This document shows positions 1 through 56,707 of a DNA stretch of 56,707 nt, one piece after another (position 1 is the first letter of the stretch; each line of letters opens with the position of its first letter). This stretch comes from an uncultured Pelagibacteraceae bacterium (GTDB lineage Bacteria; Pseudomonadota; Alphaproteobacteria; Pelagibacterales; Pelagibacteraceae). Location of the stretch: contig CACDOF010000004.1 of assembly GCA_902554315.1 (NCBI GenBank), positions 1-56,707 on the forward strand. The letters run 5' to 3'. The notes beneath the pieces were generated by a model. It did not search any database. It saw only the letters and a program-made list of their open reading frames with translations, and had not been told where the DNA came from. The translations under genes and the position numbers were made by a program.

Positions 1-1042
1 AACTCAAATTTAAAAATATTAAAAGAAATAAAAAAAAACGGTTTAGGTGCTGATGTGGTATCTAAAGGTGAATTAATGAAAGCACTTAAGGCAGGTATTA
101 GTTCAAAAAAAATTGTTTTTTCAGGTGTAGGAAAAACTACATCGGAATTAAGTTATGCTATTGATAAAAAAATCTTATTAATAAACTCAGAGTCAAAAAG
201 TGAAGTTTTAGAAATTGAGAGAATAGCAAAATTAAAAAAAAAAGGTTGTTGATATTGGTATAAGACTTAATCCTAATACTGATGCAAACACACTAAAACA
301 AATTTCAACTGGTAAAATAGAAAATAAATTTGGAGTTAATGAAAAAACTTTTATAGAGATATTAAAATTCGTAAAAAAATCAAAAAATATAAATTTAAAA
401 TGCTTGAGTGTTCATATTGGAAGTCAAATACTTGACTATAGACCATATGAAAAAATGCTTAAAGTTATTGATAAACTTATCAAAAAAATTCAATTTAAAT
501 TTGATTATATTGATTTAGGTGGAGGCATGGGAATTTCTTATCAAAATGATAGAAAAAAACTAAATTATAAAAAGTATAATAAAGCTATTAAAAAATTTTT
601 AAAAAAACATAAAAGTAAAATTATTTTTGAGCCTGGAAGATCTATAATAGGGAATGCTGGAATACTTGTTTCAAAAGTTATTTATATAAAAGAAAGTGTA
701 AAAAAAAATTTTGTGATCTTAGATGCTGCAATGAATGATTTAATAAGACCGGCTCTATATGGGGCTGAACATAGAATAATTCCTTTAATTAAAAGAAAAA
801 AAAAATCTAATAGAATTTATGATTTTGTTGGACCAATATGTGAGACAACTGACAAATTTTTAAGTTCTAAAAATTTTCAGAAATTAAATGAAAAAGATTT
901 AGTCATAATATGTGATGTAGGAGCCTATGGATCATCACTAGGATCAAATTATAACATTAGACCAAAACCTGCAGAAATATTAGTTAAAGGTTCAAAGGTA
1001 ATTGTTGTTAAAAAAAAACAAAAACTAAAAGATCTGATTTAG
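1..1042 (+). CDS. lysA: Diaminopimelate decarboxylase, 5'-truncated, with an apparent frameshift
   Basis: PLP-dependent enzyme of the last lysine step (meso-diaminopimelate to L-lysine plus CO2). The frame is already open at base 1, so the N-terminus lies outside the window. The first part reads in frame 1 through GADVVSKGEL to about base 243. The rest (SVHIGSQ, the DLGGGMGIS glycine loop that holds PLP phosphate, EPGRSIIGNAG, GPICETTDKF, and a GAYGSSLGSNYN segment near the end) reads in frame 2. The switch falls in a run of ten A (234-243). Removing one A gives a continuous KLKKKVVDIGIRLNP reading with good family fit. I treat it as one gene with a homopolymer indel, either a sequencing error or a recent mutation. 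plsC follows 12 bp downstream. Confidence 0.9.
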
Positions 1043-1054
1043 TTTTTAAAAAAA

Positions 1055-1756
1055 ATGATTAAAAAATATCTATTTTTATTTTTTTTCTTTTTAGGAATAA
1101 TATTAATTTCTGTAGTTTTTTTACCTAGTCTTTTTATGCCTTCATCAATTTCATTATTTGGTGGAAAAATTATGGGTCAATGGTCAAAGATCTGTCTTAA
1201 AATTTTTTTATCAACTAAAATTATTATTAAGGGAAAAGAAAATATCGTTACTGAGGAAAAATTTTTTATTGCATCATCACATCAATCAATGTTTGAAACT
1301 TTTTTTTTACAAACAATTTTTAATTCACCAAGATTTATTTTAAAAAATGAATTATTAAAAATACCTGTATTTGGATGGTATTTAAAAAAAATTGGTTCTA
1401 TTTCAGTTAACAGGAATAGAGTAACAAAAGACAATTTAGGGTTAGTTGATAAAATTAAACAATCTATTCAAAATTCAAAAAGACCAATAATTATTTTCCC
1501 TCAAGCTACTCGTGTTTTACCTGAGGAGAGAATACCTTTTAAAAAAGGAGTGGGAAGAATATATAATGAACTTGGAATAAAATGTCAGCCAGTAGCAATA
1601 AATTCAGGGAGTGTTTGGCCAAAAAATGGAAATTTAAAATCAAATAAACTTATAACAGTTTCAATTTTGAAACCTGTAGAGCCTGGAATGAACTCATATG
1701 AATTTGTAAAAACTATTGAACAGAAAATATATTCTGAACTAGATTTAATTGGTTAA
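1055..1756 (+). CDS. plsC: 1-acyl-sn-glycerol-3-phosphate acyltransferase (PlsC-like)
   Basis: Predicted membrane-bound acyltransferase that adds the second acyl chain to lysophosphatidate in phospholipid synthesis. It has 233 aa, usual for the family. Residues 4-33 form an N-terminal hydrophobic segment. The catalytic block is SSHQSMFETF, with H76 and an acidic residue five further on (HX4E rather than the usual HX4D). The second block is FPQATR at 148-153 in place of FPEGTR. The fold and spacing fit the family, so I keep the assignment, but the exact acyl acceptor is inferred. The stop codon overlaps that of dnaN in a shared TTAA. Confidence 0.82.
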   Translation: MIKKYLFLFFFFLGIILISVVFLPSLFMPSSISLFGGKIMGQWSKICLKIFLSTKIIIKGKENIVTEEKFFIASSHQSMFETFFLQTIFNSPRFILKNELLKIPVFGWYLKKIGSISVNRNRVTKDNLGLVDKIKQSIQNSKRPIIIFPQATRVLPEERIPFKKGVGRIYNELGIKCQPVAINSGSVWPKNGNLKSNKLITVSILKPVEPGMNSYEFVKTIEQKIYSELDLIG

Positions 1757-2865
1757 CCTTTCATTGGCATTACAACATAAATACTATCAAAATCACTAGG
1801 ATCTCTTATTAAAGCAGGAGATCCTGTATCTTTTAAATATATTTCAATAGAGTCACCATCTAATTGTGATGCAACATCAATTAAATATCTTGAGTTAAAA
1901 CTTATATCTAATTCGTGATCAAACTTTACATTTAAACTTTCTTTACCATCTCCACTATTGGTATTATTAACTGAAAGATTAAGATTATCCTTAGAAAGAT
2001 TAAATTTTACACCATCTTTTCTATCTAATGATACAGAAGCAACCCTATCAACAGAATCAAGAAATGACTTTAAATTTATCTCTAATTTTTTTTGATTTTC
2101 TTTAGGAACAACCTGAGAATAATTAGGAAATTTACCATCAATTAATTTAGAAATTAAAATACTATTATTTAATTCAAATTTTATTTTTGATTTTATATTT
2201 GAAACTTTTACGTCTCCTTCATAATCTTCTAGAAGAGAACACAATTGAAAAATAGTTTTTTTAGGTAAAATTATCTGCTCAAATTCAATTTTTTGTGGAA
2301 GTCTTATTTTAGATATAGACATTCTATGACTATCTGTAGCGGCAGCAGTTAAAAAAATCTTATCTTCTGTTTGAGTTTGATGAAAGAAAATTCCACTTAA
2401 ATAATGTCTTGTTTCATCATTTGAAACTGAAAATTTACATTTATTCAATAATTTTAACAAATCTTTTGATTTAATTGAAAATTCATTTTCATTAAAATTT
2501 TCATCAGTTAGAGGAAATTCAGATGGGTTGATACAATTTAAATTAAAAATTGATTTTTCGGACTCAAGATGGAGTTTATTTTCACTTGAGCTTGAAAAAT
2601 TAATTTTACTTCCGGATGTAAGCTTTCTTATTATATCATACATTATTGAAGAAGATGTTGTTGTTTTTCCTTCTTCTAAAATTTCTACATTCGAAATTTG
2701 ATGAATAAATATTAAATCTAGATCAGTGGCAGTTATTGTTAATTTGCCATTACTTATATCTAACAATATATTTGATAAAATTGGAAGTGTACTTCTTTTT
2801 TCAATCACTCCTTGACAATAATTAAGAGATTTTTGAAGATCTTGTTGATTTAAGCTAAATTTCAT
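1753..2865 (-). CDS. dnaN: DNA polymerase III beta sliding clamp
   Basis: Ring-shaped processivity clamp that tethers DNA polymerase III to DNA. The 370-aa length matches the family, and three clamp domains can be assigned at roughly 1-120, 125-245 and 246-370. Recognisable features are the N-terminal KFSLNQQDLQKSL, the TLPILSN segment near residue 30, KFPNYSQVVP near 245, and the C-terminal YVVMPMKG, where clamps typically end in a MPMR/MPMK-like strand. The start overlaps the 3' end of dnaA by 11 bp, so the two are probably co-transcribed and translationally coupled. Confidence 0.97.
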   Translation of the reverse strand: MKFSLNQQDLQKSLNYCQGVIEKRSTLPILSNILLDISNGKLTITATDLDLIFIHQISNVEILEEGKTTTSSSIMYDIIRKLTSGSKINFSSSSENKLHLESEKSIFNLNCINPSEFPLTDENFNENEFSIKSKDLLKLLNKCKFSVSNDETRHYLSGIFFHQTQTEDKIFLTAAATDSHRMSISKIRLPQKIEFEQIILPKKTIFQLCSLLEDYEGDVKVSNIKSKIKFELNNSILISKLIDGKFPNYSQVVPKENQKKLEINLKSFLDSVDRVASVSLDRKDGVKFNLSKDNLNLSVNNTNSGDGKESLNVKFDHELDISFNSRYLIDVASQLDGDSIEIYLKDTGSPALIRDPSDFDSIYVVMPMKG

Positions 2866-4276
2866 TTTCCTTATTGTATAAAATCTTATTCTTTAAACTA
2901 TCAATATTAATATTTAATTCATTTTCTTCTTTTCTAAGTCTATCAATAGTCTTAACGGAATGAATTACAGTGGTGTGATCTCTATTTGAAAAAGACCTTC
3001 CAATTTCTGGAAGTGATTTTGAAGTTAACATTTTAGCTAAATATATTGCTATTTGCCTAGGTCTTACAAGATATCTGGATCTTCTGGGTGAAAGCATTTC
3101 ATTTTTGCTAATTTTATAAAATCGACATACAATTGTTTGGATTGTATCTATTGTTACTTTATTTTCTGAAAGACTTAACAAGTCTTTTAAAATTACTTTA
3201 ACCTCTGCTAAACTAGGTGTTTTATTATAAATTCTCGAGAATGAAACAATTCTATTTAATGCACCTACTAATTCTCTTATACTTGTTCTAATTTCATTAC
3301 TAATAAATTTTTGTATTTCTACATTTATATTAATTTGATTTGAATAAAACAATTTAAGTTCATCAGTTTTAGCTTTGATTATTTTATATCTTAATTCATA
3401 ATCTGGATTTTGAATATCAACTACCAATCCTCCTGAAAATCTAGATTTAATTCTTTCCTGAATTCTAGATAATTTATTTGGTGGTCTGTCTGCAGAAACT
3501 ATAATTTGAGAATTTTTATCTAGCAAAGCATTAAAAGTATGAAAAAACTCTTCCTGCATTGCCTCTTTGCCATTCATAAATTGAATATCATCAATTAATA
3601 AAATATCTGTATTTCTGAAATACTCTTTAAATTTGACCATCTCATTAGATTTAATTGACTTTACAAATTGATACATGAATCTCTCTGCAGAAATAAACAT
3701 AACCTTATTTTTTTCTTTTAAACTTAATCCGATGGCATTTAACAAATGTGTCTTACCCATTCCAACTCCACCGTATAGATAAAGAGGATTATAATGAGCT
3801 ATATCTTGAGAAACTTTTTTTGAAGCTTCAAATGCTAATTTATTACTCATGCCGGTAATAAAATTATCAAAATTTTTATTTGGATCTATTCTATTGTATT
3901 GAAGAAAAGAATCTTTAATGAATGAAACTTTATCACTACTTCTAATTTCATTTTTTTCATTTGAATTAAATTCTAAATTATTTAATTCATTTTTTTTATT
4001 ATTATTGACTACAAACTCTATTCTTAAAATTTCTTTTTTATGTTGCTTTAAAACTTGTAAAATCTGATCAAGATATCTTGATACTATCCAATCTCTTATA
4101 AATCTTGTTGATACTGAAAATAAAATATAGTTTTGATACTCTTCAGCTAATTCTATTTTTTTAATCCAACTTTCAAAAATATCATTACCAAATTTTTCTC
4201 TTAAATCATTTTGAATTAATTCCCAATTTAATTTATTTTCTGAGACTTTATTTGAGTTTTGTAAATTATTTTTCAT
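2855..4276 (-). CDS. dnaA: Chromosomal replication initiator protein DnaA
   Basis: AAA+ ATPase that binds the chromosomal origin and opens DNA. I choose the ATG at 4276 (473 aa, close to the usual 450-470). An in-frame TTG at 4315 would add 13 residues that do not look like the family. From the chosen start the order is N-terminal domain I (WELIQNDLREKFG), a poorly conserved linker, Walker A GGVGMGKT at about 169-176, Walker B LLIDDIQF at about 226-233, and a C-terminal DNA-binding domain with the signature around SNRDHTTVIHSVKTI. The gene precedes dnaN. The 294-bp spacer upstream carries short repeats that could be autoregulatory or origin elements. Confidence 0.97.
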   Translation of the reverse strand: MKNNLQNSNKVSENKLNWELIQNDLREKFGNDIFESWIKKIELAEEYQNYILFSVSTRFIRDWIVSRYLDQILQVLKQHKKEILRIEFVVNNNKKNELNNLEFNSNEKNEIRSSDKVSFIKDSFLQYNRIDPNKNFDNFITGMSNKLAFEASKKVSQDIAHYNPLYLYGGVGMGKTHLLNAIGLSLKEKNKVMFISAERFMYQFVKSIKSNEMVKFKEYFRNTDILLIDDIQFMNGKEAMQEEFFHTFNALLDKNSQIIVSADRPPNKLSRIQERIKSRFSGGLVVDIQNPDYELRYKIIKAKTDELKLFYSNQININVEIQKFISNEIRTSIRELVGALNRIVSFSRIYNKTPSLAEVKVILKDLLSLSENKVTIDTIQTIVCRFYKISKNEMLSPRRSRYLVRPRQIAIYLAKMLTSKSLPEIGRSFSNRDHTTVIHSVKTIDRLRKEENELNINIDSLKNKILYNKENEI

Positions 4277-4395
4277 GAAGGAGTTCCACTTAAGACCTAT
4301 TGTAATTTTTTGCAATAAATTTATTTGAAAAAATAAAAAAAAATAAAATTTTTAATTGTATAAATTTTTAATTGAATTTTTTAAATTTAATTTTT

Positions 4396-4575
4396 TATTA
4401 CAACTTCATGTAGTAATTTAAAAATTTATTTTTAAACTAAAAAAAGTTTCTACATATAGTTATTTTTTACAAAAAAAATTTAGATATAGTTGTTATAAAT
4501 AATTTTGAACTTTTAAGTTGTAATGTAAAAAATTCTATAAACAGAAAAATATTTATTATACTGCAGGTTGTTATA
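4396..4575. repeat. Four short GTTGTWATA-like repeats upstream of dnaA
   Basis: The 294-bp spacer between dnaA and rpsT is almost pure A/T but holds GTTGTTATA at 4489-4497, GTTGTTATA at 4567-4575, GTTGTAATG at 4517-4525 and, on the minus strand, GTTGTAATA at 4396-4404. The first and third extend to a perfect 10-bp inverted pair (4397-4406 with 4515-4524). The last copy reaches into the rpsT stop codon. No match to the classical DnaA box (TTATNCACA) is visible. The repeats may be operator or origin iterons, or chance. The function is inferred only from position. Confidence 0.45.
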
Positions 4576-4831
4576 GAGAATTAATTTTTTTTGTAATTCT
4601 AGACACATTTCTTGAGGCATTTTGTCTTTTAATAACACCTGTTTTAGCAATTCTCATTAATTCGGAGTTAAGCTTGGGTAAAAAAGCTTTGGCTTCTTTT
4701 TTATCTTTTTTTTCAATTAAAAGTTTCATTTTTTTTAATGCAGATTTAAATCTACTTTTCCTAGATTTATTTACTTTTGTCTGTCTAGAAATTTTTCTTG
4801 TACGTTTGATTGCTGATTTAGTATTTGCCAT
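4571..4831 (-). CDS. rpsT: 30S ribosomal protein S20
   Basis: Small-subunit protein that binds 16S rRNA. The natural start is the ATG at 4831, giving MANTKSAIKRTRKISRQ and an 86-aa protein, typical of S20. A longer in-frame extension to 4894 runs through sequence that does not resemble the family. The protein is very rich in Lys and Arg and ends with the usual helical RQNASRNVSRITKKINSL block. The position between mutM and dnaA follows the common alphaproteobacterial order. The upstream gene mutM ends 50 bp away. Confidence 0.96.
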   Translation of the reverse strand: MANTKSAIKRTRKISRQTKVNKSRKSRFKSALKKMKLLIEKKDKKEAKAFLPKLNSELMRIAKTGVIKRQNASRNVSRITKKINSL

Positions 4832-4881
4832 TAGCGCGATTGTATATATTGAGAATTTGCAAGGGTCAATAGAATAATTAT

Positions 4882-5745
4882 TTATTTTTGACAAATATTA
4901 CAAAAGAAACTTGATCTATTTGAAATGATTTTTTTTTTAATAACTCCCTTGCAACCAGACTTTAGACAATTTAAATTTTCCCTTTGGTAAACTTTAAAAT
5001 TTTTTTGAAATTTCCCTTGATTTCCAGATATATTTTTAAAATCTCTTATGCTTGATCCTCCTTTTTCAATAGCTTTTTTTAATACTAATTTAGAAAAGTA
5101 AAATATTTTTTTGCAATCATTGAATGATAAATATTTTACTTTTTTTGAAGGATTAATTTTACAGAAAAATAAAATTTCACTTGCATAAATGTTTCCAATT
5201 CCTGAAACAAATCTTTGATCTATTAAAAAATTTTTAATATTTTTTTTTTTATTTTTGAAATAGTCGTAAATATAATTTGAATTAAAATTGTTAGAAAAAG
5301 GCTCAGGTCCAAAATGAATAAATCTTTTTTTTAGTTCTTCTTTATTTTTAAAAATTAAAAAATAACCAAATCTTCTAGGATCATTATAAATTAATTTTTT
5401 TTTTTCAAATTCTATTACAATATGATTATGTTTTTTAGGTAAGTTAGGAGAATGATAAAAGCTAGAGTTAGTAAAAATATTTTTTATATTTTTATTCATT
5501 AAATGAATAGTTCCCGACATTCCAAGATGAATAATAAAACCAGAGTTATCATCAAATTTTAAAATTATATATTTTGAAAATCTATTAATTTGAACAATTT
5601 TTTTATTTTTTATTTTTTTTTCAAAATTTTTATCGAGTTTAAATCTTAAATTTCTATTTTTTACTGATACTTTTTGAATAATTTTTCCCTTAATCTTCTT
5701 ATTCAAAGATTGTTTGACAATTTCTACTTCTGGCAATTCTGGCAT
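4882..5745 (-). CDS. mutM: Formamidopyrimidine-DNA glycosylase
   Basis: Bifunctional base-excision repair enzyme that removes 8-oxoguanine and formamidopyrimidines and cleaves the abasic site. It starts MPELPEVEIV, giving the catalytic N-terminal Pro2 (Schiff base) and Glu3. The middle carries the helix-two-turn-helix region with DQRFVSGIGNIYASEILF. The C-terminus is a zinc finger with C260-x4-C265 and C282-x2-C285, the last cysteine two residues from the end. At 287 aa the length is normal. It is divergent from ubiE with only 32 bp between start codons. Confidence 0.95.
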   Translation of the reverse strand: MPELPEVEIVKQSLNKKIKGKIIQKVSVKNRNLRFKLDKNFEKKIKNKKIVQINRFSKYIILKFDDNSGFIIHLGMSGTIHLMNKNIKNIFTNSSFYHSPNLPKKHNHIVIEFEKKKLIYNDPRRFGYFLIFKNKEELKKRFIHFGPEPFSNNFNSNYIYDYFKNKKKNIKNFLIDQRFVSGIGNIYASEILFFCKINPSKKVKYLSFNDCKKIFYFSKLVLKKAIEKGGSSIRDFKNISGNQGKFQKNFKVYQRENLNCLKSGCKGVIKKKIISNRSSFFCNICQK

Positions 5746-5777
5746 TTAATACTATATTAATATTTATTTATTTTTAT

Positions 5778-6482
5778 ATGCAACAATATCTTCAAAATAA
5801 AAAAGGACTAGTTGAAAATGTATTTAATAAGGTCTACAGCAAGTATGATCTTATGAATGATTTTATGTCTTTTGGTATTCATCGAGTATGGAAAAAGAAT
5901 CTTATGAATTGGATGAAGCCTTCTAATGATAAAAATCTAATCGATGTGGCATGTGGAACTGGAGATATTGCAAAATTATTTTTAGACTTAACAAAAAATA
6001 ATGAAAATATAACGTGTGTAGATCCCAATATAGGCATGATTAATCAAGGTAAAGAAAAACTAAAAATATATAAAAATATTAATTGGATTATTGGCTCTGC
6101 TGAAAAACTTCCTTTTAAAGAAAATTCTTTTGATTATTATACAATAAGTTTTGGACTTAGAAATACAAAGAACTTGAACAAATCAATATCCGAAGCTTAC
6201 AGAATTTTAAAACCTGGTGGAAGATATCTTTGTCTAGAATTTTCTAAAATTCAGAATTTTAATTTAGAATTAATTTATAAATATTATTCTAAAATAATAC
6301 CTAAAGTTGGAAAACTAATTGTAGGTCAAAAAGAACCTTATGAATATTTAATAAAAAGTATTGATGAGTTTGTTAATCAGGAAGAGCTTATAGATTTAAT
6401 GAAACAAAATAAATTTGAAAACTGTAGTTATAGAAACTTATCTGGCGGAATAGTGTCAATTCATTCGGGATGGAAAATTTAA
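5778..6482 (+). CDS. ubiE: Demethylmenaquinone / 2-methoxy-6-polyprenyl-1,4-benzoquinol methyltransferase
   Basis: SAM-dependent C-methyltransferase of ubiquinone (and menaquinone) synthesis. The 234-aa protein shows NKVYSKYDLMNDFMSFG at the N-terminus, the SAM-binding motif DVACGTGDIA, an acidic CVDPN at the end of strand 2, and the family blocks FGLRNTKN and KPGGRYLCLEFSK. It ends with the usual IHSGWKI. Its TAA overlaps the ATG of ubiB (TAATG), and the UbiE-UbiB pairing supports a role in aerobic quinone synthesis. Confidence 0.96.
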   Translation: MQQYLQNKKGLVENVFNKVYSKYDLMNDFMSFGIHRVWKKNLMNWMKPSNDKNLIDVACGTGDIAKLFLDLTKNNENITCVDPNIGMINQGKEKLKIYKNINWIIGSAEKLPFKENSFDYYTISFGLRNTKNLNKSISEAYRILKPGGRYLCLEFSKIQNFNLELIYKYYSKIIPKVGKLIVGQKEPYEYLIKSIDEFVNQEELIDLMKQNKFENCSYRNLSGGIVSIHSGWKI

Positions 6483-8050
6483 TGATAAAAAAAATAATTA
6501 CTTTATTTAAATTAGGCAGAAAGCTTGCAAAATCTGATGCATTAGTAATTGTTTCTAATTTTATTAATCCGCCTCCGTCAGTAAAAATAATATTTAAAAT
6601 ATTAGGATTTTCATTAGTTAGAAATAGAAAAATCAATAAAAATGATAATGAGGGAAAAAGGTTATCAGACTCATTACAATCAATGGGAACTACTTTTATA
6701 AAACTTGGTCAATTTTTAGCTACAAGACCAGATATTATTGGGGAAAAATTATCAAAACATCTAGAAACCCTTCAAGATAAACTTCCTCCATTTGAACAAT
6801 CTATAGCAAAGGAGATGATAAAAAAAGATCTGGGAAATGAAAATTATAGCTCTATAATTAATTTAAGTGAACCAATTGCAGCAGCATCAATTGCTCAAGT
6901 TCATAAAGCTAAAATTAATGATAATGGCACAATTAAGGATGTTGCAATTAAAATACTAAGACCTGATATAAAAAAAATTTTTAATGAAGAAATAGATGCT
7001 CTAATGCTTTTTGCGTTTTTTATAGAGTCATTTATTAAAAAAACTAAGAGATTAAAATTAATTGAAGTTGTTTTTTTATTAAAAGAAATAACAAATTTAG
7101 AAATGGATCTAAGATTTGAAGCGGCAGCAGCAAATGAATATGCTGAAAATACAAAAAATGATGCTGGATTTAAAGTTCCTAGGATTTATTGGAATTTTAC
7201 GAGCGAAAATATCATGACTCTTGATTGGATTGATGGAATTTCAATTAGAGAAAGAGAAAAATTAGAAGAAAAATCTATAGATACTAAAAAAATAGCATCA
7301 GATATAATTCAACATTTTTTAAGACATGCTGTTAGGGACGGTTTTTTTCATGCAGATATGCATCAAGGCAACATTTTTATTGATAATGGTGGACAAATTG
7401 TTCCTATTGATTTCGGGATTATGGGTAGATTAGATAAATTGAGTCAAAGATTTTTAGCAGAAATTTTATATGGCTTTATTCAAAGAGATTATAAAAAAGT
7501 TGCTGAGGTTCATTTGGTAGCAGGATTGGTCCCTAAAAATGTTCCGGTTAATGACCTTGCACAAGCTTTGAGATCTATAGGAGAACCAATTTTTGGACAT
7601 TCGGTAAAAGATATATCTGGAGGAAAATTACTTAAACAACTGTTTGATGTTACAGAGAAATTTAATATGCAAACTCAACCTCAATTACTAATGCTCCAAA
7701 AAACTATGGTTGTAGTTGAAGGTGTAGCAAGAAAACTAAATCCTGAAACAAATATTTGGGAGACCTCAAAACCAGTTTTAGAAAAATGGCTTAAAGAAAC
7801 TAAAGATCCAATTAATTCCCTTAATGAAACTCTGAAAGATACTGCTGAAGTTATTAAACGTATGCCAAACTTACCTGAAGTAATGGACAAAGCAAACCAA
7901 GCTCTAAACTATCTAGCTAGTGGTAAAATACCTCAAGATTCAAACTCATATAGCGAACTAAATATTAAAAAATTAGAAATGAGAACATTTAGAAATCAAT
8001 CTATAATTGGATTATTATTACTTGTAATTTTAGGAGTATTAGTATTTTAA
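6482..8050 (+). CDS. ubiB: Ubiquinone biosynthesis regulatory kinase-like protein UbiB
   Basis: ABC1/ADCK-type atypical kinase, a membrane-associated ATPase needed for coenzyme Q synthesis. I use the ATG at 6482, coupled to the ubiE stop. An ATG four codons upstream is possible. Family landmarks are KLGQFLATRPDIIG (KxGQ motif), the alanine-rich AAASIAQVHKA loop that replaces a normal P-loop, the EAAAANEYAENT block, HADMHQGNIF (catalytic loop) and IDFGIMG (metal site). The last 20 or so residues form a hydrophobic membrane anchor. At 522 aa the length is usual. The 3' end overlaps the convergent VTT-family reading frame by 50 bp as annotated. Confidence 0.95.
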   Translation: MIKKIITLFKLGRKLAKSDALVIVSNFINPPPSVKIIFKILGFSLVRNRKINKNDNEGKRLSDSLQSMGTTFIKLGQFLATRPDIIGEKLSKHLETLQDKLPPFEQSIAKEMIKKDLGNENYSSIINLSEPIAAASIAQVHKAKINDNGTIKDVAIKILRPDIKKIFNEEIDALMLFAFFIESFIKKTKRLKLIEVVFLLKEITNLEMDLRFEAAAANEYAENTKNDAGFKVPRIYWNFTSENIMTLDWIDGISIREREKLEEKSIDTKKIASDIIQHFLRHAVRDGFFHADMHQGNIFIDNGGQIVPIDFGIMGRLDKLSQRFLAEILYGFIQRDYKKVAEVHLVAGLVPKNVPVNDLAQALRSIGEPIFGHSVKDISGGKLLKQLFDVTEKFNMQTQPQLLMLQKTMVVVEGVARKLNPETNIWETSKPVLEKWLKETKDPINSLNETLKDTAEVIKRMPNLPEVMDKANQALNYLASGKIPQDSNSYSELNIKKLEMRTFRNQSIIGLLLLVILGVLVF

Positions 8051-8642
8051 TTCGCTCGATGACAAATTTATTAGATAAAAAAATTCTTTTAATTATATGT
8101 GGCGTCATGCCTATAAGAGATCCAAAAAAGAAATTTTTAAGTTTAACATTAAAAATAGTTGGCAAAATATTTGAAATAAAAAAAGGAATCCCGCCTACGA
8201 ATCTATAAATTAAAAAAAACACAAATTCATTTTTTTTAAATTTATCCGTTAAGTTATAAAATCTTGATGAGAATTTTTTATGGACTATATCTTTTAAAAA
8301 ATAATTTGCAAAAACATAAAGTAAAGCGGCTCCAACAGATAAACCAAAAGCTGCTAGCAATGTGCCTAACCATTTACCAAAAATAAATCCACTAACAAGT
8401 AATATAGGTGATCCAAATCCTAAAAGAAGAACCCAAATAATAGTTCCTATGAAAAATATTACACAGGATATTAGAATATTACTATTTTTTAATTCTTCTA
8501 AAGTATCTCTATTAATCTTTATTAATTCATAGCTTGAAAAATCTTTTATTGAAAAATTGCTAAAAAAAATCCATAAAAAAACAAAAACAATCAAAAGATA
8601 AGCTGTACCTAAAAGTAATTTAATTTTTTTTTCTTGATTCAC
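8001..8642 (-). CDS. VTT-domain (TVP38/TMEM64, DedA-like) membrane protein, doubtful C-terminus
   Basis: Integral membrane protein of the VTT/DedA-like superfamily, whose members are linked to lipid scrambling or envelope homeostasis; the substrate here is unknown. It has an N-terminal membrane segment (about 9-28), a second at about 57-80, then the family core [18 protein letters not shown] with [12 protein letters not shown], and the [10 protein letters not shown] re-entrant motif followed by a further segment with GSLIGMTPH. After GMTPH the reading (about 32 residues) is charged and unlike the family. A one-base deletion in the A7 run at 8077-8083 would instead end the protein at 8039. The frame and end are therefore uncertain. 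Confidence 0.75.
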
Positions 8643-8675
8643 TTATTTTAAACTTATTAAAAATAGCTGTACTTA

Positions 8676-8693
8676 TATACATATATTTGTATA
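8676..8693. promoter_or_regulatory. Inverted repeat in the divergent rpmH promoter region
   Basis: TATACA at 8676-8681 and TGTATA at 8688-8693 form a perfect 6-bp inverted repeat around a 6-bp TATATT centre. It sits in the 83-bp gap between the divergent VTT gene and rpmH. Each arm could serve as a -10 element (GTATAA in both directions). The plus-strand copy lies about 30 bp before the rpmH ATG, but I see no good -35 sequence. Promoter or operator is an inference from position. Confidence 0.3.
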
Positions 8694-8725
8694 ACTACCG
8701 AAATTTAACATTAAATAAACTAACA

Positions 8726-8860
8726 ATGAAACGAACATATCAACCAAGCAATCGAAAAAGAAAAAAATCAGTAGGTTTCAGAGCAAAAATGAAGACTAAG
8801 GGTGGAAGAAAATTGCTAAAAAGAAGAAGAAGCAAAGGTAGAAAAAAACTTACTGTTTAA
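8726..8860 (+). CDS. rpmH: 50S ribosomal protein L34
   Basis: A 44-aa ribosomal protein read directly from the sequence: it begins [20 protein letters not shown] and ends KGRKKLTV. The opening KRTYQPS and the [19 protein letters not shown] core are diagnostic for L34. It is the first gene of the rpmH-rnpA-yidD-yidC cluster. Its TAA overlaps the rnpA ATG by one base (TAATG), indicating translational coupling. Confidence 0.98.
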
Positions 8861-9201
8861 TGAAAAGCAAAATAACTAGTCTTTCAAAGAATGAGGATTT
8901 TAGATCAATTCTTGATGGAAAAAAGTTATCCAACAAATATTTAACAATTTTCTTTAGAGAGTTATCTGATAAAGATAATAAAAAATTAAACATAAGTTTT
9001 GTAACTAAAAAAAAAATTGGTAACGCTGTAAAAAGAAATAAAATTAAAAGAAGACTCAGAAATATTATGAATGATGCAACTAAAAAAATAAATATTAATT
9101 TAAACTATTGTTATTTACTTATTGCAAGATCTTCTATTTTAAAAGACTCATATCAGAATATTAAACAAACCTTATTTAATGAATTTGAAAAAATAAAATA
9201 A
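8860..9201 (+). CDS. rnpA: Ribonuclease P protein component
   Basis: Basic protein cofactor of RNase P, which removes the 5' leader from pre-tRNAs. The 113-aa protein carries the family's RNR-type signature as [17 protein letters not shown] at about 52-68, preceded by FVTKKKIG. It lies between rpmH and yidD, the standard order, with one-base start/stop overlaps (TAATG) on both sides. Confidence 0.95.
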
Positions 9202-9443
9202 TGAAATTTATAAAAATCATATTAATAAAAATTATTAAAATTTATAAAATTTTTATATCTCCTTTTTTAACACCTAGTTGCAGGTATTTGCCTACTTGTT
9301 CTGAATATTTTATTGATAGCTTAAATGAACATGGTGTTATCAAAGGAACGGTAAAAGGAATAAAAAGAATATTTTCTTGTCACCCAATTAAATTTTTGGG
9401 AGGTGGAGAAGGATTTGACCCAGTCAAAAAGAAGAGTAAATAA
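9201..9443 (+). CDS. yidD: Membrane protein insertion efficiency factor YidD
   Basis: Small membrane-associated protein that assists YidC-dependent insertion. The 80-aa protein shows the family core [19 protein letters not shown] with its conserved cysteines, followed by [14 protein letters not shown] and GGGEGFDPV near the C-terminus. The N-terminal hydrophobic, positively charged helix fits membrane association. It overlaps the rnpA stop by one base and sits 2 bp before yidC. Confidence 0.96.
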
Positions 9444-9445
9444 AG

Positions 9446-11128
9446 ATGGATACAAAAAATGTAATAGCCGCAATTTCCTTAAGTGCTGCAGTTATAATAC
9501 TATATGGACTATTTTTTGCACCTACACCTCAAGATCCAAAATTAACTCAAAAAAATACTAGCACAACTATTGAAGCAAAAAATACTGACGCCCCTTCTTT
9601 AGATCAAAATGATGAAACATTAAAAATTTCAAGAGAAGAAGCTCTAAAAGAAAATAAAAGTATTATATTTGAAAATGACAATATTAAAGGCTCAATTTCA
9701 TTAACTGGTAGTGTAATTGATAATTTAGAATTTAAAAATTTTAAAAAAACCCTGAACGGGGATGAAAATATTATTTTATTGAGTCCAAGAAAAGTTCAGA
9801 ATGGATATTATGTAGAAACTGGCTGGGCCACAACAAATAAAAATATTGATGTTCCTAACACTAAATCAATATGGAAAGTTGAAGGAAATAATAAACTTAC
9901 TCCAAACTCCCCTATAAAATTAGTCTGGTCAAATAACCAAAACATAAAATTTGAAAAAAAAATAAGTATTGATAATCAATACTTATTCAAAATAAATCAG
10001 AACATAATTAATAACTCTGAAAAGACATATAATTTTTATCCTTATGGGCAGATTATTAGAAATGAAATACCAGAAATAACAAATTTTTTTATTTTACATG
10101 AAGGTCCGCTAGGTGTTTTTAATTCTGAGCTTGTTGAAAAAGATTATGATGATATTCAAGAAAAATCATACTCTATTAATGCTGACAAAGGATGGCTAGG
10201 AATTACTGACAAGTACTGGATAACTAGTTTGATGCCTCAAGAAAATAGAAGTTTTAGAAGTGATTTTGATTACAAAAATAAATTTAGAGCTAATTTCATT
10301 GAAACTAATGCGACAGAGATAAGAGCAAATGAAGCTAAATCAAATGAAATAAAAGTTTTAATTGCTGCCAAAGAAGTAAGAGTTATAGACAACTATGCTA
10401 AAAATCTAAATATTGAAAAATTAGATTTGGTAATTGACTGGGGCTATCTATATTTTTTAACAAAACCAATGTGGTTTGCTTTAGATTACTTCTTTAAACT
10501 TTTAGGTAATTATGGCCTAGCAATTATTGCTGTAACAATTTGTATTAGAATAGCTTTATTTCCTTTAGCCCAACTTAGTTTTAAAAGCATGTCAAGAATG
10601 AAGTTGCTGCAGCCCGAAATGAAAAGATTAAAAGAACTTCACAAAGAAGATAAAATGAAACTTCAGCAGGAAATGATGGCTTTATATAAGCGTGAAAAAG
10701 TAAATCCTATGAGCGGATGTTTACCAATATTACCAATGATTTTTATTTTCTTCGCCTTATACAAAGTATTATTTGTGACCTTAGATGGTAGACATGAGCC
10801 TTTCTTTGGTTGGATTAAAGATTTAAGTGAAAGAGACCCTACGTCAATTTTTAATTTATTCGGTCTAATACCTTGGGATCCTCCATCATTTTTAATTATT
10901 GGGGCTTGGCCGATCGCAATGGGTGTATCGATGTATATTCAACAAAAATTAAATCCTACTCCTCCTGATCCTATACAAGCAAAAATATTTATGTTCTTTC
11001 CTTTATTTTTGGTAATAATTCTTGCTCCATTCCCAAGTGGCCTAGTAATTTACTGGACTGTAAACAACTGCTTACAAATGCTTCAGCAATATCTTGTAAT
11101 GAGAAAGACTAAGGTTAAAACCACTTAA
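9446..11128 (+). CDS. yidC: Membrane protein insertase YidC
   Basis: Oxa1/YidC-family insertase of the inner membrane. The 560-aa protein has the Gram-negative layout: an N-terminal membrane anchor (about 5-24), a large periplasmic beta-rich domain (about 60-335, with YFVT-like strands and KGWLGITDKYW), then the conserved C-terminal core of membrane segments. The core includes the cytoplasmic loop QPEMKRLKELHKEDK, MSGCLPILPMIFIFFALYK, and a last segment with FPSGLVIYWTVNN. It ends in a basic tail (RKTKVKTT). In many alphaproteobacteria engB follows; here argB follows after 3 bp. Confidence 0.97.
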   Translation: MDTKNVIAAISLSAAVIILYGLFFAPTPQDPKLTQKNTSTTIEAKNTDAPSLDQNDETLKISREEALKENKSIIFENDNIKGSISLTGSVIDNLEFKNFKKTLNGDENIILLSPRKVQNGYYVETGWATTNKNIDVPNTKSIWKVEGNNKLTPNSPIKLVWSNNQNIKFEKKISIDNQYLFKINQNIINNSEKTYNFYPYGQIIRNEIPEITNFFILHEGPLGVFNSELVEKDYDDIQEKSYSINADKGWLGITDKYWITSLMPQENRSFRSDFDYKNKFRANFIETNATEIRANEAKSNEIKVLIAAKEVRVIDNYAKNLNIEKLDLVIDWGYLYFLTKPMWFALDYFFKLLGNYGLAIIAVTICIRIALFPLAQLSFKSMSRMKLLQPEMKRLKELHKEDKMKLQQEMMALYKREKVNPMSGCLPILPMIFIFFALYKVLFVTLDGRHEPFFGWIKDLSERDPTSIFNLFGLIPWDPPSFLIIGAWPIAMGVSMYIQQKLNPTPPDPIQAKIFMFFPLFLVIILAPFPSGLVIYWTVNNCLQMLQQYLVMRKTKVKTT

Positions 11129-11131
11129 GTA

Positions 11132-11980
11132 ATGGATTTAGAAAAAATTATACCAAAAGATGGTCCTTCCATCGAAGAGGTTAAAAAATACATAGAAAAA
11201 TATAAAAATGATTTAATAGTTATTAAATATGGAGGAAATGTTTTTATTGATAGAAATATATTTAATAATTTTATAGCAGATATAAGCGTATTAAAAAAAT
11301 TAGGTCTTTCAATTATAGTGGTTCATGGTGGTGGTCCAAGAATAAAAAGAGAGCTAGATAAATCAAATATTCAATCAAAATTTATTAGAGGTCTTAGGGT
11401 AACAGATGAAAAAATTATAAATATAGTTGAAGATGTTCTTATTGATTTTAATAAAGATATTGTTGATTCTTTAAAAAAAATAGGTTCTGAAGCAGTCTCA
11501 ATAAATACTAAGAATAATAATATTATTGAAGTTATTCCTGAGGCAGAAGAACTTGGTTTTGTTGGAATTCCAATTAATATTAATATTAATATTATAGAAG
11601 ATATATTAAAAAAAAATTTAATTCCTATTATCTCTCCTTTGGGATTAGGAAAAAATAAACAAACTTACAATATTAATGGAGATACAGCTGCGGGAGCTGT
11701 TGCAAAATCTTTAAAATCAAGAAGATTACTTTTAATGACAAATGTACAGGGTGTTTTAAATAAGGAAAAAAATTTAATTGAAGAGATTTCCTCATCAGAA
11801 ATTCTTGAAATGATTCAAGACGAAACTATTACAGAAGGTATGATACCAAAAATTAACACATGTTTAGATTCTGTAAATAATGGAGTAACTGGAGTAGTAA
11901 TTATGGATGGAAGAAAGCCTCACTCAATTTTATTTGAACTATTTTCTGATAAAGGAGCCGGCACATTAATTAGAAAATGA
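11132..11980 (+). CDS. argB: Acetylglutamate kinase
   Basis: Second enzyme of arginine synthesis: it phosphorylates N-acetyl-L-glutamate with ATP. The 282-aa amino-acid-kinase-family protein shows the ATP-site lysine in IVIKYGGN (about 32-39), the glycine loop VVHGGGPRIKREL (substrate binding), the NINGDTAAGAVAKSL block, and LLLMTNVQGVLN. It ends with a GTLIRK tail usual for ArgB. It sits in the yidC operon and its stop overlaps the start of the HAD gene by 4 bp (ATGA). Confidence 0.96.
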   Translation: MDLEKIIPKDGPSIEEVKKYIEKYKNDLIVIKYGGNVFIDRNIFNNFIADISVLKKLGLSIIVVHGGGPRIKRELDKSNIQSKFIRGLRVTDEKIINIVEDVLIDFNKDIVDSLKKIGSEAVSINTKNNNIIEVIPEAEELGFVGIPINININIIEDILKKNLIPIISPLGLGKNKQTYNINGDTAAGAVAKSLKSRRLLLMTNVQGVLNKEKNLIEEISSSEILEMIQDETITEGMIPKINTCLDSVNNGVTGVVIMDGRKPHSILFELFSDKGAGTLIRK

Positions 11981-12639
11981 AAAATATAAAAAATATTCTA
12001 TTTGATTGCGACGGAGTTTTATATCAAGATCTAGAGGCTGTATTCGGTCAAGTCAGTAAAAAAATGACTGAATATATATCAAAAAAATTAAATATAGATT
12101 TGATAAAAGCAAAGGAACTTCAAACAAATTACTTCCATAAATATAACACAAGTCTTAACGGATTAATGATACATCATGATATTCTCCCAGAGGAATTTTT
12201 AAAATATGTTCATGACATCGATTTATCATTTATGAAAAAAGATTTAGCTTTAAGAGAAGAGTTAGAAAAATTAAATATTAAAAAATTTGTGTTTACCAAT
12301 GGTTCTAGAGAGCATGTTAAAAATATAACTACTCATCTTGGTATAGATGACTTATTTGATGGCATTTTTGATATTGTTGATGCAGAATTTCATCCAAAAC
12401 CAGAAGCTAAGGCATTTGATTTAATGGTAGAAAAATTTAATATTAATCCTAATGAGACACTTTACATCGAAGATATTGCTAAAAATCTATCAATTGCCAA
12501 AGAAAGAGGAAGTACAACAGTTTGGCTAATCAATAATGAATATTGGGGTAAAAAAGACTCTGAAAAAGATTTTATTGATTATAAAATTAAAAATCTTTCT
12601 TTATTTTTAAAAGAAATAAGGTTATTAAAAAACTCATAA
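11977..12639 (+). CDS. HAD-superfamily pyrimidine 5'-nucleotidase-like hydrolase
   Basis: Predicted haloacid-dehalogenase-fold phosphatase. Motif I is FDCDGVLYQ with nucleophile D10 and D12. Motif II is FTNGSREH. The motif III lysine is in HPKPEAKAFD, and motif IV is YIEDIAKNL. A small helical cap (about 20-85) fits the SDT1/pyrimidine 5'-nucleotidase group, and this gene often sits between argB and dapD in alphaproteobacteria. The substrate is inferred from that similarity and not proved. It is 220 aa, overlapping argB by 4 bp and lying 4 bp before dapD. Confidence 0.82.
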   Translation: MKNIKNILFDCDGVLYQDLEAVFGQVSKKMTEYISKKLNIDLIKAKELQTNYFHKYNTSLNGLMIHHDILPEEFLKYVHDIDLSFMKKDLALREELEKLNIKKFVFTNGSREHVKNITTHLGIDDLFDGIFDIVDAEFHPKPEAKAFDLMVEKFNINPNETLYIEDIAKNLSIAKERGSTTVWLINNEYWGKKDSEKDFIDYKIKNLSLFLKEIRLLKNS

Positions 12640-12643
12640 AATT

Positions 12644-13471
12644 ATGAGTATAGAAAATATTATTAATGATGCTTGGGAAAAAAGAGACAAAATAAATCAA
12701 AGTTCAGAACAAAATTTAAAAGATGCTATTAATCAAATAATAGAAGATTTAGATAGCGGTAAAGTAAGGGTTGCTGAAAAAATAAATGGAGAGTGGGTGA
12801 CACACCAACATATTAAAAAGGCTATAATGCTAAGTTTTAGAATTTACCCTATGGAAAACTTAAATGGGCCATATAGTAGTTGGTATGATAAAGCTCATTT
12901 GCTAAAAGGAAAAACAGCTGGCTGGACAAAAGAAGATCATGAAAAAGCTGGTTTTAGAATGGTTCCAAATTCACCTGTTAGAAAAGGTTCATTTGTAGGA
13001 AAGAATGTGGTCTTGATGCCATGTTATGTAAACATTGGAGCTTATATAGATGAAGGGACGATGATAGATACTTTTGCTAGAGCAGGTAGTTGCTGCCAAA
13101 TTGGAAAAAATTGTCATATATCAGCAGGCACTGGAGTTGGAGGAGTTTTGGAACCTGCTCAAGCTTTGCCTACAATCATTGAAGATAATGTTTTCCTTGG
13201 AGCAATGTCAGAAGTTGTCGAGGGCGTTATTGTTGGAGAAGGTTCAGTTTTAAGTATGGGTATGTATATAGGACAATCTACAAAAATAGTTAATAGAAAA
13301 ACAGGTGAGATAACATATGGAAAAATTCCACCTTATTCAGTGGTAGTGCCAGGTTCGTTACCTGATAAAAATAATCCTACAGCACCTTCTTTATATTGTG
13401 CTGTAATAATTAAACAAGTTGATGAAAAAACAAGATCAAAAACATCTATTAATGATCTATTAAGAGAATAG
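12644..13471 (+). CDS. dapD: Tetrahydrodipicolinate N-succinyltransferase
   Basis: Transfers succinyl from succinyl-CoA to tetrahydrodipicolinate in the succinylase route to diaminopimelate and lysine. The 275-aa protein has an N-terminal helical domain and a left-handed beta-helix with hexapeptide turns (GSFVGKNVVLMPCYVNIGAYI, GSCCQIGKNCHISAGTG). Family-specific runs include MIDTFARAGSC, GGVLEPAQALPTIIEDN and PPYSVVVPGSLP. It pairs with dapE 4 bp downstream. lysA, about 12 kb away in this window, completes the pathway. Confidence 0.97.
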   Translation: MSIENIINDAWEKRDKINQSSEQNLKDAINQIIEDLDSGKVRVAEKINGEWVTHQHIKKAIMLSFRIYPMENLNGPYSSWYDKAHLLKGKTAGWTKEDHEKAGFRMVPNSPVRKGSFVGKNVVLMPCYVNIGAYIDEGTMIDTFARAGSCCQIGKNCHISAGTGVGGVLEPAQALPTIIEDNVFLGAMSEVVEGVIVGEGSVLSMGMYIGQSTKIVNRKTGEITYGKIPPYSVVVPGSLPDKNNPTAPSLYCAVIIKQVDEKTRSKTSINDLLRE

Positions 13472-13475
13472 ATTA

Positions 13476-14618
13476 ATGAAAACTTATAATCAAATAAAAT
13501 TAGCTCAAGAGCTAATAAGATTTCCTACCATCAAAACAGAGGATAAGGGTATAATGAAATTCTTATCTAAGAAATTAACTGCTATCGGTTTTAAATGCAC
13601 TATAATAAAATCAAGGGGAACTGGATTAAAACCAGCTCTCAATCTATATGCAAGATATGGTAAATCAAAGCCTCATATTATGTATTTAGGTCATACAGAT
13701 GTTGTTGCAAATCTGAATAACTGGAAACTTCCACCTTTTAAAGCTGTTGTAAGCAAAGGATATCTAAACGGCAGAGGCGCTCAAGATATGAAGGGTGGTA
13801 TAGCTTGCTGGATAAGTGCGGTGAGTAATTTTATAAAAAATAATAAATTTAAAGGATCTATTTCGATTATTATTTCTGCAGACGAAGAAACTACAGGCTA
13901 TGGATGTCCAGCAGTTATGAAATACTTAAGAAAAAAAGGTGAAAAAATAGATTTTTCTGTGGTGGGAGAACCATCTTCAAACAAATCAGTTGGAGATGAA
14001 ATAAGAATTGGAAGACGTGGTTCTATGAATGGAATTATAACTGTATATGGAAAAAGTGGTCACTCAGCATTTCATGGCTCTTATATTAATCCTTGCACAG
14101 CTTTAGCTAAAATAATTGCAAAGTTAAAAAGTTCTCCTTTAGATAGTGGAACTAAATACATGCCACCATCTAATCTAGAATTTACCAAAATGAATGTCGA
14201 TAATTTATCAGAAAATGTAGTGCCTCAATCTGCAAGTGCAAAATTTAATGTGAGATTTAACTCTAAATACAAATCATCTGCTTTAAAAAAAAAACTAAAC
14301 AAAATAATTAATTCAGTTGCAAAAAAACAAAAATGTAAAACTAAAATAGAATATAAAGTAAGTGGTGAAGCTTTTTATACTGAACCAAATAAAGATATTC
14401 ATATGGTTAAAAAAGTTGTTAAAAAAGTAACTAAACTTACAGCAAAATTAAATTGTAGAGGTGGAACTAGTGATAGTCGTTTTTTGGGTTCAATTCCAAG
14501 ACTTGAACTAGGTTTAAGAAATAACAGTATTCACCAAGTAAATGAAAGAACTTCAATTTCAGATTTAAAAAACTTAACTTTAATATATTCAAATATTTTA
14601 AAGAATTACTTTAAGTGA
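13476..14618 (+). CDS. dapE: Succinyl-diaminopimelate desuccinylase
   Basis: Di-zinc M20-family hydrolase that removes succinate from N-succinyl-LL-diaminopimelate. The 380-aa protein shows metal ligands in LGHTDVV (H73, with D75), GAQDMKGG (bridging D104), the catalytic and ligand glutamates in SADEETTGYG (E137, E138), GEPSS downstream, and a late histidine in NNSIHQVNE. The dimerisation domain (about 185-295) begins after IGRRGSMNG and contains the GHSAFHG motif. The stop overlaps the next start as GTGA. Confidence 0.96.
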   Translation: MKTYNQIKLAQELIRFPTIKTEDKGIMKFLSKKLTAIGFKCTIIKSRGTGLKPALNLYARYGKSKPHIMYLGHTDVVANLNNWKLPPFKAVVSKGYLNGRGAQDMKGGIACWISAVSNFIKNNKFKGSISIIISADEETTGYGCPAVMKYLRKKGEKIDFSVVGEPSSNKSVGDEIRIGRRGSMNGIITVYGKSGHSAFHGSYINPCTALAKIIAKLKSSPLDSGTKYMPPSNLEFTKMNVDNLSENVVPQSASAKFNVRFNSKYKSSALKKKLNKIINSVAKKQKCKTKIEYKVSGEAFYTEPNKDIHMVKKVVKKVTKLTAKLNCRGGTSDSRFLGSIPRLELGLRNNSIHQVNERTSISDLKNLTLIYSNILKNYFK

Positions 14619-15541
14619 AAACTGCGATAGTCACATCTGATAGTTCAATAAATCACTTAACTGGAAATGGACACCCAGAGCAACCTGATAGAGTAACTTA
14701 CGTGATCAATAGGTTAAAAAAAAATGAAAATTTAATCTGGGAAAAAAGTAAAGAATTTGATGAGACTCTTTTAGAATCAACACATACATCAAGATATGTT
14801 TTAGAAGTTAAAAAATCTTTTCCTAATTCGGGATTAAATTTTCTTGATGGAGATACTATTGTTTCACCTGGAAGCAAGGATGCCACAAAAAATGCTGTAG
14901 GATCAATAATTTCTGCGATAGATGGAATTGAAAATAAAAAATTTAATAATGCATTTTGTGCCGTAAGGCCACCAGGACATCATGCTGAAAAACAAAAAGC
15001 TATGGGATTTTGCATTTATAATAATGTTGGTTGTGGAGCCAACTACTTAATTGAAAAGTATAATTATAACAAAGTTGCTATTATAGATTTTGATGTCCAT
15101 TGGGGAAATGGAACCTACGACATTTTTTATGACAATAAAAAAGTTTTATACATATCAACTCATCAATATCCATTTTATCCTGGAGGAGGATCAGAAAATG
15201 ATAAAGGTAAATTTAATAATTCTTTAAATATCCCTCTTCCCGCTGGAACAAATTCTGAAGAATATTTAAATGCATATGATCATGTGATTAAAAAATTGAT
15301 CGAATTTAAGCCTGAATTTATTATATTTTCAGCTGGTTTTGATGCTCATAAAAACGATCCTCTAGCTCAATTTCAACTTAATTCAAATGATTTTTATGAA
15401 ATTACTAAAAGAACCCTTATGTCTACAAAAAAGTTTACAAATGGAAAAGTTGTTTCAATTTTAGAAGGCGGGTATGACTTAAAAGCACTTGCAGAAAGTG
15501 CCGATTATCATGTAAACGCACTTTTAGAATTTAATAAGTAA
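14615..15541 (+). CDS. Histone-deacetylase-fold amidohydrolase
   Basis: Zinc-dependent deacetylase of the arginase/HDAC superfamily; the true substrate (acetyl-lysine protein, acetylpolyamine or small acetyl-amide) is unknown. It starts at GTG, overlapping the dapE stop. The active site is complete: NGHPEQPDR at the N-terminus, RPPGHHAE with H122 and H123, zinc ligands D160 and H162 in DFDVHWGNGT, D243 in SAGFDAH, and Y287 in EGGYD. The length (308 aa) is usual for bacterial HDAC-like enzymes. A SET-domain gene follows 5 bp downstream, giving a deacetylase-methyltransferase pair inside a lysine-biosynthesis operon. Confidence 0.9.
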   Translation: MKTAIVTSDSSINHLTGNGHPEQPDRVTYVINRLKKNENLIWEKSKEFDETLLESTHTSRYVLEVKKSFPNSGLNFLDGDTIVSPGSKDATKNAVGSIISAIDGIENKKFNNAFCAVRPPGHHAEKQKAMGFCIYNNVGCGANYLIEKYNYNKVAIIDFDVHWGNGTYDIFYDNKKVLYISTHQYPFYPGGGSENDKGKFNNSLNIPLPAGTNSEEYLNAYDHVIKKLIEFKPEFIIFSAGFDAHKNDPLAQFQLNSNDFYEITKRTLMSTKKFTNGKVVSILEGGYDLKALAESADYHVNALLEFNK

Positions 15542-15546
15542 ATTTC

Positions 15547-16005
15547 ATGAAATTATACAAAGAAGGTTTCTCTAAAATTAATAGAAAAGGTCTTTTTGCA
15601 AATAAAGACATAAAAAATGGAACTAAAATAATTAATTATATTGGCAAAATAATTACAAAAAAACAAACAGATGAAAATCCAAAATTTGATAATGGTAAAG
15701 CAATATATTTATATAATCTAAATAATAGATATGACCTTGATGGAGATTTTAAATACAATGCAGCAAGACTTATAAATCATTCATGTAATCCAAATTGTGA
15801 AGTTAGAGGGAAAGGTTTAAAACTTTGGATTAGTTCAATTAAAGATATAAAAAAAGGTGATGAACTATCATATGATTATGGTTTTAGCTTTGATAAAGAT
15901 TTTGAAGATTTTCCATGTAAGTGTAGAAGTAAAAATTGTTGTGGCTTCATTGTAAGAGAAGGGTCTAGGTGGAGAATAAAAAAGAAAAAAAAAACTAATA
16001 AGTAA
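15547..16005 (+). CDS. SET-domain protein-lysine methyltransferase
   Basis: Small SET-domain enzyme, predicted to use SAM to methylate a protein lysine. The 152-aa protein is nearly a bare SET plus post-SET unit: RKGLFANKDIKNGTKI at the start, RLINHSCNPNC (74-84, with N77, H78 and C80), the catalytic-tyrosine motif GDELSYDYGF (104-113), and post-SET cysteines C124-x-C126-x4-C131 that would bind zinc with C80. It ends in a lysine-rich tail. The target is unknown; ribosomal proteins or the neighbouring enzymes are guesses. The 3' end overlaps truA on the other strand by 11 bp. Confidence 0.9.
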   Translation: MKLYKEGFSKINRKGLFANKDIKNGTKIINYIGKIITKKQTDENPKFDNGKAIYLYNLNNRYDLDGDFKYNAARLINHSCNPNCEVRGKGLKLWISSIKDIKKGDELSYDYGFSFDKDFEDFPCKCRSKNCCGFIVREGSRWRIKKKKKTNK

Positions 16006-16735
16006 CTTTTTCTAAATATAAACCATGAGCTGGAGCGGGGGGGGCGCAATTTTTTCTATTTTTTGATTTCATTACTTTTTCAAATTTTTTAAGAGTCCAT
16101 TTTTTTTCTCCTAGTAACTTCAAACATCCAACCATAGATCTAACTTGATTTTTTAAAAATGACCTTGATTTAAAATTAAATTTTATTTGATTTTTTGATT
16201 TTTTTACAAGCACTTTATTTAATGTTCTTATTGGTGAATTTGCATTGCAATTAGAAGCTCTATAAGTGGAGAAATCATGAGTACCAATTAATTTTTTAGA
16301 TCCCTTTTTAATTAGATCTAAATCTAGTTTTTTTCTTATATGCCATTCTTTATTTTTATTTATTATAGAAGGTGAAATCCTATTTTGTATTAAATAAATA
16401 TAAGACCTTTCTTTTGCCGAAAATCTTGCATGAAAATTTATATTTCTTTTTTTAATATTTATTATTGAGATTTTTTTTGGATTTAAAAAATAATTTAAAG
16501 ACTTTACAAATTTTTCAATATTTTGAATTTTTTCTTTTAAATCAAAATGAGCTGATTGCTCAAGTGCATGAACTCCCGCATCTGTTCTACCTGATCCATA
16601 TAATAAAATTTTCTGTTTTAATAATCTTGATAAAACTGATTGAATTATTTTTTGTATAGAAATTCCTTTTTTTTGAACTTGCCAGCCCACAAAAGATGTT
16701 CCTATATATTCAACTAAAATTTGATACCTAAACAT
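15995..16735 (-). CDS. truA: tRNA pseudouridine synthase A
   Basis: Forms pseudouridine at positions 38-40 of the tRNA anticodon stem. The 246-aa protein shows LVEYIGTSFVGWQ at the N-terminus, the catalytic aspartate D52 in GSGRTDAGVHA, FHARFSAKERSY in the middle, and RSFLKNQVRSMVGCL near residue 200. The C-terminal APPAPAHGLYLEKVTY is encoded across an unusual run of eight C on the coding strand (bases 16037-16044). It is the distal gene of a def-fmt-truA operon. Confidence 0.95.
   Translation of the reverse strand: MFRYQILVEYIGTSFVGWQVQKKGISIQKIIQSVLSRLLKQKILLYGSGRTDAGVHALEQSAHFDLKEKIQNIEKFVKSLNYFLNPKKISIINIKKRNINFHARFSAKERSYIYLIQNRISPSIINKNKEWHIRKKLDLDLIKKGSKKLIGTHDFSTYRASNCNANSPIRTLNKVLVKKSKNQIKFNFKSRSFLKNQVRSMVGCLKLLGEKKWTLKKFEKVMKSKNRKNCAPPAPAHGLYLEKVTY
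16037..16044. repeat. G8 homopolymer tract within truA
   Basis: Eight consecutive G on the plus strand (C8 on the coding strand of truA), in codons GCC CCC CCC GCT CCA for Ala-Pro-Pro-Ala-Pro near the truA C-terminus. In a genome of very low GC such a run stands out. The frame is intact as given. Confidence 0.9.
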
Positions 16736-16738
16736 TAT

Positions 16739-17659
16739 TCAATTTAAACTTGCTCCATTTTCAATTGGATTACCAAGCAAAAATTCTTTTGATTTTTGAA
16801 TTTTTTTACCTTGTTTTTGAATTTCAATTATTTTAATTGAATCGTTTCTACAACCAACATCTAAGTTCTGTGATAAAACTTCTCCAGGATTTCCTTTCAA
16901 ATTTGATATTTCGGCTTTCAGGATTTTATATCTTTCTCCCTTAAGCATAAACCAACTTCCAGGGTTAGGATATAAACCATTAATTTTTGCTACAATTTTT
17001 TCATTACTATCATTCCAATTAATTTTACCTTCCTCTTTTTCAATTTTTTTCGCATATGTAGATTTGCTATGATCTTGATCAATAAAAACTGCATTACCTT
17101 CAAAAATTCTATCAATGTTTTCTAAAATTTTTTTTGAGGCCAAATCAGACAATCTAATCGATAAATCTTCGCTATTTTCATTTTCTAATATTTTTAATTG
17201 ATATTGATTACAAATTGGACCCGCATCTAAACTTTCATTCATTTTCATCATGGAAATTCCTGTATACTTTTCATTTTCCATTATTGCTCTTTGAATAGGA
17301 GCTGCGCCTCTAAATTTTGGCAAAAGCGAATAATGTATGTTGATCCAACCATATTTTGGAATATTTAAAAATTCCTTTTTTAAAATTTGTCCATAAGCAA
17401 CTACAATCCCAAGACTTATATCCTTACTTTTTAAAAAATTTATTTCTTCTTCATTATTTAGAGAAGTTGGTGTTCTTATTGATAAATTAAGAGTTTCGGA
17501 AATTAAGTGAACTGAAGACTTATTTACTTTTTGCCCTCTATTTGAGGCAATAGGAGGCTGCGTGTATACTACTTCTATATCATATCCGTTTTGATAAAGT
17601 GACTTTAGTATATGACCCGAAATACTTGGTGTACCCATGAATACTATTTTTTTATTCAT
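16739..17659 (-). CDS. fmt: Methionyl-tRNA formyltransferase
   Basis: Formylates initiator Met-tRNA using 10-formyltetrahydrofolate. The 306-aa protein begins KIVFMGTP, carries the catalytic-domain block HYSLLPKFRGAAPIQRAI at about 107-124 (N, H and the downstream D of SLDAGPI form the active site), and ends with the OB-fold C-terminal domain (LYPNPGSWF, then GNPGEVL and FLLGNPIENGA). It lies 3 bp downstream of def and 3 bp upstream of truA, so these maturation enzymes probably form one operon. Confidence 0.96.
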   Translation of the reverse strand: MNKKIVFMGTPSISGHILKSLYQNGYDIEVVYTQPPIASNRGQKVNKSSVHLISETLNLSIRTPTSLNNEEEINFLKSKDISLGIVVAYGQILKKEFLNIPKYGWINIHYSLLPKFRGAAPIQRAIMENEKYTGISMMKMNESLDAGPICNQYQLKILENENSEDLSIRLSDLASKKILENIDRIFEGNAVFIDQDHSKSTYAKKIEKEEGKINWNDSNEKIVAKINGLYPNPGSWFMLKGERYKILKAEISNLKGNPGEVLSQNLDVGCRNDSIKIIEIQKQGKKIQKSKEFLLGNPIENGASLN

Positions 17660-17662
17660 AAG

Positions 17663-18187
17663 TTAAACAATAATTCTGTCAGGTCTTTCTTTTTGTTTAG
17701 AAAGTTTTTTTACAATCATTGTTTTTTTTAATTTTGATAAGTAGTCTATAAATAAAATACCTTCTAAATGATCCATTTCATGTTGAATGCAAGTTGCTAG
17801 AAGGCCATCAGCAACGAGAGCTTTTTTTTCTCCATTATAATCTAAATATTGTACTCTACATTTTTTAGGTCTATCAACTTCTGCAAAATAATTAGGTACA
17901 GAAAGACATCCTTCTTCGTAGGTTATATTTTCTTTATCTTTATTATCAATAACTGGATTTACAAAATACATTGGTTTTTTTTCTTCTTCGTTTCTTGAGA
18001 TATCCATTACTATAATTCTTTTTGGTATTCCAATTTGAATAGCAGCTAAACCAATTCCATTAGCATTGTACATAGTTTCTAGCATATCATCCATTAACTT
18101 TTGCTCTTCTTTTTTTACAGACTCAACTGGTTTGGAAACTTGTCTTAAAATTTTGTTAGGTTCAGTTAAAATACTTCTAATTGTCAT
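17663..18187 (-). CDS. def: Peptide deformylase
   Basis: Metal-dependent enzyme that removes the N-formyl group from nascent proteins, partner of Fmt. All three family motifs are present in 174 aa: GIGLAAIQ (44-51), EGCLSVP with ligand C94, and QHEMDHLEG with ligands H136 and H140 and catalytic E137. The order def-fmt-truA and the near-zero spacing fit an operon. An unknown exported-protein gene ends 20 bp upstream. Confidence 0.97.
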   Translation of the reverse strand: MTIRSILTEPNKILRQVSKPVESVKKEEQKLMDDMLETMYNANGIGLAAIQIGIPKRIIVMDISRNEEEKKPMYFVNPVIDNKDKENITYEEGCLSVPNYFAEVDRPKKCRVQYLDYNGEKKALVADGLLATCIQHEMDHLEGILFIDYLSKLKKTMIVKKLSKQKERPDRIIV

Positions 18188-18207
18188 AAATAATTTTATT
18201 ATATTAT

Positions 18208-19947
18208 TTAAACTTTTAAAGGAAGAACTTTTAATAATAATTCGTTTCTTAAATTAATTAATTTTAATTCACTCATTATTTCGGCCACATAACTTAGAGT
18301 ATCTCTATCCAAGTTTTCAATCTCATTTTGTCCAATAATTTCAACAATTTTGAGTAAAATTAAGCCTGTTTCCTCATTTTCTATCATTGATTTAATTTCT
18401 GATGATATTTGTGAGTTATATTCATACAAATTTGCATTTTCTTCTAAAATTTTAATACCATCAGATTTTAAAGATTCTAACATCAAAATATCTTTTGAGG
18501 AAAAGGAATATTTTTTATTTTTTTTTATTTTTTTTAATATGTCATTAACTATTTTTTCTGTTTTTTTGAGGCTAGTTTTATTTTGAAAGTAATTTATGGC
18601 TTTTGATTGATGCAGAACTTTATTATTAAATTTTATTTTTGTTTTTTTATGTTTTTTTACTTCTTTATTTTGATTATAAAATGTTAAAAAATTAGTAGGA
18701 ATTTCTCTTTCTTCCATTTTTTTAAGCATATAAGAAAGTTCCTCATCAAATGCTTTAGGCAAATTTGATTTATCAAAAGATTTTTTAAGTTTTGAAGATA
18801 TATCAAGTTTATTTTCCAAATTATCTGCTAAAAGTAATCTTTGATATAAAAGCGCTCTTCCTTCGTAATCAACTAAAGTTTTATAATTTTTTTTAGCATT
18901 TAATAGGTTATCAATATCAAAGCTAAACTTTTTATATAAATTCAACAATTCTTTTTCATCAAATATCTCCTCATTTGTTGCTTTTTCCATAAATTTTATT
19001 TGTTCAATATTTTTTAAATCTAAAAACTTTAGATTTTCGAATAAATTTGAATTTGAAAAATAATTCCATATGAACTCTGGTGAATCTACTTGAGGTAGAT
19101 AGACAAAATTTTTATCTGTTTTGTGTGAAAGATGAAAATAAAGTATATTATCATCTGAAACAATGTAATTACTTTCTTCATAACCCATCAAAACTTCAAA
19201 TTTTTTTACAAAAAAATCATCTAAAGTCTCAACTTCTGATTTTAAATCAAATAAAAGCTGCGCTTGTTCATTTTGATTTTCATTAATTAAGCAGTAAATT
19301 TTAAAATAGTCTAAATATTCGTCACTAATTAAATTAATATTTTTAAAAAAATCACAAGATTTTTCTATTTCGAAATTAGATAAATGATAATCTACTATTA
19401 CTCGAACTAGTTTTTCTTTATTATCTATGTCAGGATTTTTAGTAACAAACTTTTTTATTAAGTCATAATCTTTCATATTTAATAGATGTTCAATTGTAAA
19501 ATTTAAAAATTCTTTTGAAGAAATATCACTTTCTGGCAAATATGAATTTGTTAGTAAAGCTATATCCATTATCTTTTTAGAAAAGCTAGATAGTTCTTTT
19601 GAATTTAATTTTTCTAGTAAATTTTTTACTTCACTGCCATTACTATTAGTCCACATATTTAAGTTAAGATCATTATCTGCAGGATCAAATAAACCAGCCA
19701 ATAATTCTTTAGACTTATCTAATTCATTATTAACAATTATATCATCATCATTTAATTTAATTTTAATTCCTTGAATTTTATTTGAGTCTATTTTTACATC
19801 TTCTTTAATATTTTCATTTGCAGTTTTTTTGGTTTCAATAGTCTTCCAAATATTAGTTATTTTTTCATCTGCAAAAGTTGTTTGAATTAAAACTGTCGAT
19901 AAGACTAAGATAAGAAAGAGTCTATTTAATTGTTTTAAAATTTTCAT
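18208..19947 (-). CDS. Uncharacterised exported, mostly helical protein
   Basis: I do not recognise this 579-aa protein. I choose the ATG at 19947 because it gives a clean Sec signal peptide: a short basic start, a hydrophobic core (residues 10-22), and a TTFA/DEK cleavage site after A26. A longer in-frame start 18 codons upstream would bury that signal. The mature part is acidic and low in cysteine, with long amphipathic helices. Helix-turn-helix spacing such as LLNMKDYDLIKKFV and YFKIYCLINENQNEQAQLLF suggests TPR- or alpha-solenoid-like repeats. The start overlaps the small membrane-protein gene upstream by 26 bp, so the two are probably made together. A periplasmic scaffold role is only a guess. 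Confidence 0.75.
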   Translation of the reverse strand: MKILKQLNRLFLILVLSTVLIQTTFADEKITNIWKTIETKKTANENIKEDVKIDSNKIQGIKIKLNDDDIIVNNELDKSKELLAGLFDPADNDLNLNMWTNSNGSEVKNLLEKLNSKELSSFSKKIMDIALLTNSYLPESDISSKEFLNFTIEHLLNMKDYDLIKKFVTKNPDIDNKEKLVRVIVDYHLSNFEIEKSCDFFKNINLISDEYLDYFKIYCLINENQNEQAQLLFDLKSEVETLDDFFVKKFEVLMGYEESNYIVSDDNILYFHLSHKTDKNFVYLPQVDSPEFIWNYFSNSNLFENLKFLDLKNIEQIKFMEKATNEEIFDEKELLNLYKKFSFDIDNLLNAKKNYKTLVDYEGRALLYQRLLLADNLENKLDISSKLKKSFDKSNLPKAFDEELSYMLKKMEEREIPTNFLTFYNQNKEVKKHKKTKIKFNNKVLHQSKAINYFQNKTSLKKTEKIVNDILKKIKKNKKYSFSSKDILMLESLKSDGIKILEENANLYEYNSQISSEIKSMIENEETGLILLKIVEIIGQNEIENLDRDTLSYVAEIMSELKLINLRNELLLKVLPLKV

Positions 19948-20107
19948 TAGATATAATTTTTTCAATTTTTTTTGACGGAGAAGGCAAATCAATCTTATCA
20001 ATAATAAATACTCCTAAAAAAAGTACAAAAATAACTAAAATAATTTTAATTAAAATCTTTCCAGCACCAAAAGGTTTGCCTTTGCTTGTATTTTTTGTAA
20101 ATTGCAT
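19922..20107 (-). CDS. Small single-pass membrane protein, unknown function
   Basis: A 61-aa protein with a polar, basic N-terminus (MQFTKNTSKGKPFGAGK), one strong transmembrane helix (about 17-37) and a basic, proline-containing tail (DLPSPSKKIEKI). By the positive-inside rule the N-terminus would be cytoplasmic. It overlaps the start of the exported helical protein by 26 bp and lies 56 bp from divergent aroK, placing it first in the transcript. I do not recognise a family. The overlap and clean topology argue that it is real. Confidence 0.6.
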   Translation of the reverse strand: MQFTKNTSKGKPFGAGKILIKIILVIFVLFLGVFIIDKIDLPSPSKKIEKIISNENFKTIK

Positions 20108-20163
20108 ATACGTTAACTAATTTCAAAATAAGACATATTTGTGTTTTTTCAATATAGAAGCTC

Positions 20164-20676
20164 ATGAAATCGAAAAAAAACATTGTATTAATTGGTATGA
20201 TGGGGTCAGGAAAATCATCTATTGGTAAACTTTTATCAAAAGAGATGAATTTAGAATTCATTGATATAGACAGAAAAATTGAAATGATAGAAAATAACAC
20301 AATTTCTGACATATTTAAAAAAAAAGGTGAAAGTTATTTTAGGGAAATTGAAAAAAAAATATCAATCGATAAATTAAAATTAGAAAATAAAATTATTTCT
20401 CTTGGAGGTGGAGGTTTTATTAACAATTCGATTAGAAAACAATGCTCTAAAAGTTGTTCGACAATATGGTTAAATTGGAAAATGGAAACTTTAATGCAAA
20501 GAATTAATAAAAGTAAAAAAAGGCCCATAGCTATGAAACTTAATTCTTTTGAAATGAAAAAGTTAATTAATGAAAGAGCAAAAATATATAATTTGTCTGA
20601 TTATAAAATAAATTGTGATAAATTAGATAAGAAACAAATTGTACAAAAAATAGTCAAAATTTATGAAAACAAATAA
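20164..20676 (+). CDS. aroK: Shikimate kinase
   Basis: Phosphorylates shikimate in aromatic amino-acid synthesis. The 170-aa P-loop protein has Walker A GMMGSGKSSIGK near the N-terminus, the substrate-binding DIDRKIE (shikimate site), FREIEKK, and ISLGGGGF (Walker-B-like glycine run). The RPIAM lid motif follows near residue 120. It overlaps aroB by 14 bp, the usual aroK-aroB pair. Confidence 0.95.
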   Translation: MKSKKNIVLIGMMGSGKSSIGKLLSKEMNLEFIDIDRKIEMIENNTISDIFKKKGESYFREIEKKISIDKLKLENKIISLGGGGFINNSIRKQCSKSCSTIWLNWKMETLMQRINKSKKRPIAMKLNSFEMKKLINERAKIYNLSDYKINCDKLDKKQIVQKIVKIYENK

Positions 20677-21760
20677 CATTTTAATAAATACAAAAACAAA
20701 GAAATATTCAATAGTAGTAGGATTTAATATTATAAAAAATATTTCAAATATTTTATCTAATAAAAAAATAACATTTGAAAAATGTTTAGTAGTTTTAGAT
20801 AAAAATGTACCAAACAAATTTAAATCTATATTAAAAAAAAATTTAAAGAAAAAAAAATTATTTTTTCATAAATTTTATTCAAATGAAAAAAATAAAAATT
20901 TCAAAAGTATTGATAAAATTCACAAGATTTTATTTAAAAATAGGTTTAATAGAGAAGACTGTGTAATTTCTTTTGGTGGAGGAATTGTCGGTGATGTTGT
21001 AGGTTTTGCATCAAGCACCTACAAGAGAGGTATTAAATTTATCAATATTCCAACAACACTTTTAGCTCAAGTGGACTCATCTATTGGGGGCAAAACTGGA
21101 ATTAACAATAAATTTGGTAAAAATTTAATTGGAAGTTTCTATCAACCAGAATTAGTAATTTCAGATATTAATGTTTTGAAATCATTGCCTGATAGAGAAA
21201 TTATATGTGGATATGCCGAAATATTAAAAAGTAGTTTAATTGATAGCAAGAAAAATTTTGTTTATTTAGATAAAAATATAAAACAAATATTAAAATTAAA
21301 GTCACCATTTATTGAAAAAGCAATAGTAGATAGTTGTAAGTTAAAAAAAAAAATTGTTGAAAAAGATGAGAAAGAAAATAATTTGCGTAAGGTTTTAAAC
21401 CTTGGACATACTTTTGCTCATGCATATGAATCTACTTTAAATTATTCAAAAAAACTTAATCATGGTGAAGCAGTTATTATTGGTATTAAAAAGGCTATTA
21501 AATTAAGCCATCACTATAATTTACTATCAAAAAATAAATTAGCAATTATCACTAAACATATAAATAAAATTGATACCATCAAAAGATTAGAAAAGTTATT
21601 TAATAAGAAACAAATTAATAAAATAATTTATTTTATGAAATCTGACAAAAAAAATATGTCAGAAAAAATAAATTTAATATTAATTAAAGATTTTGGAAAA
21701 ATTAAAACTGACTTTCATATTGATCCAAAAAAATTAAAAAATTACTTATATAAAAGTTAA
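20663..21760 (+). CDS. aroB: 3-dehydroquinate synthase
   Basis: NAD- and metal-dependent cyclase that makes 3-dehydroquinate from DAHP. The 365-aa protein carries FGGGIVGDVVGFASSTYKRG (NAD site), IPTTLLAQVDSSIGGKTGIN (phosphate and substrate site), the metal ligands in GYAEILK and NLGHTFAHAYE, and LNHGEAVIIG. It is overlapped by aroK upstream. The stop is shared as TTAA with convergent bolA. Confidence 0.96.
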   Translation: MKTNNILINTKTKKYSIVVGFNIIKNISNILSNKKITFEKCLVVLDKNVPNKFKSILKKNLKKKKLFFHKFYSNEKNKNFKSIDKIHKILFKNRFNREDCVISFGGGIVGDVVGFASSTYKRGIKFINIPTTLLAQVDSSIGGKTGINNKFGKNLIGSFYQPELVISDINVLKSLPDREIICGYAEILKSSLIDSKKNFVYLDKNIKQILKLKSPFIEKAIVDSCKLKKKIVEKDEKENNLRKVLNLGHTFAHAYESTLNYSKKLNHGEAVIIGIKKAIKLSHHYNLLSKNKLAIITKHINKIDTIKRLEKLFNKKQINKIIYFMKSDKKNMSEKINLILIKDFGKIKTDFHIDPKKLKNYLYKS

Positions 21761-22017
21761 ACAAACTCTATTTGCAAAGAGTGTATATAAAATTTCATTT
21801 CTTCTTCGAGTATCTTATATATATATCTATTTGAATATATTTTGTCTTTATTTTGAAGTTCAGTAGACTCTATTGTTAATTTTATATGAAATTTTCCAGG
21901 CTCTCTCGATTTATGATTTTTGTGTAGATAAGATTTGTCCTCTATTTCAAGTTTTTTTATTAACTCATCATTTAAAATCTTTGTTTTTATAATTTCTGAA
22001 AGTTGATTAATATTCAT
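21757..22017 (-). CDS. BolA-family protein
   Basis: Small BolA/IbaG-like protein of the type that partners monothiol glutaredoxins in iron-sulfur or stress functions. The 86-aa chain has the class II KH-like layout: an N-terminal helix, EDKSYLHKNHKSREPGKFHIKLTIES (the H-containing loop), the SNRYIYKIL helix in place of RHRxVYxxL, and a terminal IHSLQIEFV. The gene is divergent from a J-domain protein with only 20 bp between start codons, so control signals must be very short or lie inside the neighbours. Confidence 0.88.
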   Translation of the reverse strand: MNINQLSEIIKTKILNDELIKKLEIEDKSYLHKNHKSREPGKFHIKLTIESTELQNKDKIYSNRYIYKILEEEMKFYIHSLQIEFV

Positions 22018-22037
22018 GATATAAAATATAATATAAC

Positions 22038-22565
22038 ATGAAAAATATTTGTGATTGGAATAATTGTTCTAAAGAAGGTCTCTATAAAGCACCAAAAGAA
22101 AGGGATAATAGCAAAAATTTTAGATTACTGTGTTTAGAACATGTCAAAGAATTTAATAAAAGTTGGAATTATTTTTCAGGTATGGACAATCATCAAATAA
22201 TAGAATTTTTAAAGTCTGATATGACTTGGCATAAACCAACACAAAGTTTTAGTTCATCTGATAATTTTTTTAAAGTTTTATGGAGCAATACTCTTAAAGA
22301 TGAAATGGATAAATTTAAATTCAATAATGATTTTAATAATATGAATAAATTTAAATTCAATAATAGCGACATAAAAGCCTTTGATATACTTGGGACTGCC
22401 GTTGGTATAAAATGGGAAAAAATACAAGAAAAATTTAAAATGCTTGTCAAAAAATTTCATCCTGATATGAATGCGGGAAATAAAAAATTCGAGGAAAAGC
22501 TTAAAGTAATTACACTAGCTTATACTCAGCTTAAAAACACATATAAGAAAAAAATTGACACCTGA
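22038..22565 (+). CDS. J-domain co-chaperone with N-terminal cysteine motif
   Basis: DnaJ-like protein of the alphaproteobacterial type found next to bolA and cobS. The 175-aa chain starts with C5-x4-C10 and later C32-x2-H35, which could bind a metal. A C-terminal J-domain (about 112-175) contains the Hsp70-activating HPD at 131-133 in KKFHPDMN. Between them is a low-complexity linker with a 12-residue tandem duplication (KFKFNN at 92-97 and 104-109). The client is unknown; position suggests the CobS-CobT complex or an iron-sulfur protein. The 3' end overlaps the cobS start by 11 bp. Confidence 0.85.
   Translation: MKNICDWNNCSKEGLYKAPKERDNSKNFRLLCLEHVKEFNKSWNYFSGMDNHQIIEFLKSDMTWHKPTQSFSSSDNFFKVLWSNTLKDEMDKFKFNNDFNNMNKFKFNNSDIKAFDILGTAVGIKWEKIQEKFKMLVKKFHPDMNAGNKKFEEKLKVITLAYTQLKNTYKKKIDT
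22309..22364 (+). repeat. 36-bp tandem duplication within the J-protein gene
   Basis: The 20-bp string ATAAATTTAAATTCAATAAT occurs identically at 22309-22328 and 22345-22364. The period is 36 bp (12 codons, in frame), encoding KFKFNN twice. The identity at the DNA level suggests a fairly recent duplication. Confidence 0.9.
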
Positions 22566-23529
22566 TTTAAATATAAAACCGGATATAAAACTATCTGTTA
22601 AACAAACTTTTGGTTTCGAAAGTGATATGGAAGTTGAGGCTTTTTCAAATAAAAATGATTTAGTTCCTGAGTTAGATAAACATTATAAGTTTGATAAAGA
22701 CACTACCTTAGCAATCCTTGCAGGATTTAAATATAACAAAAGAGCTTTGATAGCCGGTTATCACGGAACAGGAAAATCAACTCATATAACTCAAGTTGCT
22801 GCAAGATTGAACTGGCCCTGTGTAAGAATTAATTTAGACTCACATATAAGTAGAATAGATTTAATTGGAAAAGATGCGATAGTAATCAAAGATGGAAAAC
22901 AAATTACTGAGTTTCATGAAGGAATTCTTCCTTGGTCGATTCAAAATCCTGTTGCACTTATTTTTGATGAATATGACGCTATGAGGCCTGATGTTGCTTT
23001 TTTATTAACTAAAGTTCTCGAAGCTGAAGGCGGTTTAACTCTACTTGAAAAAAATAAAGTTATTAAACCAAATAGTTACTTCAGGCTTTTTGCAACAGCA
23101 AATACTGTTGGATTAGGTGATACAACGGGTTTATATACTGGAACACAACAAATAAATCAGGCTCAAATGGATAGATGGAATATTGTTACAACTCTAAACT
23201 ATCTTATTCATGAAAAAGAAATGGAAATAGTGCTAGCTAAAAATAAAAATTTAAATAATTCAAAGGGAAAAGATAAGGTTTCAAATATGATAAAAGTTGC
23301 ATCTTTAACGAGAAAAGGTTTTGTGGCTGGTGATATATCTACTGTAATGAGTCCAAGAACAGTTCTACATTGGGCTGAAAACTCTGAAATTTTTAAAGAT
23401 ACAGGATATGCATTTAGAGTTACATTTTTAAATAAATGTGATGATGCAGAAAAAAATACTATTGCTGAATATTATCAAAGATGCTTTGGAGAGGATCTTC
23501 CAGAGTCAATGATAAATATTCAGATATAA
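22555..23529 (+). CDS. cobS: CobS-type AAA+ ATPase
   Basis: MoxR-like AAA+ ATPase of the CobS family, annotated as a cobaltochelatase subunit in B12 synthesis. It starts with TTG at 22555, giving MTPDLNIKPD then SVKQTFGFESDMEV, the usual CobS beginning; the next ATG (22627) would cut this off. Walker A is GYHGTGKST (68-76) and Walker B ALIFDEYD (134-141). The middle carries ANTVGLGDTTGLYTGTQQIN and AQMDRW. The length, 324 aa, is normal. No cobN is seen here, so the cobalt role is doubtful. Confidence 0.93.
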   Translation: MTPDLNIKPDIKLSVKQTFGFESDMEVEAFSNKNDLVPELDKHYKFDKDTTLAILAGFKYNKRALIAGYHGTGKSTHITQVAARLNWPCVRINLDSHISRIDLIGKDAIVIKDGKQITEFHEGILPWSIQNPVALIFDEYDAMRPDVAFLLTKVLEAEGGLTLLEKNKVIKPNSYFRLFATANTVGLGDTTGLYTGTQQINQAQMDRWNIVTTLNYLIHEKEMEIVLAKNKNLNNSKGKDKVSNMIKVASLTRKGFVAGDISTVMSPRTVLHWAENSEIFKDTGYAFRVTFLNKCDDAEKNTIAEYYQRCFGEDLPESMINIQI

Positions 23530-25332
23530 ATGAATAAAGAAGACATCATTAAAGAAAAATTTAAACAGGCTTTAATATCTACATATAAAGTAATTTCTGA
23601 AGATTTCAAAATAAGTACAAAAGATAAAAAATCAGAAAATAATAAAAATATACAAATTGGTGAACTGAAAGATATTAATGATAAAAATCAATTTAAAAAA
23701 CTTAGAGCTGAAACAGACTCAGAAGCATTAAAAATAAAATTTTCAAATAATGAAATATTTCAAAAAAATTTACCAAAAAAATCATCTTGTCAGAATTTAT
23801 ATAAAATAACTGAAAAAATAAGGTATGAGTTACTTGGATCGAGAATGTTAAAAGGTATTTCAAAAAATTTTTATGATAATTACAAAAATAAATTAAATTC
23901 TTCGAAAAATGAAAAAATCTTAAAAAAGGAAGATGTAAATATTTCTGAGGCATTTGAAATTTATATGTTAAATAAATTTTTTAAAATAGAATTAAGCAAA
24001 AAGAATAAGGAAATTTTAAATTTTTGGGGTGAAGATTTCAAAAAATCATTTGATAAACATATTAATTATTTAAATGAGAATTTAGAAAATCAAGAACTAT
24101 ATAATGCAAAATTCTCTGAATTATTACAAAATATGGAAATTTTTAATAATGAAGAAAATCAAGAAAACAAAGAAGAAGAACAAGATAATCAAAAAGATAA
24201 AAATGATTCAAATGAAAATGAAAATGATTTAGATGATAATTCTGAAGAAAAAAAGGATGAAGATAGTATAAGTGAAGGAATAGATGGAACTGATAATGTT
24301 GATGAATTTAGATTAGATGATCAATTAGGTGATCAGAATACAGAAAACCAAGACTCAGAAAATATAGTTCAACAAAAAAATTTGTCCGAAAGTGATAAGG
24401 AATACAAAATTTTTACAACAGAATTTGATGAAATTGCCAAAGCAGAAAATCTTGAAACTTTAGAAGAAATTTTCAAACTTAGAAAAAATTTAGATCAGCA
24501 ACTTACAAGCTTTCAAGACCTTATAACAAAATTAGCAAATAAGTTACAAAGACAACTTATGGCTAAACAAAATCGAGCTTGGAATTTTGATTTAGAAGAG
24601 GGAATATTAGATAGTTCAAAATTGCCAAGAATAATAATTGATCCTTATAACTCCTTATCTTTTAAAAAAGAAAAAGATTTAGATTTTAAAGATACAGTTG
24701 TAACATTGTTAATTGATAACTCTGGATCTATGAGAGGAAGACCAATAACCATTGCTGCAATTTGTGCAGATATTTTATCAAGAACTTTAGAAAGATGTTC
24801 AGTGAAAGTTGAAATATTAGGTTTCACAACAAAAAATTGGAAAGGTGGTAAAAGTAGGGAACAATGGAATAAAATTGGAAAAACAAAAAATCCTGGAAGG
24901 TTAAATGATTTAAGACATATAATTTATAAATCAGCTGATACCCACTGGAGACAATCAAAAAAAAATTTGGGATTAATGCTTAAAGAAGGATTATTAAAAG
25001 AAAACATAGATGGAGAAGCTATTACATGGGCATATAATAGACTTGGAAAAAGAAAAGAAGAAAGAAAAATTCTTATGGTAATTTCGGATGGAGCTCCAGT
25101 TGATGACTCTACCTTATCGGTAAATTCTGGAGATTTTCTTGAAAAAAATCTTAAAAAAATCGTAAAATTTATAGAAAATAAAAGTGATATAGAAATTCTA
25201 GCTATTGGTATTGGTCATGACGTATCAAGATACTATAAAAAAGCAATTAAAATTTCTGATGTTCAGGAATTAGGTGATGTTATGATTGAGCAATTAAGTG
25301 GATTATTTGAACATAAAAAAAAATTTCATTAA
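23530..25332 (+). CDS. cobT: CobT-type VWA protein
   Basis: Partner of CobS, directly after its stop codon. The 600-aa protein has an N-terminal helical part, a strongly acidic Glu/Asp/Asn-rich stretch (about 205-285, typical of CobT) and a C-terminal von Willebrand A domain. The MIDAS metal site is DNSGSM at about 396-401, with [14 protein letters not shown] downstream and [12 protein letters not shown] near the end. CobS-CobT form a hexameric AAA+/VWA machine in B12-producing bacteria. Here it may act on another metal enzyme or protein. The stop is shared as TTAA with convergent regB. Confidence 0.93.
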
Positions 25333-26606
25333 ACATCGATTAAATTTTTATTATACCATTCTATTTTAATTTCTGCACCACCTCTCGTTTCAGAATTTCT
25401 AAATAAAAGTTTTGCATTATTTTTTTCTAATAATGTTTTTCCAATAAAAATACCTAAACCTAAACCTGACTTTTTATTATCATTTGAGCTTATAGATTTT
25501 ATATATGGTTCTCCTATTTTATTGTATATATCCTTAGAAAAACCAGGACCATCATCTTCAATTATAATTGAAGATACTTCACTGTCACTTATTATAGATA
25601 TATATATATTTTTTTTTGCAAATTTATTTGCATTTCCTATGAAATTTCTAATACCATAAACTATTTCTATAGATTTTCTTATATCAAATGAATTAGAATT
25701 TTGTTCAATATTAATATTAAATTTCTTTTCGGAAATTTCTTGAAAAGAGTTTACAATTTCTCTAACATAATCGTATAAACTCAAATCTTTATCAATAAAA
25801 TCATCTTCAATATTTGGATTCAGAGTTAGTTTTTTTAAAATTTCATTACATCTATTTACTTGACTAACTAAAAGTTCAAGATCTTTTTTAACATCTTTTT
25901 CATTTTTGAATTGGTCAAATAAATCTTGAGAGATTATTTTTATTGTAGACAAAGGAGTTCCTAAAGAATGTGCTGCTGCTGCAGCTTGACCACCTAACGA
26001 AACTAACTCGTGTTCTTTTGAAATTACTTCTTGAATTTTGTCTAATGCATCTTTTCTAACTTTAGACTCATTTCCAAATGTAATAGCAAAAAAACTTAAA
26101 AATATTAAAGCTACTATTAATGCTACGGGAACTGCATAATAATAATGTTTATTAAATATATATTTATTCAATGGTGATGGAAGTTCTTGATGAAAAAAAG
26201 TTAAAAAAATAATTAAAATTATTGTTAATATTATAAGTAAGATATTTGTTTTTATATTTAGACTATTTGATGCAAAAATACTTGGAATTATTATAAAAAT
26301 TGAAAATGGATTTATTATGCCTCCTGTTAAATATAATAGAAAACTCAATTGTGCTATATCCAATGTAAGAAAATTCAAAGATAATTTATCTGATAATTGA
26401 TTTTTTTTAAAAAAAAAAATTAAAAATATATTACTTAAAGCTCCTAAAAAAACGATTGCATTAGCAAGAATAAAATTAAATTCAAATTCAAATATAAATT
26501 TTACAGAATTTATTGTAATAAATTGACCAATTATTGCTATCCAGCGTAAATTTACATAAGTTAATTTATTCAAATAATAAGTTTTAGAAGTATTTCCAAA
26601 CTCCAT
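25329..26606 (-). CDS. regB: RegB/PrrB-type redox-sensing histidine kinase
   Basis: Membrane sensor kinase resembling RegB/PrrB/ActS, which report the redox state of the quinone pool. The N-terminal half (about 20-175) holds several membrane helices with the quinone-site motif GGIINPF (95-101). The dimerisation domain has phospho-acceptor H213 in [12 protein letters not shown], the RegB-type H-box, and the cysteine C253 in RCNEIL, in the place of the redox-active cysteine of RegB. The ATPase domain has the N-box around N335, DDGPGF at 361 and GLGLGIF at 391. No response regulator (RegA) is in the window. Length is 425 aa; gyrB ends its coding run just upstream. Confidence 0.85.
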
Positions 26607-26609
26607 ATT

Positions 26610-28667
<2,058 letters not shown>

Positions 28668-28836
28668 TTAGTTTTTTTGGAAAAAAATAATTATATCATT
28701 TTTAGATTTTTTAATAAAACCTAACAAAATTGTATGCTTAAATTAATCAATTAAATCAATGCTTATTGGTTGTTTTTTTTGTAATTTTTCTAGTTCAAAA
28801 TTTTTGATTAAAAATCGCCTTTTTTGACATCTGATT

Positions 28837-28926
28837 TGGCGGAGAGAATGGGATTCGAACCCATGATAGAGTTTCCCCTATACACGCTTTCCAAGCGTGC
28901 GCCTTCAACCACTCGGCCACCTCTCC
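28837..28926 (-). tRNA. tRNA-Ser (anticodon GGA)
   Basis: Minus-strand tRNA beginning GGAGAGGTGGCCGAGTGG and ending with an encoded CCA. The acceptor stem GGAGAGG pairs with UCUCUCC (one G-U pair), and the discriminator is G73, as in serine tRNAs. The anticodon arm CACGC-TTGGAAA-GCGTG places GGA at 34-36, reading UCC and UCU. A long variable arm follows, then the T-arm GGGTTCGAATCCC. This is a typical class II tRNA. The 169 bp between it and gyrB hold no visible gene. Confidence 0.97.
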
Positions 28927-28942
28927 TTATTAATAAAATTTA

Positions 28943-29647
28943 TCACTTATAAATAGATAATTTATAAAAAAAACAATCTATTAAAGTTTTTAAGTAATGG
29001 GAGTGAAGTTCTTTAATTATAAATTTTGTTTTACCTTTTTTTCTCTCTTTCCATTGAGTTGGAATTATTTTCATTTTATTTTTTAATATAATAAACTTTA
29101 AAGGTAATTCTAAAAATATATTAAAACTTTCAGATTCTAGTTTAGGAATTCTCTTAATTTTTTTTGTTTTATAACACTTAAATGCATTAGTAAAATCATT
29201 ATAATTGTACATAAACAAAATTTTAATAAAATAATTAGCTACTCTATTTAAAAAAAGTTTTTTTTTAGGATAATTTTTTGTAACTCCTCCTTTAATGAAA
29301 CGTGAACCAAAAATTCCATCATAAGAATTTATTAAACTTAATTTATAATATTCTATTAAATTTTGTATATCATCTGCGGAATCTGACATAAAGATTGTTA
29401 AATATTTTTTTTTTACTTTTTTTATTCCCAATCTAATCGCATTACCCAATCCAGGATTAATATTGTTATAAATTTTTACTTTTGGATTTTTTAATCTCTT
29501 TACTTTATTAAAAGTATCATCGGTGCTAAAATCATTGATAACAATTATTTCATAATTTAATTTTTTAAATTTATTTATAATTTTTTTTATTGTGTTTAAA
29601 ATTACTTGAGATTCATTTCTTGCAGGAATAATTATTGACATGGACAT
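28943..29647 (-). CDS. Family 2 glycosyltransferase (dolichol-phosphate-mannosyltransferase-like)
   Basis: Predicted GT-A fold sugar transferase of 234 aa. It begins MSMSIIIPARNESQVILNTI, with a nucleotide-sugar-binding strand IIVINDFSTDDTF (D-x-D region) and GLGNAIRLGI. A central SDSADD motif would bind metal and nucleotide sugar. It lacks long C-terminal membrane segments. The next gene upstream (29673-30848) is a polytopic membrane protein of GT-C type, so the pair could build a lipid-linked sugar donor and use it in envelope glycan assembly. Substrate is unknown. Confidence 0.82.
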   Translation of the reverse strand: MSMSIIIPARNESQVILNTIKKIINKFKKLNYEIIVINDFSTDDTFNKVKRLKNPKVKIYNNINPGLGNAIRLGIKKVKKKYLTIFMSDSADDIQNLIEYYKLSLINSYDGIFGSRFIKGGVTKNYPKKKLFLNRVANYFIKILFMYNYNDFTNAFKCYKTKKIKRIPKLESESFNIFLELPLKFIILKNKMKIIPTQWKERKKGKTKFIIKELHSHYLKTLIDCFFYKLSIYK

Positions 29648-29672
29648 GGACGATAAATCTTTATAAAAATTA

Positions 29673-30848
29673 TTATTTTAGTACTAAATTATTTTTTCCC
29701 CTTAAATATATTAAATTAACTATTAGTTGTATAAAAAAAATTAAAAATATTGCAATCTCATATACTTGATCATAACCAATAAAATGTTTTATAAGTCGAT
29801 TAAAATAGAAATAGTAAATAATTATAACAAAGTTAAATTTAAATAATATATGTTTAAAATTTTTTATTGATAAAATTAAAAGTGGTAATAGTAAAATATA
29901 ATCATATCTAGCATGCGGTAAAAAAACTAAAACAATTAAACATAGAATACTTAGCTTAACCAGTTCATTTTCTATATTTAATAACATCCTAATAAAAACA
30001 AAAGTTAAAGATAGAAATATTGTTATACCTATCAATTTGTTTATTATGAATGAGGTATCTGTATATAGTTTAAATGACTCGTGAAGAATTTTTATTTCTT
30101 TTAGGTCATAGTTATCAAAAATATAAATTTTGCTTATTAAAGAGTATAAATCATTAGTTTTTAAATAATTTTTACCAAGTATTAATTTTAAAGGTTCAAA
30201 CAAATTGGTAATAGGATCAGAATTTGTCATCATAAAATAGATTATCCAACCAAGTAAAGAAGGAATGATTGAAAATAAAAAAAGCTTATATTTTTTGGAG
30301 ATTAAATAATAAAAAGCAAGAATCGATCCCACACTATATTTAAAGTAGCTGAAACCTGAAAAAAAATATGAAAAATTATTCTTATATAAAAATGGCAAAA
30401 TAAAAAAAAACATTGTAAATAAACTTTGCTGACCATAGCCAATCGCCGTTCTTGTTGGGGAGCAGCTAAGAAAAATACATAAAATTAATACAGTTAATTC
30501 ATTTGAAACATCAAATTTTTTGCACAAAAGAAATGGAATAGTAAATACTAAAATTAAATTTACAAATAGCCATACTGCTTTGGCCGTATCCCATTCTAGG
30601 TAAGCAAGAGGCAATAAAACAACTTGTAGTCCATGAGCATATTCTCCAAGCTGACACATAAATGCTTCTCCTCCTTCTAAAAAATATTTATAGTGATTAA
30701 TTCCTTCACTTAATAATTTTGAAGGGAACCATTGTAGATCACAACTATTCTTTAATGCTTTCAAAGATGACTGGATTAGAGAAATTAAAGATAAAATAAA
30801 TAATAATAATAATGTTTTTTTATATTTTAATTTATAAATATCAAACAT
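29673..30848 (-). CDS. Polytopic membrane glycosyltransferase-like protein (GT87/DUF2029 type)
   Basis: An integral membrane protein of 391 aa with about ten hydrophobic segments. The first loop after membrane segment 1 contains CDLQWFPSKLLSEGINHYKY, the place where GT-C enzymes carry acidic catalytic residues and where GT87/DUF2029 proteins have a D-x-x-x-Y-P-type motif. YGQQS in the central segment also fits that family. It is directly upstream of a GT2 gene in the same direction, so a polyprenyl-phosphate-sugar-dependent transfer to the cell surface is plausible. The assignment is by pattern only. Confidence 0.6.
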   Translation of the reverse strand: MFDIYKLKYKKTLLLLFILSLISLIQSSLKALKNSCDLQWFPSKLLSEGINHYKYFLEGGEAFMCQLGEYAHGLQVVLLPLAYLEWDTAKAVWLFVNLILVFTIPFLLCKKFDVSNELTVLILCIFLSCSPTRTAIGYGQQSLFTMFFFILPFLYKNNFSYFFSGFSYFKYSVGSILAFYYLISKKYKLFLFSIIPSLLGWIIYFMMTNSDPITNLFEPLKLILGKNYLKTNDLYSLISKIYIFDNYDLKEIKILHESFKLYTDTSFIINKLIGITIFLSLTFVFIRMLLNIENELVKLSILCLIVLVFLPHARYDYILLLPLLILSIKNFKHILFKFNFVIIIYYFYFNRLIKHFIGYDQVYEIAIFLIFFIQLIVNLIYLRGKNNLVLK

Positions 30849-30890
30849 GTTAGAAAATAAAAAATATTACGCAATCTTGAAAAAAAATAT

Positions 30891-32702
30891 TCATTTTTCT
30901 TTGCTAATTTTTAAAACTCCAATAAACGCCTCCTGAGGTATTTCAACTTTTCCAAATTGTTTTGCTCTAGCTTTTCCTTTTTTTTGTTTTTCTAAAAGTT
31001 TACGTTTTCTATCTGTTGCCCCACCACCATGTATCTTTGTTAATACATCTTTTTTAAAACCTTTAATTGTTTCTCTGGCAATAATTTTTCCTCCAATTGC
31101 AGCCTGAATTGGAATCATAAAATTATGTCTAGGAATTAAATCTTTTAATTTTTCACATACTTCTCTTCCTGTAAATTGAGCAAAATCTTTGTGAATCATC
31201 ATTGCTAAAGCATCAACAGGTTCGGTATTAACCAATATACTCATTTTTACTAACTCACCTTCTTTGTAGCCGCTAAGTTCATAATCAAAACTAGCGTAAC
31301 CACTTGTCATTGATTTTAGTCTATCATTAAAATCAAAAACTATTTCATTTAATGGTAACTCATAGTTTATAACTGCTCTATTTCCAGAGTAACTAAGATT
31401 GGTTTGCATTCCTCTTTTGTCCTGACAAATTTTAATTATAGATCCTAGATATTGATCTGGTGTAATTATTGTTGCCTTGATCCATGGTTCCTCTATAAAT
31501 TTAATAAAAGTAGGATCTGGTAAACTAGATGGATTTTGTAAATTTATTATTTTTCCATTATTCATATGAATTTTATAAACAACACCTGGTGTAGTAGTTA
31601 ATAAATTAATATCAAATTCTCTTTCTAGTCTTTCACTAACAATTTCGAGATGAAGTAGGCCTAAAAATCCACATCTAAATCCAAGACCTAAAGCAGATGA
31701 AGACTCTGGTTCAAAAGAAAAGCTAGAATCATTTAACTGAAGTTTTGCTAAACCATCTTTTAGCTTTTGATATTCTGAACTATCAACTGGAAATAATCCA
31801 CAAAAAACCACTGGTTTGCTTGGTTTAAAGCCTGGTAATGATTTTATAATAGGGTCATTTGCATCACAAATAGTATCACCAACCTTGGTTTCAGAAAGAA
31901 CTTTTATTCCAGTGGTAATAAATCCTATTTCACCAGCATTAAGTTCATTTACATTTTTTGGCTTAGGGGTAAAAACACCTACTTGTTCAACAAAGTATTC
32001 TTGTTCAGTAGACATCATTTTAATTTTCATATTTTTTGATATTTTTCCATCAATTATTCGAACTAAAATTACTACTCCAAGATAAGTGTCATACCAACTA
32101 TCTACTAACAAACATTTTAATTTTTCATTTTTTTTACCTTTAGGGCTAGGTAGGTCTTGTACAATTTTTTCTAAAATTTCATCAATTCCGTCTCCTGTTT
32201 TTCCAGAGCATGGAATTGCATTTGAAGTATCAATTCCTATAACATCTTCTATTTGCTTATTTGTCCTATCAATATCTGAAGCTGGTAGATCAATTTTATT
32301 TAAAACTGGAATAATTTCATGGTCAATGTCCAATGCTTGATAAACATTAGCTAAAGTTTGAGCCTCTACACCTTGTGTGCTATCTACTATCAAAATTGAG
32401 CCTTCGCATGCATACAAAGATCTGCTTACTTCATAACTAAAGTCAACATGTCCGGGGGTATCTATAATATTTAATATATAATTTTTTCCATTTTTTGATT
32501 TGTAATTTAGCTTAACTGTTTGTGCTTTAATTGTAATTCCTCTTTCTCTTTCTATGTCCATAGAGTCTAATACTTGAGATTTCATTTCTCTATCAGTAAG
32601 TCCACCACATTTATGAATTATTCTGTCAGCAATAGTAGATTTTCCATGATCAATATGTGCAATAATTGCAAAATTTCTAATATTATCAATTTCAATAGTC
32701 AT
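30891..32702 (-). CDS. lepA: Elongation factor 4
   Basis: Translational GTPase that acts on stalled ribosomes (back-translocase, LepA/EF4). I choose the ATG at 32702 (603 aa, the usual length), giving [20 protein letters not shown]; a longer frame to 32741 would run into pheT. GTPase motifs are AHIDHGKST (G1), GIT (G2), DTPGH (G3) and NKID (G4). The C-terminal LepA-specific domain ends in a basic, glycine-rich stretch ([16 protein letters not shown]). It starts 4 bp after the pheT stop codon. Confidence 0.97.
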
Positions 32703-32706
32703 TTGC

Positions 32707-35115
32707 TTATGATCTAATTTTTGCACCAGTTTTACTCTCAACCAACGAGATTATCTGATTATTTATTTTTTCGAGATCATTATCATTTAGAGTTTTTTCT
32801 GATGATTGAATAGTAACGTTTAAAGCAATGGACTTCTTATCTTTTGGAATATTTTCACCTTCATAAACGTCAAATACTTTTACAGATTTAATGAGATCTT
32901 TATCAATTGAAATAATTAATTGTATTAAATCTTGAGCATTTATTTTTTTATCTACCACAAAAGCATAATCTCTTTCTGATTTTTGAAAGTCTGAATATTC
33001 AAAATTAGATTTTCTATCTTTAAGTTTTAATTTATTTTCTTTTAAATTATCTAAATATATTTCAAATTTTACTAACGCTTCTGTTTTAATATCAAGTTTT
33101 CTAATAATATTTGGATGAATTTCTCCAAAATAAGCTACGGGCTCAATATCATCTTTATCTAAGTAAATTGAACCAGACTTTCCAGGATGGTAGTAAGATG
33201 GAGATTTTTCTCTTATAAAAAAATCATCCTTATCATATCCTGCTTCTTTAAGTGTTTGAATTGCATCTTTTTTTGCGTCAAAAACGTCTACTAATCTATC
33301 TTTTTCGTTCCAATTTAATCTGGACATTTTTCCTGATTTAATAGCTCCTACTACAGTTAATTGTTGTCCCGGTTGATTACCTATAAAAATAGGACCTATC
33401 TCAAAAAGAGAAATATCTTTAAAACCTCTATCTAAATTTTTCTTAAGATAAAAAATTAAATTTGGAAAAATAGAATTTCTTAAAACATCTAAATCTGAGC
33501 TGATTGGATTAACTATTTTAATTTCTTTATAATTCTCTTTGAATAATTGATTTAATTTAGAGTCTGTAAAAGACCATGTCACAGTTTCATAATATCCTTT
33601 TGATGCCACTGAACGTTGAAGGAAGTGAAAAAGTTTCTGTTGTTTATTTAATGTATCTTTACCTCTTATTTTCTCTGGTTCAAATATCCTAATGTTGCTA
33701 TAACCTTTAATTCTTACTATTTCCTCTACAATATCAATTGGTTGAGTTATATCTGGTCTCCAAGTAGGTATTTTTAATTCTAATTCTTTTTTTTTATTCT
33801 TTACTTCAAAGCCTAAATTAATTAAAATTTTTTCAATATCTTTTTCTCTAATTTTAAAGCCTGCAACGTTTTCAAACAAAGATAGCTTAAACTTTATTTT
33901 ATTTTTTCTAGCATTTTCAAGTTTTTGAATATCAAATTTGCTTACTTTACCTCCACAAATATCAGTAATTAATTGTGCGGCTTTTGTTAAACCAGTTTCA
34001 ATAGACTCTGGGTCTATACCTCTTTCAAATCTAAATTTTGCATCAGTATCTAAGTACAATAGCTTAGAGGTTCTTCTTACGGATCTAGGATTAAAATAAG
34101 CAGATTCTAAAAGAATATTTTTTGTATCAAATTCAGTACCAGTCCGTGTACCTCCAATTATTCCCCCTAAACCTAAAACTCCTGACTTGTCAGAAATAAC
34201 ACACATATCATCTTCTAACTTATATTTCTTATTATCTAGGGCTTCTAAGGTTTCTCCTTTTTTAGAATTTCTTACTATAATTTCTTTATCAATTTTATCA
34301 GCATCATAAGCATGAAGTGGTCTATTTAAATCAAACATTACATAATTAGTAATATCAACTATTGCTGAAATTGACTTTTGGCCAAGAGACTCAATTTTAT
34401 CTTTTAGCCATTTTGGACTTTCTTTATTTTTAACTCCTTTAATCAAACAGCTTCCGAATATAGTACATCCTTGATTTTTATCCTTAGTTATTGAAACTTT
34501 AACATTATGAGAACCATCTTTTTTAACTTTTTTATTTGAAATTTTTTTTAGTTTACCAGCTCCTGCAGCTGCAAGATCTCTTGCTACACCTCTGACACCC
34601 AAACAATCAGGGCGATTTGGAGTTATTGATAAATCTATAACTTTTGTACTGCTATTTTTAAAAAAATTTTGACCTATTTTATTAAAGTATTTATCTTTTT
34701 TAAGCTCAGTTATTCCTTCACTTTCATTAGAAAGATTCAACTCAGACTCTGAGCATAACATTCCATATGAGGTAACTCCTCTAATCTTACTTACATTTAG
34801 TTTCATTTTATTTTTTGGAATTATTGAACCTGGGCCAGCATAAACAGTTAAAAGATTTTTTTTTGCATTTGGTGCGCCACATACGACTCTCACTATATCT
34901 GATTGCCCTATATCAACATCACATACTTTTAGTCTATCAGCATTTGGGTGTTGCTCAGTATTAATAATTTTCGCAATTTTGAAACTATCGAGTTCAGAAC
35001 TTGCATTCTCAAAACTTTCAACCTCAAGTCCAACATCTGTAAGTTTTTCTATTATTTTATTATCATTATATTTTGTGTCTAAATGTTCTTTAAGCCAGCC
35101 TATTGTGAATTTCAT
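32707..35115 (-). CDS. pheT: Phenylalanyl-tRNA synthetase beta subunit
   Basis: Large subunit of the alpha2-beta2 Phe-tRNA synthetase, 802 aa. It shows the N-terminal EMAP/tRNA-binding OB-fold ([21 protein letters not shown] near 50-70), the B3/B4 editing domain with TPNRPDCLG and VDITNYVM, the B5 domain, the core class II catalytic-like domain (about 470-680), and the C-terminal ferredoxin-fold anticodon-binding domain ([19 protein letters not shown]). The start overlaps the pheS stop by 4 bp. Confidence 0.97.
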
Positions 35116-36179
35116 CTGCTAAGGCCTCTATAATTTGATGGAACATCTAAAGGATCAAATCCAAAATGGTTTAACCATCTATAATCTGTCTCGAAAAAAG
35201 CTCTTAAATCATTTATTCCATATTTAAGCATTCCAAGCCTATCTATACCAATACCAAATGCATATCCTTGATATTTATCTGGATTAACATTCACATTTTT
35301 AAGTACGTTTGGATGAACCATTCCACATCCTAAAATCTCTAACCATTTGTCGCCTTCTCCAATAATGATTTTTCCATTTTTCAATTCGTAACCAATATCT
35401 ACTTCCGCGGATGGTTCTGTAAAAGGAAAATGACTTGGTCTAAATCTCATTTGAATTTTATCAACTTCAAAAAATTCTTTTATAAAATAATTTAAACATC
35501 CCTTTAAATGTCCCATGTTAATCTCTTTATCAATATGCAGTCCCTCAACTTGATGAAACATGGGAGAATGAGTTTGATCGCTGTCTGATCTGTATGTTCT
35601 TCCTGGCGCAATAATTTTAAAAGGTGGCTTACCCTTTAACATAGTTCTTACTTGTACTGGGGACGTATGAGTTCTTAAAAGTAATTCTTTCTTATTATCC
35701 AAGTAAAAAGTATCATGCATATCTCTTGCTGGATGATTGTCAGGTGTATTTAATGCAGTGAAATTATAATGTTCATTCTCTACATCAGGCCCTTCTTCAA
35801 TACTAAATCCAATTTCTGAAAATATTGATGATATTTCATCTATTACTTGTGAAACAGGGTGTATTTTTCCTAGTTTAATATCTCTTTCAGGTAAAGTTAT
35901 GTCTATTTTTTCATTCTCAAGTTTAGAATTAATTTCTTTAGTTTCTATTTCTTGAAGTTTTATATTTATTTTATCTTGAAGTTCTTCTTTTATAAAATTT
36001 AGATCTGATGCAAATTTTTTTCTATCATCTGATGAGATAGAACCAATTTTTTTGAATAAATTAGAGATTGCGCCGTTCTTGCCAAATAATTCTGTTTTAA
36101 TCTGATTTACAGTTTCTAGATTTATATCTCTGCTAAGTTTATCTAAATACTCATCTTTAATTTTTTTAATATCGGACAT
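35112..36179 (-). CDS. pheS: Phenylalanyl-tRNA synthetase alpha subunit
   Basis: Catalytic subunit that charges tRNA-Phe. In 355 aa there is an N-terminal coiled-coil region (about 1-90), then motif 1 [34 protein letters not shown], motif 2 in [18 protein letters not shown], and motif 3 [14 protein letters not shown]. It overlaps pheT by 4 bp and lies 43 bp after rplT, so it belongs to the thrS-infC-rpmI-rplT-pheS-pheT-lepA block. Confidence 0.97.
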
Positions 36180-36222
36180 ATTTGTAGATTATTTGTTAAC
36201 TAAAGAAAAACAATAGTGAAGA

Positions 36223-36579
36223 TTAATTTAAAGCAGCTTGTGCTTTTTTTACTATTGTTTTAAAGGCTTCGGGATTATCATATGCAATTTCAGCAAGTAT
36301 TTTTCTATCAATTTTTATTCCAGTTTTACTTAATCCATTTATAAATTTAGAATAGGTTAATCCTTCTGATCTAACTCCTGCATTTATTCTTTGTATCCAT
36401 AAAGATTTAAAATCTCTTTTTTTGTTTCTTCTATCTCTATATGCATACTGCATAGCTTTTTCCATTGCTTGTCTAGCAACCCTAATGGTGTTCTTTCTTC
36501 TTCCCCACTGACCTTTTACAGCTTTTAAAACTTTTTTGTGTTTTGCTCTGCTTGTTACACCTCTTTTAACTCTTGCCAT
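36223..36579 (-). CDS. rplT: 50S ribosomal protein L20
   Basis: A 118-aa basic protein that binds 23S rRNA early in assembly. It begins [16 protein letters not shown] and shows [19 protein letters not shown] and the [17 protein letters not shown] block that are invariant in L20. It follows rpmI by 1 bp. In enterobacteria L20 represses the rpmI-rplT operon by binding its leader; I see no obvious pseudoknot in the 53-bp gap before rpmI. Confidence 0.98.
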
Positions 36580-36580
36580 T

Positions 36581-36787
36581 TTAACCTCTTAAACTGTAAG
36601 GCATATACGATTTTACAATTTTTCCATCTTGTTTTGACATAACTGTGGTGCCTCTTTGTTTTCGAATTTGTGAACTGGTTCTTTTAATCATACCATGTCT
36701 CTTGCCAGCTTGAGCAGTTATAACCTTGCCTTTAGCTGATATTTTAAATCTTTTTTTTGCAGAGCTTTTAGTTTTAAGTTTTGGCAT
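36581..36787 (-). CDS. rpmI: 50S ribosomal protein L35
   Basis: A 68-aa basic ribosomal protein. It begins [16 protein letters not shown] and includes [19 protein letters not shown], the family core. It lies between infC (53 bp away) and rplT (1 bp away), the standard infC-rpmI-rplT order. Confidence 0.97.
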
Positions 36788-36840
36788 AATTTTCAGGGGT
36801 TATACAAAGATTAATATTAATTTACAACTAGAAATATAGC

Positions 36841-37386
36841 TTATAAAGGCTGAATAACCATAATCATTTGTTTACCATCAAATTTTGGTTGTAGTTCAAC
36901 TCTTCCAATGGACTCCATATCTTGTTTTATTTTATCCATAAGTTCATTTCCAAGGCTTGAATGCTGTAGTTCTCTTCCCTTAAATCTAATTGTAAATTTT
37001 ACTTTATCTCCTTTTGCTAAAAATTTTTGTGCATTTTTAATTTTAAAAGTATAATCATGAACTTCTGTAACAGGTCTCAATTTTATTTCTTTTAATTCAA
37101 TTTTTTTTTGTTTCTTTTTAGCTTTATTTGCTTTTTTTTGAGCATCATACTTATATTTTCCCATATCCATAATTTTACAGACTGGGGGCTTTGCGTTTGG
37201 AGCTATCTCTATTAAATCTAGGCCTTCATCTCTAGCTCTATTAATCGCATCATTTAAATTTAAAATTCCAAGATTTTCTCCTCCACTATCAATAACTTGT
37301 ACTTCGCTTGAGGTAATTCTATTATTAGTTCTAGGTCCTCTAGCTTTTGTTCTTCTCTGAAAATAGTTTTGTTTAAAATCTGCCAC
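36841..37386 (-). CDS. infC: Translation initiation factor IF-3
   Basis: Prevents premature 30S/50S joining and checks the start codon. The 181-aa protein has the N-terminal domain (RTNNRITSSEVQVIDSGG), a linker with DLIEIAPNAKPPVCKIMDMGKYKY, and the C-terminal domain with IKLRPVTEVHDYTFKIKN-type sequence and KVKFTIRFKGRE. The start codon is GTG, immediately after the thrS TAA. A non-ATG start is common for infC (ATT in enterobacteria), linked to autoregulation. Whether that operates here is not visible. Confidence 0.96.
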   Translation of the reverse strand: MADFKQNYFQRRTKARGPRTNNRITSSEVQVIDSGGENLGILNLNDAINRARDEGLDLIEIAPNAKPPVCKIMDMGKYKYDAQKKANKAKKKQKKIELKEIKLRPVTEVHDYTFKIKNAQKFLAKGDKVKFTIRFKGRELQHSSLGNELMDKIKQDMESIGRVELQPKFDGKQMIMVIQPL

Positions 37387-39306
37387 TTAAATTGAAGGTG
37401 CTTTATTTAAAGCAGAGTATTTTTTTACAAATTCTTTTAATTCCATATTTTCTTGTTTATTAGAATCCAATCTTCTAATAGTTACTGTGTTAGTGTCAAC
37501 TTCTTTTTTTCCACAAATTAAAAGCAAAGGAACCTTTGTTAATGAATGATCTCTAATTTTATAATTTAAATTATGATTTTTAAGATCTACTTCAGATGAA
37601 ATGCCTACTTTTTTTAATTGTTGATGAACATTTTTTGCATAATCATCAAAATCATTAGAAATTGGTATTACAACTGTTTGAAGAGGAGTTATCCAAAAAG
37701 GCAGCTTGCCAGCATAATTCTCTATTAAAATTCCTATAAATCTTTCTAAAGATCCAAATAATGCTCTATGAAGCATTACTGGAACTTTTTTGCTACCATC
37801 TTTAGAAACATATGTGGCTCCTAATCTTTCAGGAAGATTCAAGTCAACTTGCAAAGTTCCACATTGCCAGTCTCTTCCTATTGCATCCCTTAAAACAAAT
37901 TCTATTTTTGGACCATAAAATGCTCCTTCACCTTTATTTATAGTATATTCTAATTTTGATGCTTTGATAGCTTCAAGCAAAGCAGCTTCCGATTTATCCC
38001 AAACAGCATCTTCACCAACTCTAATATCTGGACGGTCAGAATATTTCAAAATTACATTTTCAAAACCTAAATCTTTATAAATTTCTAATATTAAATTTGT
38101 TACTGATAAGCACTCATCTGTAATTTGCTCTTCTGAACAAAAAATATGCGCATCATCTTGTGTAAAAGCTCTAACTCTTAATAAACCATGTAATGCTCCA
38201 GATGGTTCATATCTATGTACTTTTCCAAATTCTGACATTTTGAGAGGCAAATCTCTATAACTTTTTAAACCTTGATTAAAAACTTGAACACAACCCGGGC
38301 AATTCATTGGTTTAATTGCAAAAATCTTTTCGTCAGGCGTCGTAGATGTATACATATTTTCTCCAAACTTATCCCAGTGACCAGATTTTTCCCACAACGA
38401 TCTATCCAAAATTTCAGGTGTATTAATTTCTTCATAGCCTGCATAATCTTGTTTCATCCTCATATAGGAAACTAATTTTTGAAAAAGCTTCCATCCTTTT
38501 TGATGCCAAAAAACTGAACCTGGGCTTTCTTCTCTAAAATGAAATAAATCCATTTCTTTACCTAGTTTTCTGTGATCTCTTTTTTCGGCTTCTTCTATTC
38601 TTTTAAGGTATTCATCTAATTCTTTTTGAGATGGCCAGCTTGTTCCATAAATTCTTTGAAGCATTTCATTGTTTGAGTCTCCTCTCCAATATGCCCCTGA
38701 AACTTTTGTCAATTTAAAAGCTTTACCAATTTTACCAGATGAGACTAAATGCGGACCTCTGCACAAATCATACCAAGCATCACCATGATGATAAATGGTA
38801 AGTTCTTCATTTTGCTCAATACTTTCAATTATTTCAGCTTTATATTTTTCACCAATCTTTTTAAAATGATCAATGGCTTTTTCTCTTTCCCAAACTTCTC
38901 TTCTTGTTTTTACATCTTTGTCAATTATCTCCGACATTTTTTTTTCAATCTTCTTAAGATCATCACTTGTGAAAGGTTCTTTTCTAGCAAAGTCATAATA
39001 AAAACCATTTTCTATCACTGGTCCAATAGTTACTTGAGTGCCTGGGTATAATTCTTGAACAGCCATAGCCATAATATGTGCAGTATCATGTCTAATAACT
39101 TCTAACCCCTCAGGATCTTTCGCAGTAAAAATTTTGACAGAACTATCTTTATCGATAGTAAAATATAAGTCTTTTAATTCACCGTTAACACTCATTATTA
39201 AAGCTTGCTTTACTAATGATTTGCTTATTTTTTCGGCAACTTCTAAACCTGTTACATTTTTTTCAAAGTTTAGTTGTTTTCCATCTGGTAAAGTAATATT
39301 TGGCAT
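37387..39306 (-). CDS. thrS: Threonyl-tRNA synthetase
   Basis: Class II synthetase of 639 aa, full length. Domains in order: N-terminal TGS domain (ITLPDGKQLNFEKNVTG), editing domain with HDTAHIMAMA and CRGPHL, the catalytic core with zinc-binding PMNCPGCVQVF, motif 2 HRYEPSGALHGLLRVRAFTQDDAHIF, and GPKIEFVLRDAIGRDWQCGT, then the anticodon-binding domain (PLQTVVIPIS). Its start touches the stop of a glycosyltransferase gene (one-base overlap), so that gene may lead the transcript. Confidence 0.97.
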   Translation of the reverse strand: MPNITLPDGKQLNFEKNVTGLEVAEKISKSLVKQALIMSVNGELKDLYFTIDKDSSVKIFTAKDPEGLEVIRHDTAHIMAMAVQELYPGTQVTIGPVIENGFYYDFARKEPFTSDDLKKIEKKMSEIIDKDVKTRREVWEREKAIDHFKKIGEKYKAEIIESIEQNEELTIYHHGDAWYDLCRGPHLVSSGKIGKAFKLTKVSGAYWRGDSNNEMLQRIYGTSWPSQKELDEYLKRIEEAEKRDHRKLGKEMDLFHFREESPGSVFWHQKGWKLFQKLVSYMRMKQDYAGYEEINTPEILDRSLWEKSGHWDKFGENMYTSTTPDEKIFAIKPMNCPGCVQVFNQGLKSYRDLPLKMSEFGKVHRYEPSGALHGLLRVRAFTQDDAHIFCSEEQITDECLSVTNLILEIYKDLGFENVILKYSDRPDIRVGEDAVWDKSEAALLEAIKASKLEYTINKGEGAFYGPKIEFVLRDAIGRDWQCGTLQVDLNLPERLGATYVSKDGSKKVPVMLHRALFGSLERFIGILIENYAGKLPFWITPLQTVVIPISNDFDDYAKNVHQQLKKVGISSEVDLKNHNLNYKIRDHSLTKVPLLLICGKKEVDTNTVTIRRLDSNKQENMELKEFVKKYSALNKAPSI

Positions 39307-40460
39307 TAATTAAATAGTTTTTTGTACTCTGAATAAGTAGAAAAACACATTTTTTCAACATTAAATTTTGTAATTGCATTTTTTCTACCCTCTATTCCCA
39401 TTTGTTTTAATGTATTTTCCTCTAGATTCATTACTTCAATAATCTTTTTAGAGAGATCTTCAGCGTTACCTGCTTCAAATAAAAAACCAGTCTTATTTTC
39501 AATTATAGTTTCTTTAGAACCACCTATATTGCTTGCAAGAATAATTTTTTGCATTGATTGGGCCTCAACCGATATTCTACCAAAAGCTTCTGGTTCAATT
39601 GATGCCGAAATTACAAAATCTGCAATTTTATATGCTAGTGGCATATTTTTACAATTATCAATAAATAAAACCTGTTTATTTAATCTGTGTTGCTCAGATA
39701 ATCTTATTAACTTCTTTTTATAAAGATCTCTTCCTTGGTCACTGCCTAATATCACTGCAATAAAAGGTTTGTTGCCTAACTGAATATTAACATTGTTAAG
39801 TGCATCCAAAAACATTTCTTGACCTTTCCAAGAGGTAAGTCTCCCTGGCATTAGTATAATTTTTTTTCCTACTTGCAACTGCCAAGATTTAAACAAGTTG
39901 TCTTCCTCTGACTCTAAAGTTGTAGATGGATCAAAATAATCTGTATTTATTCCTCTAAAGATAACTAATAATTTTTTATTATCATTTAAAAATTCTGAAT
40001 AGTTTTCTTTTATGTGTGAAAAAATAAAGTTAGAACCTGCAATGATTAAGTCTGACCTTACCATTACAGAATTATAAAATTTTTTTATTTTACTTTTAAA
40101 ATTGTAAGTTCCATGAAAAGTTGTGACGAATTTTCTTCTAGTAATTTTGGTTGCAATCAAGCAGGACCAAGCAGGAGCTCTACTCCTAGCATGAACAATG
40201 TTAATCCCAAAAATTAAAATAATTAAAGAAATAATTAAAGAATTGAATAGTATTAATAAAGGATTTTTAGATTGAACAGGAAGTCTTATAACTTTTACTT
40301 TTTTTTTATCTACAAATTTTAAAAGTTCTCCACCACTTGTAATTAAATATGATTTTACATTATTCTCGTGTAAATAATGAGCTATGTCATAACATCCTGT
40401 TTCGGCTCCTCCATAACCAAGTCTTGGAATTACCTGTAATACTTTTAATTTAGGCTGCAT
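39306..40460 (-). CDS. Family 4 glycosyltransferase
   Basis: GT-B fold sugar transferase of 384 aa. The N-terminal domain begins VLQVIPRLGYGGAETGC, the typical GT4 opening with the glycine-rich acceptor loop. The C-terminal domain has LMPGRLTSWKGQEMFLDA and the nucleotide-sugar motif SIEPEAFGRISVEAQSM (E-x7-E type). It probably acts at the inner membrane on lipopolysaccharide or another envelope glycan; the sugar cannot be read from sequence. It ends on the first base of thrS. Confidence 0.88.
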   Translation of the reverse strand: MQPKLKVLQVIPRLGYGGAETGCYDIAHYLHENNVKSYLITSGGELLKFVDKKKVKVIRLPVQSKNPLLILFNSLIISLIILIFGINIVHARSRAPAWSCLIATKITRRKFVTTFHGTYNFKSKIKKFYNSVMVRSDLIIAGSNFIFSHIKENYSEFLNDNKKLLVIFRGINTDYFDPSTTLESEEDNLFKSWQLQVGKKIILMPGRLTSWKGQEMFLDALNNVNIQLGNKPFIAVILGSDQGRDLYKKKLIRLSEQHRLNKQVLFIDNCKNMPLAYKIADFVISASIEPEAFGRISVEAQSMQKIILASNIGGSKETIIENKTGFLFEAGNAEDLSKKIIEVMNLEENTLKQMGIEGRKNAITKFNVEKMCFSTYSEYKKLFN

Positions 40461-40502
40461 GTGATAATAATATAATATACCTAATCAACATTATTACTTT
40501 AT

Positions 40503-41264
40503 ATGAAAAAATATAAATTTATAAGAGTTTCTAAATATAAAAAACTTAGGTATATAGCAAATAATTATAATAAAAGACTTTACGTTGTTTTTTTACCAGG
40601 TTTTGCTTCAGATATTGAGGGTGAAAAACCTAAAAAATTTCTAAATTTTTCTATTCAAAATAAATTAGGTTTTCTAGCTTTAGAATATTATGGACATGGA
40701 AGATCATCTGGAGAATTTACAAAGGGCAATATTTCTAAATGGTCTAATGATGCAAAAAATGCAATAAAAAAAATAGTTAAAAAAAACGATTTTATATTAG
40801 TTGGATCAAGTATGGGAGGATGGATCTCAATGTTAATGCATAGACATTTTAATTCACAAATTAAAGGTTTTATCGGAATTGGATCGGCTCCAGAATTTCT
40901 AACTAGAATTATGTGGAAAAAATTTCCAAAAAAAATAAAAAAAGAAATATTAAAAAATGGTATATCAAAAATTAAAAATGGTGAATATGAGTATTTAATT
41001 ACAAAACAACTTATTTTAGATGGAAGAAAAATAAAAAATAAAGTTTTGAATAAAAAGTTATATAATTCAACGCCTGTCACAATGGTTCATGGACAAAAAG
41101 ATGAAGTTGTTCCTGTAAAATATTCAAGAATGGTTTTAAAAACCTTTCCTAAAGCTCAAAAAAAACTTTTAGTAATTAAAAATGGAGATCATAGTCTTTC
41201 CTCAAAAAAAAATTTAAATTTTATTTGTAAAGAACTTAAAAAAATAATTAAAACAATTAACTAG
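40503..41264 (+). CDS. Alpha/beta hydrolase (ABHD10-like)
   Basis: Serine hydrolase fold of 253 aa. The oxyanion region is VVFLPGFASDIEGEK, which resembles the ABHD10-type alphaproteobacterial hydrolases. The nucleophile elbow is GSSMGG (101-106, S103). The acid is in HGQKDEVVP (D near 199) and the catalytic histidine in NGDHSLS near the C-terminus. No signal peptide is visible, so it acts in the cytoplasm. It may be a thioesterase or depalmitoylase, unproved. The 3' end overlaps convergent gltB by 8 bp. Confidence 0.82.
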   Translation: MKKYKFIRVSKYKKLRYIANNYNKRLYVVFLPGFASDIEGEKPKKFLNFSIQNKLGFLALEYYGHGRSSGEFTKGNISKWSNDAKNAIKKIVKKNDFILVGSSMGGWISMLMHRHFNSQIKGFIGIGSAPEFLTRIMWKKFPKKIKKEILKNGISKIKNGEYEYLITKQLILDGRKIKNKVLNKKLYNSTPVTMVHGQKDEVVPVKYSRMVLKTFPKAQKKLLVIKNGDHSLSSKKNLNFICKELKKIIKTIN

Positions 41265-44200
41265 CTTTACCAACTACACTTTTTTTAGTAATTGGATTTT
41301 TAAGTTTATCTAGCATTTCTTTTGGACAAACTTGTAGAAAATTATTTACTTCAACATCGAAATTTTCAATTATATTTTTAGAAACCATAGAATCTGTTTC
41401 TTCATAATGTTTTAACACATTTTCTCTCAAATAATTTTTCCAATAATCTGTTTCGGGAGTTTGCCAAATAATTGTTTCTGGATTTGCTTTTTTTGAAAAT
41501 TGATTTTTAGGATCATAAATAAATGCCATTCCACCTGTCATACCGGCACCAAAATTATCTCCAACATCTCCTAGAATTATAATTGATCCACCTGTCATAT
41601 ACTCACACCCATTAGAGTCACATCCTTCTATAACCGCTGTTGCTCCCGAATTTCTGACCGCAAATCTTTCACCAGCTTGTCCTGCAGCTAATAATATTCC
41701 TGAAGTAGCTCCATAAAGAACAGTATTGCCAATAATAGTGTTTTCGTTAGATACTAAGTTACTTTCTTCTCGTAATTTAATTACAATTGAGGCCCCTGAA
41801 AGACCTTTTGCAACATAGTCATTGGCATCTCCTCTTAAAATTAATTTTAGTCCCTTAATACCAAAAGCACCAAATGATTGACCAGCTGATCCCTTAAATT
41901 TTAGTGCAAACGTGTTTTCATCTAACTTATTATTTCCAAATTTTTTATATAAATTATATGAAATTCTAGTCCCAACAGCTCTATCTGTATTTTTTATTTC
42001 ATAAGTTTTATCCAAAGTGGAGTTTTTATCTATTATGTCTAATATTTCTGGCCAAATTTTTTGATCTAATGTATCTGGCACTTTATTAATTATTGGACTT
42101 TCACAATATCTTTTATTAGTTCCTGGATCAGCTTGAACAAATAATGGATTTAAATCTAAATCATCTAAATTTGGTGATCCTTTACTTACTTGTTTTAATA
42201 AATCTGTTCTTCCAATAACTTCATTCAATGATTTAAAACCTAAACTTGCTAAAATTTCTCTAACTTCTTGTGCAATAAACGAAAATAAGTTTACAACTTT
42301 GTCTGGAGTACCTGTAAATTTTTTTCTTAATTCCTCATCTTGAGTACAAACTCCAACTGGACAAGTATTAGAGTGACATTGTCTTACCATAATACAACCC
42401 ATTGCAACTAGAGCTGTTGTTGCAACACCAAACTCTTCCGCTCCCATCATTGCTGCCATTACTACATCTCTGCCAGTTTTTATTCCTCCATCTGTTCTTA
42501 AAGTAACAAGATGTCTTAATTTATTTAAAGTTAAGACTTGGTTTGCTTCTGTTAATCCCATTTCCCATGGAATACCTACATATTTAACACTAGTTTGAGG
42601 AGTAGCACCTGTTCCTCCTGAATGGCCAGAAATTAAAATAATGTCAGCTTTAGCTTTTGCTACACCTGCTGCAATTGTGCCTATTCCAGATGAAGCAACT
42701 AATTTTACTCCAACTCTAGCCTGAGGATTAATTTGTTTTAAATCGTATATTAGTTGAGCTAGATCTTCGATTGAGTAAATATCATGGTGAGGAGGAGGTG
42801 AAATTAAAGTTACTCCTGGAGTTGAGTGTCTAAGTTTAGCTATTTCCTCTGTAACTTTAAATCCAGGCAATTGCCCACCTTCTCCAGGTTTAGCTCCTTG
42901 AGCTATTTTTATTTCAATTTCGTTACAATTATTTAAATAATTTATTGTAACACCAAATCTTGCTGATGCTATTTGTTTTACTCTTGAATTTGCACTGTCT
43001 CCATTTTTTAATATTTTAAATCTTTTTTCATCTTCTCCCCCCTCACCGCTACATGAAGCTCCTTTAATTCTGTTCATTCCCATTGCAAGTGTTTCATGTG
43101 CTTCTTTTGATAGTGCACCATGAGACATACTCCCACTACCAAACCTTTTCATGATATTTGTTATTGGTTCAACTTCGTCAATATCAATTTTTTTTTGGTT
43201 TTTGAAATCAATCAAATCTCTTAAACTAATTGGTTTTAAACTATAAATACCTTTTGTATATTTTTTGTAAGTCTCGTAAGAATTTGATCCAACGGCAGCT
43301 TGTAAAAGATGAATTAGTTTTCCTTGGTATTGGTGTATTTCACCATTTTTTCTGTATCTATAAATTCCACCTATAGGTAAAATATCTGAGTAAATATCAA
43401 AAGCATCTTTATGAATAGCTCTAATTTTTTTTTCAATACCAGTTAAACCAATTCCTGAAATTTTTGAAATTACCCCTGGAAAATAATCTTTAACAATTGT
43501 TCTACTTAAACCAACAGTTTCAAAGTTACACCCACCTCTGTAAGAGCTAAGTACTGAAATTCCCATCTTCGACATTATTTTTAACAATCCAAGATTTACT
43601 GATTTAATATATCTAGCAACGCACTCATCATAGGAAAAATTGCCAAAAAGTTTTTTGGAATATCTTTGGTATAAACTATCAAATGCAAGGTACGGATTTA
43701 CAGTTGTAGCACCGACTCCTATAAGAGTAGCAAAAGAATGTGTATCAAGGACATCTCCTGTTTGTACATTAATAGAAACATATCCTCTTAAGCCTAATTT
43801 TATTAAATGAGTATTTATTGCACCAATACACAAAAGCATTGGCATAGGAAGTTTTGTTTCAGATATTTTTTTATCTGATAGAATAAGTTGAGTAACGCCT
43901 TCTCTAACTGCTTTTTCAGCATCTTTTCTTAATCTTTCAATTGACTCTTCAAGAGTTTGCTTATCATTGAATGTGCACTCTATAGTTCTGTGGTTATCAC
44001 CAAAGTATTTTATGAATTTTTCAAATTGGGTATTTGACAGAATTGGACTATCTAGTACATAAATATTTTCTTCAGTTAGATTTGAAAAATCAAGAATATT
44101 TCCAAGATTTCCAAATCTCGTTTTAAGACTCATTACTTTATTTTCTCTTAACGAGTCGATAGGAGGATTGGTTACTTGACTAAAATTTTGTCTAAAAAAG

Positions 44201-45753
44201 TGGTAAAGCGGCCTATATTTATCTGATAATACAGCAAGTGGTGTATCATCACCCATCGAGCCAGTTGCCTCTTTTGCATCTTCTGCCATTGGATGCAAAA
44301 TTAGCTCCAAATCCTCTAAACTATATCCAAAACAATGTTGTATCTTTTTTAAATCAGTTCCGGAAAACTCATTTTTTTCATTTTCAATAGTAAATATCTT
44401 ATCCAAATCAATAATTTGATTATTAAAGTGCTTATATTCCTTGGCTAAATAATTTTTAATTTCTTTATTTGAGTAAACTTTCCCTTTTTCAATTCTAACA
44501 CCTAATATTTCCCCTGGACCTAATCTTCCTTTTGAAACAATTTTTTTTTCATTTAAATCAATCATTCCAGTTTCAGAACCAGCAAATAATAGTTTGTCTC
44601 TTGTTACCGTATATCTTAAAGGTCTAAGTCCATTTCTATCGCTTGCTACAATTACCCATTCATTATCTGTTGCTGCTATAGCTGCAGGACCATCCCATGG
44701 CTCCATAGTACTATTCAAAAAATTGAATAATTGTTGATGATCTCGTGAAAGAACTTTGCTTTTTTTAGACCAAGCGTCTGGGATTAGTATTAATTTTGCT
44801 AATGGTGCTGAATGACCAGAAATATTTAAAAGTTCAAAGACATTATCTAATGAAGCAGAATCCGAATTGCCCGCTGGAATTACAGGTTTTAAATTTTCCA
44901 TATCTTCAAATAGAGGACTAAACATTTCTTGTTCATGAATTCTCATCCAATTAATATTTCCTTTTAAAGTATTTATTTCTCCATTGTGAGCTATTGACCT
45001 AAATGGTTGAGCCAAGTCCCAACTAGGAGCTGTGTTAGTTGAAAATCTTTGATGAAAAATTGCGTATCTTGATATAAAACGTTCATCTTTTAAGTCTGTG
45101 TAAAAATCTGATAACGCTTCTGCTAAAAACATTCCTTTATAAATTATTGATTTTGAACTGAATGAACAGATATAAAAATTATTTAACTGGTTTATTAAAG
45201 CTTCTTTTTCAATTTTTCTTCTTGTTTCATAAATTATTCTCTCTAAATCTTTTCCATTAATAGCTTTATCATTGTGAGTAAAAAGGACTTGTGTAATTTC
45301 AGGTCTTGTTAACTCAGCTTTTTCACCAAGAACAGAAGGGTCTACTGGTACTTGCCTCCATCCATAAATATTAAAATTCTTTTTTGTTAATTCACTTTCT
45401 ACAATCGTTCTACATTGTTCTTGTCCACCAAAATCATTTCTGGGTAGGAATATCATTCCTACACACAAGTCTGAGTTATCGTGTTTATGACCTGTTATTT
45501 CAATTTTTTCTGCAAAAAAATCTTTGGGAATCTCGATGTGAATTCCTGCTCCATCACCAGTTTTACCATCTGCATCTATAGCTCCTCTGTGCCATACAGC
45601 TTTTAAAGCTTCAATTCCATATTCAACTACTTTTCTTGATTTAAGACCTTCTGTTGATGCAACTAAACCAACTCCACACGCATCATGTTCCATAGTTTCA
45701 TCATAAACGTGATTATTTTTTAAAAGATCACGATTTTTTTTCTGAATATCCAT
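41257..45753 (-). CDS. gltB: Glutamate synthase (NADPH) large subunit
   Basis: Converts glutamine and 2-oxoglutarate to two glutamates, the main ammonium-assimilation route with glutamine synthetase. The 1498-aa chain has the standard order: a class II amidotransferase domain whose catalytic cysteine is C26 in EHDACGVG (exposed after propeptide cleavage), a central domain, the FMN-binding synthase domain with SGHSGGTGATP, the 3Fe-4S cysteine cluster CIMVRQCHSNTCPVGVC at about 1120-1135, and the C-terminal beta-helix domain (GDANDYVAKGLSGASI). gltD lies immediately upstream and shares one base with its start codon. Confidence 0.97.
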   Translation of the reverse strand: MDIQKKNRDLLKNNHVYDETMEHDACGVGLVASTEGLKSRKVVEYGIEALKAVWHRGAIDADGKTGDGAGIHIEIPKDFFAEKIEITGHKHDNSDLCVGMIFLPRNDFGGQEQCRTIVESELTKKNFNIYGWRQVPVDPSVLGEKAELTRPEITQVLFTHNDKAINGKDLERIIYETRRKIEKEALINQLNNFYICSFSSKSIIYKGMFLAEALSDFYTDLKDERFISRYAIFHQRFSTNTAPSWDLAQPFRSIAHNGEINTLKGNINWMRIHEQEMFSPLFEDMENLKPVIPAGNSDSASLDNVFELLNISGHSAPLAKLILIPDAWSKKSKVLSRDHQQLFNFLNSTMEPWDGPAAIAATDNEWVIVASDRNGLRPLRYTVTRDKLLFAGSETGMIDLNEKKIVSKGRLGPGEILGVRIEKGKVYSNKEIKNYLAKEYKHFNNQIIDLDKIFTIENEKNEFSGTDLKKIQHCFGYSLEDLELILHPMAEDAKEATGSMGDDTPLAVLSDKYRPLYHFFRQNFSQVTNPPIDSLRENKVMSLKTRFGNLGNILDFSNLTEENIYVLDSPILSNTQFEKFIKYFGDNHRTIECTFNDKQTLEESIERLRKDAEKAVREGVTQLILSDKKISETKLPMPMLLCIGAINTHLIKLGLRGYVSINVQTGDVLDTHSFATLIGVGATTVNPYLAFDSLYQRYSKKLFGNFSYDECVARYIKSVNLGLLKIMSKMGISVLSSYRGGCNFETVGLSRTIVKDYFPGVISKISGIGLTGIEKKIRAIHKDAFDIYSDILPIGGIYRYRKNGEIHQYQGKLIHLLQAAVGSNSYETYKKYTKGIYSLKPISLRDLIDFKNQKKIDIDEVEPITNIMKRFGSGSMSHGALSKEAHETLAMGMNRIKGASCSGEGGEDEKRFKILKNGDSANSRVKQIASARFGVTINYLNNCNEIEIKIAQGAKPGEGGQLPGFKVTEEIAKLRHSTPGVTLISPPPHHDIYSIEDLAQLIYDLKQINPQARVGVKLVASSGIGTIAAGVAKAKADIILISGHSGGTGATPQTSVKYVGIPWEMGLTEANQVLTLNKLRHLVTLRTDGGIKTGRDVVMAAMMGAEEFGVATTALVAMGCIMVRQCHSNTCPVGVCTQDEELRKKFTGTPDKVVNLFSFIAQEVREILASLGFKSLNEVIGRTDLLKQVSKGSPNLDDLDLNPLFVQADPGTNKRYCESPIINKVPDTLDQKIWPEILDIIDKNSTLDKTYEIKNTDRAVGTRISYNLYKKFGNNKLDENTFALKFKGSAGQSFGAFGIKGLKLILRGDANDYVAKGLSGASIVIKLREESNLVSNENTIIGNTVLYGATSGILLAAGQAGERFAVRNSGATAVIEGCDSNGCEYMTGGSIIILGDVGDNFGAGMTGGMAFIYDPKNQFSKKANPETIIWQTPETDYWKNYLRENVLKHYEETDSMVSKNIIENFDVEVNNFLQVCPKEMLDKLKNPITKKSVVGKAS

Positions 45754-47186
45754 TAAGCAACTTTCATTTTTTGTTTAGATTTAAGATAACTTTCGATAGA
45801 CACTGCAACATCTCTTCCATCTTTAATGGCCCAAACCACTAATGAGGCTCCTCTAACTATATCTCCAGCTGCAAATACACCAGGTATACTAGTTTCCATT
45901 GTATCAAAGTCAGCTTTTATAGTGCCCCATTGTGAAACTTTTAGTCTTGGTTCTTGAAATAAAACTGGTAAATCTTCAGGATCAAACCCTAAAGATTTAA
46001 TTACTAGATCTGCTTTAATTTCAAATTCGGCATTTTCTTCTGGAACTGGTTTTCTTCTTCCACTTTCATCTGGATCAGTCAACCTCATCTTATCAACTAT
46101 AATACTATTTATTTTATTAGTACCCTTAAACTCTTTTGGATTACTTAGCCAAATAAATTCCACACCTTCCTCTTCTGCATTTGCAACTTCTCTTGCAGAG
46201 CCGGGCATATTTTCTTTGTCTCTCCTATAAAGACATTTAACTGACTTAGCTTTTTGTCTTACTGAAGTTCTTACACAGTCCATGGCCGTATCCCCACCTC
46301 CAATAACAACAATATCTTTTCCTTCAGCATTTAAAGTTCCATTATCAAACATTTTAACCTTGTCACCTAAGCCTTTTTTATTCGAAGCAGTCAAAAAATC
46401 CATTGCAGGAAAAATGTTACTTAGATCATTGCCAGGTAAATTAACCTCTCTTGGTTTATAAACACCAGTAGAAATTAGCATTGCATCATGTTTTGATTGT
46501 AATTCTTTTAAAGTTGAGTCTTTGCCAACTTCAAAGTTATGTATAAATTCAATTCCACCTTCTTTTAAAAGCTTTATTCTTCTCTGAACTACATGCTTCT
46601 CCAATTTAAAATTTGGAATACCATAAATTAGCAATCCTCCAGCTCTATCGTATCTATCGTATATAGTTACTTGATAACCTTTTTTACGTAATTCTTCTCC
46701 ACAGGCTAAACCAGCTGGTCCTGCACCTATAATTCCTACACTTTGATCATTTTCAATTTTTATTTCTATAGGTTTAACCCAGCCATTTTCCCAAGCTTTA
46801 TCAGTTAAATATTTTTCTATTGATCCAATAGTAACGGTTCCATGTCCAGACTGCTCAATTACACAATTGCCCTCACATAACCTGTCTTGTGGGCAAATCC
46901 TTCCACAAACTTCGGGCATATTATTTGTGCTTTGGGATAGATGATATGCTTCTTCGTATCTTCCTTCTGCAGTCAGTTTTAACCAATCGGGAATATTATT
47001 ACTTAAAGGGCAGTGAATCTGACAAAATGGTACTCCACATTGCGAACAACGACTTGATTGCTCTTTAGCTTTATCATGAATAAATTCTTGGTAAATTTCT
47101 CCAAAATCCTCTTTTCTTCTTATTTTATCCCTTTTAGGTGGATTTTGTTGACCTATATCTACAAACTTAAGCATTTTATTATTCAT
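45753..47186 (-). CDS. gltD: Glutamate synthase (NADPH) small subunit
   Basis: FAD/NADPH and iron-sulfur subunit that feeds electrons to GltB. The 477-aa protein has N-terminal cysteines CSQCGVPFCQIHCP and CGRICPQDRLCEGNC for 4Fe-4S clusters, FAD-binding GAGPAGLACGEELR, and NADPH-binding VVIGGGDTAMDC, followed by GVFAAGDIVRGASLVVWAI. I keep the ATG at 47186; the ATG at 47174 (MLKFVDIG) is an equally plausible start. It is upstream of gltB in one operon, and the two-hairpin spacer lies before it. Confidence 0.96.
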   Translation of the reverse strand: MNNKMLKFVDIGQQNPPKRDKIRRKEDFGEIYQEFIHDKAKEQSSRCSQCGVPFCQIHCPLSNNIPDWLKLTAEGRYEEAYHLSQSTNNMPEVCGRICPQDRLCEGNCVIEQSGHGTVTIGSIEKYLTDKAWENGWVKPIEIKIENDQSVGIIGAGPAGLACGEELRKKGYQVTIYDRYDRAGGLLIYGIPNFKLEKHVVQRRIKLLKEGGIEFIHNFEVGKDSTLKELQSKHDAMLISTGVYKPREVNLPGNDLSNIFPAMDFLTASNKKGLGDKVKMFDNGTLNAEGKDIVVIGGGDTAMDCVRTSVRQKAKSVKCLYRRDKENMPGSAREVANAEEEGVEFIWLSNPKEFKGTNKINSIIVDKMRLTDPDESGRRKPVPEENAEFEIKADLVIKSLGFDPEDLPVLFQEPRLKVSQWGTIKADFDTMETSIPGVFAAGDIVRGASLVVWAIKDGRDVAVSIESYLKSKQKMKVA

Positions 47187-47291
47187 GGGAATTGTCTTAT
47201 ATATTACAAATATATATTTATAAACTATAACAAGGTAATAGTTACTGACTTATATTTGTTAAAATTGTTGATTTTACTTAATTTTTTGTTT

Positions 47292-47312
47292 TTTGCATGT
47301 TTGATATGCAAA
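47292..47312. promoter_or_regulatory. Inverted repeat 1 in the gltD-uppP divergent spacer
   Basis: TTTGCAT (47292-47298), 7-bp loop, ATGCAAA (47306-47312). It is a perfect 7-bp inverted repeat in the 178-bp gap between divergent gltD and uppP, 53 bp before the uppP ATG. It may be an operator for a dimeric regulator or a transcript hairpin. No regulator can be named. Confidence 0.4.
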
Positions 47313-47318
47313 TTCTGA

Positions 47319-47337
47319 ATTGCCATAATTAGGCAAT
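47319..47337. promoter_or_regulatory. Inverted repeat 2 in the gltD-uppP divergent spacer
   Basis: ATTGCC (47319-47324), 7-bp loop, GGCAAT (47332-47337). It is a perfect 6-bp inverted repeat, relatively GC-rich for this spacer, placed 6 bp after inverted repeat 1 and 27 bp before the uppP ATG. Both repeats share a 7-bp loop, suggesting related binding sites or stem-loops. Confidence 0.45.
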
Positions 47338-47364
47338 CTTATAGATATCTAAATAAGTTATTAA

Positions 47365-48132
47365 ATGATCGAAAATTACTTAGAAGCTTCAATTTTAGCA
47401 ATTATTCAGGGTTTTTCTGAGTTTATACCTGTCAGTTCTTCTGCCCATCTAGTCATTATTTCAAAGATATCAAATTTTAATATTAGTTCTTTGCAGCTAG
47501 ATATTAGTCTCCATTTAGGGTCACTTTTAGCAATAATATTTTACTTCAGAAAAGATTTAATAAACTTATCAAAAAATAAATCTTTGCTTTCTTTAATTAT
47601 TGTAGCCTCAATTCCCTTAATGTTAGTTGGATACATTTTTTACGCTACTGGAATTGTAGAACATGTAAGAAATTTAAAGGTAATTGCTTGGACGACGCTT
47701 ATTTTTGGTATTTTACTATACTTTGCTGATCGAAGAGAAATTAAAAATTCTATAAATAATGATTTAAATTTAAAAAATATTTTAATAATTGGTTTATTTC
47801 AAATTTTAGCAATCATACCTGGAGTAAGTAGGTCAGGTATAACAATATCAGCATCAAGATTTTTAAATTTTGATAGAGTTGACTCGTCAAAGATTTCTTT
47901 TTATTTATCTATACCAGCTTTAGGAGGTGCAAGTGCTTTAGGCATCAAAGATGTTATCAATACAAATATAAATTTTGACATAATGCTTTTATATTCAATT
48001 ATATTTTCTTTTTTTATTTCTTATCTTACTATTAAGTATTTTTTAATTTATGTAAAAAATTTTAATCTAAATATATTTATTTATTATAGAATATTCTTGG
48101 CACTTATTCTTTTTATAATCGCCTACAACTGA
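47365..48132 (+). CDS. uppP: Undecaprenyl-diphosphatase
   Basis: Integral membrane enzyme (BacA/UppP) that recycles undecaprenyl pyrophosphate for peptidoglycan and O-antigen synthesis. The 255-aa protein shows the paired signature motifs IQGFSEFIPVSSSAHLVI at about 15-32 and GVSRSGITISASRF (about 153-166), plus about eight membrane segments and HLGSLLAIIFYF. It is divergent from gltD and convergent with an EamA transporter gene, whose end it overlaps by 10 bp. Confidence 0.96.
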   Translation: MIENYLEASILAIIQGFSEFIPVSSSAHLVIISKISNFNISSLQLDISLHLGSLLAIIFYFRKDLINLSKNKSLLSLIIVASIPLMLVGYIFYATGIVEHVRNLKVIAWTTLIFGILLYFADRREIKNSINNDLNLKNILIIGLFQILAIIPGVSRSGITISASRFLNFDRVDSSKISFYLSIPALGGASALGIKDVINTNINFDIMLLYSIIFSFFISYLTIKYFLIYVKNFNLNIFIYYRIFLALILFIIAYN

Positions 48133-49013
48133 TTTTTTAAACTTGGAGAAAGTTGAGAAGAAATGACTGCGATTAAAATCAAAAAACAACCAATTATATT
48201 ATTTATATCTAGAAATTGCTCTAAAATAATCCATCCTGCAACTGCTGCAAATACTCCTTCAAGAGAATAGATTATTGCTGCTGGTGCTTCCTCTATATTT
48301 TTTTGAGCAAACATTTGCAAAGTAAAAGCTAAACCTCCTGATAGAGCGCCTGCATAAATTATTGAGCTACTTTCTAAAATGATCTTAGAAAAATTTATTT
48401 CTTCAAAAATTAGTGAGAAGATTATTGAAAGAGTTGCGACAAATAAAGCCTGTAAAGCTGCATAAAATATTGGAATATTAAATTCCTCCATAAATTTTCC
48501 AGCAAAAATAATATGTAAAGCCCAAAAAACAGAACATAAAATTACTAAAGCATCTCCCAACATAATTTCAGAATTAGAAAAATCACTTAGGAGGTATACG
48601 CCTACAACACAAAGGCCAATTGCTGGCCAAATACTCCAATGAATTTTTTGCGAATAAATAATAAAAAGTAAAATTGGAACTAAAGGTACATAAAAAACTG
48701 TAAAAAAAGCAGCATTAGCAATATTTGTGTATTGAAGGGCCGCTTGTTGCAAAAAAGTACCTAAAAAAAGTGAAATTCCCATTAAAATTAAATACTTTAT
48801 GAAAAGCTTTGATTTTGAATTAATTTCAATTTTTATTTTTTCTCTCTCAAAAAATATTGCGAATGGAATAATTGTTAAAAAACCTACTACAAATCTTGCT
48901 GAATTAAATGTTAATGGACCAATATTATCCATGCCAGTATCTTGAGCAATAAAAGCCGTTCCCCAAATAAAAGTGGTTACTAGGGCACATATCATTGAAA
49001 CCGATTTACTCAT
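48123..49013 (-). CDS. EamA/DMT-family transporter
   Basis: Drug/metabolite-transporter-superfamily permease of 296 aa with ten predicted membrane helices as two EamA repeats (about 1-140 and 148-290). Typical features are FIWGTAFIAQD in helix 1 and SLEGVFAAVAGWIILEQ in the ninth segment. The substrate cannot be read; amino acids or other small metabolites are usual. It lies 21 bp downstream of the dioxygenase gene, in the same direction, and may belong to the aceE-aceF transcript. Confidence 0.88.
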   Translation of the reverse strand: MSKSVSMICALVTTFIWGTAFIAQDTGMDNIGPLTFNSARFVVGFLTIIPFAIFFEREKIKIEINSKSKLFIKYLILMGISLFLGTFLQQAALQYTNIANAAFFTVFYVPLVPILLFIIYSQKIHWSIWPAIGLCVVGVYLLSDFSNSEIMLGDALVILCSVFWALHIIFAGKFMEEFNIPIFYAALQALFVATLSIIFSLIFEEINFSKIILESSSIIYAGALSGGLAFTLQMFAQKNIEEAPAAIIYSLEGVFAAVAGWIILEQFLDINNIIGCFLILIAVISSQLSPSLKNQL

Positions 49014-49034
49014 ATAGATCCTGAGGATTGTTTT

Positions 49035-50132
49035 TTAAATTATTCCGTTAATTTTACAAGAACTATCAAAATCTTCTTTATTAATATAGCATCCAGAAAT
49101 CTTTCTAGTTCCACTAAAAGAAGCTCTTCCATGAAGAATACGCCAATTATTAAAAATTAATAGATCACCTGGTTTTAATATATGTCGCCATTGATAATTT
49201 TTATCGTTAGCTATTAAATCAAATTTTTTTATAGCTGAATAAAATTTTTTAGTTAGTTCATTATCAAATCTAAATGGTGCTCTATCATAATTATTGAAGC
49301 TCACTTGAATAATTTCTTTATTTTCATTTAATTTAAATATTGGTCTTTCGGCTTCTAAAAAAACTCCATCACCAATATAATTTCCTTTCACATTTGTATT
49401 TGATAATATATTGAATATTTCATTATCAGAATTTTTTATTTCTTCTGCAATCTTAAGACCATCAACCATAATTGACTCACCTCCTTCAGCAGAATATTCA
49501 CAACATAATAACAATTGAAGACCAGGCGCATCGTTACTATATGTTGCATCTGTATGTGGTCTTAACTCTTCTTGAGTATATGCACTATCAGCTTTATTTT
49601 CATTTGACTGGAAGCTCCACAGTCCACCAAATATTGAATTTCTTACATAACCAATTTTATTTGCAATCTCTTCAACTGGGTTCATATTTTTTTCACAATT
49701 TTTCAAAACAATAAAACCATAATCGTATAAAATTTTTAGAAAATTTTTAAAACCTTGTTTTGTTTTAGTTTCTTTGAATTCAAAAAATATATTTGAATTT
49801 AAATCTTTAGCTTTCCAAATATTATATTTTGATTTCTTTTTATTATTATTAACAATATTTTTAGATAAAAATTCGTAAGAATAATTAACTGGCTTATCTA
49901 AATCTGGCCATAAAATACTTAAAGATTTACCATTCTCTAAAATTTCAACATTTTTTATTTTTAAATCTAAGTCTAATCCAGCTGTAAAAGTTTTTCTTTG
50001 ATTGGATCTTTTATCCCAGTTAATTTCATCCTTAGCGTGATCTCTGAGCCATATGTTTGTAAAAGTTTCAGAATTTTCATTATTAAATTGAACTTTCAAA
50101 TTATCTGATGATATCTCAATTTTAGTGATCAT
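49035..50132 (-). CDS. TauD / gamma-butyrobetaine-hydroxylase-type 2-oxoglutarate dioxygenase
   Basis: Fe(II)/2-oxoglutarate-dependent dioxygenase of 365 aa. Residues 5-95 resemble the N-terminal domain of gamma-butyrobetaine or trimethyllysine hydroxylases (TNIWLRDHAKDE), but the zinc-binding cysteines of that domain are absent. The catalytic domain has the facial triad H193 and D195 in RPHTDATYS and H334 in RILHGRASF, with the 2-oxoglutarate arginine probably in the GTRKISG block. The likely substrate is a betaine-type or quaternary amine, by analogy only. Its start overlaps the aceF stop by 4 bp, coupling it to pyruvate dehydrogenase. Confidence 0.83.
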   Translation of the reverse strand: MITKIEISSDNLKVQFNNENSETFTNIWLRDHAKDEINWDKRSNQRKTFTAGLDLDLKIKNVEILENGKSLSILWPDLDKPVNYSYEFLSKNIVNNNKKKSKYNIWKAKDLNSNIFFEFKETKTKQGFKNFLKILYDYGFIVLKNCEKNMNPVEEIANKIGYVRNSIFGGLWSFQSNENKADSAYTQEELRPHTDATYSNDAPGLQLLLCCEYSAEGGESIMVDGLKIAEEIKNSDNEIFNILSNTNVKGNYIGDGVFLEAERPIFKLNENKEIIQVSFNNYDRAPFRFDNELTKKFYSAIKKFDLIANDKNYQWRHILKPGDLLIFNNWRILHGRASFSGTRKISGCYINKEDFDSSCKINGII

Positions 50133-51055
50133 TTACTCAAATTATAAGCAAAATTTGGTCCTAAATTATTTTTTAAATCATTGTTAAATTTAGCAGCTTC
50201 TGCCCCATCAATTATTCTGTGATCATAAGAAAGAGATAATGGAAGCATCGTTCTTGGAATGAATTTTCCATCTATGAAGACTTGTCTTTTATAACTTCTT
50301 CCAACCCCAAGTATTGCTACCTCTGGGAAATTTATAATTGGTGTAAAAAAAGATCCTCCAATTCCGCCAAGACTAGTTATTGTTATTGAACCACCAAAAA
50401 ACTCCTTTTTATCAATTTTTAAATTTCTACAATCATCACTTACTTTTTTTAGTTCTTGTCCTAATTCTTTTATATTTTTTTTGTTTGCATTTCTTATTTT
50501 TGGAACCATTAACCCATGTGGTGTATCTACAGCTATCCCAACATGAAAGTATTTTTTTAATGTAATTTTTCCATTTTTTATGTCGTCAATAGAAGAATTA
50601 AAACTTGGGAATTTTTTTAATGATGAAACAATTGCTTTAATAATAAATGCTAAAGGGGTAATTTTAATTCTTTCGCCAGTAAAGTTGTCTGTGATAGAGT
50701 TCCTGAACTCCTCCATTTCAGTAATATCAGCTTCATCGTGATTTGTTACATGGGGTATATTAGTCCAAGAATTAGATAAATGAGGAGCTGCAATTCTTTT
50801 TACTCTAGGGATATCTTTTATTTCAACTTCGCCAAATTCAGAATGATCATACTCATTTTTAATTAATTTCTCTTTTGTAGATTTTTTCACTTGATCATTA
50901 TTATTTATTGTTAAGGAAACAAAATCTTTTAAATCTTTTTCTATAACTCTACCTATTCTTTGAGATCCTGTTACTTGGTTTATATCTACACCTAACTCTC
51001 TTGCAAATTTTCTTACTTTTGGGCTTGCTGATATTTTTTTTATTTTATCTGACAT
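50129..51055 (-). CDS. aceF: Pyruvate dehydrogenase E2 (dihydrolipoyl acetyltransferase) lacking a lipoyl domain
   Basis: E2 of pyruvate dehydrogenase, 308 aa instead of the usual 400-630. It begins directly with the peripheral-subunit-binding domain (ASPKVRKFARELGVDINQV and RIGRVIEKDL, about 9-45), a linker, and the trimeric acetyltransferase domain (about 75-308). The active-site His and Asp are H279 and D283 in YDHRIIDG. No lipoyl domain precedes it: the start ATG is immediately after the aceE TAA. The lipoyl domain that E2 needs is fused to E1 in the neighbouring gene. Confidence 0.93.
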   Translation of the reverse strand: MSDKIKKISASPKVRKFARELGVDINQVTGSQRIGRVIEKDLKDFVSLTINNNDQVKKSTKEKLIKNEYDHSEFGEVEIKDIPRVKRIAAPHLSNSWTNIPHVTNHDEADITEMEEFRNSITDNFTGERIKITPLAFIIKAIVSSLKKFPSFNSSIDDIKNGKITLKKYFHVGIAVDTPHGLMVPKIRNANKKNIKELGQELKKVSDDCRNLKIDKKEFFGGSITITSLGGIGGSFFTPIINFPEVAILGVGRSYKRQVFIDGKFIPRTMLPLSLSYDHRIIDGAEAAKFNNDLKNNLGPNFAYNLSK

Positions 51056-54000
51056 TTACATTTTTGTAGGCATAGGTTTATTTTTATCAATCCCATATTT
51101 TTTTATTGCATCTTCAGCATGTTTTGATGCAACCAATTGTTCATTTGCTAAAATACTTAAGCTAAATGCAACAACATGTTCCTTATCAACTTCAAAAAAA
51201 TTTCTTAGATTTTTTCTTGTATCGCTTCTTCCATATCCGTCAGTGCCTAAGGAATAAAAACTTTTTTTCGTATAAGGTCTAATTTGATCAGCATTTAACC
51301 TCATATAATCTGAAGCTGCTAGTATTGGTCCTTGTTGCTTTCCTAAGCACTCTTCTATGTACGATTTTTTATTTTTTTCTCCTGGATTCAATAAATTTTG
51401 TCTCTCAGTTTCCAATCCATCTTTTCTTAATTCGTTAAAACTTGTAACACTCCAAACTTCGCTATCAATTTGATAGTCTTTTTTAAGAATATCTGAAGCT
51501 GCAATCATTTCTCTTAATATTGCTCCAGATCCTAACAATTGAATTTTAGCCTTTTGAGATTCTGAAGACCCTTTTATTTTATACATTCCTTTAAGGATAC
51601 CATTCTCACAATCTTTTGGCATTTCGGGATGAGAGTAATTTTCATTCATCGTAGTTATATAATAAAAAATATTTTCATTTTTTTCATGCATTCTTCTTAA
51701 TCCTTCTCGAAAGATTGTTGCAAGCTCATAATGAAATGTTGGATCATAAGATAGACAATTAGGAATAGTTGATGAAAGCAAATGACTATGTCCATCTTGG
51801 TGTTGCAAACCTTCTCCTGCAAGTGTAGTTCTTCCTGCGGTAGCTCCAATTAAAAACCCTCTTGCTTGACTATCACCTGCGGCCCAGGCAAAATCTCCTA
51901 TTCTTTGAAAACCAAACATTGAATAAAAAAGGTATATAGGAATCATTTCAATATCGTGATTTGTATAAGCTGTGCCCGCAGCAATCCAAGATGACATTGA
52001 TCCAGACTCTGTAATTCCTTCTTCTAATACCTGGCCACTCTTTTCTTCTTTATATGATGAAAGTTGTGCTGAGTCTTCTGGTTCATATTTTTGGCCTTCG
52101 TGTGCATATATGCCAATCTTTTGAAAAAAACCTTCCATTCCAAACGTTCTAGCCTCATCAGGAATTATTGGAACTAACTTCGAAGCAACGTTTTTATCTC
52201 TTAATAAATTAGTCAACATTCTTACTAACGCCATTGTTGTTGACATTTCTTTTGTTCCTGTTGAAGTCTTCATAAAATCAAAAATATCTTTACTTGGAAC
52301 TTTTATTGGTTTTGAATAAGAAGTTCTCTCAGGAATAAATCCTCCTAAATCGATTCTTCTTTTTTTCAAATATTTTATTTCTTCAGAATTTTCATCAGGT
52401 TTGAAATATTCTATATTTTTTACCTGGTCATCTGTCAAAGGCACATCAAATCTATCTCTGTAATATAAAAGATCATCAACATCTAATTTTTTTTGTTGGT
52501 GAGTAGTGTTTACACTTTCGCCACTTTTTCCCATACCATATCCTTTTATTGTTTTAGCTATAATTACTGTTGGACTTCCTCTATGATTTACTGCCTTATC
52601 GTAAGCTGCATAAACTTTATGTGGATCATGACCACCTCTATTTAAACGCCAAATGTCTGTATCAGACATTGATGATACTAACTCTAAAGTTTCAGGATAT
52701 TTTCCAAAAAATTTTTCTCTTACATAAAGTCCATTTCTTGCTTTAAAAGCTTGATATTCACCATCTACTGTTTCATTCATTATCTTAACAAGATGTCCAG
52801 TTTTATCGTTTGCAAGAAGAGAGTCCCAATAAGAACCCCAGATTACTTTTAAAACATTCCAACCTGATCCTCTAAAAATACCTTCAAGTTCTTGAATTAT
52901 TTTTCCATTACCTCTTACTGGCCCATCTAATCTTTGTAAGTTGCAATTAACTACGAATATTAAATTATCTAAGTTTTCTCTTGCTGCTAAACCAATTGCA
53001 CCAAGAGACTCTGGTTCATCCATTTCACCATCTCCAAGAAATACCCAAACTTTTCTTCCTTCATCTTTTATCAACCCTCTATTAATTAAATATTTCATAA
53101 ATCTAGCTTGATAAATTGCAAGCATAGGTCCTAATCCCATAGAAACAGTTGGAAACTGCCAAAAGTTTGGCATAAGCCAAGGGTGCGGATATGAGGATAA
53201 TCCTCCTGGTTTTACTTCTTGTCTAAATTTATCTAATTGTTTTTTATTTAATCTTCCTTCAAGGAATGCTCTTGCATACATTCCTGGAGCGCTATGTCCT
53301 TGAAAATAAATTAAATCACCACCAAACTTATTATTTTTTGCTCTCCAAAAGTGATTCATGCCAACATCATACAAAGTTGCCGCTGACGCAAAAGTGCCTA
53401 TATGTCCACCAAGTTCAGGATATTTTTTATTTGCTCTTACAACCATTGCAGCTGCATTCCATCTTATAAATGATCTAATCTTTCGTTCGATATTTTGGTC
53501 ACCTGGTGATTTTTTTTCTTCATCTGGTGGAATTGTATTTATATATGGTGTTGTTTGAGTATGAGGGATTTTTGATCCAGCTTTATAAGATTGGTCAATC
53601 AATTTTTTAATTAAAAAATGTGCTCTCTCAGATCCATCATTTTGTAATACTGCACTTAATGACTCTAACCATTCTTTTGTTTCAATTGGATCAATATCAT
53701 CACTGCTTGATGACATTTTTACTTCATTTGCCAACCTAGTTTGTTTAGTCTCTCTAACTTTGTTTTCAGCTACACGAGCCTTTTTTTCTGTAGCACTTTC
53801 GGCTTCTTGTATAATCTTTTCTGTTACGGGAGGTATTTCTTCATTTGTTTTTTTAACTTCTTTTTGATCTTCATTATTACTTTCACTAGAGTCTAAAGTT
53901 AGAATTAAATCTCCTTTAGATACTTTGTCGCCAATTTTTACTTTGATATTTTTTATTGTACCTGCAAAATTTGATGGAACTTCCACGCTTGATTTATCGC

Positions 54001-54118
54001 TTTCGAGTGTTACTACAGCATCGTTTTTATTGATTTTGTCACCTTTTTTTACAAGTATCTCGATTATCTCAACATTCTCGAAATCTCCAATATCAGGAAC
54101 TAATAGTTCTAAACTCAT
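51056..54118 (-). CDS. aceE: Pyruvate dehydrogenase E1 (homodimeric type) with N-terminal lipoyl domain
   Basis: Thiamine-diphosphate-dependent E1 that decarboxylates pyruvate. The 1020-aa chain is longer than the roughly 890-aa E. coli-type E1. Residues 1-76 form a lipoyl domain (LLVPDIGDFENVEIIE) with lipoyl-lysine K42 in ESDKSSVEVPS. Residues 77-134 are a charged, flexible Glu/Lys-rich linker. From M135 (SSSSDDIDPIETKEW) the sequence follows the canonical E1 start, with the ThDP motif GDGEMDEPES through CNLQRLDGP, and GTDGYGRSDTR near the end. The fusion lies in one uninterrupted frame. The paired aceF lacks a lipoyl domain, which supports a real domain relocation. Confidence 0.95.
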   Translation of the reverse strand: MSLELLVPDIGDFENVEIIEILVKKGDKINKNDAVVTLESDKSSVEVPSNFAGTIKNIKVKIGDKVSKGDLILTLDSSESNNEDQKEVKKTNEEIPPVTEKIIQEAESATEKKARVAENKVRETKQTRLANEVKMSSSSDDIDPIETKEWLESLSAVLQNDGSERAHFLIKKLIDQSYKAGSKIPHTQTTPYINTIPPDEEKKSPGDQNIERKIRSFIRWNAAAMVVRANKKYPELGGHIGTFASAATLYDVGMNHFWRAKNNKFGGDLIYFQGHSAPGMYARAFLEGRLNKKQLDKFRQEVKPGGLSSYPHPWLMPNFWQFPTVSMGLGPMLAIYQARFMKYLINRGLIKDEGRKVWVFLGDGEMDEPESLGAIGLAARENLDNLIFVVNCNLQRLDGPVRGNGKIIQELEGIFRGSGWNVLKVIWGSYWDSLLANDKTGHLVKIMNETVDGEYQAFKARNGLYVREKFFGKYPETLELVSSMSDTDIWRLNRGGHDPHKVYAAYDKAVNHRGSPTVIIAKTIKGYGMGKSGESVNTTHQQKKLDVDDLLYYRDRFDVPLTDDQVKNIEYFKPDENSEEIKYLKKRRIDLGGFIPERTSYSKPIKVPSKDIFDFMKTSTGTKEMSTTMALVRMLTNLLRDKNVASKLVPIIPDEARTFGMEGFFQKIGIYAHEGQKYEPEDSAQLSSYKEEKSGQVLEEGITESGSMSSWIAAGTAYTNHDIEMIPIYLFYSMFGFQRIGDFAWAAGDSQARGFLIGATAGRTTLAGEGLQHQDGHSHLLSSTIPNCLSYDPTFHYELATIFREGLRRMHEKNENIFYYITTMNENYSHPEMPKDCENGILKGMYKIKGSSESQKAKIQLLGSGAILREMIAASDILKKDYQIDSEVWSVTSFNELRKDGLETERQNLLNPGEKNKKSYIEECLGKQQGPILAASDYMRLNADQIRPYTKKSFYSLGTDGYGRSDTRKNLRNFFEVDKEHVVAFSLSILANEQLVASKHAEDAIKKYGIDKNKPMPTKM

Positions 54119-54196
54119 TACTTTATTTAATATATATCAATATTTGCTAAAAAAATAATTTACATTATTAATAATGATAAAAAAACTGTACAAATT

Positions 54197-54273
54197 GCGC
54201 CTGTAGCTCAATTGGATAGAGCGCTTGGCTACGGACCAGGAGGTTCTGGGTTCGACTCCTAGCAGGCGCACCA
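54197..54273 (+). tRNA. tRNA-Arg (anticodon ACG)
   Basis: A 77-nt tRNA from GCGCCTGTAGCTC to an encoded CCA. The acceptor stem GCGCCTG pairs with CAGGCGC, and the discriminator is A. The anticodon arm is CTTGG-CTACGGA-CCAGG, so the anticodon is ACG (A34 probably edited to inosine), reading CGU, CGC and CGA. The D- and T-arms are standard (GGTTCGACTCC region). It is divergent from aceE and just upstream of a small membrane-peptide reading frame. Confidence 0.97.
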
Positions 54274-54285
54274 AAAAGAGGTAAA

Positions 54286-54369
54286 ATGAAAATATCTTTG
54301 GAAAAATCTGTTATATATTTCTTTTGTTTAGTTTTAGTATTTATTTTAACAATGGCAGTAATAATCTAA
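54286..54369 (+). CDS. 27-residue putative membrane peptide
   Basis: Short open reading frame reading MKISLEKSV then a hydrophobic run of about 19 residues to the end (27 aa). It starts 12 bp after tRNA-Arg CCA, preceded by a ribosome-site-like AAGAGG 5 bp before the ATG. Its TAA overlaps the ATG of the thioesterase gene (TAATG), the same coupling seen at rpmH-rnpA, rnpA-yidD and ubiE-ubiB. A single transmembrane helix is predicted. It could be a membrane peptide or a leader for the thioesterase. Function is unknown; expression is unproved. Confidence 0.5.
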   Translation: MKISLEKSVIYFFCLVLVFILTMAVII

Positions 54370-54794
54370 TGAAAAAAAGATTTGAACAATTAAGTAATAA
54401 ACCTAGTTATATGAAACATAATGGAGGATTATTATTTAGATCTATTACAAAAAAAAAATTTGAATTTAAAACTAAAATCAAAAAATCTCATTTGAATAAA
54501 GCTGGAATAACCCATGGTGGTTATATTTGCACAATAATCGACGCAGGAGCAGGTACTGCAGCTCATAGATCAAGTGGAAATAGACCATGTGTTACCATTT
54601 CTTTAGATGTAAAGTTCATTGCTCCATCGTCTTTAGGTGATGATTTAATAGGAACAGTTGAAATAATTAAAATAACTAAATCTATGGTTTTTTTAGATTG
54701 CAAATTAAGATGTAAAAATAAACTTATTTCTTCCGCAGTAGGAATATGGAAAATATTAAAAAGACCTTTACCAAATGCCGGGCTAGGAGGTTAA
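54369..54794 (+). CDS. PaaI-like hot-dog-fold thioesterase
   Basis: Acyl-CoA thioesterase-like protein of 141 aa from the ATG at 54369 (coupled to the peptide stop). A longer frame from 54324 would pass through the peptide gene. The hot-dog core is clear: NKAGITHGGYICTIIDAGAGTAA (helix with HGG and D), then strands VTISLDVKFIAPSSLGDDL and MVFLDCKLRCKNKLISSAVG. Substrate is unknown, possibly phenylacetyl-CoA or another acyl-CoA. The stop is shared as TTAA with the convergent TRAP permease gene. Confidence 0.85.
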   Translation: MKKRFEQLSNKPSYMKHNGGLLFRSITKKKFEFKTKIKKSHLNKAGITHGGYICTIIDAGAGTAAHRSSGNRPCVTISLDVKFIAPSSLGDDLIGTVEIIKITKSMVFLDCKLRCKNKLISSAVGIWKILKRPLPNAGLGG

Positions 54795-56707
54795 GAAATT
54801 CTTTTTTTATTTAAATAACCAAAAATTAGTAATAAAAATAATGCAATAGGATAAACAATCTTTTTATCAGGTCTGTTTAAATTTTCAGTTTTAAATTCAC
54901 TAATATAATCTCCCATTTCCAAACCAGATCTTTTTGCTTGTCCATTCCATTTAAGAGTATCAACTACAATGTTATTATCATCTTTGGTTAAAGTCATTCC
55001 ATATTCTTCTAAATTAAATTGATTTTCAAAAGTATTTTTTTCAATTACAAATAATTTATACCTTTCGCCATATTCACTTACTCTAGTAACTTTTATTCTT
55101 GTTTCCTTATCTGGTTCGAATTTTAAATTATGAATTTTATTTAAATCTAAATAATTATATTTTGGATAAAATTTATTTAATACAAACTCAGGAGATAAAA
55201 AAGAAATTGAAATAATTAGAAAAATTATTATTTCATGCCATCTTAGTCTGTTAATAAACCATGCTTGAGTAGCAGCTGTAAAAACTAAAATACCAATTAA
55301 AGATGTTACTATTACAAGAAGTGCGTGCCAAATATTTTCTACACCTATCAAAAGTAATTCGTGATTAAATAAAAAGACTATTGGAAGAATTCCAGTTCTT
55401 AAACTATACCAAAAAGCTTGAACTCCAGTTCTAAGAGGATCTCCACCTGATATTGCTGCTGCTGCATAAGATGCTAAACCAACAGGAGGTGTAACATCTG
55501 CCATTAAACCAAAATAAAAAACAAATAAATGAACAGCAATTAAAGGAAAAATAAAACCTGAAGCATTTCCAACATCAACTAAAACTGTTGCCATCAGAGA
55601 TGCAACAACTACATAATTAGCAGTTGTTGGAAGACCCATTCCCAAAAGAAGACATAAAATGATTGTTAAAAACAAAAGAATCATAACGTTGTCTTTTGCT
55701 ATCGATTCTATAACAATTATTAAATTAGTACTTAAACCAGTTGAACCAACTGCTCCCACAATCACTCCAGCAGTTGCTATTGCAATTCCAACTCCTACCA
55801 TATTAATTGCACCTTTTTGAAATCCAACAACTGTTTCGTTATACCAAATAATTATTCCATTCTTTAAATTTGATTCTTTTATTAATTTGTTGATTAAATT
55901 TACTAATATCAAAGATAAAGTTGCATAAAATATTGAGTAAGAAGCTGTATATCTCATATAAACTAAAAGATATATTAAAACAAATATTGGTATCAAAAAA
56001 TGAAGTCCTGATAGAAAAGTCTTTTTCAAATTAGGAACATCTTTTTCATCCATTCCTTTTAAATTTAATTTTAGCGCTTCAAGATGTGAAATATAAAAGA
56101 GTGCGATATAAGAAATTATAGCTGGCAAAAATGCATGTTTGACAACTTCAAAATAAGTAACTCCAATAAAACTAGCCATAACAAATGCTGCCGCTCCCAT
56201 TACAGGTGGCATTATCTGCCCATTGACAGATGAAGAAACTTCAATTGCTCCTGCTTTTTCTTTTGAAAATCCAGTATTTTTCATTATTGGAATTGTAAAA
56301 GTTCCAGTAGTTACGGTGTTTGCAATTGAAGAGCCTGATATTAATCCAGTCATACCTGATCCCAAAATAGCAGCTTTAGCAGGACCACCGATCATTTTTC
56401 CAACCATAGCAAAAGCTAAGTCCAAAAAATATTTTCCACCACCAGCGGTTTCTAAAAGAGCTCCAAATAAAACAAATAAAAAAATAAAATCAACTGAAAC
56501 ACCAATTGGAATACCAAATATAGCCTCTTGATCAAACCATTGAAATCCCACAAGTCTTTTTAATGAAAGACCCCCATGAGAAATTATATCTGGAGCATAT
56601 TTTCCAAAGTATGAAAATAGTAAAAAACAAATTGCTATAACTACTAGAGGGATTCCAATTACTCTTCTTGTGGCTTCAAGTAAAATTAAAATTCCACATA
56701 TTCCAAT
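54791..56707 (-). CDS. TRAP transporter fused permease (4TM/12TM type), 5'-truncated
   Basis: Large membrane permease of a tripartite ATP-independent (Na+/H+-coupled) transporter. The frame remains open to the window end, so the N-terminus, probably including the small-subunit-like segment, is missing. Visible landmarks are LLEATRRVIGIP near the edge, KAAILGSGMTGLISGSSIAN, EVSSSVNGQIMPPVMGAAA, GLPTTANYVV and MADVTPPVGLASYAAAAI, all typical of DctM-like fused permeases. The C-terminus (about the last 130 residues) carries an extra soluble part with a PDZ-like SGLEMGDYISEF and a final membrane helix, resembling DUF3394. The substrate is unknown; the periplasmic binding protein is not in the window. 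Confidence 0.88.
   Translation of the reverse strand: MGICGILILLEATRRVIGIPLVVIAICFLLFSYFGKYAPDIISHGGLSLKRLVGFQWFDQEAIFGIPIGVSVDFIFLFVLFGALLETAGGGKYFLDLAFAMVGKMIGGPAKAAILGSGMTGLISGSSIANTVTTGTFTIPIMKNTGFSKEKAGAIEVSSSVNGQIMPPVMGAAAFVMASFIGVTYFEVVKHAFLPAIISYIALFYISHLEALKLNLKGMDEKDVPNLKKTFLSGLHFLIPIFVLIYLLVYMRYTASYSIFYATLSLILVNLINKLIKESNLKNGIIIWYNETVVGFQKGAINMVGVGIAIATAGVIVGAVGSTGLSTNLIIVIESIAKDNVMILLFLTIILCLLLGMGLPTTANYVVVASLMATVLVDVGNASGFIFPLIAVHLFVFYFGLMADVTPPVGLASYAAAAISGGDPLRTGVQAFWYSLRTGILPIVFLFNHELLLIGVENIWHALLVIVTSLIGILVFTAATQAWFINRLRWHEIIIFLIISISFLSPEFVLNKFYPKYNYLDLNKIHNLKFEPDKETRIKVTRVSEYGERYKLFVIEKNTFENQFNLEEYGMTLTKDDNNIVVDTLKWNGQAKRSGLEMGDYISEFKTENLNRPDKKIVYPIALFLLLIFGYLNKKRIS

Follow-up and report, generated by a model that had tools for sequence, protein, structure and literature searches.

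The mobile lipoyl "swinging arm" of E2 is a textbook feature of the 2-oxo acid dehydrogenase complexes. In the E. coli-type pyruvate dehydrogenase (PDH), a homodimeric E1 (AceE) works with an E2 (AceF) that carries tandem lipoyl domains. E2 is described as having one to three such domains (PMC8421416). Lipoyl domains do occur away from E2. In the heterotetrameric E1 of some alphaproteobacteria (Zymomonas, Sinorhizobium; NCBIfam NF008854, PRK11892), the beta subunit has an N-terminal lipoyl domain, while E2 keeps its own. Some E3 subunits (e.g. PDB 5u25) also have an N-terminal lipoyl domain, and there E2 still has arms. Finally, actinobacterial OdhA/KGD is an E2o-E1o fusion without a lipoyl domain of its own, which uses the lipoyl groups of AceF in trans (PMC10415282).

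Here we describe a different arrangement in several lineages of SAR11, a group of very abundant ocean bacteria, in which a lipoyl domain is located on the single-chain AceE-type E1 and the neighbouring E2 has none. In literature searches that did not reach most subscription journals, no precedent for a SAR11 lipoyl-E1 was found.

The fused aceE and its neighbour

The locus is part of a 56 707-nt stretch (the window) of contig CACDOF010000004.1, from an uncultured Pelagibacteraceae bacterium (GCA_902554315.1). Its features are as follows.

51056-54118 (-), fused aceE, encoding a lipoyl domain, a linker and a homodimeric pyruvate dehydrogenase E1 (1020 aa)
53888-54118 (-), lipoyl domain (residues 1-77; Pfam match 5-75)
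53993-53995 (-), codon of the lipoyl lysine K42
53705-53887 (-), charged linker, residues 78-138
53798-53836 (-), conserved island in the linker, IPPVTEKIIQEAE (residues 95-107)
53576-53701 (-), E1 residues 140-181, equivalent to E. coli E1p 6-47, the presumed E2-docking N-terminus
51065-53704 (-), E1 homodimeric region, residues 139-1018
50129-51055 (-), aceF without lipoyl domain (308 aa)
50930-51031 (-), peripheral subunit-binding (E3_binding) domain of E2, residues 9-42
50162-50821 (-), E2 acetyltransferase catalytic domain

The fused gene is a single ATG-initiated frame of 1020 codons, and its TAA stop codon is followed directly by the ATG of the E2 gene. The protein matched Pfam Biotin_lipoyl (PF00364) at residues 5-75 (70.8 bits, cut-off 22.1) and NCBIfam aceE (TIGR00759) at residues 139-1018 (1428 bits, cut-off 860; model positions 3-883 of 885). 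Residues 6-883 of the 886 of E. coli AceE could be aligned, and the equivalent of E. coli H407 is H540, which was invariant in 48 of 48 sequences. The protein departs from the AceE family in its 138 extra N-terminal residues with a lipoyl domain. K42 lies in the motif ESDKSSVEVPS, and the lysine was present in 60 of 60 E1 and in 41 of 41 E2 lipoyl rows. The lipoyl domain is of the PDH type, scoring 102 bits with TIGR01348 against 43 with sucB, and its residues 3-79 match residues 12-88 of PDB 5u25. In contrast, NF008854, a 464-position E1-beta model, matched only the lipoyl-linker part (residues 2-133, model positions 2-137) with 21.5 bits against a cut-off of 454. The E1 chain gave no 2-oxoacid_dh match, and is not, therefore, an OdhA-type two-in-one enzyme. 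An AF2 model of the fused E1 was too poor (pLDDT 53.7) to place the arm and gives no structural support for the geometry, although six beta strands were predicted for the lipoyl domain (block pLDDT about 65-77).

The neighbouring E2 matched E3_binding (residues 9-42) and 2-oxoacid_dh (residues 79-298), with no lipoyl match. TIGR01348 was covered only from position 281 to 579 of 587 (333.6 bits against a cut-off of 552.1). This E2 matches the E. coli and Azotobacter cubic-core E2p by sequence and fold (TM by target 0.75-0.76, but with an rmsd of about 13). Of the DHRxxDG motif, D278, H279, R280 and G284 were invariant in 37 of 37 aligned E2s, while D283 was D in 33 and N in 4. One arm-less clade has Asn in 4 of 4 rows, but the Azotobacter E2p also has Asn614, according to its PDB title.

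The original prediction, that a lipoyl domain with lysine K42 precedes a complete homodimeric E1 in one uninterrupted frame and that the adjacent aceF has none, is thus confirmed by our analysis. It should be noted, however, that the lipoyl domain ends near residue 77 and the E1 homology starts at 139-140, so that the linker is about 60 residues long, rather than 58 with E1 beginning at M135. A frameshift or a mis-assembly was excluded, because the same arrangement was found in many separately assembled genomes. Of 37 genomes of the same genus (including that of the window), 27 have the fused E1 as one long frame, one of them lacking its first 26 residues at a contig edge. One further genome has a frame-broken copy and another a contig-cut copy. 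The other eight do not show the fusion (one has only a plain AceE, and one only a 30-residue scrap at a contig end).

Distribution and history of the arms

The fusion was found in none of the 52 AceE loci read outside one SAR11 family, very probably the Pelagibacteraceae. The possibility that it is common in other Proteobacteria was rejected; in addition, a tblastn search with the lipoyl domain of nine regions upstream of AceEs with long open frames gave no hit at E<=10. On the E1 tree the fusion is a single change, on a branch with support 100, at the base of the family. Within the family, the arms on E1 and E2 are present as 1+0, 1+1, 1+2, 2+1 or 2+2, and the arm-less state of E2 was read in eight genera. 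The absence of the E2 arm required seven changes, or eight Dollo losses; when only branches with support of 95 or more were kept, at least six were needed either way. Six changes were found on an E2-core tree of 70 rows, of which three are forced by starred branches. In the rows read, losses of the E2 arm fall only in the family that carries the E1 arm.

The loss is a clean excision. In 36 arm-less E2 rows, the alignment to the E2 of the window begins 1-15 aa after the start codon, compared with 114-218 aa in 54 rows with arms, with similar E1-E2 spacing (duplicate rows included). The direction of change, i.e. loss and not regain, rests on outgroups having E2 arms, and regain by recombination from the E1 copy is not excluded in single cases. 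A tree of the lipoyl domains with the ODH domain as outgroup was distorted by a very long branch. Without the outgroup, neither E1 lipoyls as one clade (p-AU 0.968) nor E2 lipoyls as one clade (0.883) was rejected, but 78 columns resolve little and the free search had missed better trees.

No second lipoyl-bearing PDH E2 was found in the genome of the window. Because this genome is only 65% complete, its absence there rests on relatives, i.e. 12 near-complete genomes (92-99%) whose arm-less E2 was read directly. In these, the strong lipoyl/biotin places are E1, one sucB-type 2-oxoglutarate E2 (over the family cut-off in 12 of 12, each between E1o-like and E3-like frames) and a frame of 119-151 aa taken as biotin carrier. 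The E1 arm should therefore be the only PDH acyl carrier. The lpd gene (TIGR01350) was over its cut-off in 12 of 14 genomes, once each, lipA was over cut-off in 12 of 14, and lipA is present in the genome.

The lipoyl part of E1 is under purifying selection (pooled dN/dS 0.04-0.11), while the linker gave 0.17-0.28 in single-arm E1s. The E1 arm might be expected to be more constrained where it is the only arm. This held in pooled close pairs, which overlap (dN/dS 0.040 where it is the only arm against 0.110), but not firmly on the tree, where the rate ratio was 1.75 against 1.97, not a significant difference, with 9 of 60 column bootstraps reversed.

A probable PDH complex with its arm on E1

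The most likely explanation (probability about 0.85) is a working PDH complex whose only acyl-carrying arm is tethered to E1. What the sequence establishes is a lipoyl domain with its lysine, a linker and a complete E1, encoded directly upstream of an arm-less E2 that keeps the subunit-binding and acetyltransferase domains. Everything concerning function is inferred, as there is no protein-level evidence of lipoylation, expression or activity. In this view, lipoate made by LipA would be attached to K42, and E1 would decarboxylate pyruvate and reductively acetylate its own arm or that of its dimer partner. The E1 N-terminus would dock on the subunit-binding domain of E2, so that the linker would let the lipoyl domain reach the E2 core, hand acetyl to CoA and then visit E3 (the lpd shared with the 2-oxoglutarate complex) bound to other subunit-binding domains. 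The history of the locus is likewise inferred, from the trees. In an ancestor of the family, the N-terminal lipoyl-linker part of aceF would have been duplicated onto the start of the neighbouring aceE, perhaps by tandem duplication of aceE-aceF followed by deletion. The two sets of arms being redundant, streamlining genomes would then have deleted the E2 arm about 6-8 times independently, one loss giving the lineage of the window.

The interpretation originally proposed, in which the arm moved from E2 to E1 with a different channelling geometry and core stoichiometry, is therefore only partly supported. The position of the arm, the lack of one on this E2, the lack of a second lipoyl-bearing PDH E2 in the genomes examined and the presence of the fusion in close relatives all hold. 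A one-step move is not supported, because E1 gained an extra copy once, E2 kept its own in most of the relatives read, and the E2 copy was lost later and repeatedly. The different geometry may be overstated. The N-terminal segment of E1, which aligns with the E. coli E1p peptide (PDB 9h1n chain C, 49 aa) deposited in the same entry as an E2 subunit-binding domain, is retained just behind the linker; the arm therefore probably still springs from the E1-E2 junction, and the anchor may be almost unchanged. Arm number per complex would change.

Alternative explanations appear unlikely. The arm-less E2 might borrow lipoyl domains in trans from the 2-oxoglutarate dehydrogenase E2, which has one, in a mixed supercomplex, as Corynebacterium OdhA borrows from AceF (PMC10415282), the E1-borne domain then being regulatory or structural. 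Indeed, a lipoyl-bearing sucB-type E2 and the lpd sit together in the genome of the window and in 12 of 12 near-complete relatives. However, the PDH-type score of the E1 lipoyl domain, its invariant lysine in the rows read and the confinement of E2-arm losses to the family with the E1 arm speak against this reading. Even less likely is an inactive or decaying complex, with a degenerate E2 gene and acetyl-CoA coming from elsewhere. Six genomes of the same genus at least 90% complete had no E1 match, so the complex can be absent, and the frame-broken E1 of one genome and the Asn for Asp in one arm-less clade point the same way. On the other hand, dN/dS of the E1 catalytic part is 0.029 in arm-less-E2 pairs, the same as in 1+1 pairs, the four other conserved motif residues of E2 are invariant, and the arm-less state recurs across genera. 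Translation from M135, a possibility raised beforehand as a refutation, is the least likely of all. Although the window has an ATG there, an in-frame ATG in the last 16 codons before E1 occurs in only 9 of 87 fused E1 rows, while 83 of 87 have an ATG at the lipoyl N-terminus (two duplicate rows included), and the upstream region is under purifying selection.

The natural series of arms in one bacterial family suggests that the tether point can be changed and the E2 arm deleted repeatedly. It makes the long-standing question of how much the attachment point and number of the arms matter for channelling directly testable with paired natural enzymes. In addition, annotation pipelines that expect a lipoyl domain on E2 may miscall these genes. 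A more speculative and rather doubtful extension is that the complex works with no arm on its core at all, each E1 dimer bringing its own two arms, so that arm number would follow bound E1, not E2, and E2-E3 without E1 would be catalytically mute. In this reading, the conserved helix-like island in the linker (IPPxTExIIxEAE) would be an extra docking element that steers the E1-borne arm to E2 or E3 and made the E2 arm dispensable again and again. The island pattern was found in 71 of 87 fused E1 rows.

The fused aceE, its neighbouring genes and the rest of the genome

The locus under study comprises the following features:
51056-54118 (-), a frame of 1020 codons with an ATG start, encoding a lipoyl domain, a linker and a pyruvate dehydrogenase E1 (fused aceE)
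53798-53836 (-), a conserved island of 13 residues (residues 95-107) in the linker of the fused E1
50129-51055 (-), the E2 gene (aceF), without a lipoyl domain
49035-50132 (-), a TauD/gamma-butyrobetaine-hydroxylase-like dioxygenase gene, which overlaps the end of aceF by 4 bases
54197-54273 (+), tRNA-Arg (acg), on the other strand about 80 bases upstream of the fused aceE

In the product of the fused gene, a Pfam search found a Biotin_lipoyl domain at residues 5-75 and AceE/transketolase domains behind it, while the NCBIfam aceE model covers residues 139-1018 with a score of 1428 bits. The N-terminal 137 residues also match the start of the long PDH E2 model TIGR01348 (102 bits), and do so better than the ODH E2 model sucB (43 bits); the lipoyl domain is therefore of the PDH E2 type, and probably came from aceF. 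The E2 gene begins on the base after the E1 stop codon, and its product has only E3_binding and 2-oxoacid_dh domains. The best solved relatives of this E2 by sequence include the E2p of E. coli and Azotobacter, and a fold search agrees from the second rank on, the first rank being an integrative model. In two relatives (loci L024 and L029), the E2 region is followed by an EamA-like transporter frame (assigned by visual inspection) instead of the dioxygenase gene.

The window is contig C4 of an assembly of 958 kb in 44 contigs, which is 65% complete. Three Biotin_lipoyl matches were found in this assembly, namely the fused E1, a 433-codon E2 on contig C10 located between an E1o-like and an E3-like frame, and a short frame with a biotin-type AMKTM motif beside a biotin-carboxylase-like gene (labels were assigned by visual inspection). 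There are two 2-oxoacid_dh cores in all. The lpd scoring over its family cut-off is the one on C10, and the part of it that was read there starts without a lipoyl domain. In addition, lipA is present.

Distribution of the fusion and order of events

Of the 37 genomes of the genus that were examined (including the one studied here), 29 show the fused E1. In 27 of them it is one long frame (one lacking its first residues at a contig edge), in one it is broken by frameshifts (genome G032) and in one it is cut by a contig end (genome G030). In G032, whose E2 is arm-less, the fused E1 (locus L033, on contig C3) is split over three frames, which may reflect either a sequencing error or recent decay. 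Of the other eight genomes, whose completeness is 55-92%, one (G010) has only a plain AceE, one (G021) has only a 30-residue match to the fused N-terminus at a contig end, and six have no match specific to E1. When the downstream E2 was read in the 29 genomes with the fusion, it was found to have no lipoyl domain in 10 and to have one in 17, while in one (G036) it was split between frames with the lipoyl domain present, and in one it was not reached. The window thus belongs to a minority state in its genus.

In the 24 genomes of the other family of the order, no match to the E1 part was better than about 1e-7, and the matches were short transketolase-like frames. In a sample of 297 genomes of the family, 263 had a match (120 of 127 genomes at least 90% complete, and 14 of 14 genera), although the threshold used also counts plain AceE and lipoyl-only hits. 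The family is very probably SAR11 Pelagibacteraceae, including Pelagibacter and Fonsibacter (a genome of 1.16 Mbp is given for Fonsibacter LSUCC0530; PMC6018831).

A second, plain AceE-like protein without a lipoyl domain (frames of 884-902 aa, about 52-54% identical) is encoded at 1489-4143 (-) of locus L035 and in other genomes of the family (G011, G013, G018, G027, G158, G822 and G839). In L035, no E2 was found beside it. The L035 copy scores almost equally with TIGR00759 (over its cut-off) and with the 'AKGDH_not_PDH' model (below its cut-off), so that these scores leave its substrate undecided.

Outside the family, the fusion was not found. In 385 genomes of the class, 11 have a strong homodimeric AceE, and the five fused ones are all in this family. 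In 398 genomes of the phylum, 161 have a match at 1e-60 and, among the matches inspected, only the genome studied here and one other member of the family have matches starting within the lipoyl region. Nine upstream regions of AceEs with long open frames gave no lipoyl hit. Of 52 AceE loci outside the family that were read directly, none has an E1 lipoyl domain, while the 46 with a readable E2 all have one or two lipoyl domains on E2 (these loci were tallied together with family rows).

The order of events was inferred from a tree of the E1 catalytic part with 100 rows (91 from the family and 9 from the outgroup). Three loci, L033 (broken), L034 (cut) and L035 (plain AceE), and four duplicate rows (L067, L097, L174 and L176) were left out. 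It should be considered that some rows were chosen because they looked arm-less, so that the fractions are not a survey. On this tree the fusion is a single change, with a branch support of 100. The numbers of arms on E1 and E2 were 1+1 in 46 rows, 1+0 in 32, 2+1 in four, 1+2 in three and 2+2 in one, while five rows had one side unreadable. An E1 with two tandem lipoyl domains (frames of 1111-1133 aa) is encoded at loci L185, L186, L181, L038 and L039, in genera whose E2 has one or two, whereas L182 and L183 have one on E1 and two on E2.

Loss of the E2 arm needs seven changes, or eight losses if regain is forbidden; with all branches under support 95 collapsed, the minimum is six in either count. 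A tree of the E2 core with 70 rows also needs six changes, of which three are forced by its starred branches. Arm-less E2 was read in eight of the genera of the family (g1, g457, g458, g461, g463, g464, g465 and g467). In 36 arm-less E2 rows, the alignment to the window's E2 begins 1-15 aa after the start codon, compared with 114-218 aa in 54 rows with arms, while the E1-E2 spacing is -4 to 6 bases in 35 of the 36 (28 in one) and -1 to 7 in the 54 (duplicate rows included in both sets). This is the pattern of a clean in-frame excision.

Evidence on the use of the E1 arm

The lipoyl lysine is K in 60 of 60 E1 and in 41 of 41 E2 lipoyl rows. Over 20 close pairs, the pooled dN/dS of the E1 lipoyl part is 0.040 in 1+0, 0.110 in 1+1 and 0.096 in 2+1 lineages, compared with 0.026-0.029 for the catalytic part. 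However, the pairs overlap, and a rate comparison over the whole tree shows only a slight, non-significant difference; we therefore claim purifying selection on the E1 lipoyl part, but not tighter selection in 1+0 lineages.

We then looked for other lipoyl domains in 12 relatives at 92-99% completeness whose arm-less E2 was read directly (genomes G004, G804, G850, G881, G891, G903, G925, G987, G1009, G1017, G1019 and G1037). The places matching Biotin_lipoyl are three, namely E1, a frame of 436-454 aa, and a frame of 119-151 aa that was taken as biotin carrier; G925 has a fourth, weak match of 28 positions and 22 bits. The frame of 436-454 aa lies between an E1o-like and an E3-like frame (12 of 12 by motif), and scores over the cut-off of the 2-oxoglutarate E2 models NF004309 and TIGR01347 (12 of 12); two of the E1o-like frames and one E3-like frame were confirmed by family search. 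The 2-oxoacid_dh cores were counted in one of the 12 genomes (G004), which has two. In the less complete arm-less genomes G016 and G034, only the E1 and the short frame were found. If PDH works in these cells, its arm must be either the E1 arm or the ODH arm, and the PDH-type sequence favours the former. Some caution is suggested by the DHRxxDG motif of E2, where the Asp is replaced by Asn in 4 of 37 aligned E2s (L031, L032, L085 and L095), all from one arm-less clade; yet the Azotobacter E2p is titled with Asn614 in its catalytic study (title of the PDB entry), and we take this to be the same place.

Possible mode of action and related systems

Residues 6-47 of E. coli E1p align with residues 140-181 of the fused E1. 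The PDB entry 9h1n contains a 49-residue E1 peptide of that region together with a chain of an E2 subunit-binding domain, and N-terminal binding of E1 to E2 has been called, in a review, a general binding mode for E1s of alpha2 structure (PMC8146983). The arm is therefore attached, through the linker, right at the segment that is presumed from these data to dock on E2. In ordinary E2 the arm is attached just before the subunit-binding domain, that is, on the other side of the same contact. From this we infer that the anchor point in space may be little changed, which would explain why the switch is tolerated. What would change is the bookkeeping, because arms would follow bound E1 rather than E2, and E2 chains holding E3 would have none. 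This geometry is inferred from sequence comparison only, the AF2 model of E1 being too poor to provide structural support.

The linker is poorly conserved except for the island at residues 95-107 (IPPVTEKIIQEAE), which is present as a pattern in 71 of 87 fused E1 rows and absent in some genera. A simple pattern search of other frames in the fetched loci found it only in a fragment of the broken E1 of G032. The island, for which we know of no function, may be a docking helix.

Lipoyl domains are already known on E1-beta (NF008854) and on E3 (PDB 5u25), and so is an actinobacterial E1-E2 fusion that uses lipoyl groups in trans (PMC10415282). In contrast, a lipoyl-AceE fusion paired with an arm-less separate E2 did not appear in our searches of the open-access literature. 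A paper on SAR11 mentions aceEF and multiple aceE copies (PMC10030771), and was not returned when the search required the word lipoyl. The arrangement described here departs from these systems in the pairing of an arm-bearing AceE with an E2 that has no arm of its own. While the gene architecture, its distribution and the conservation of the lipoyl lysine are solid as comparative genomics, the lipoylation of the E1 arm and its function as an acyl carrier are biochemically unproven and are inferred from sequence.
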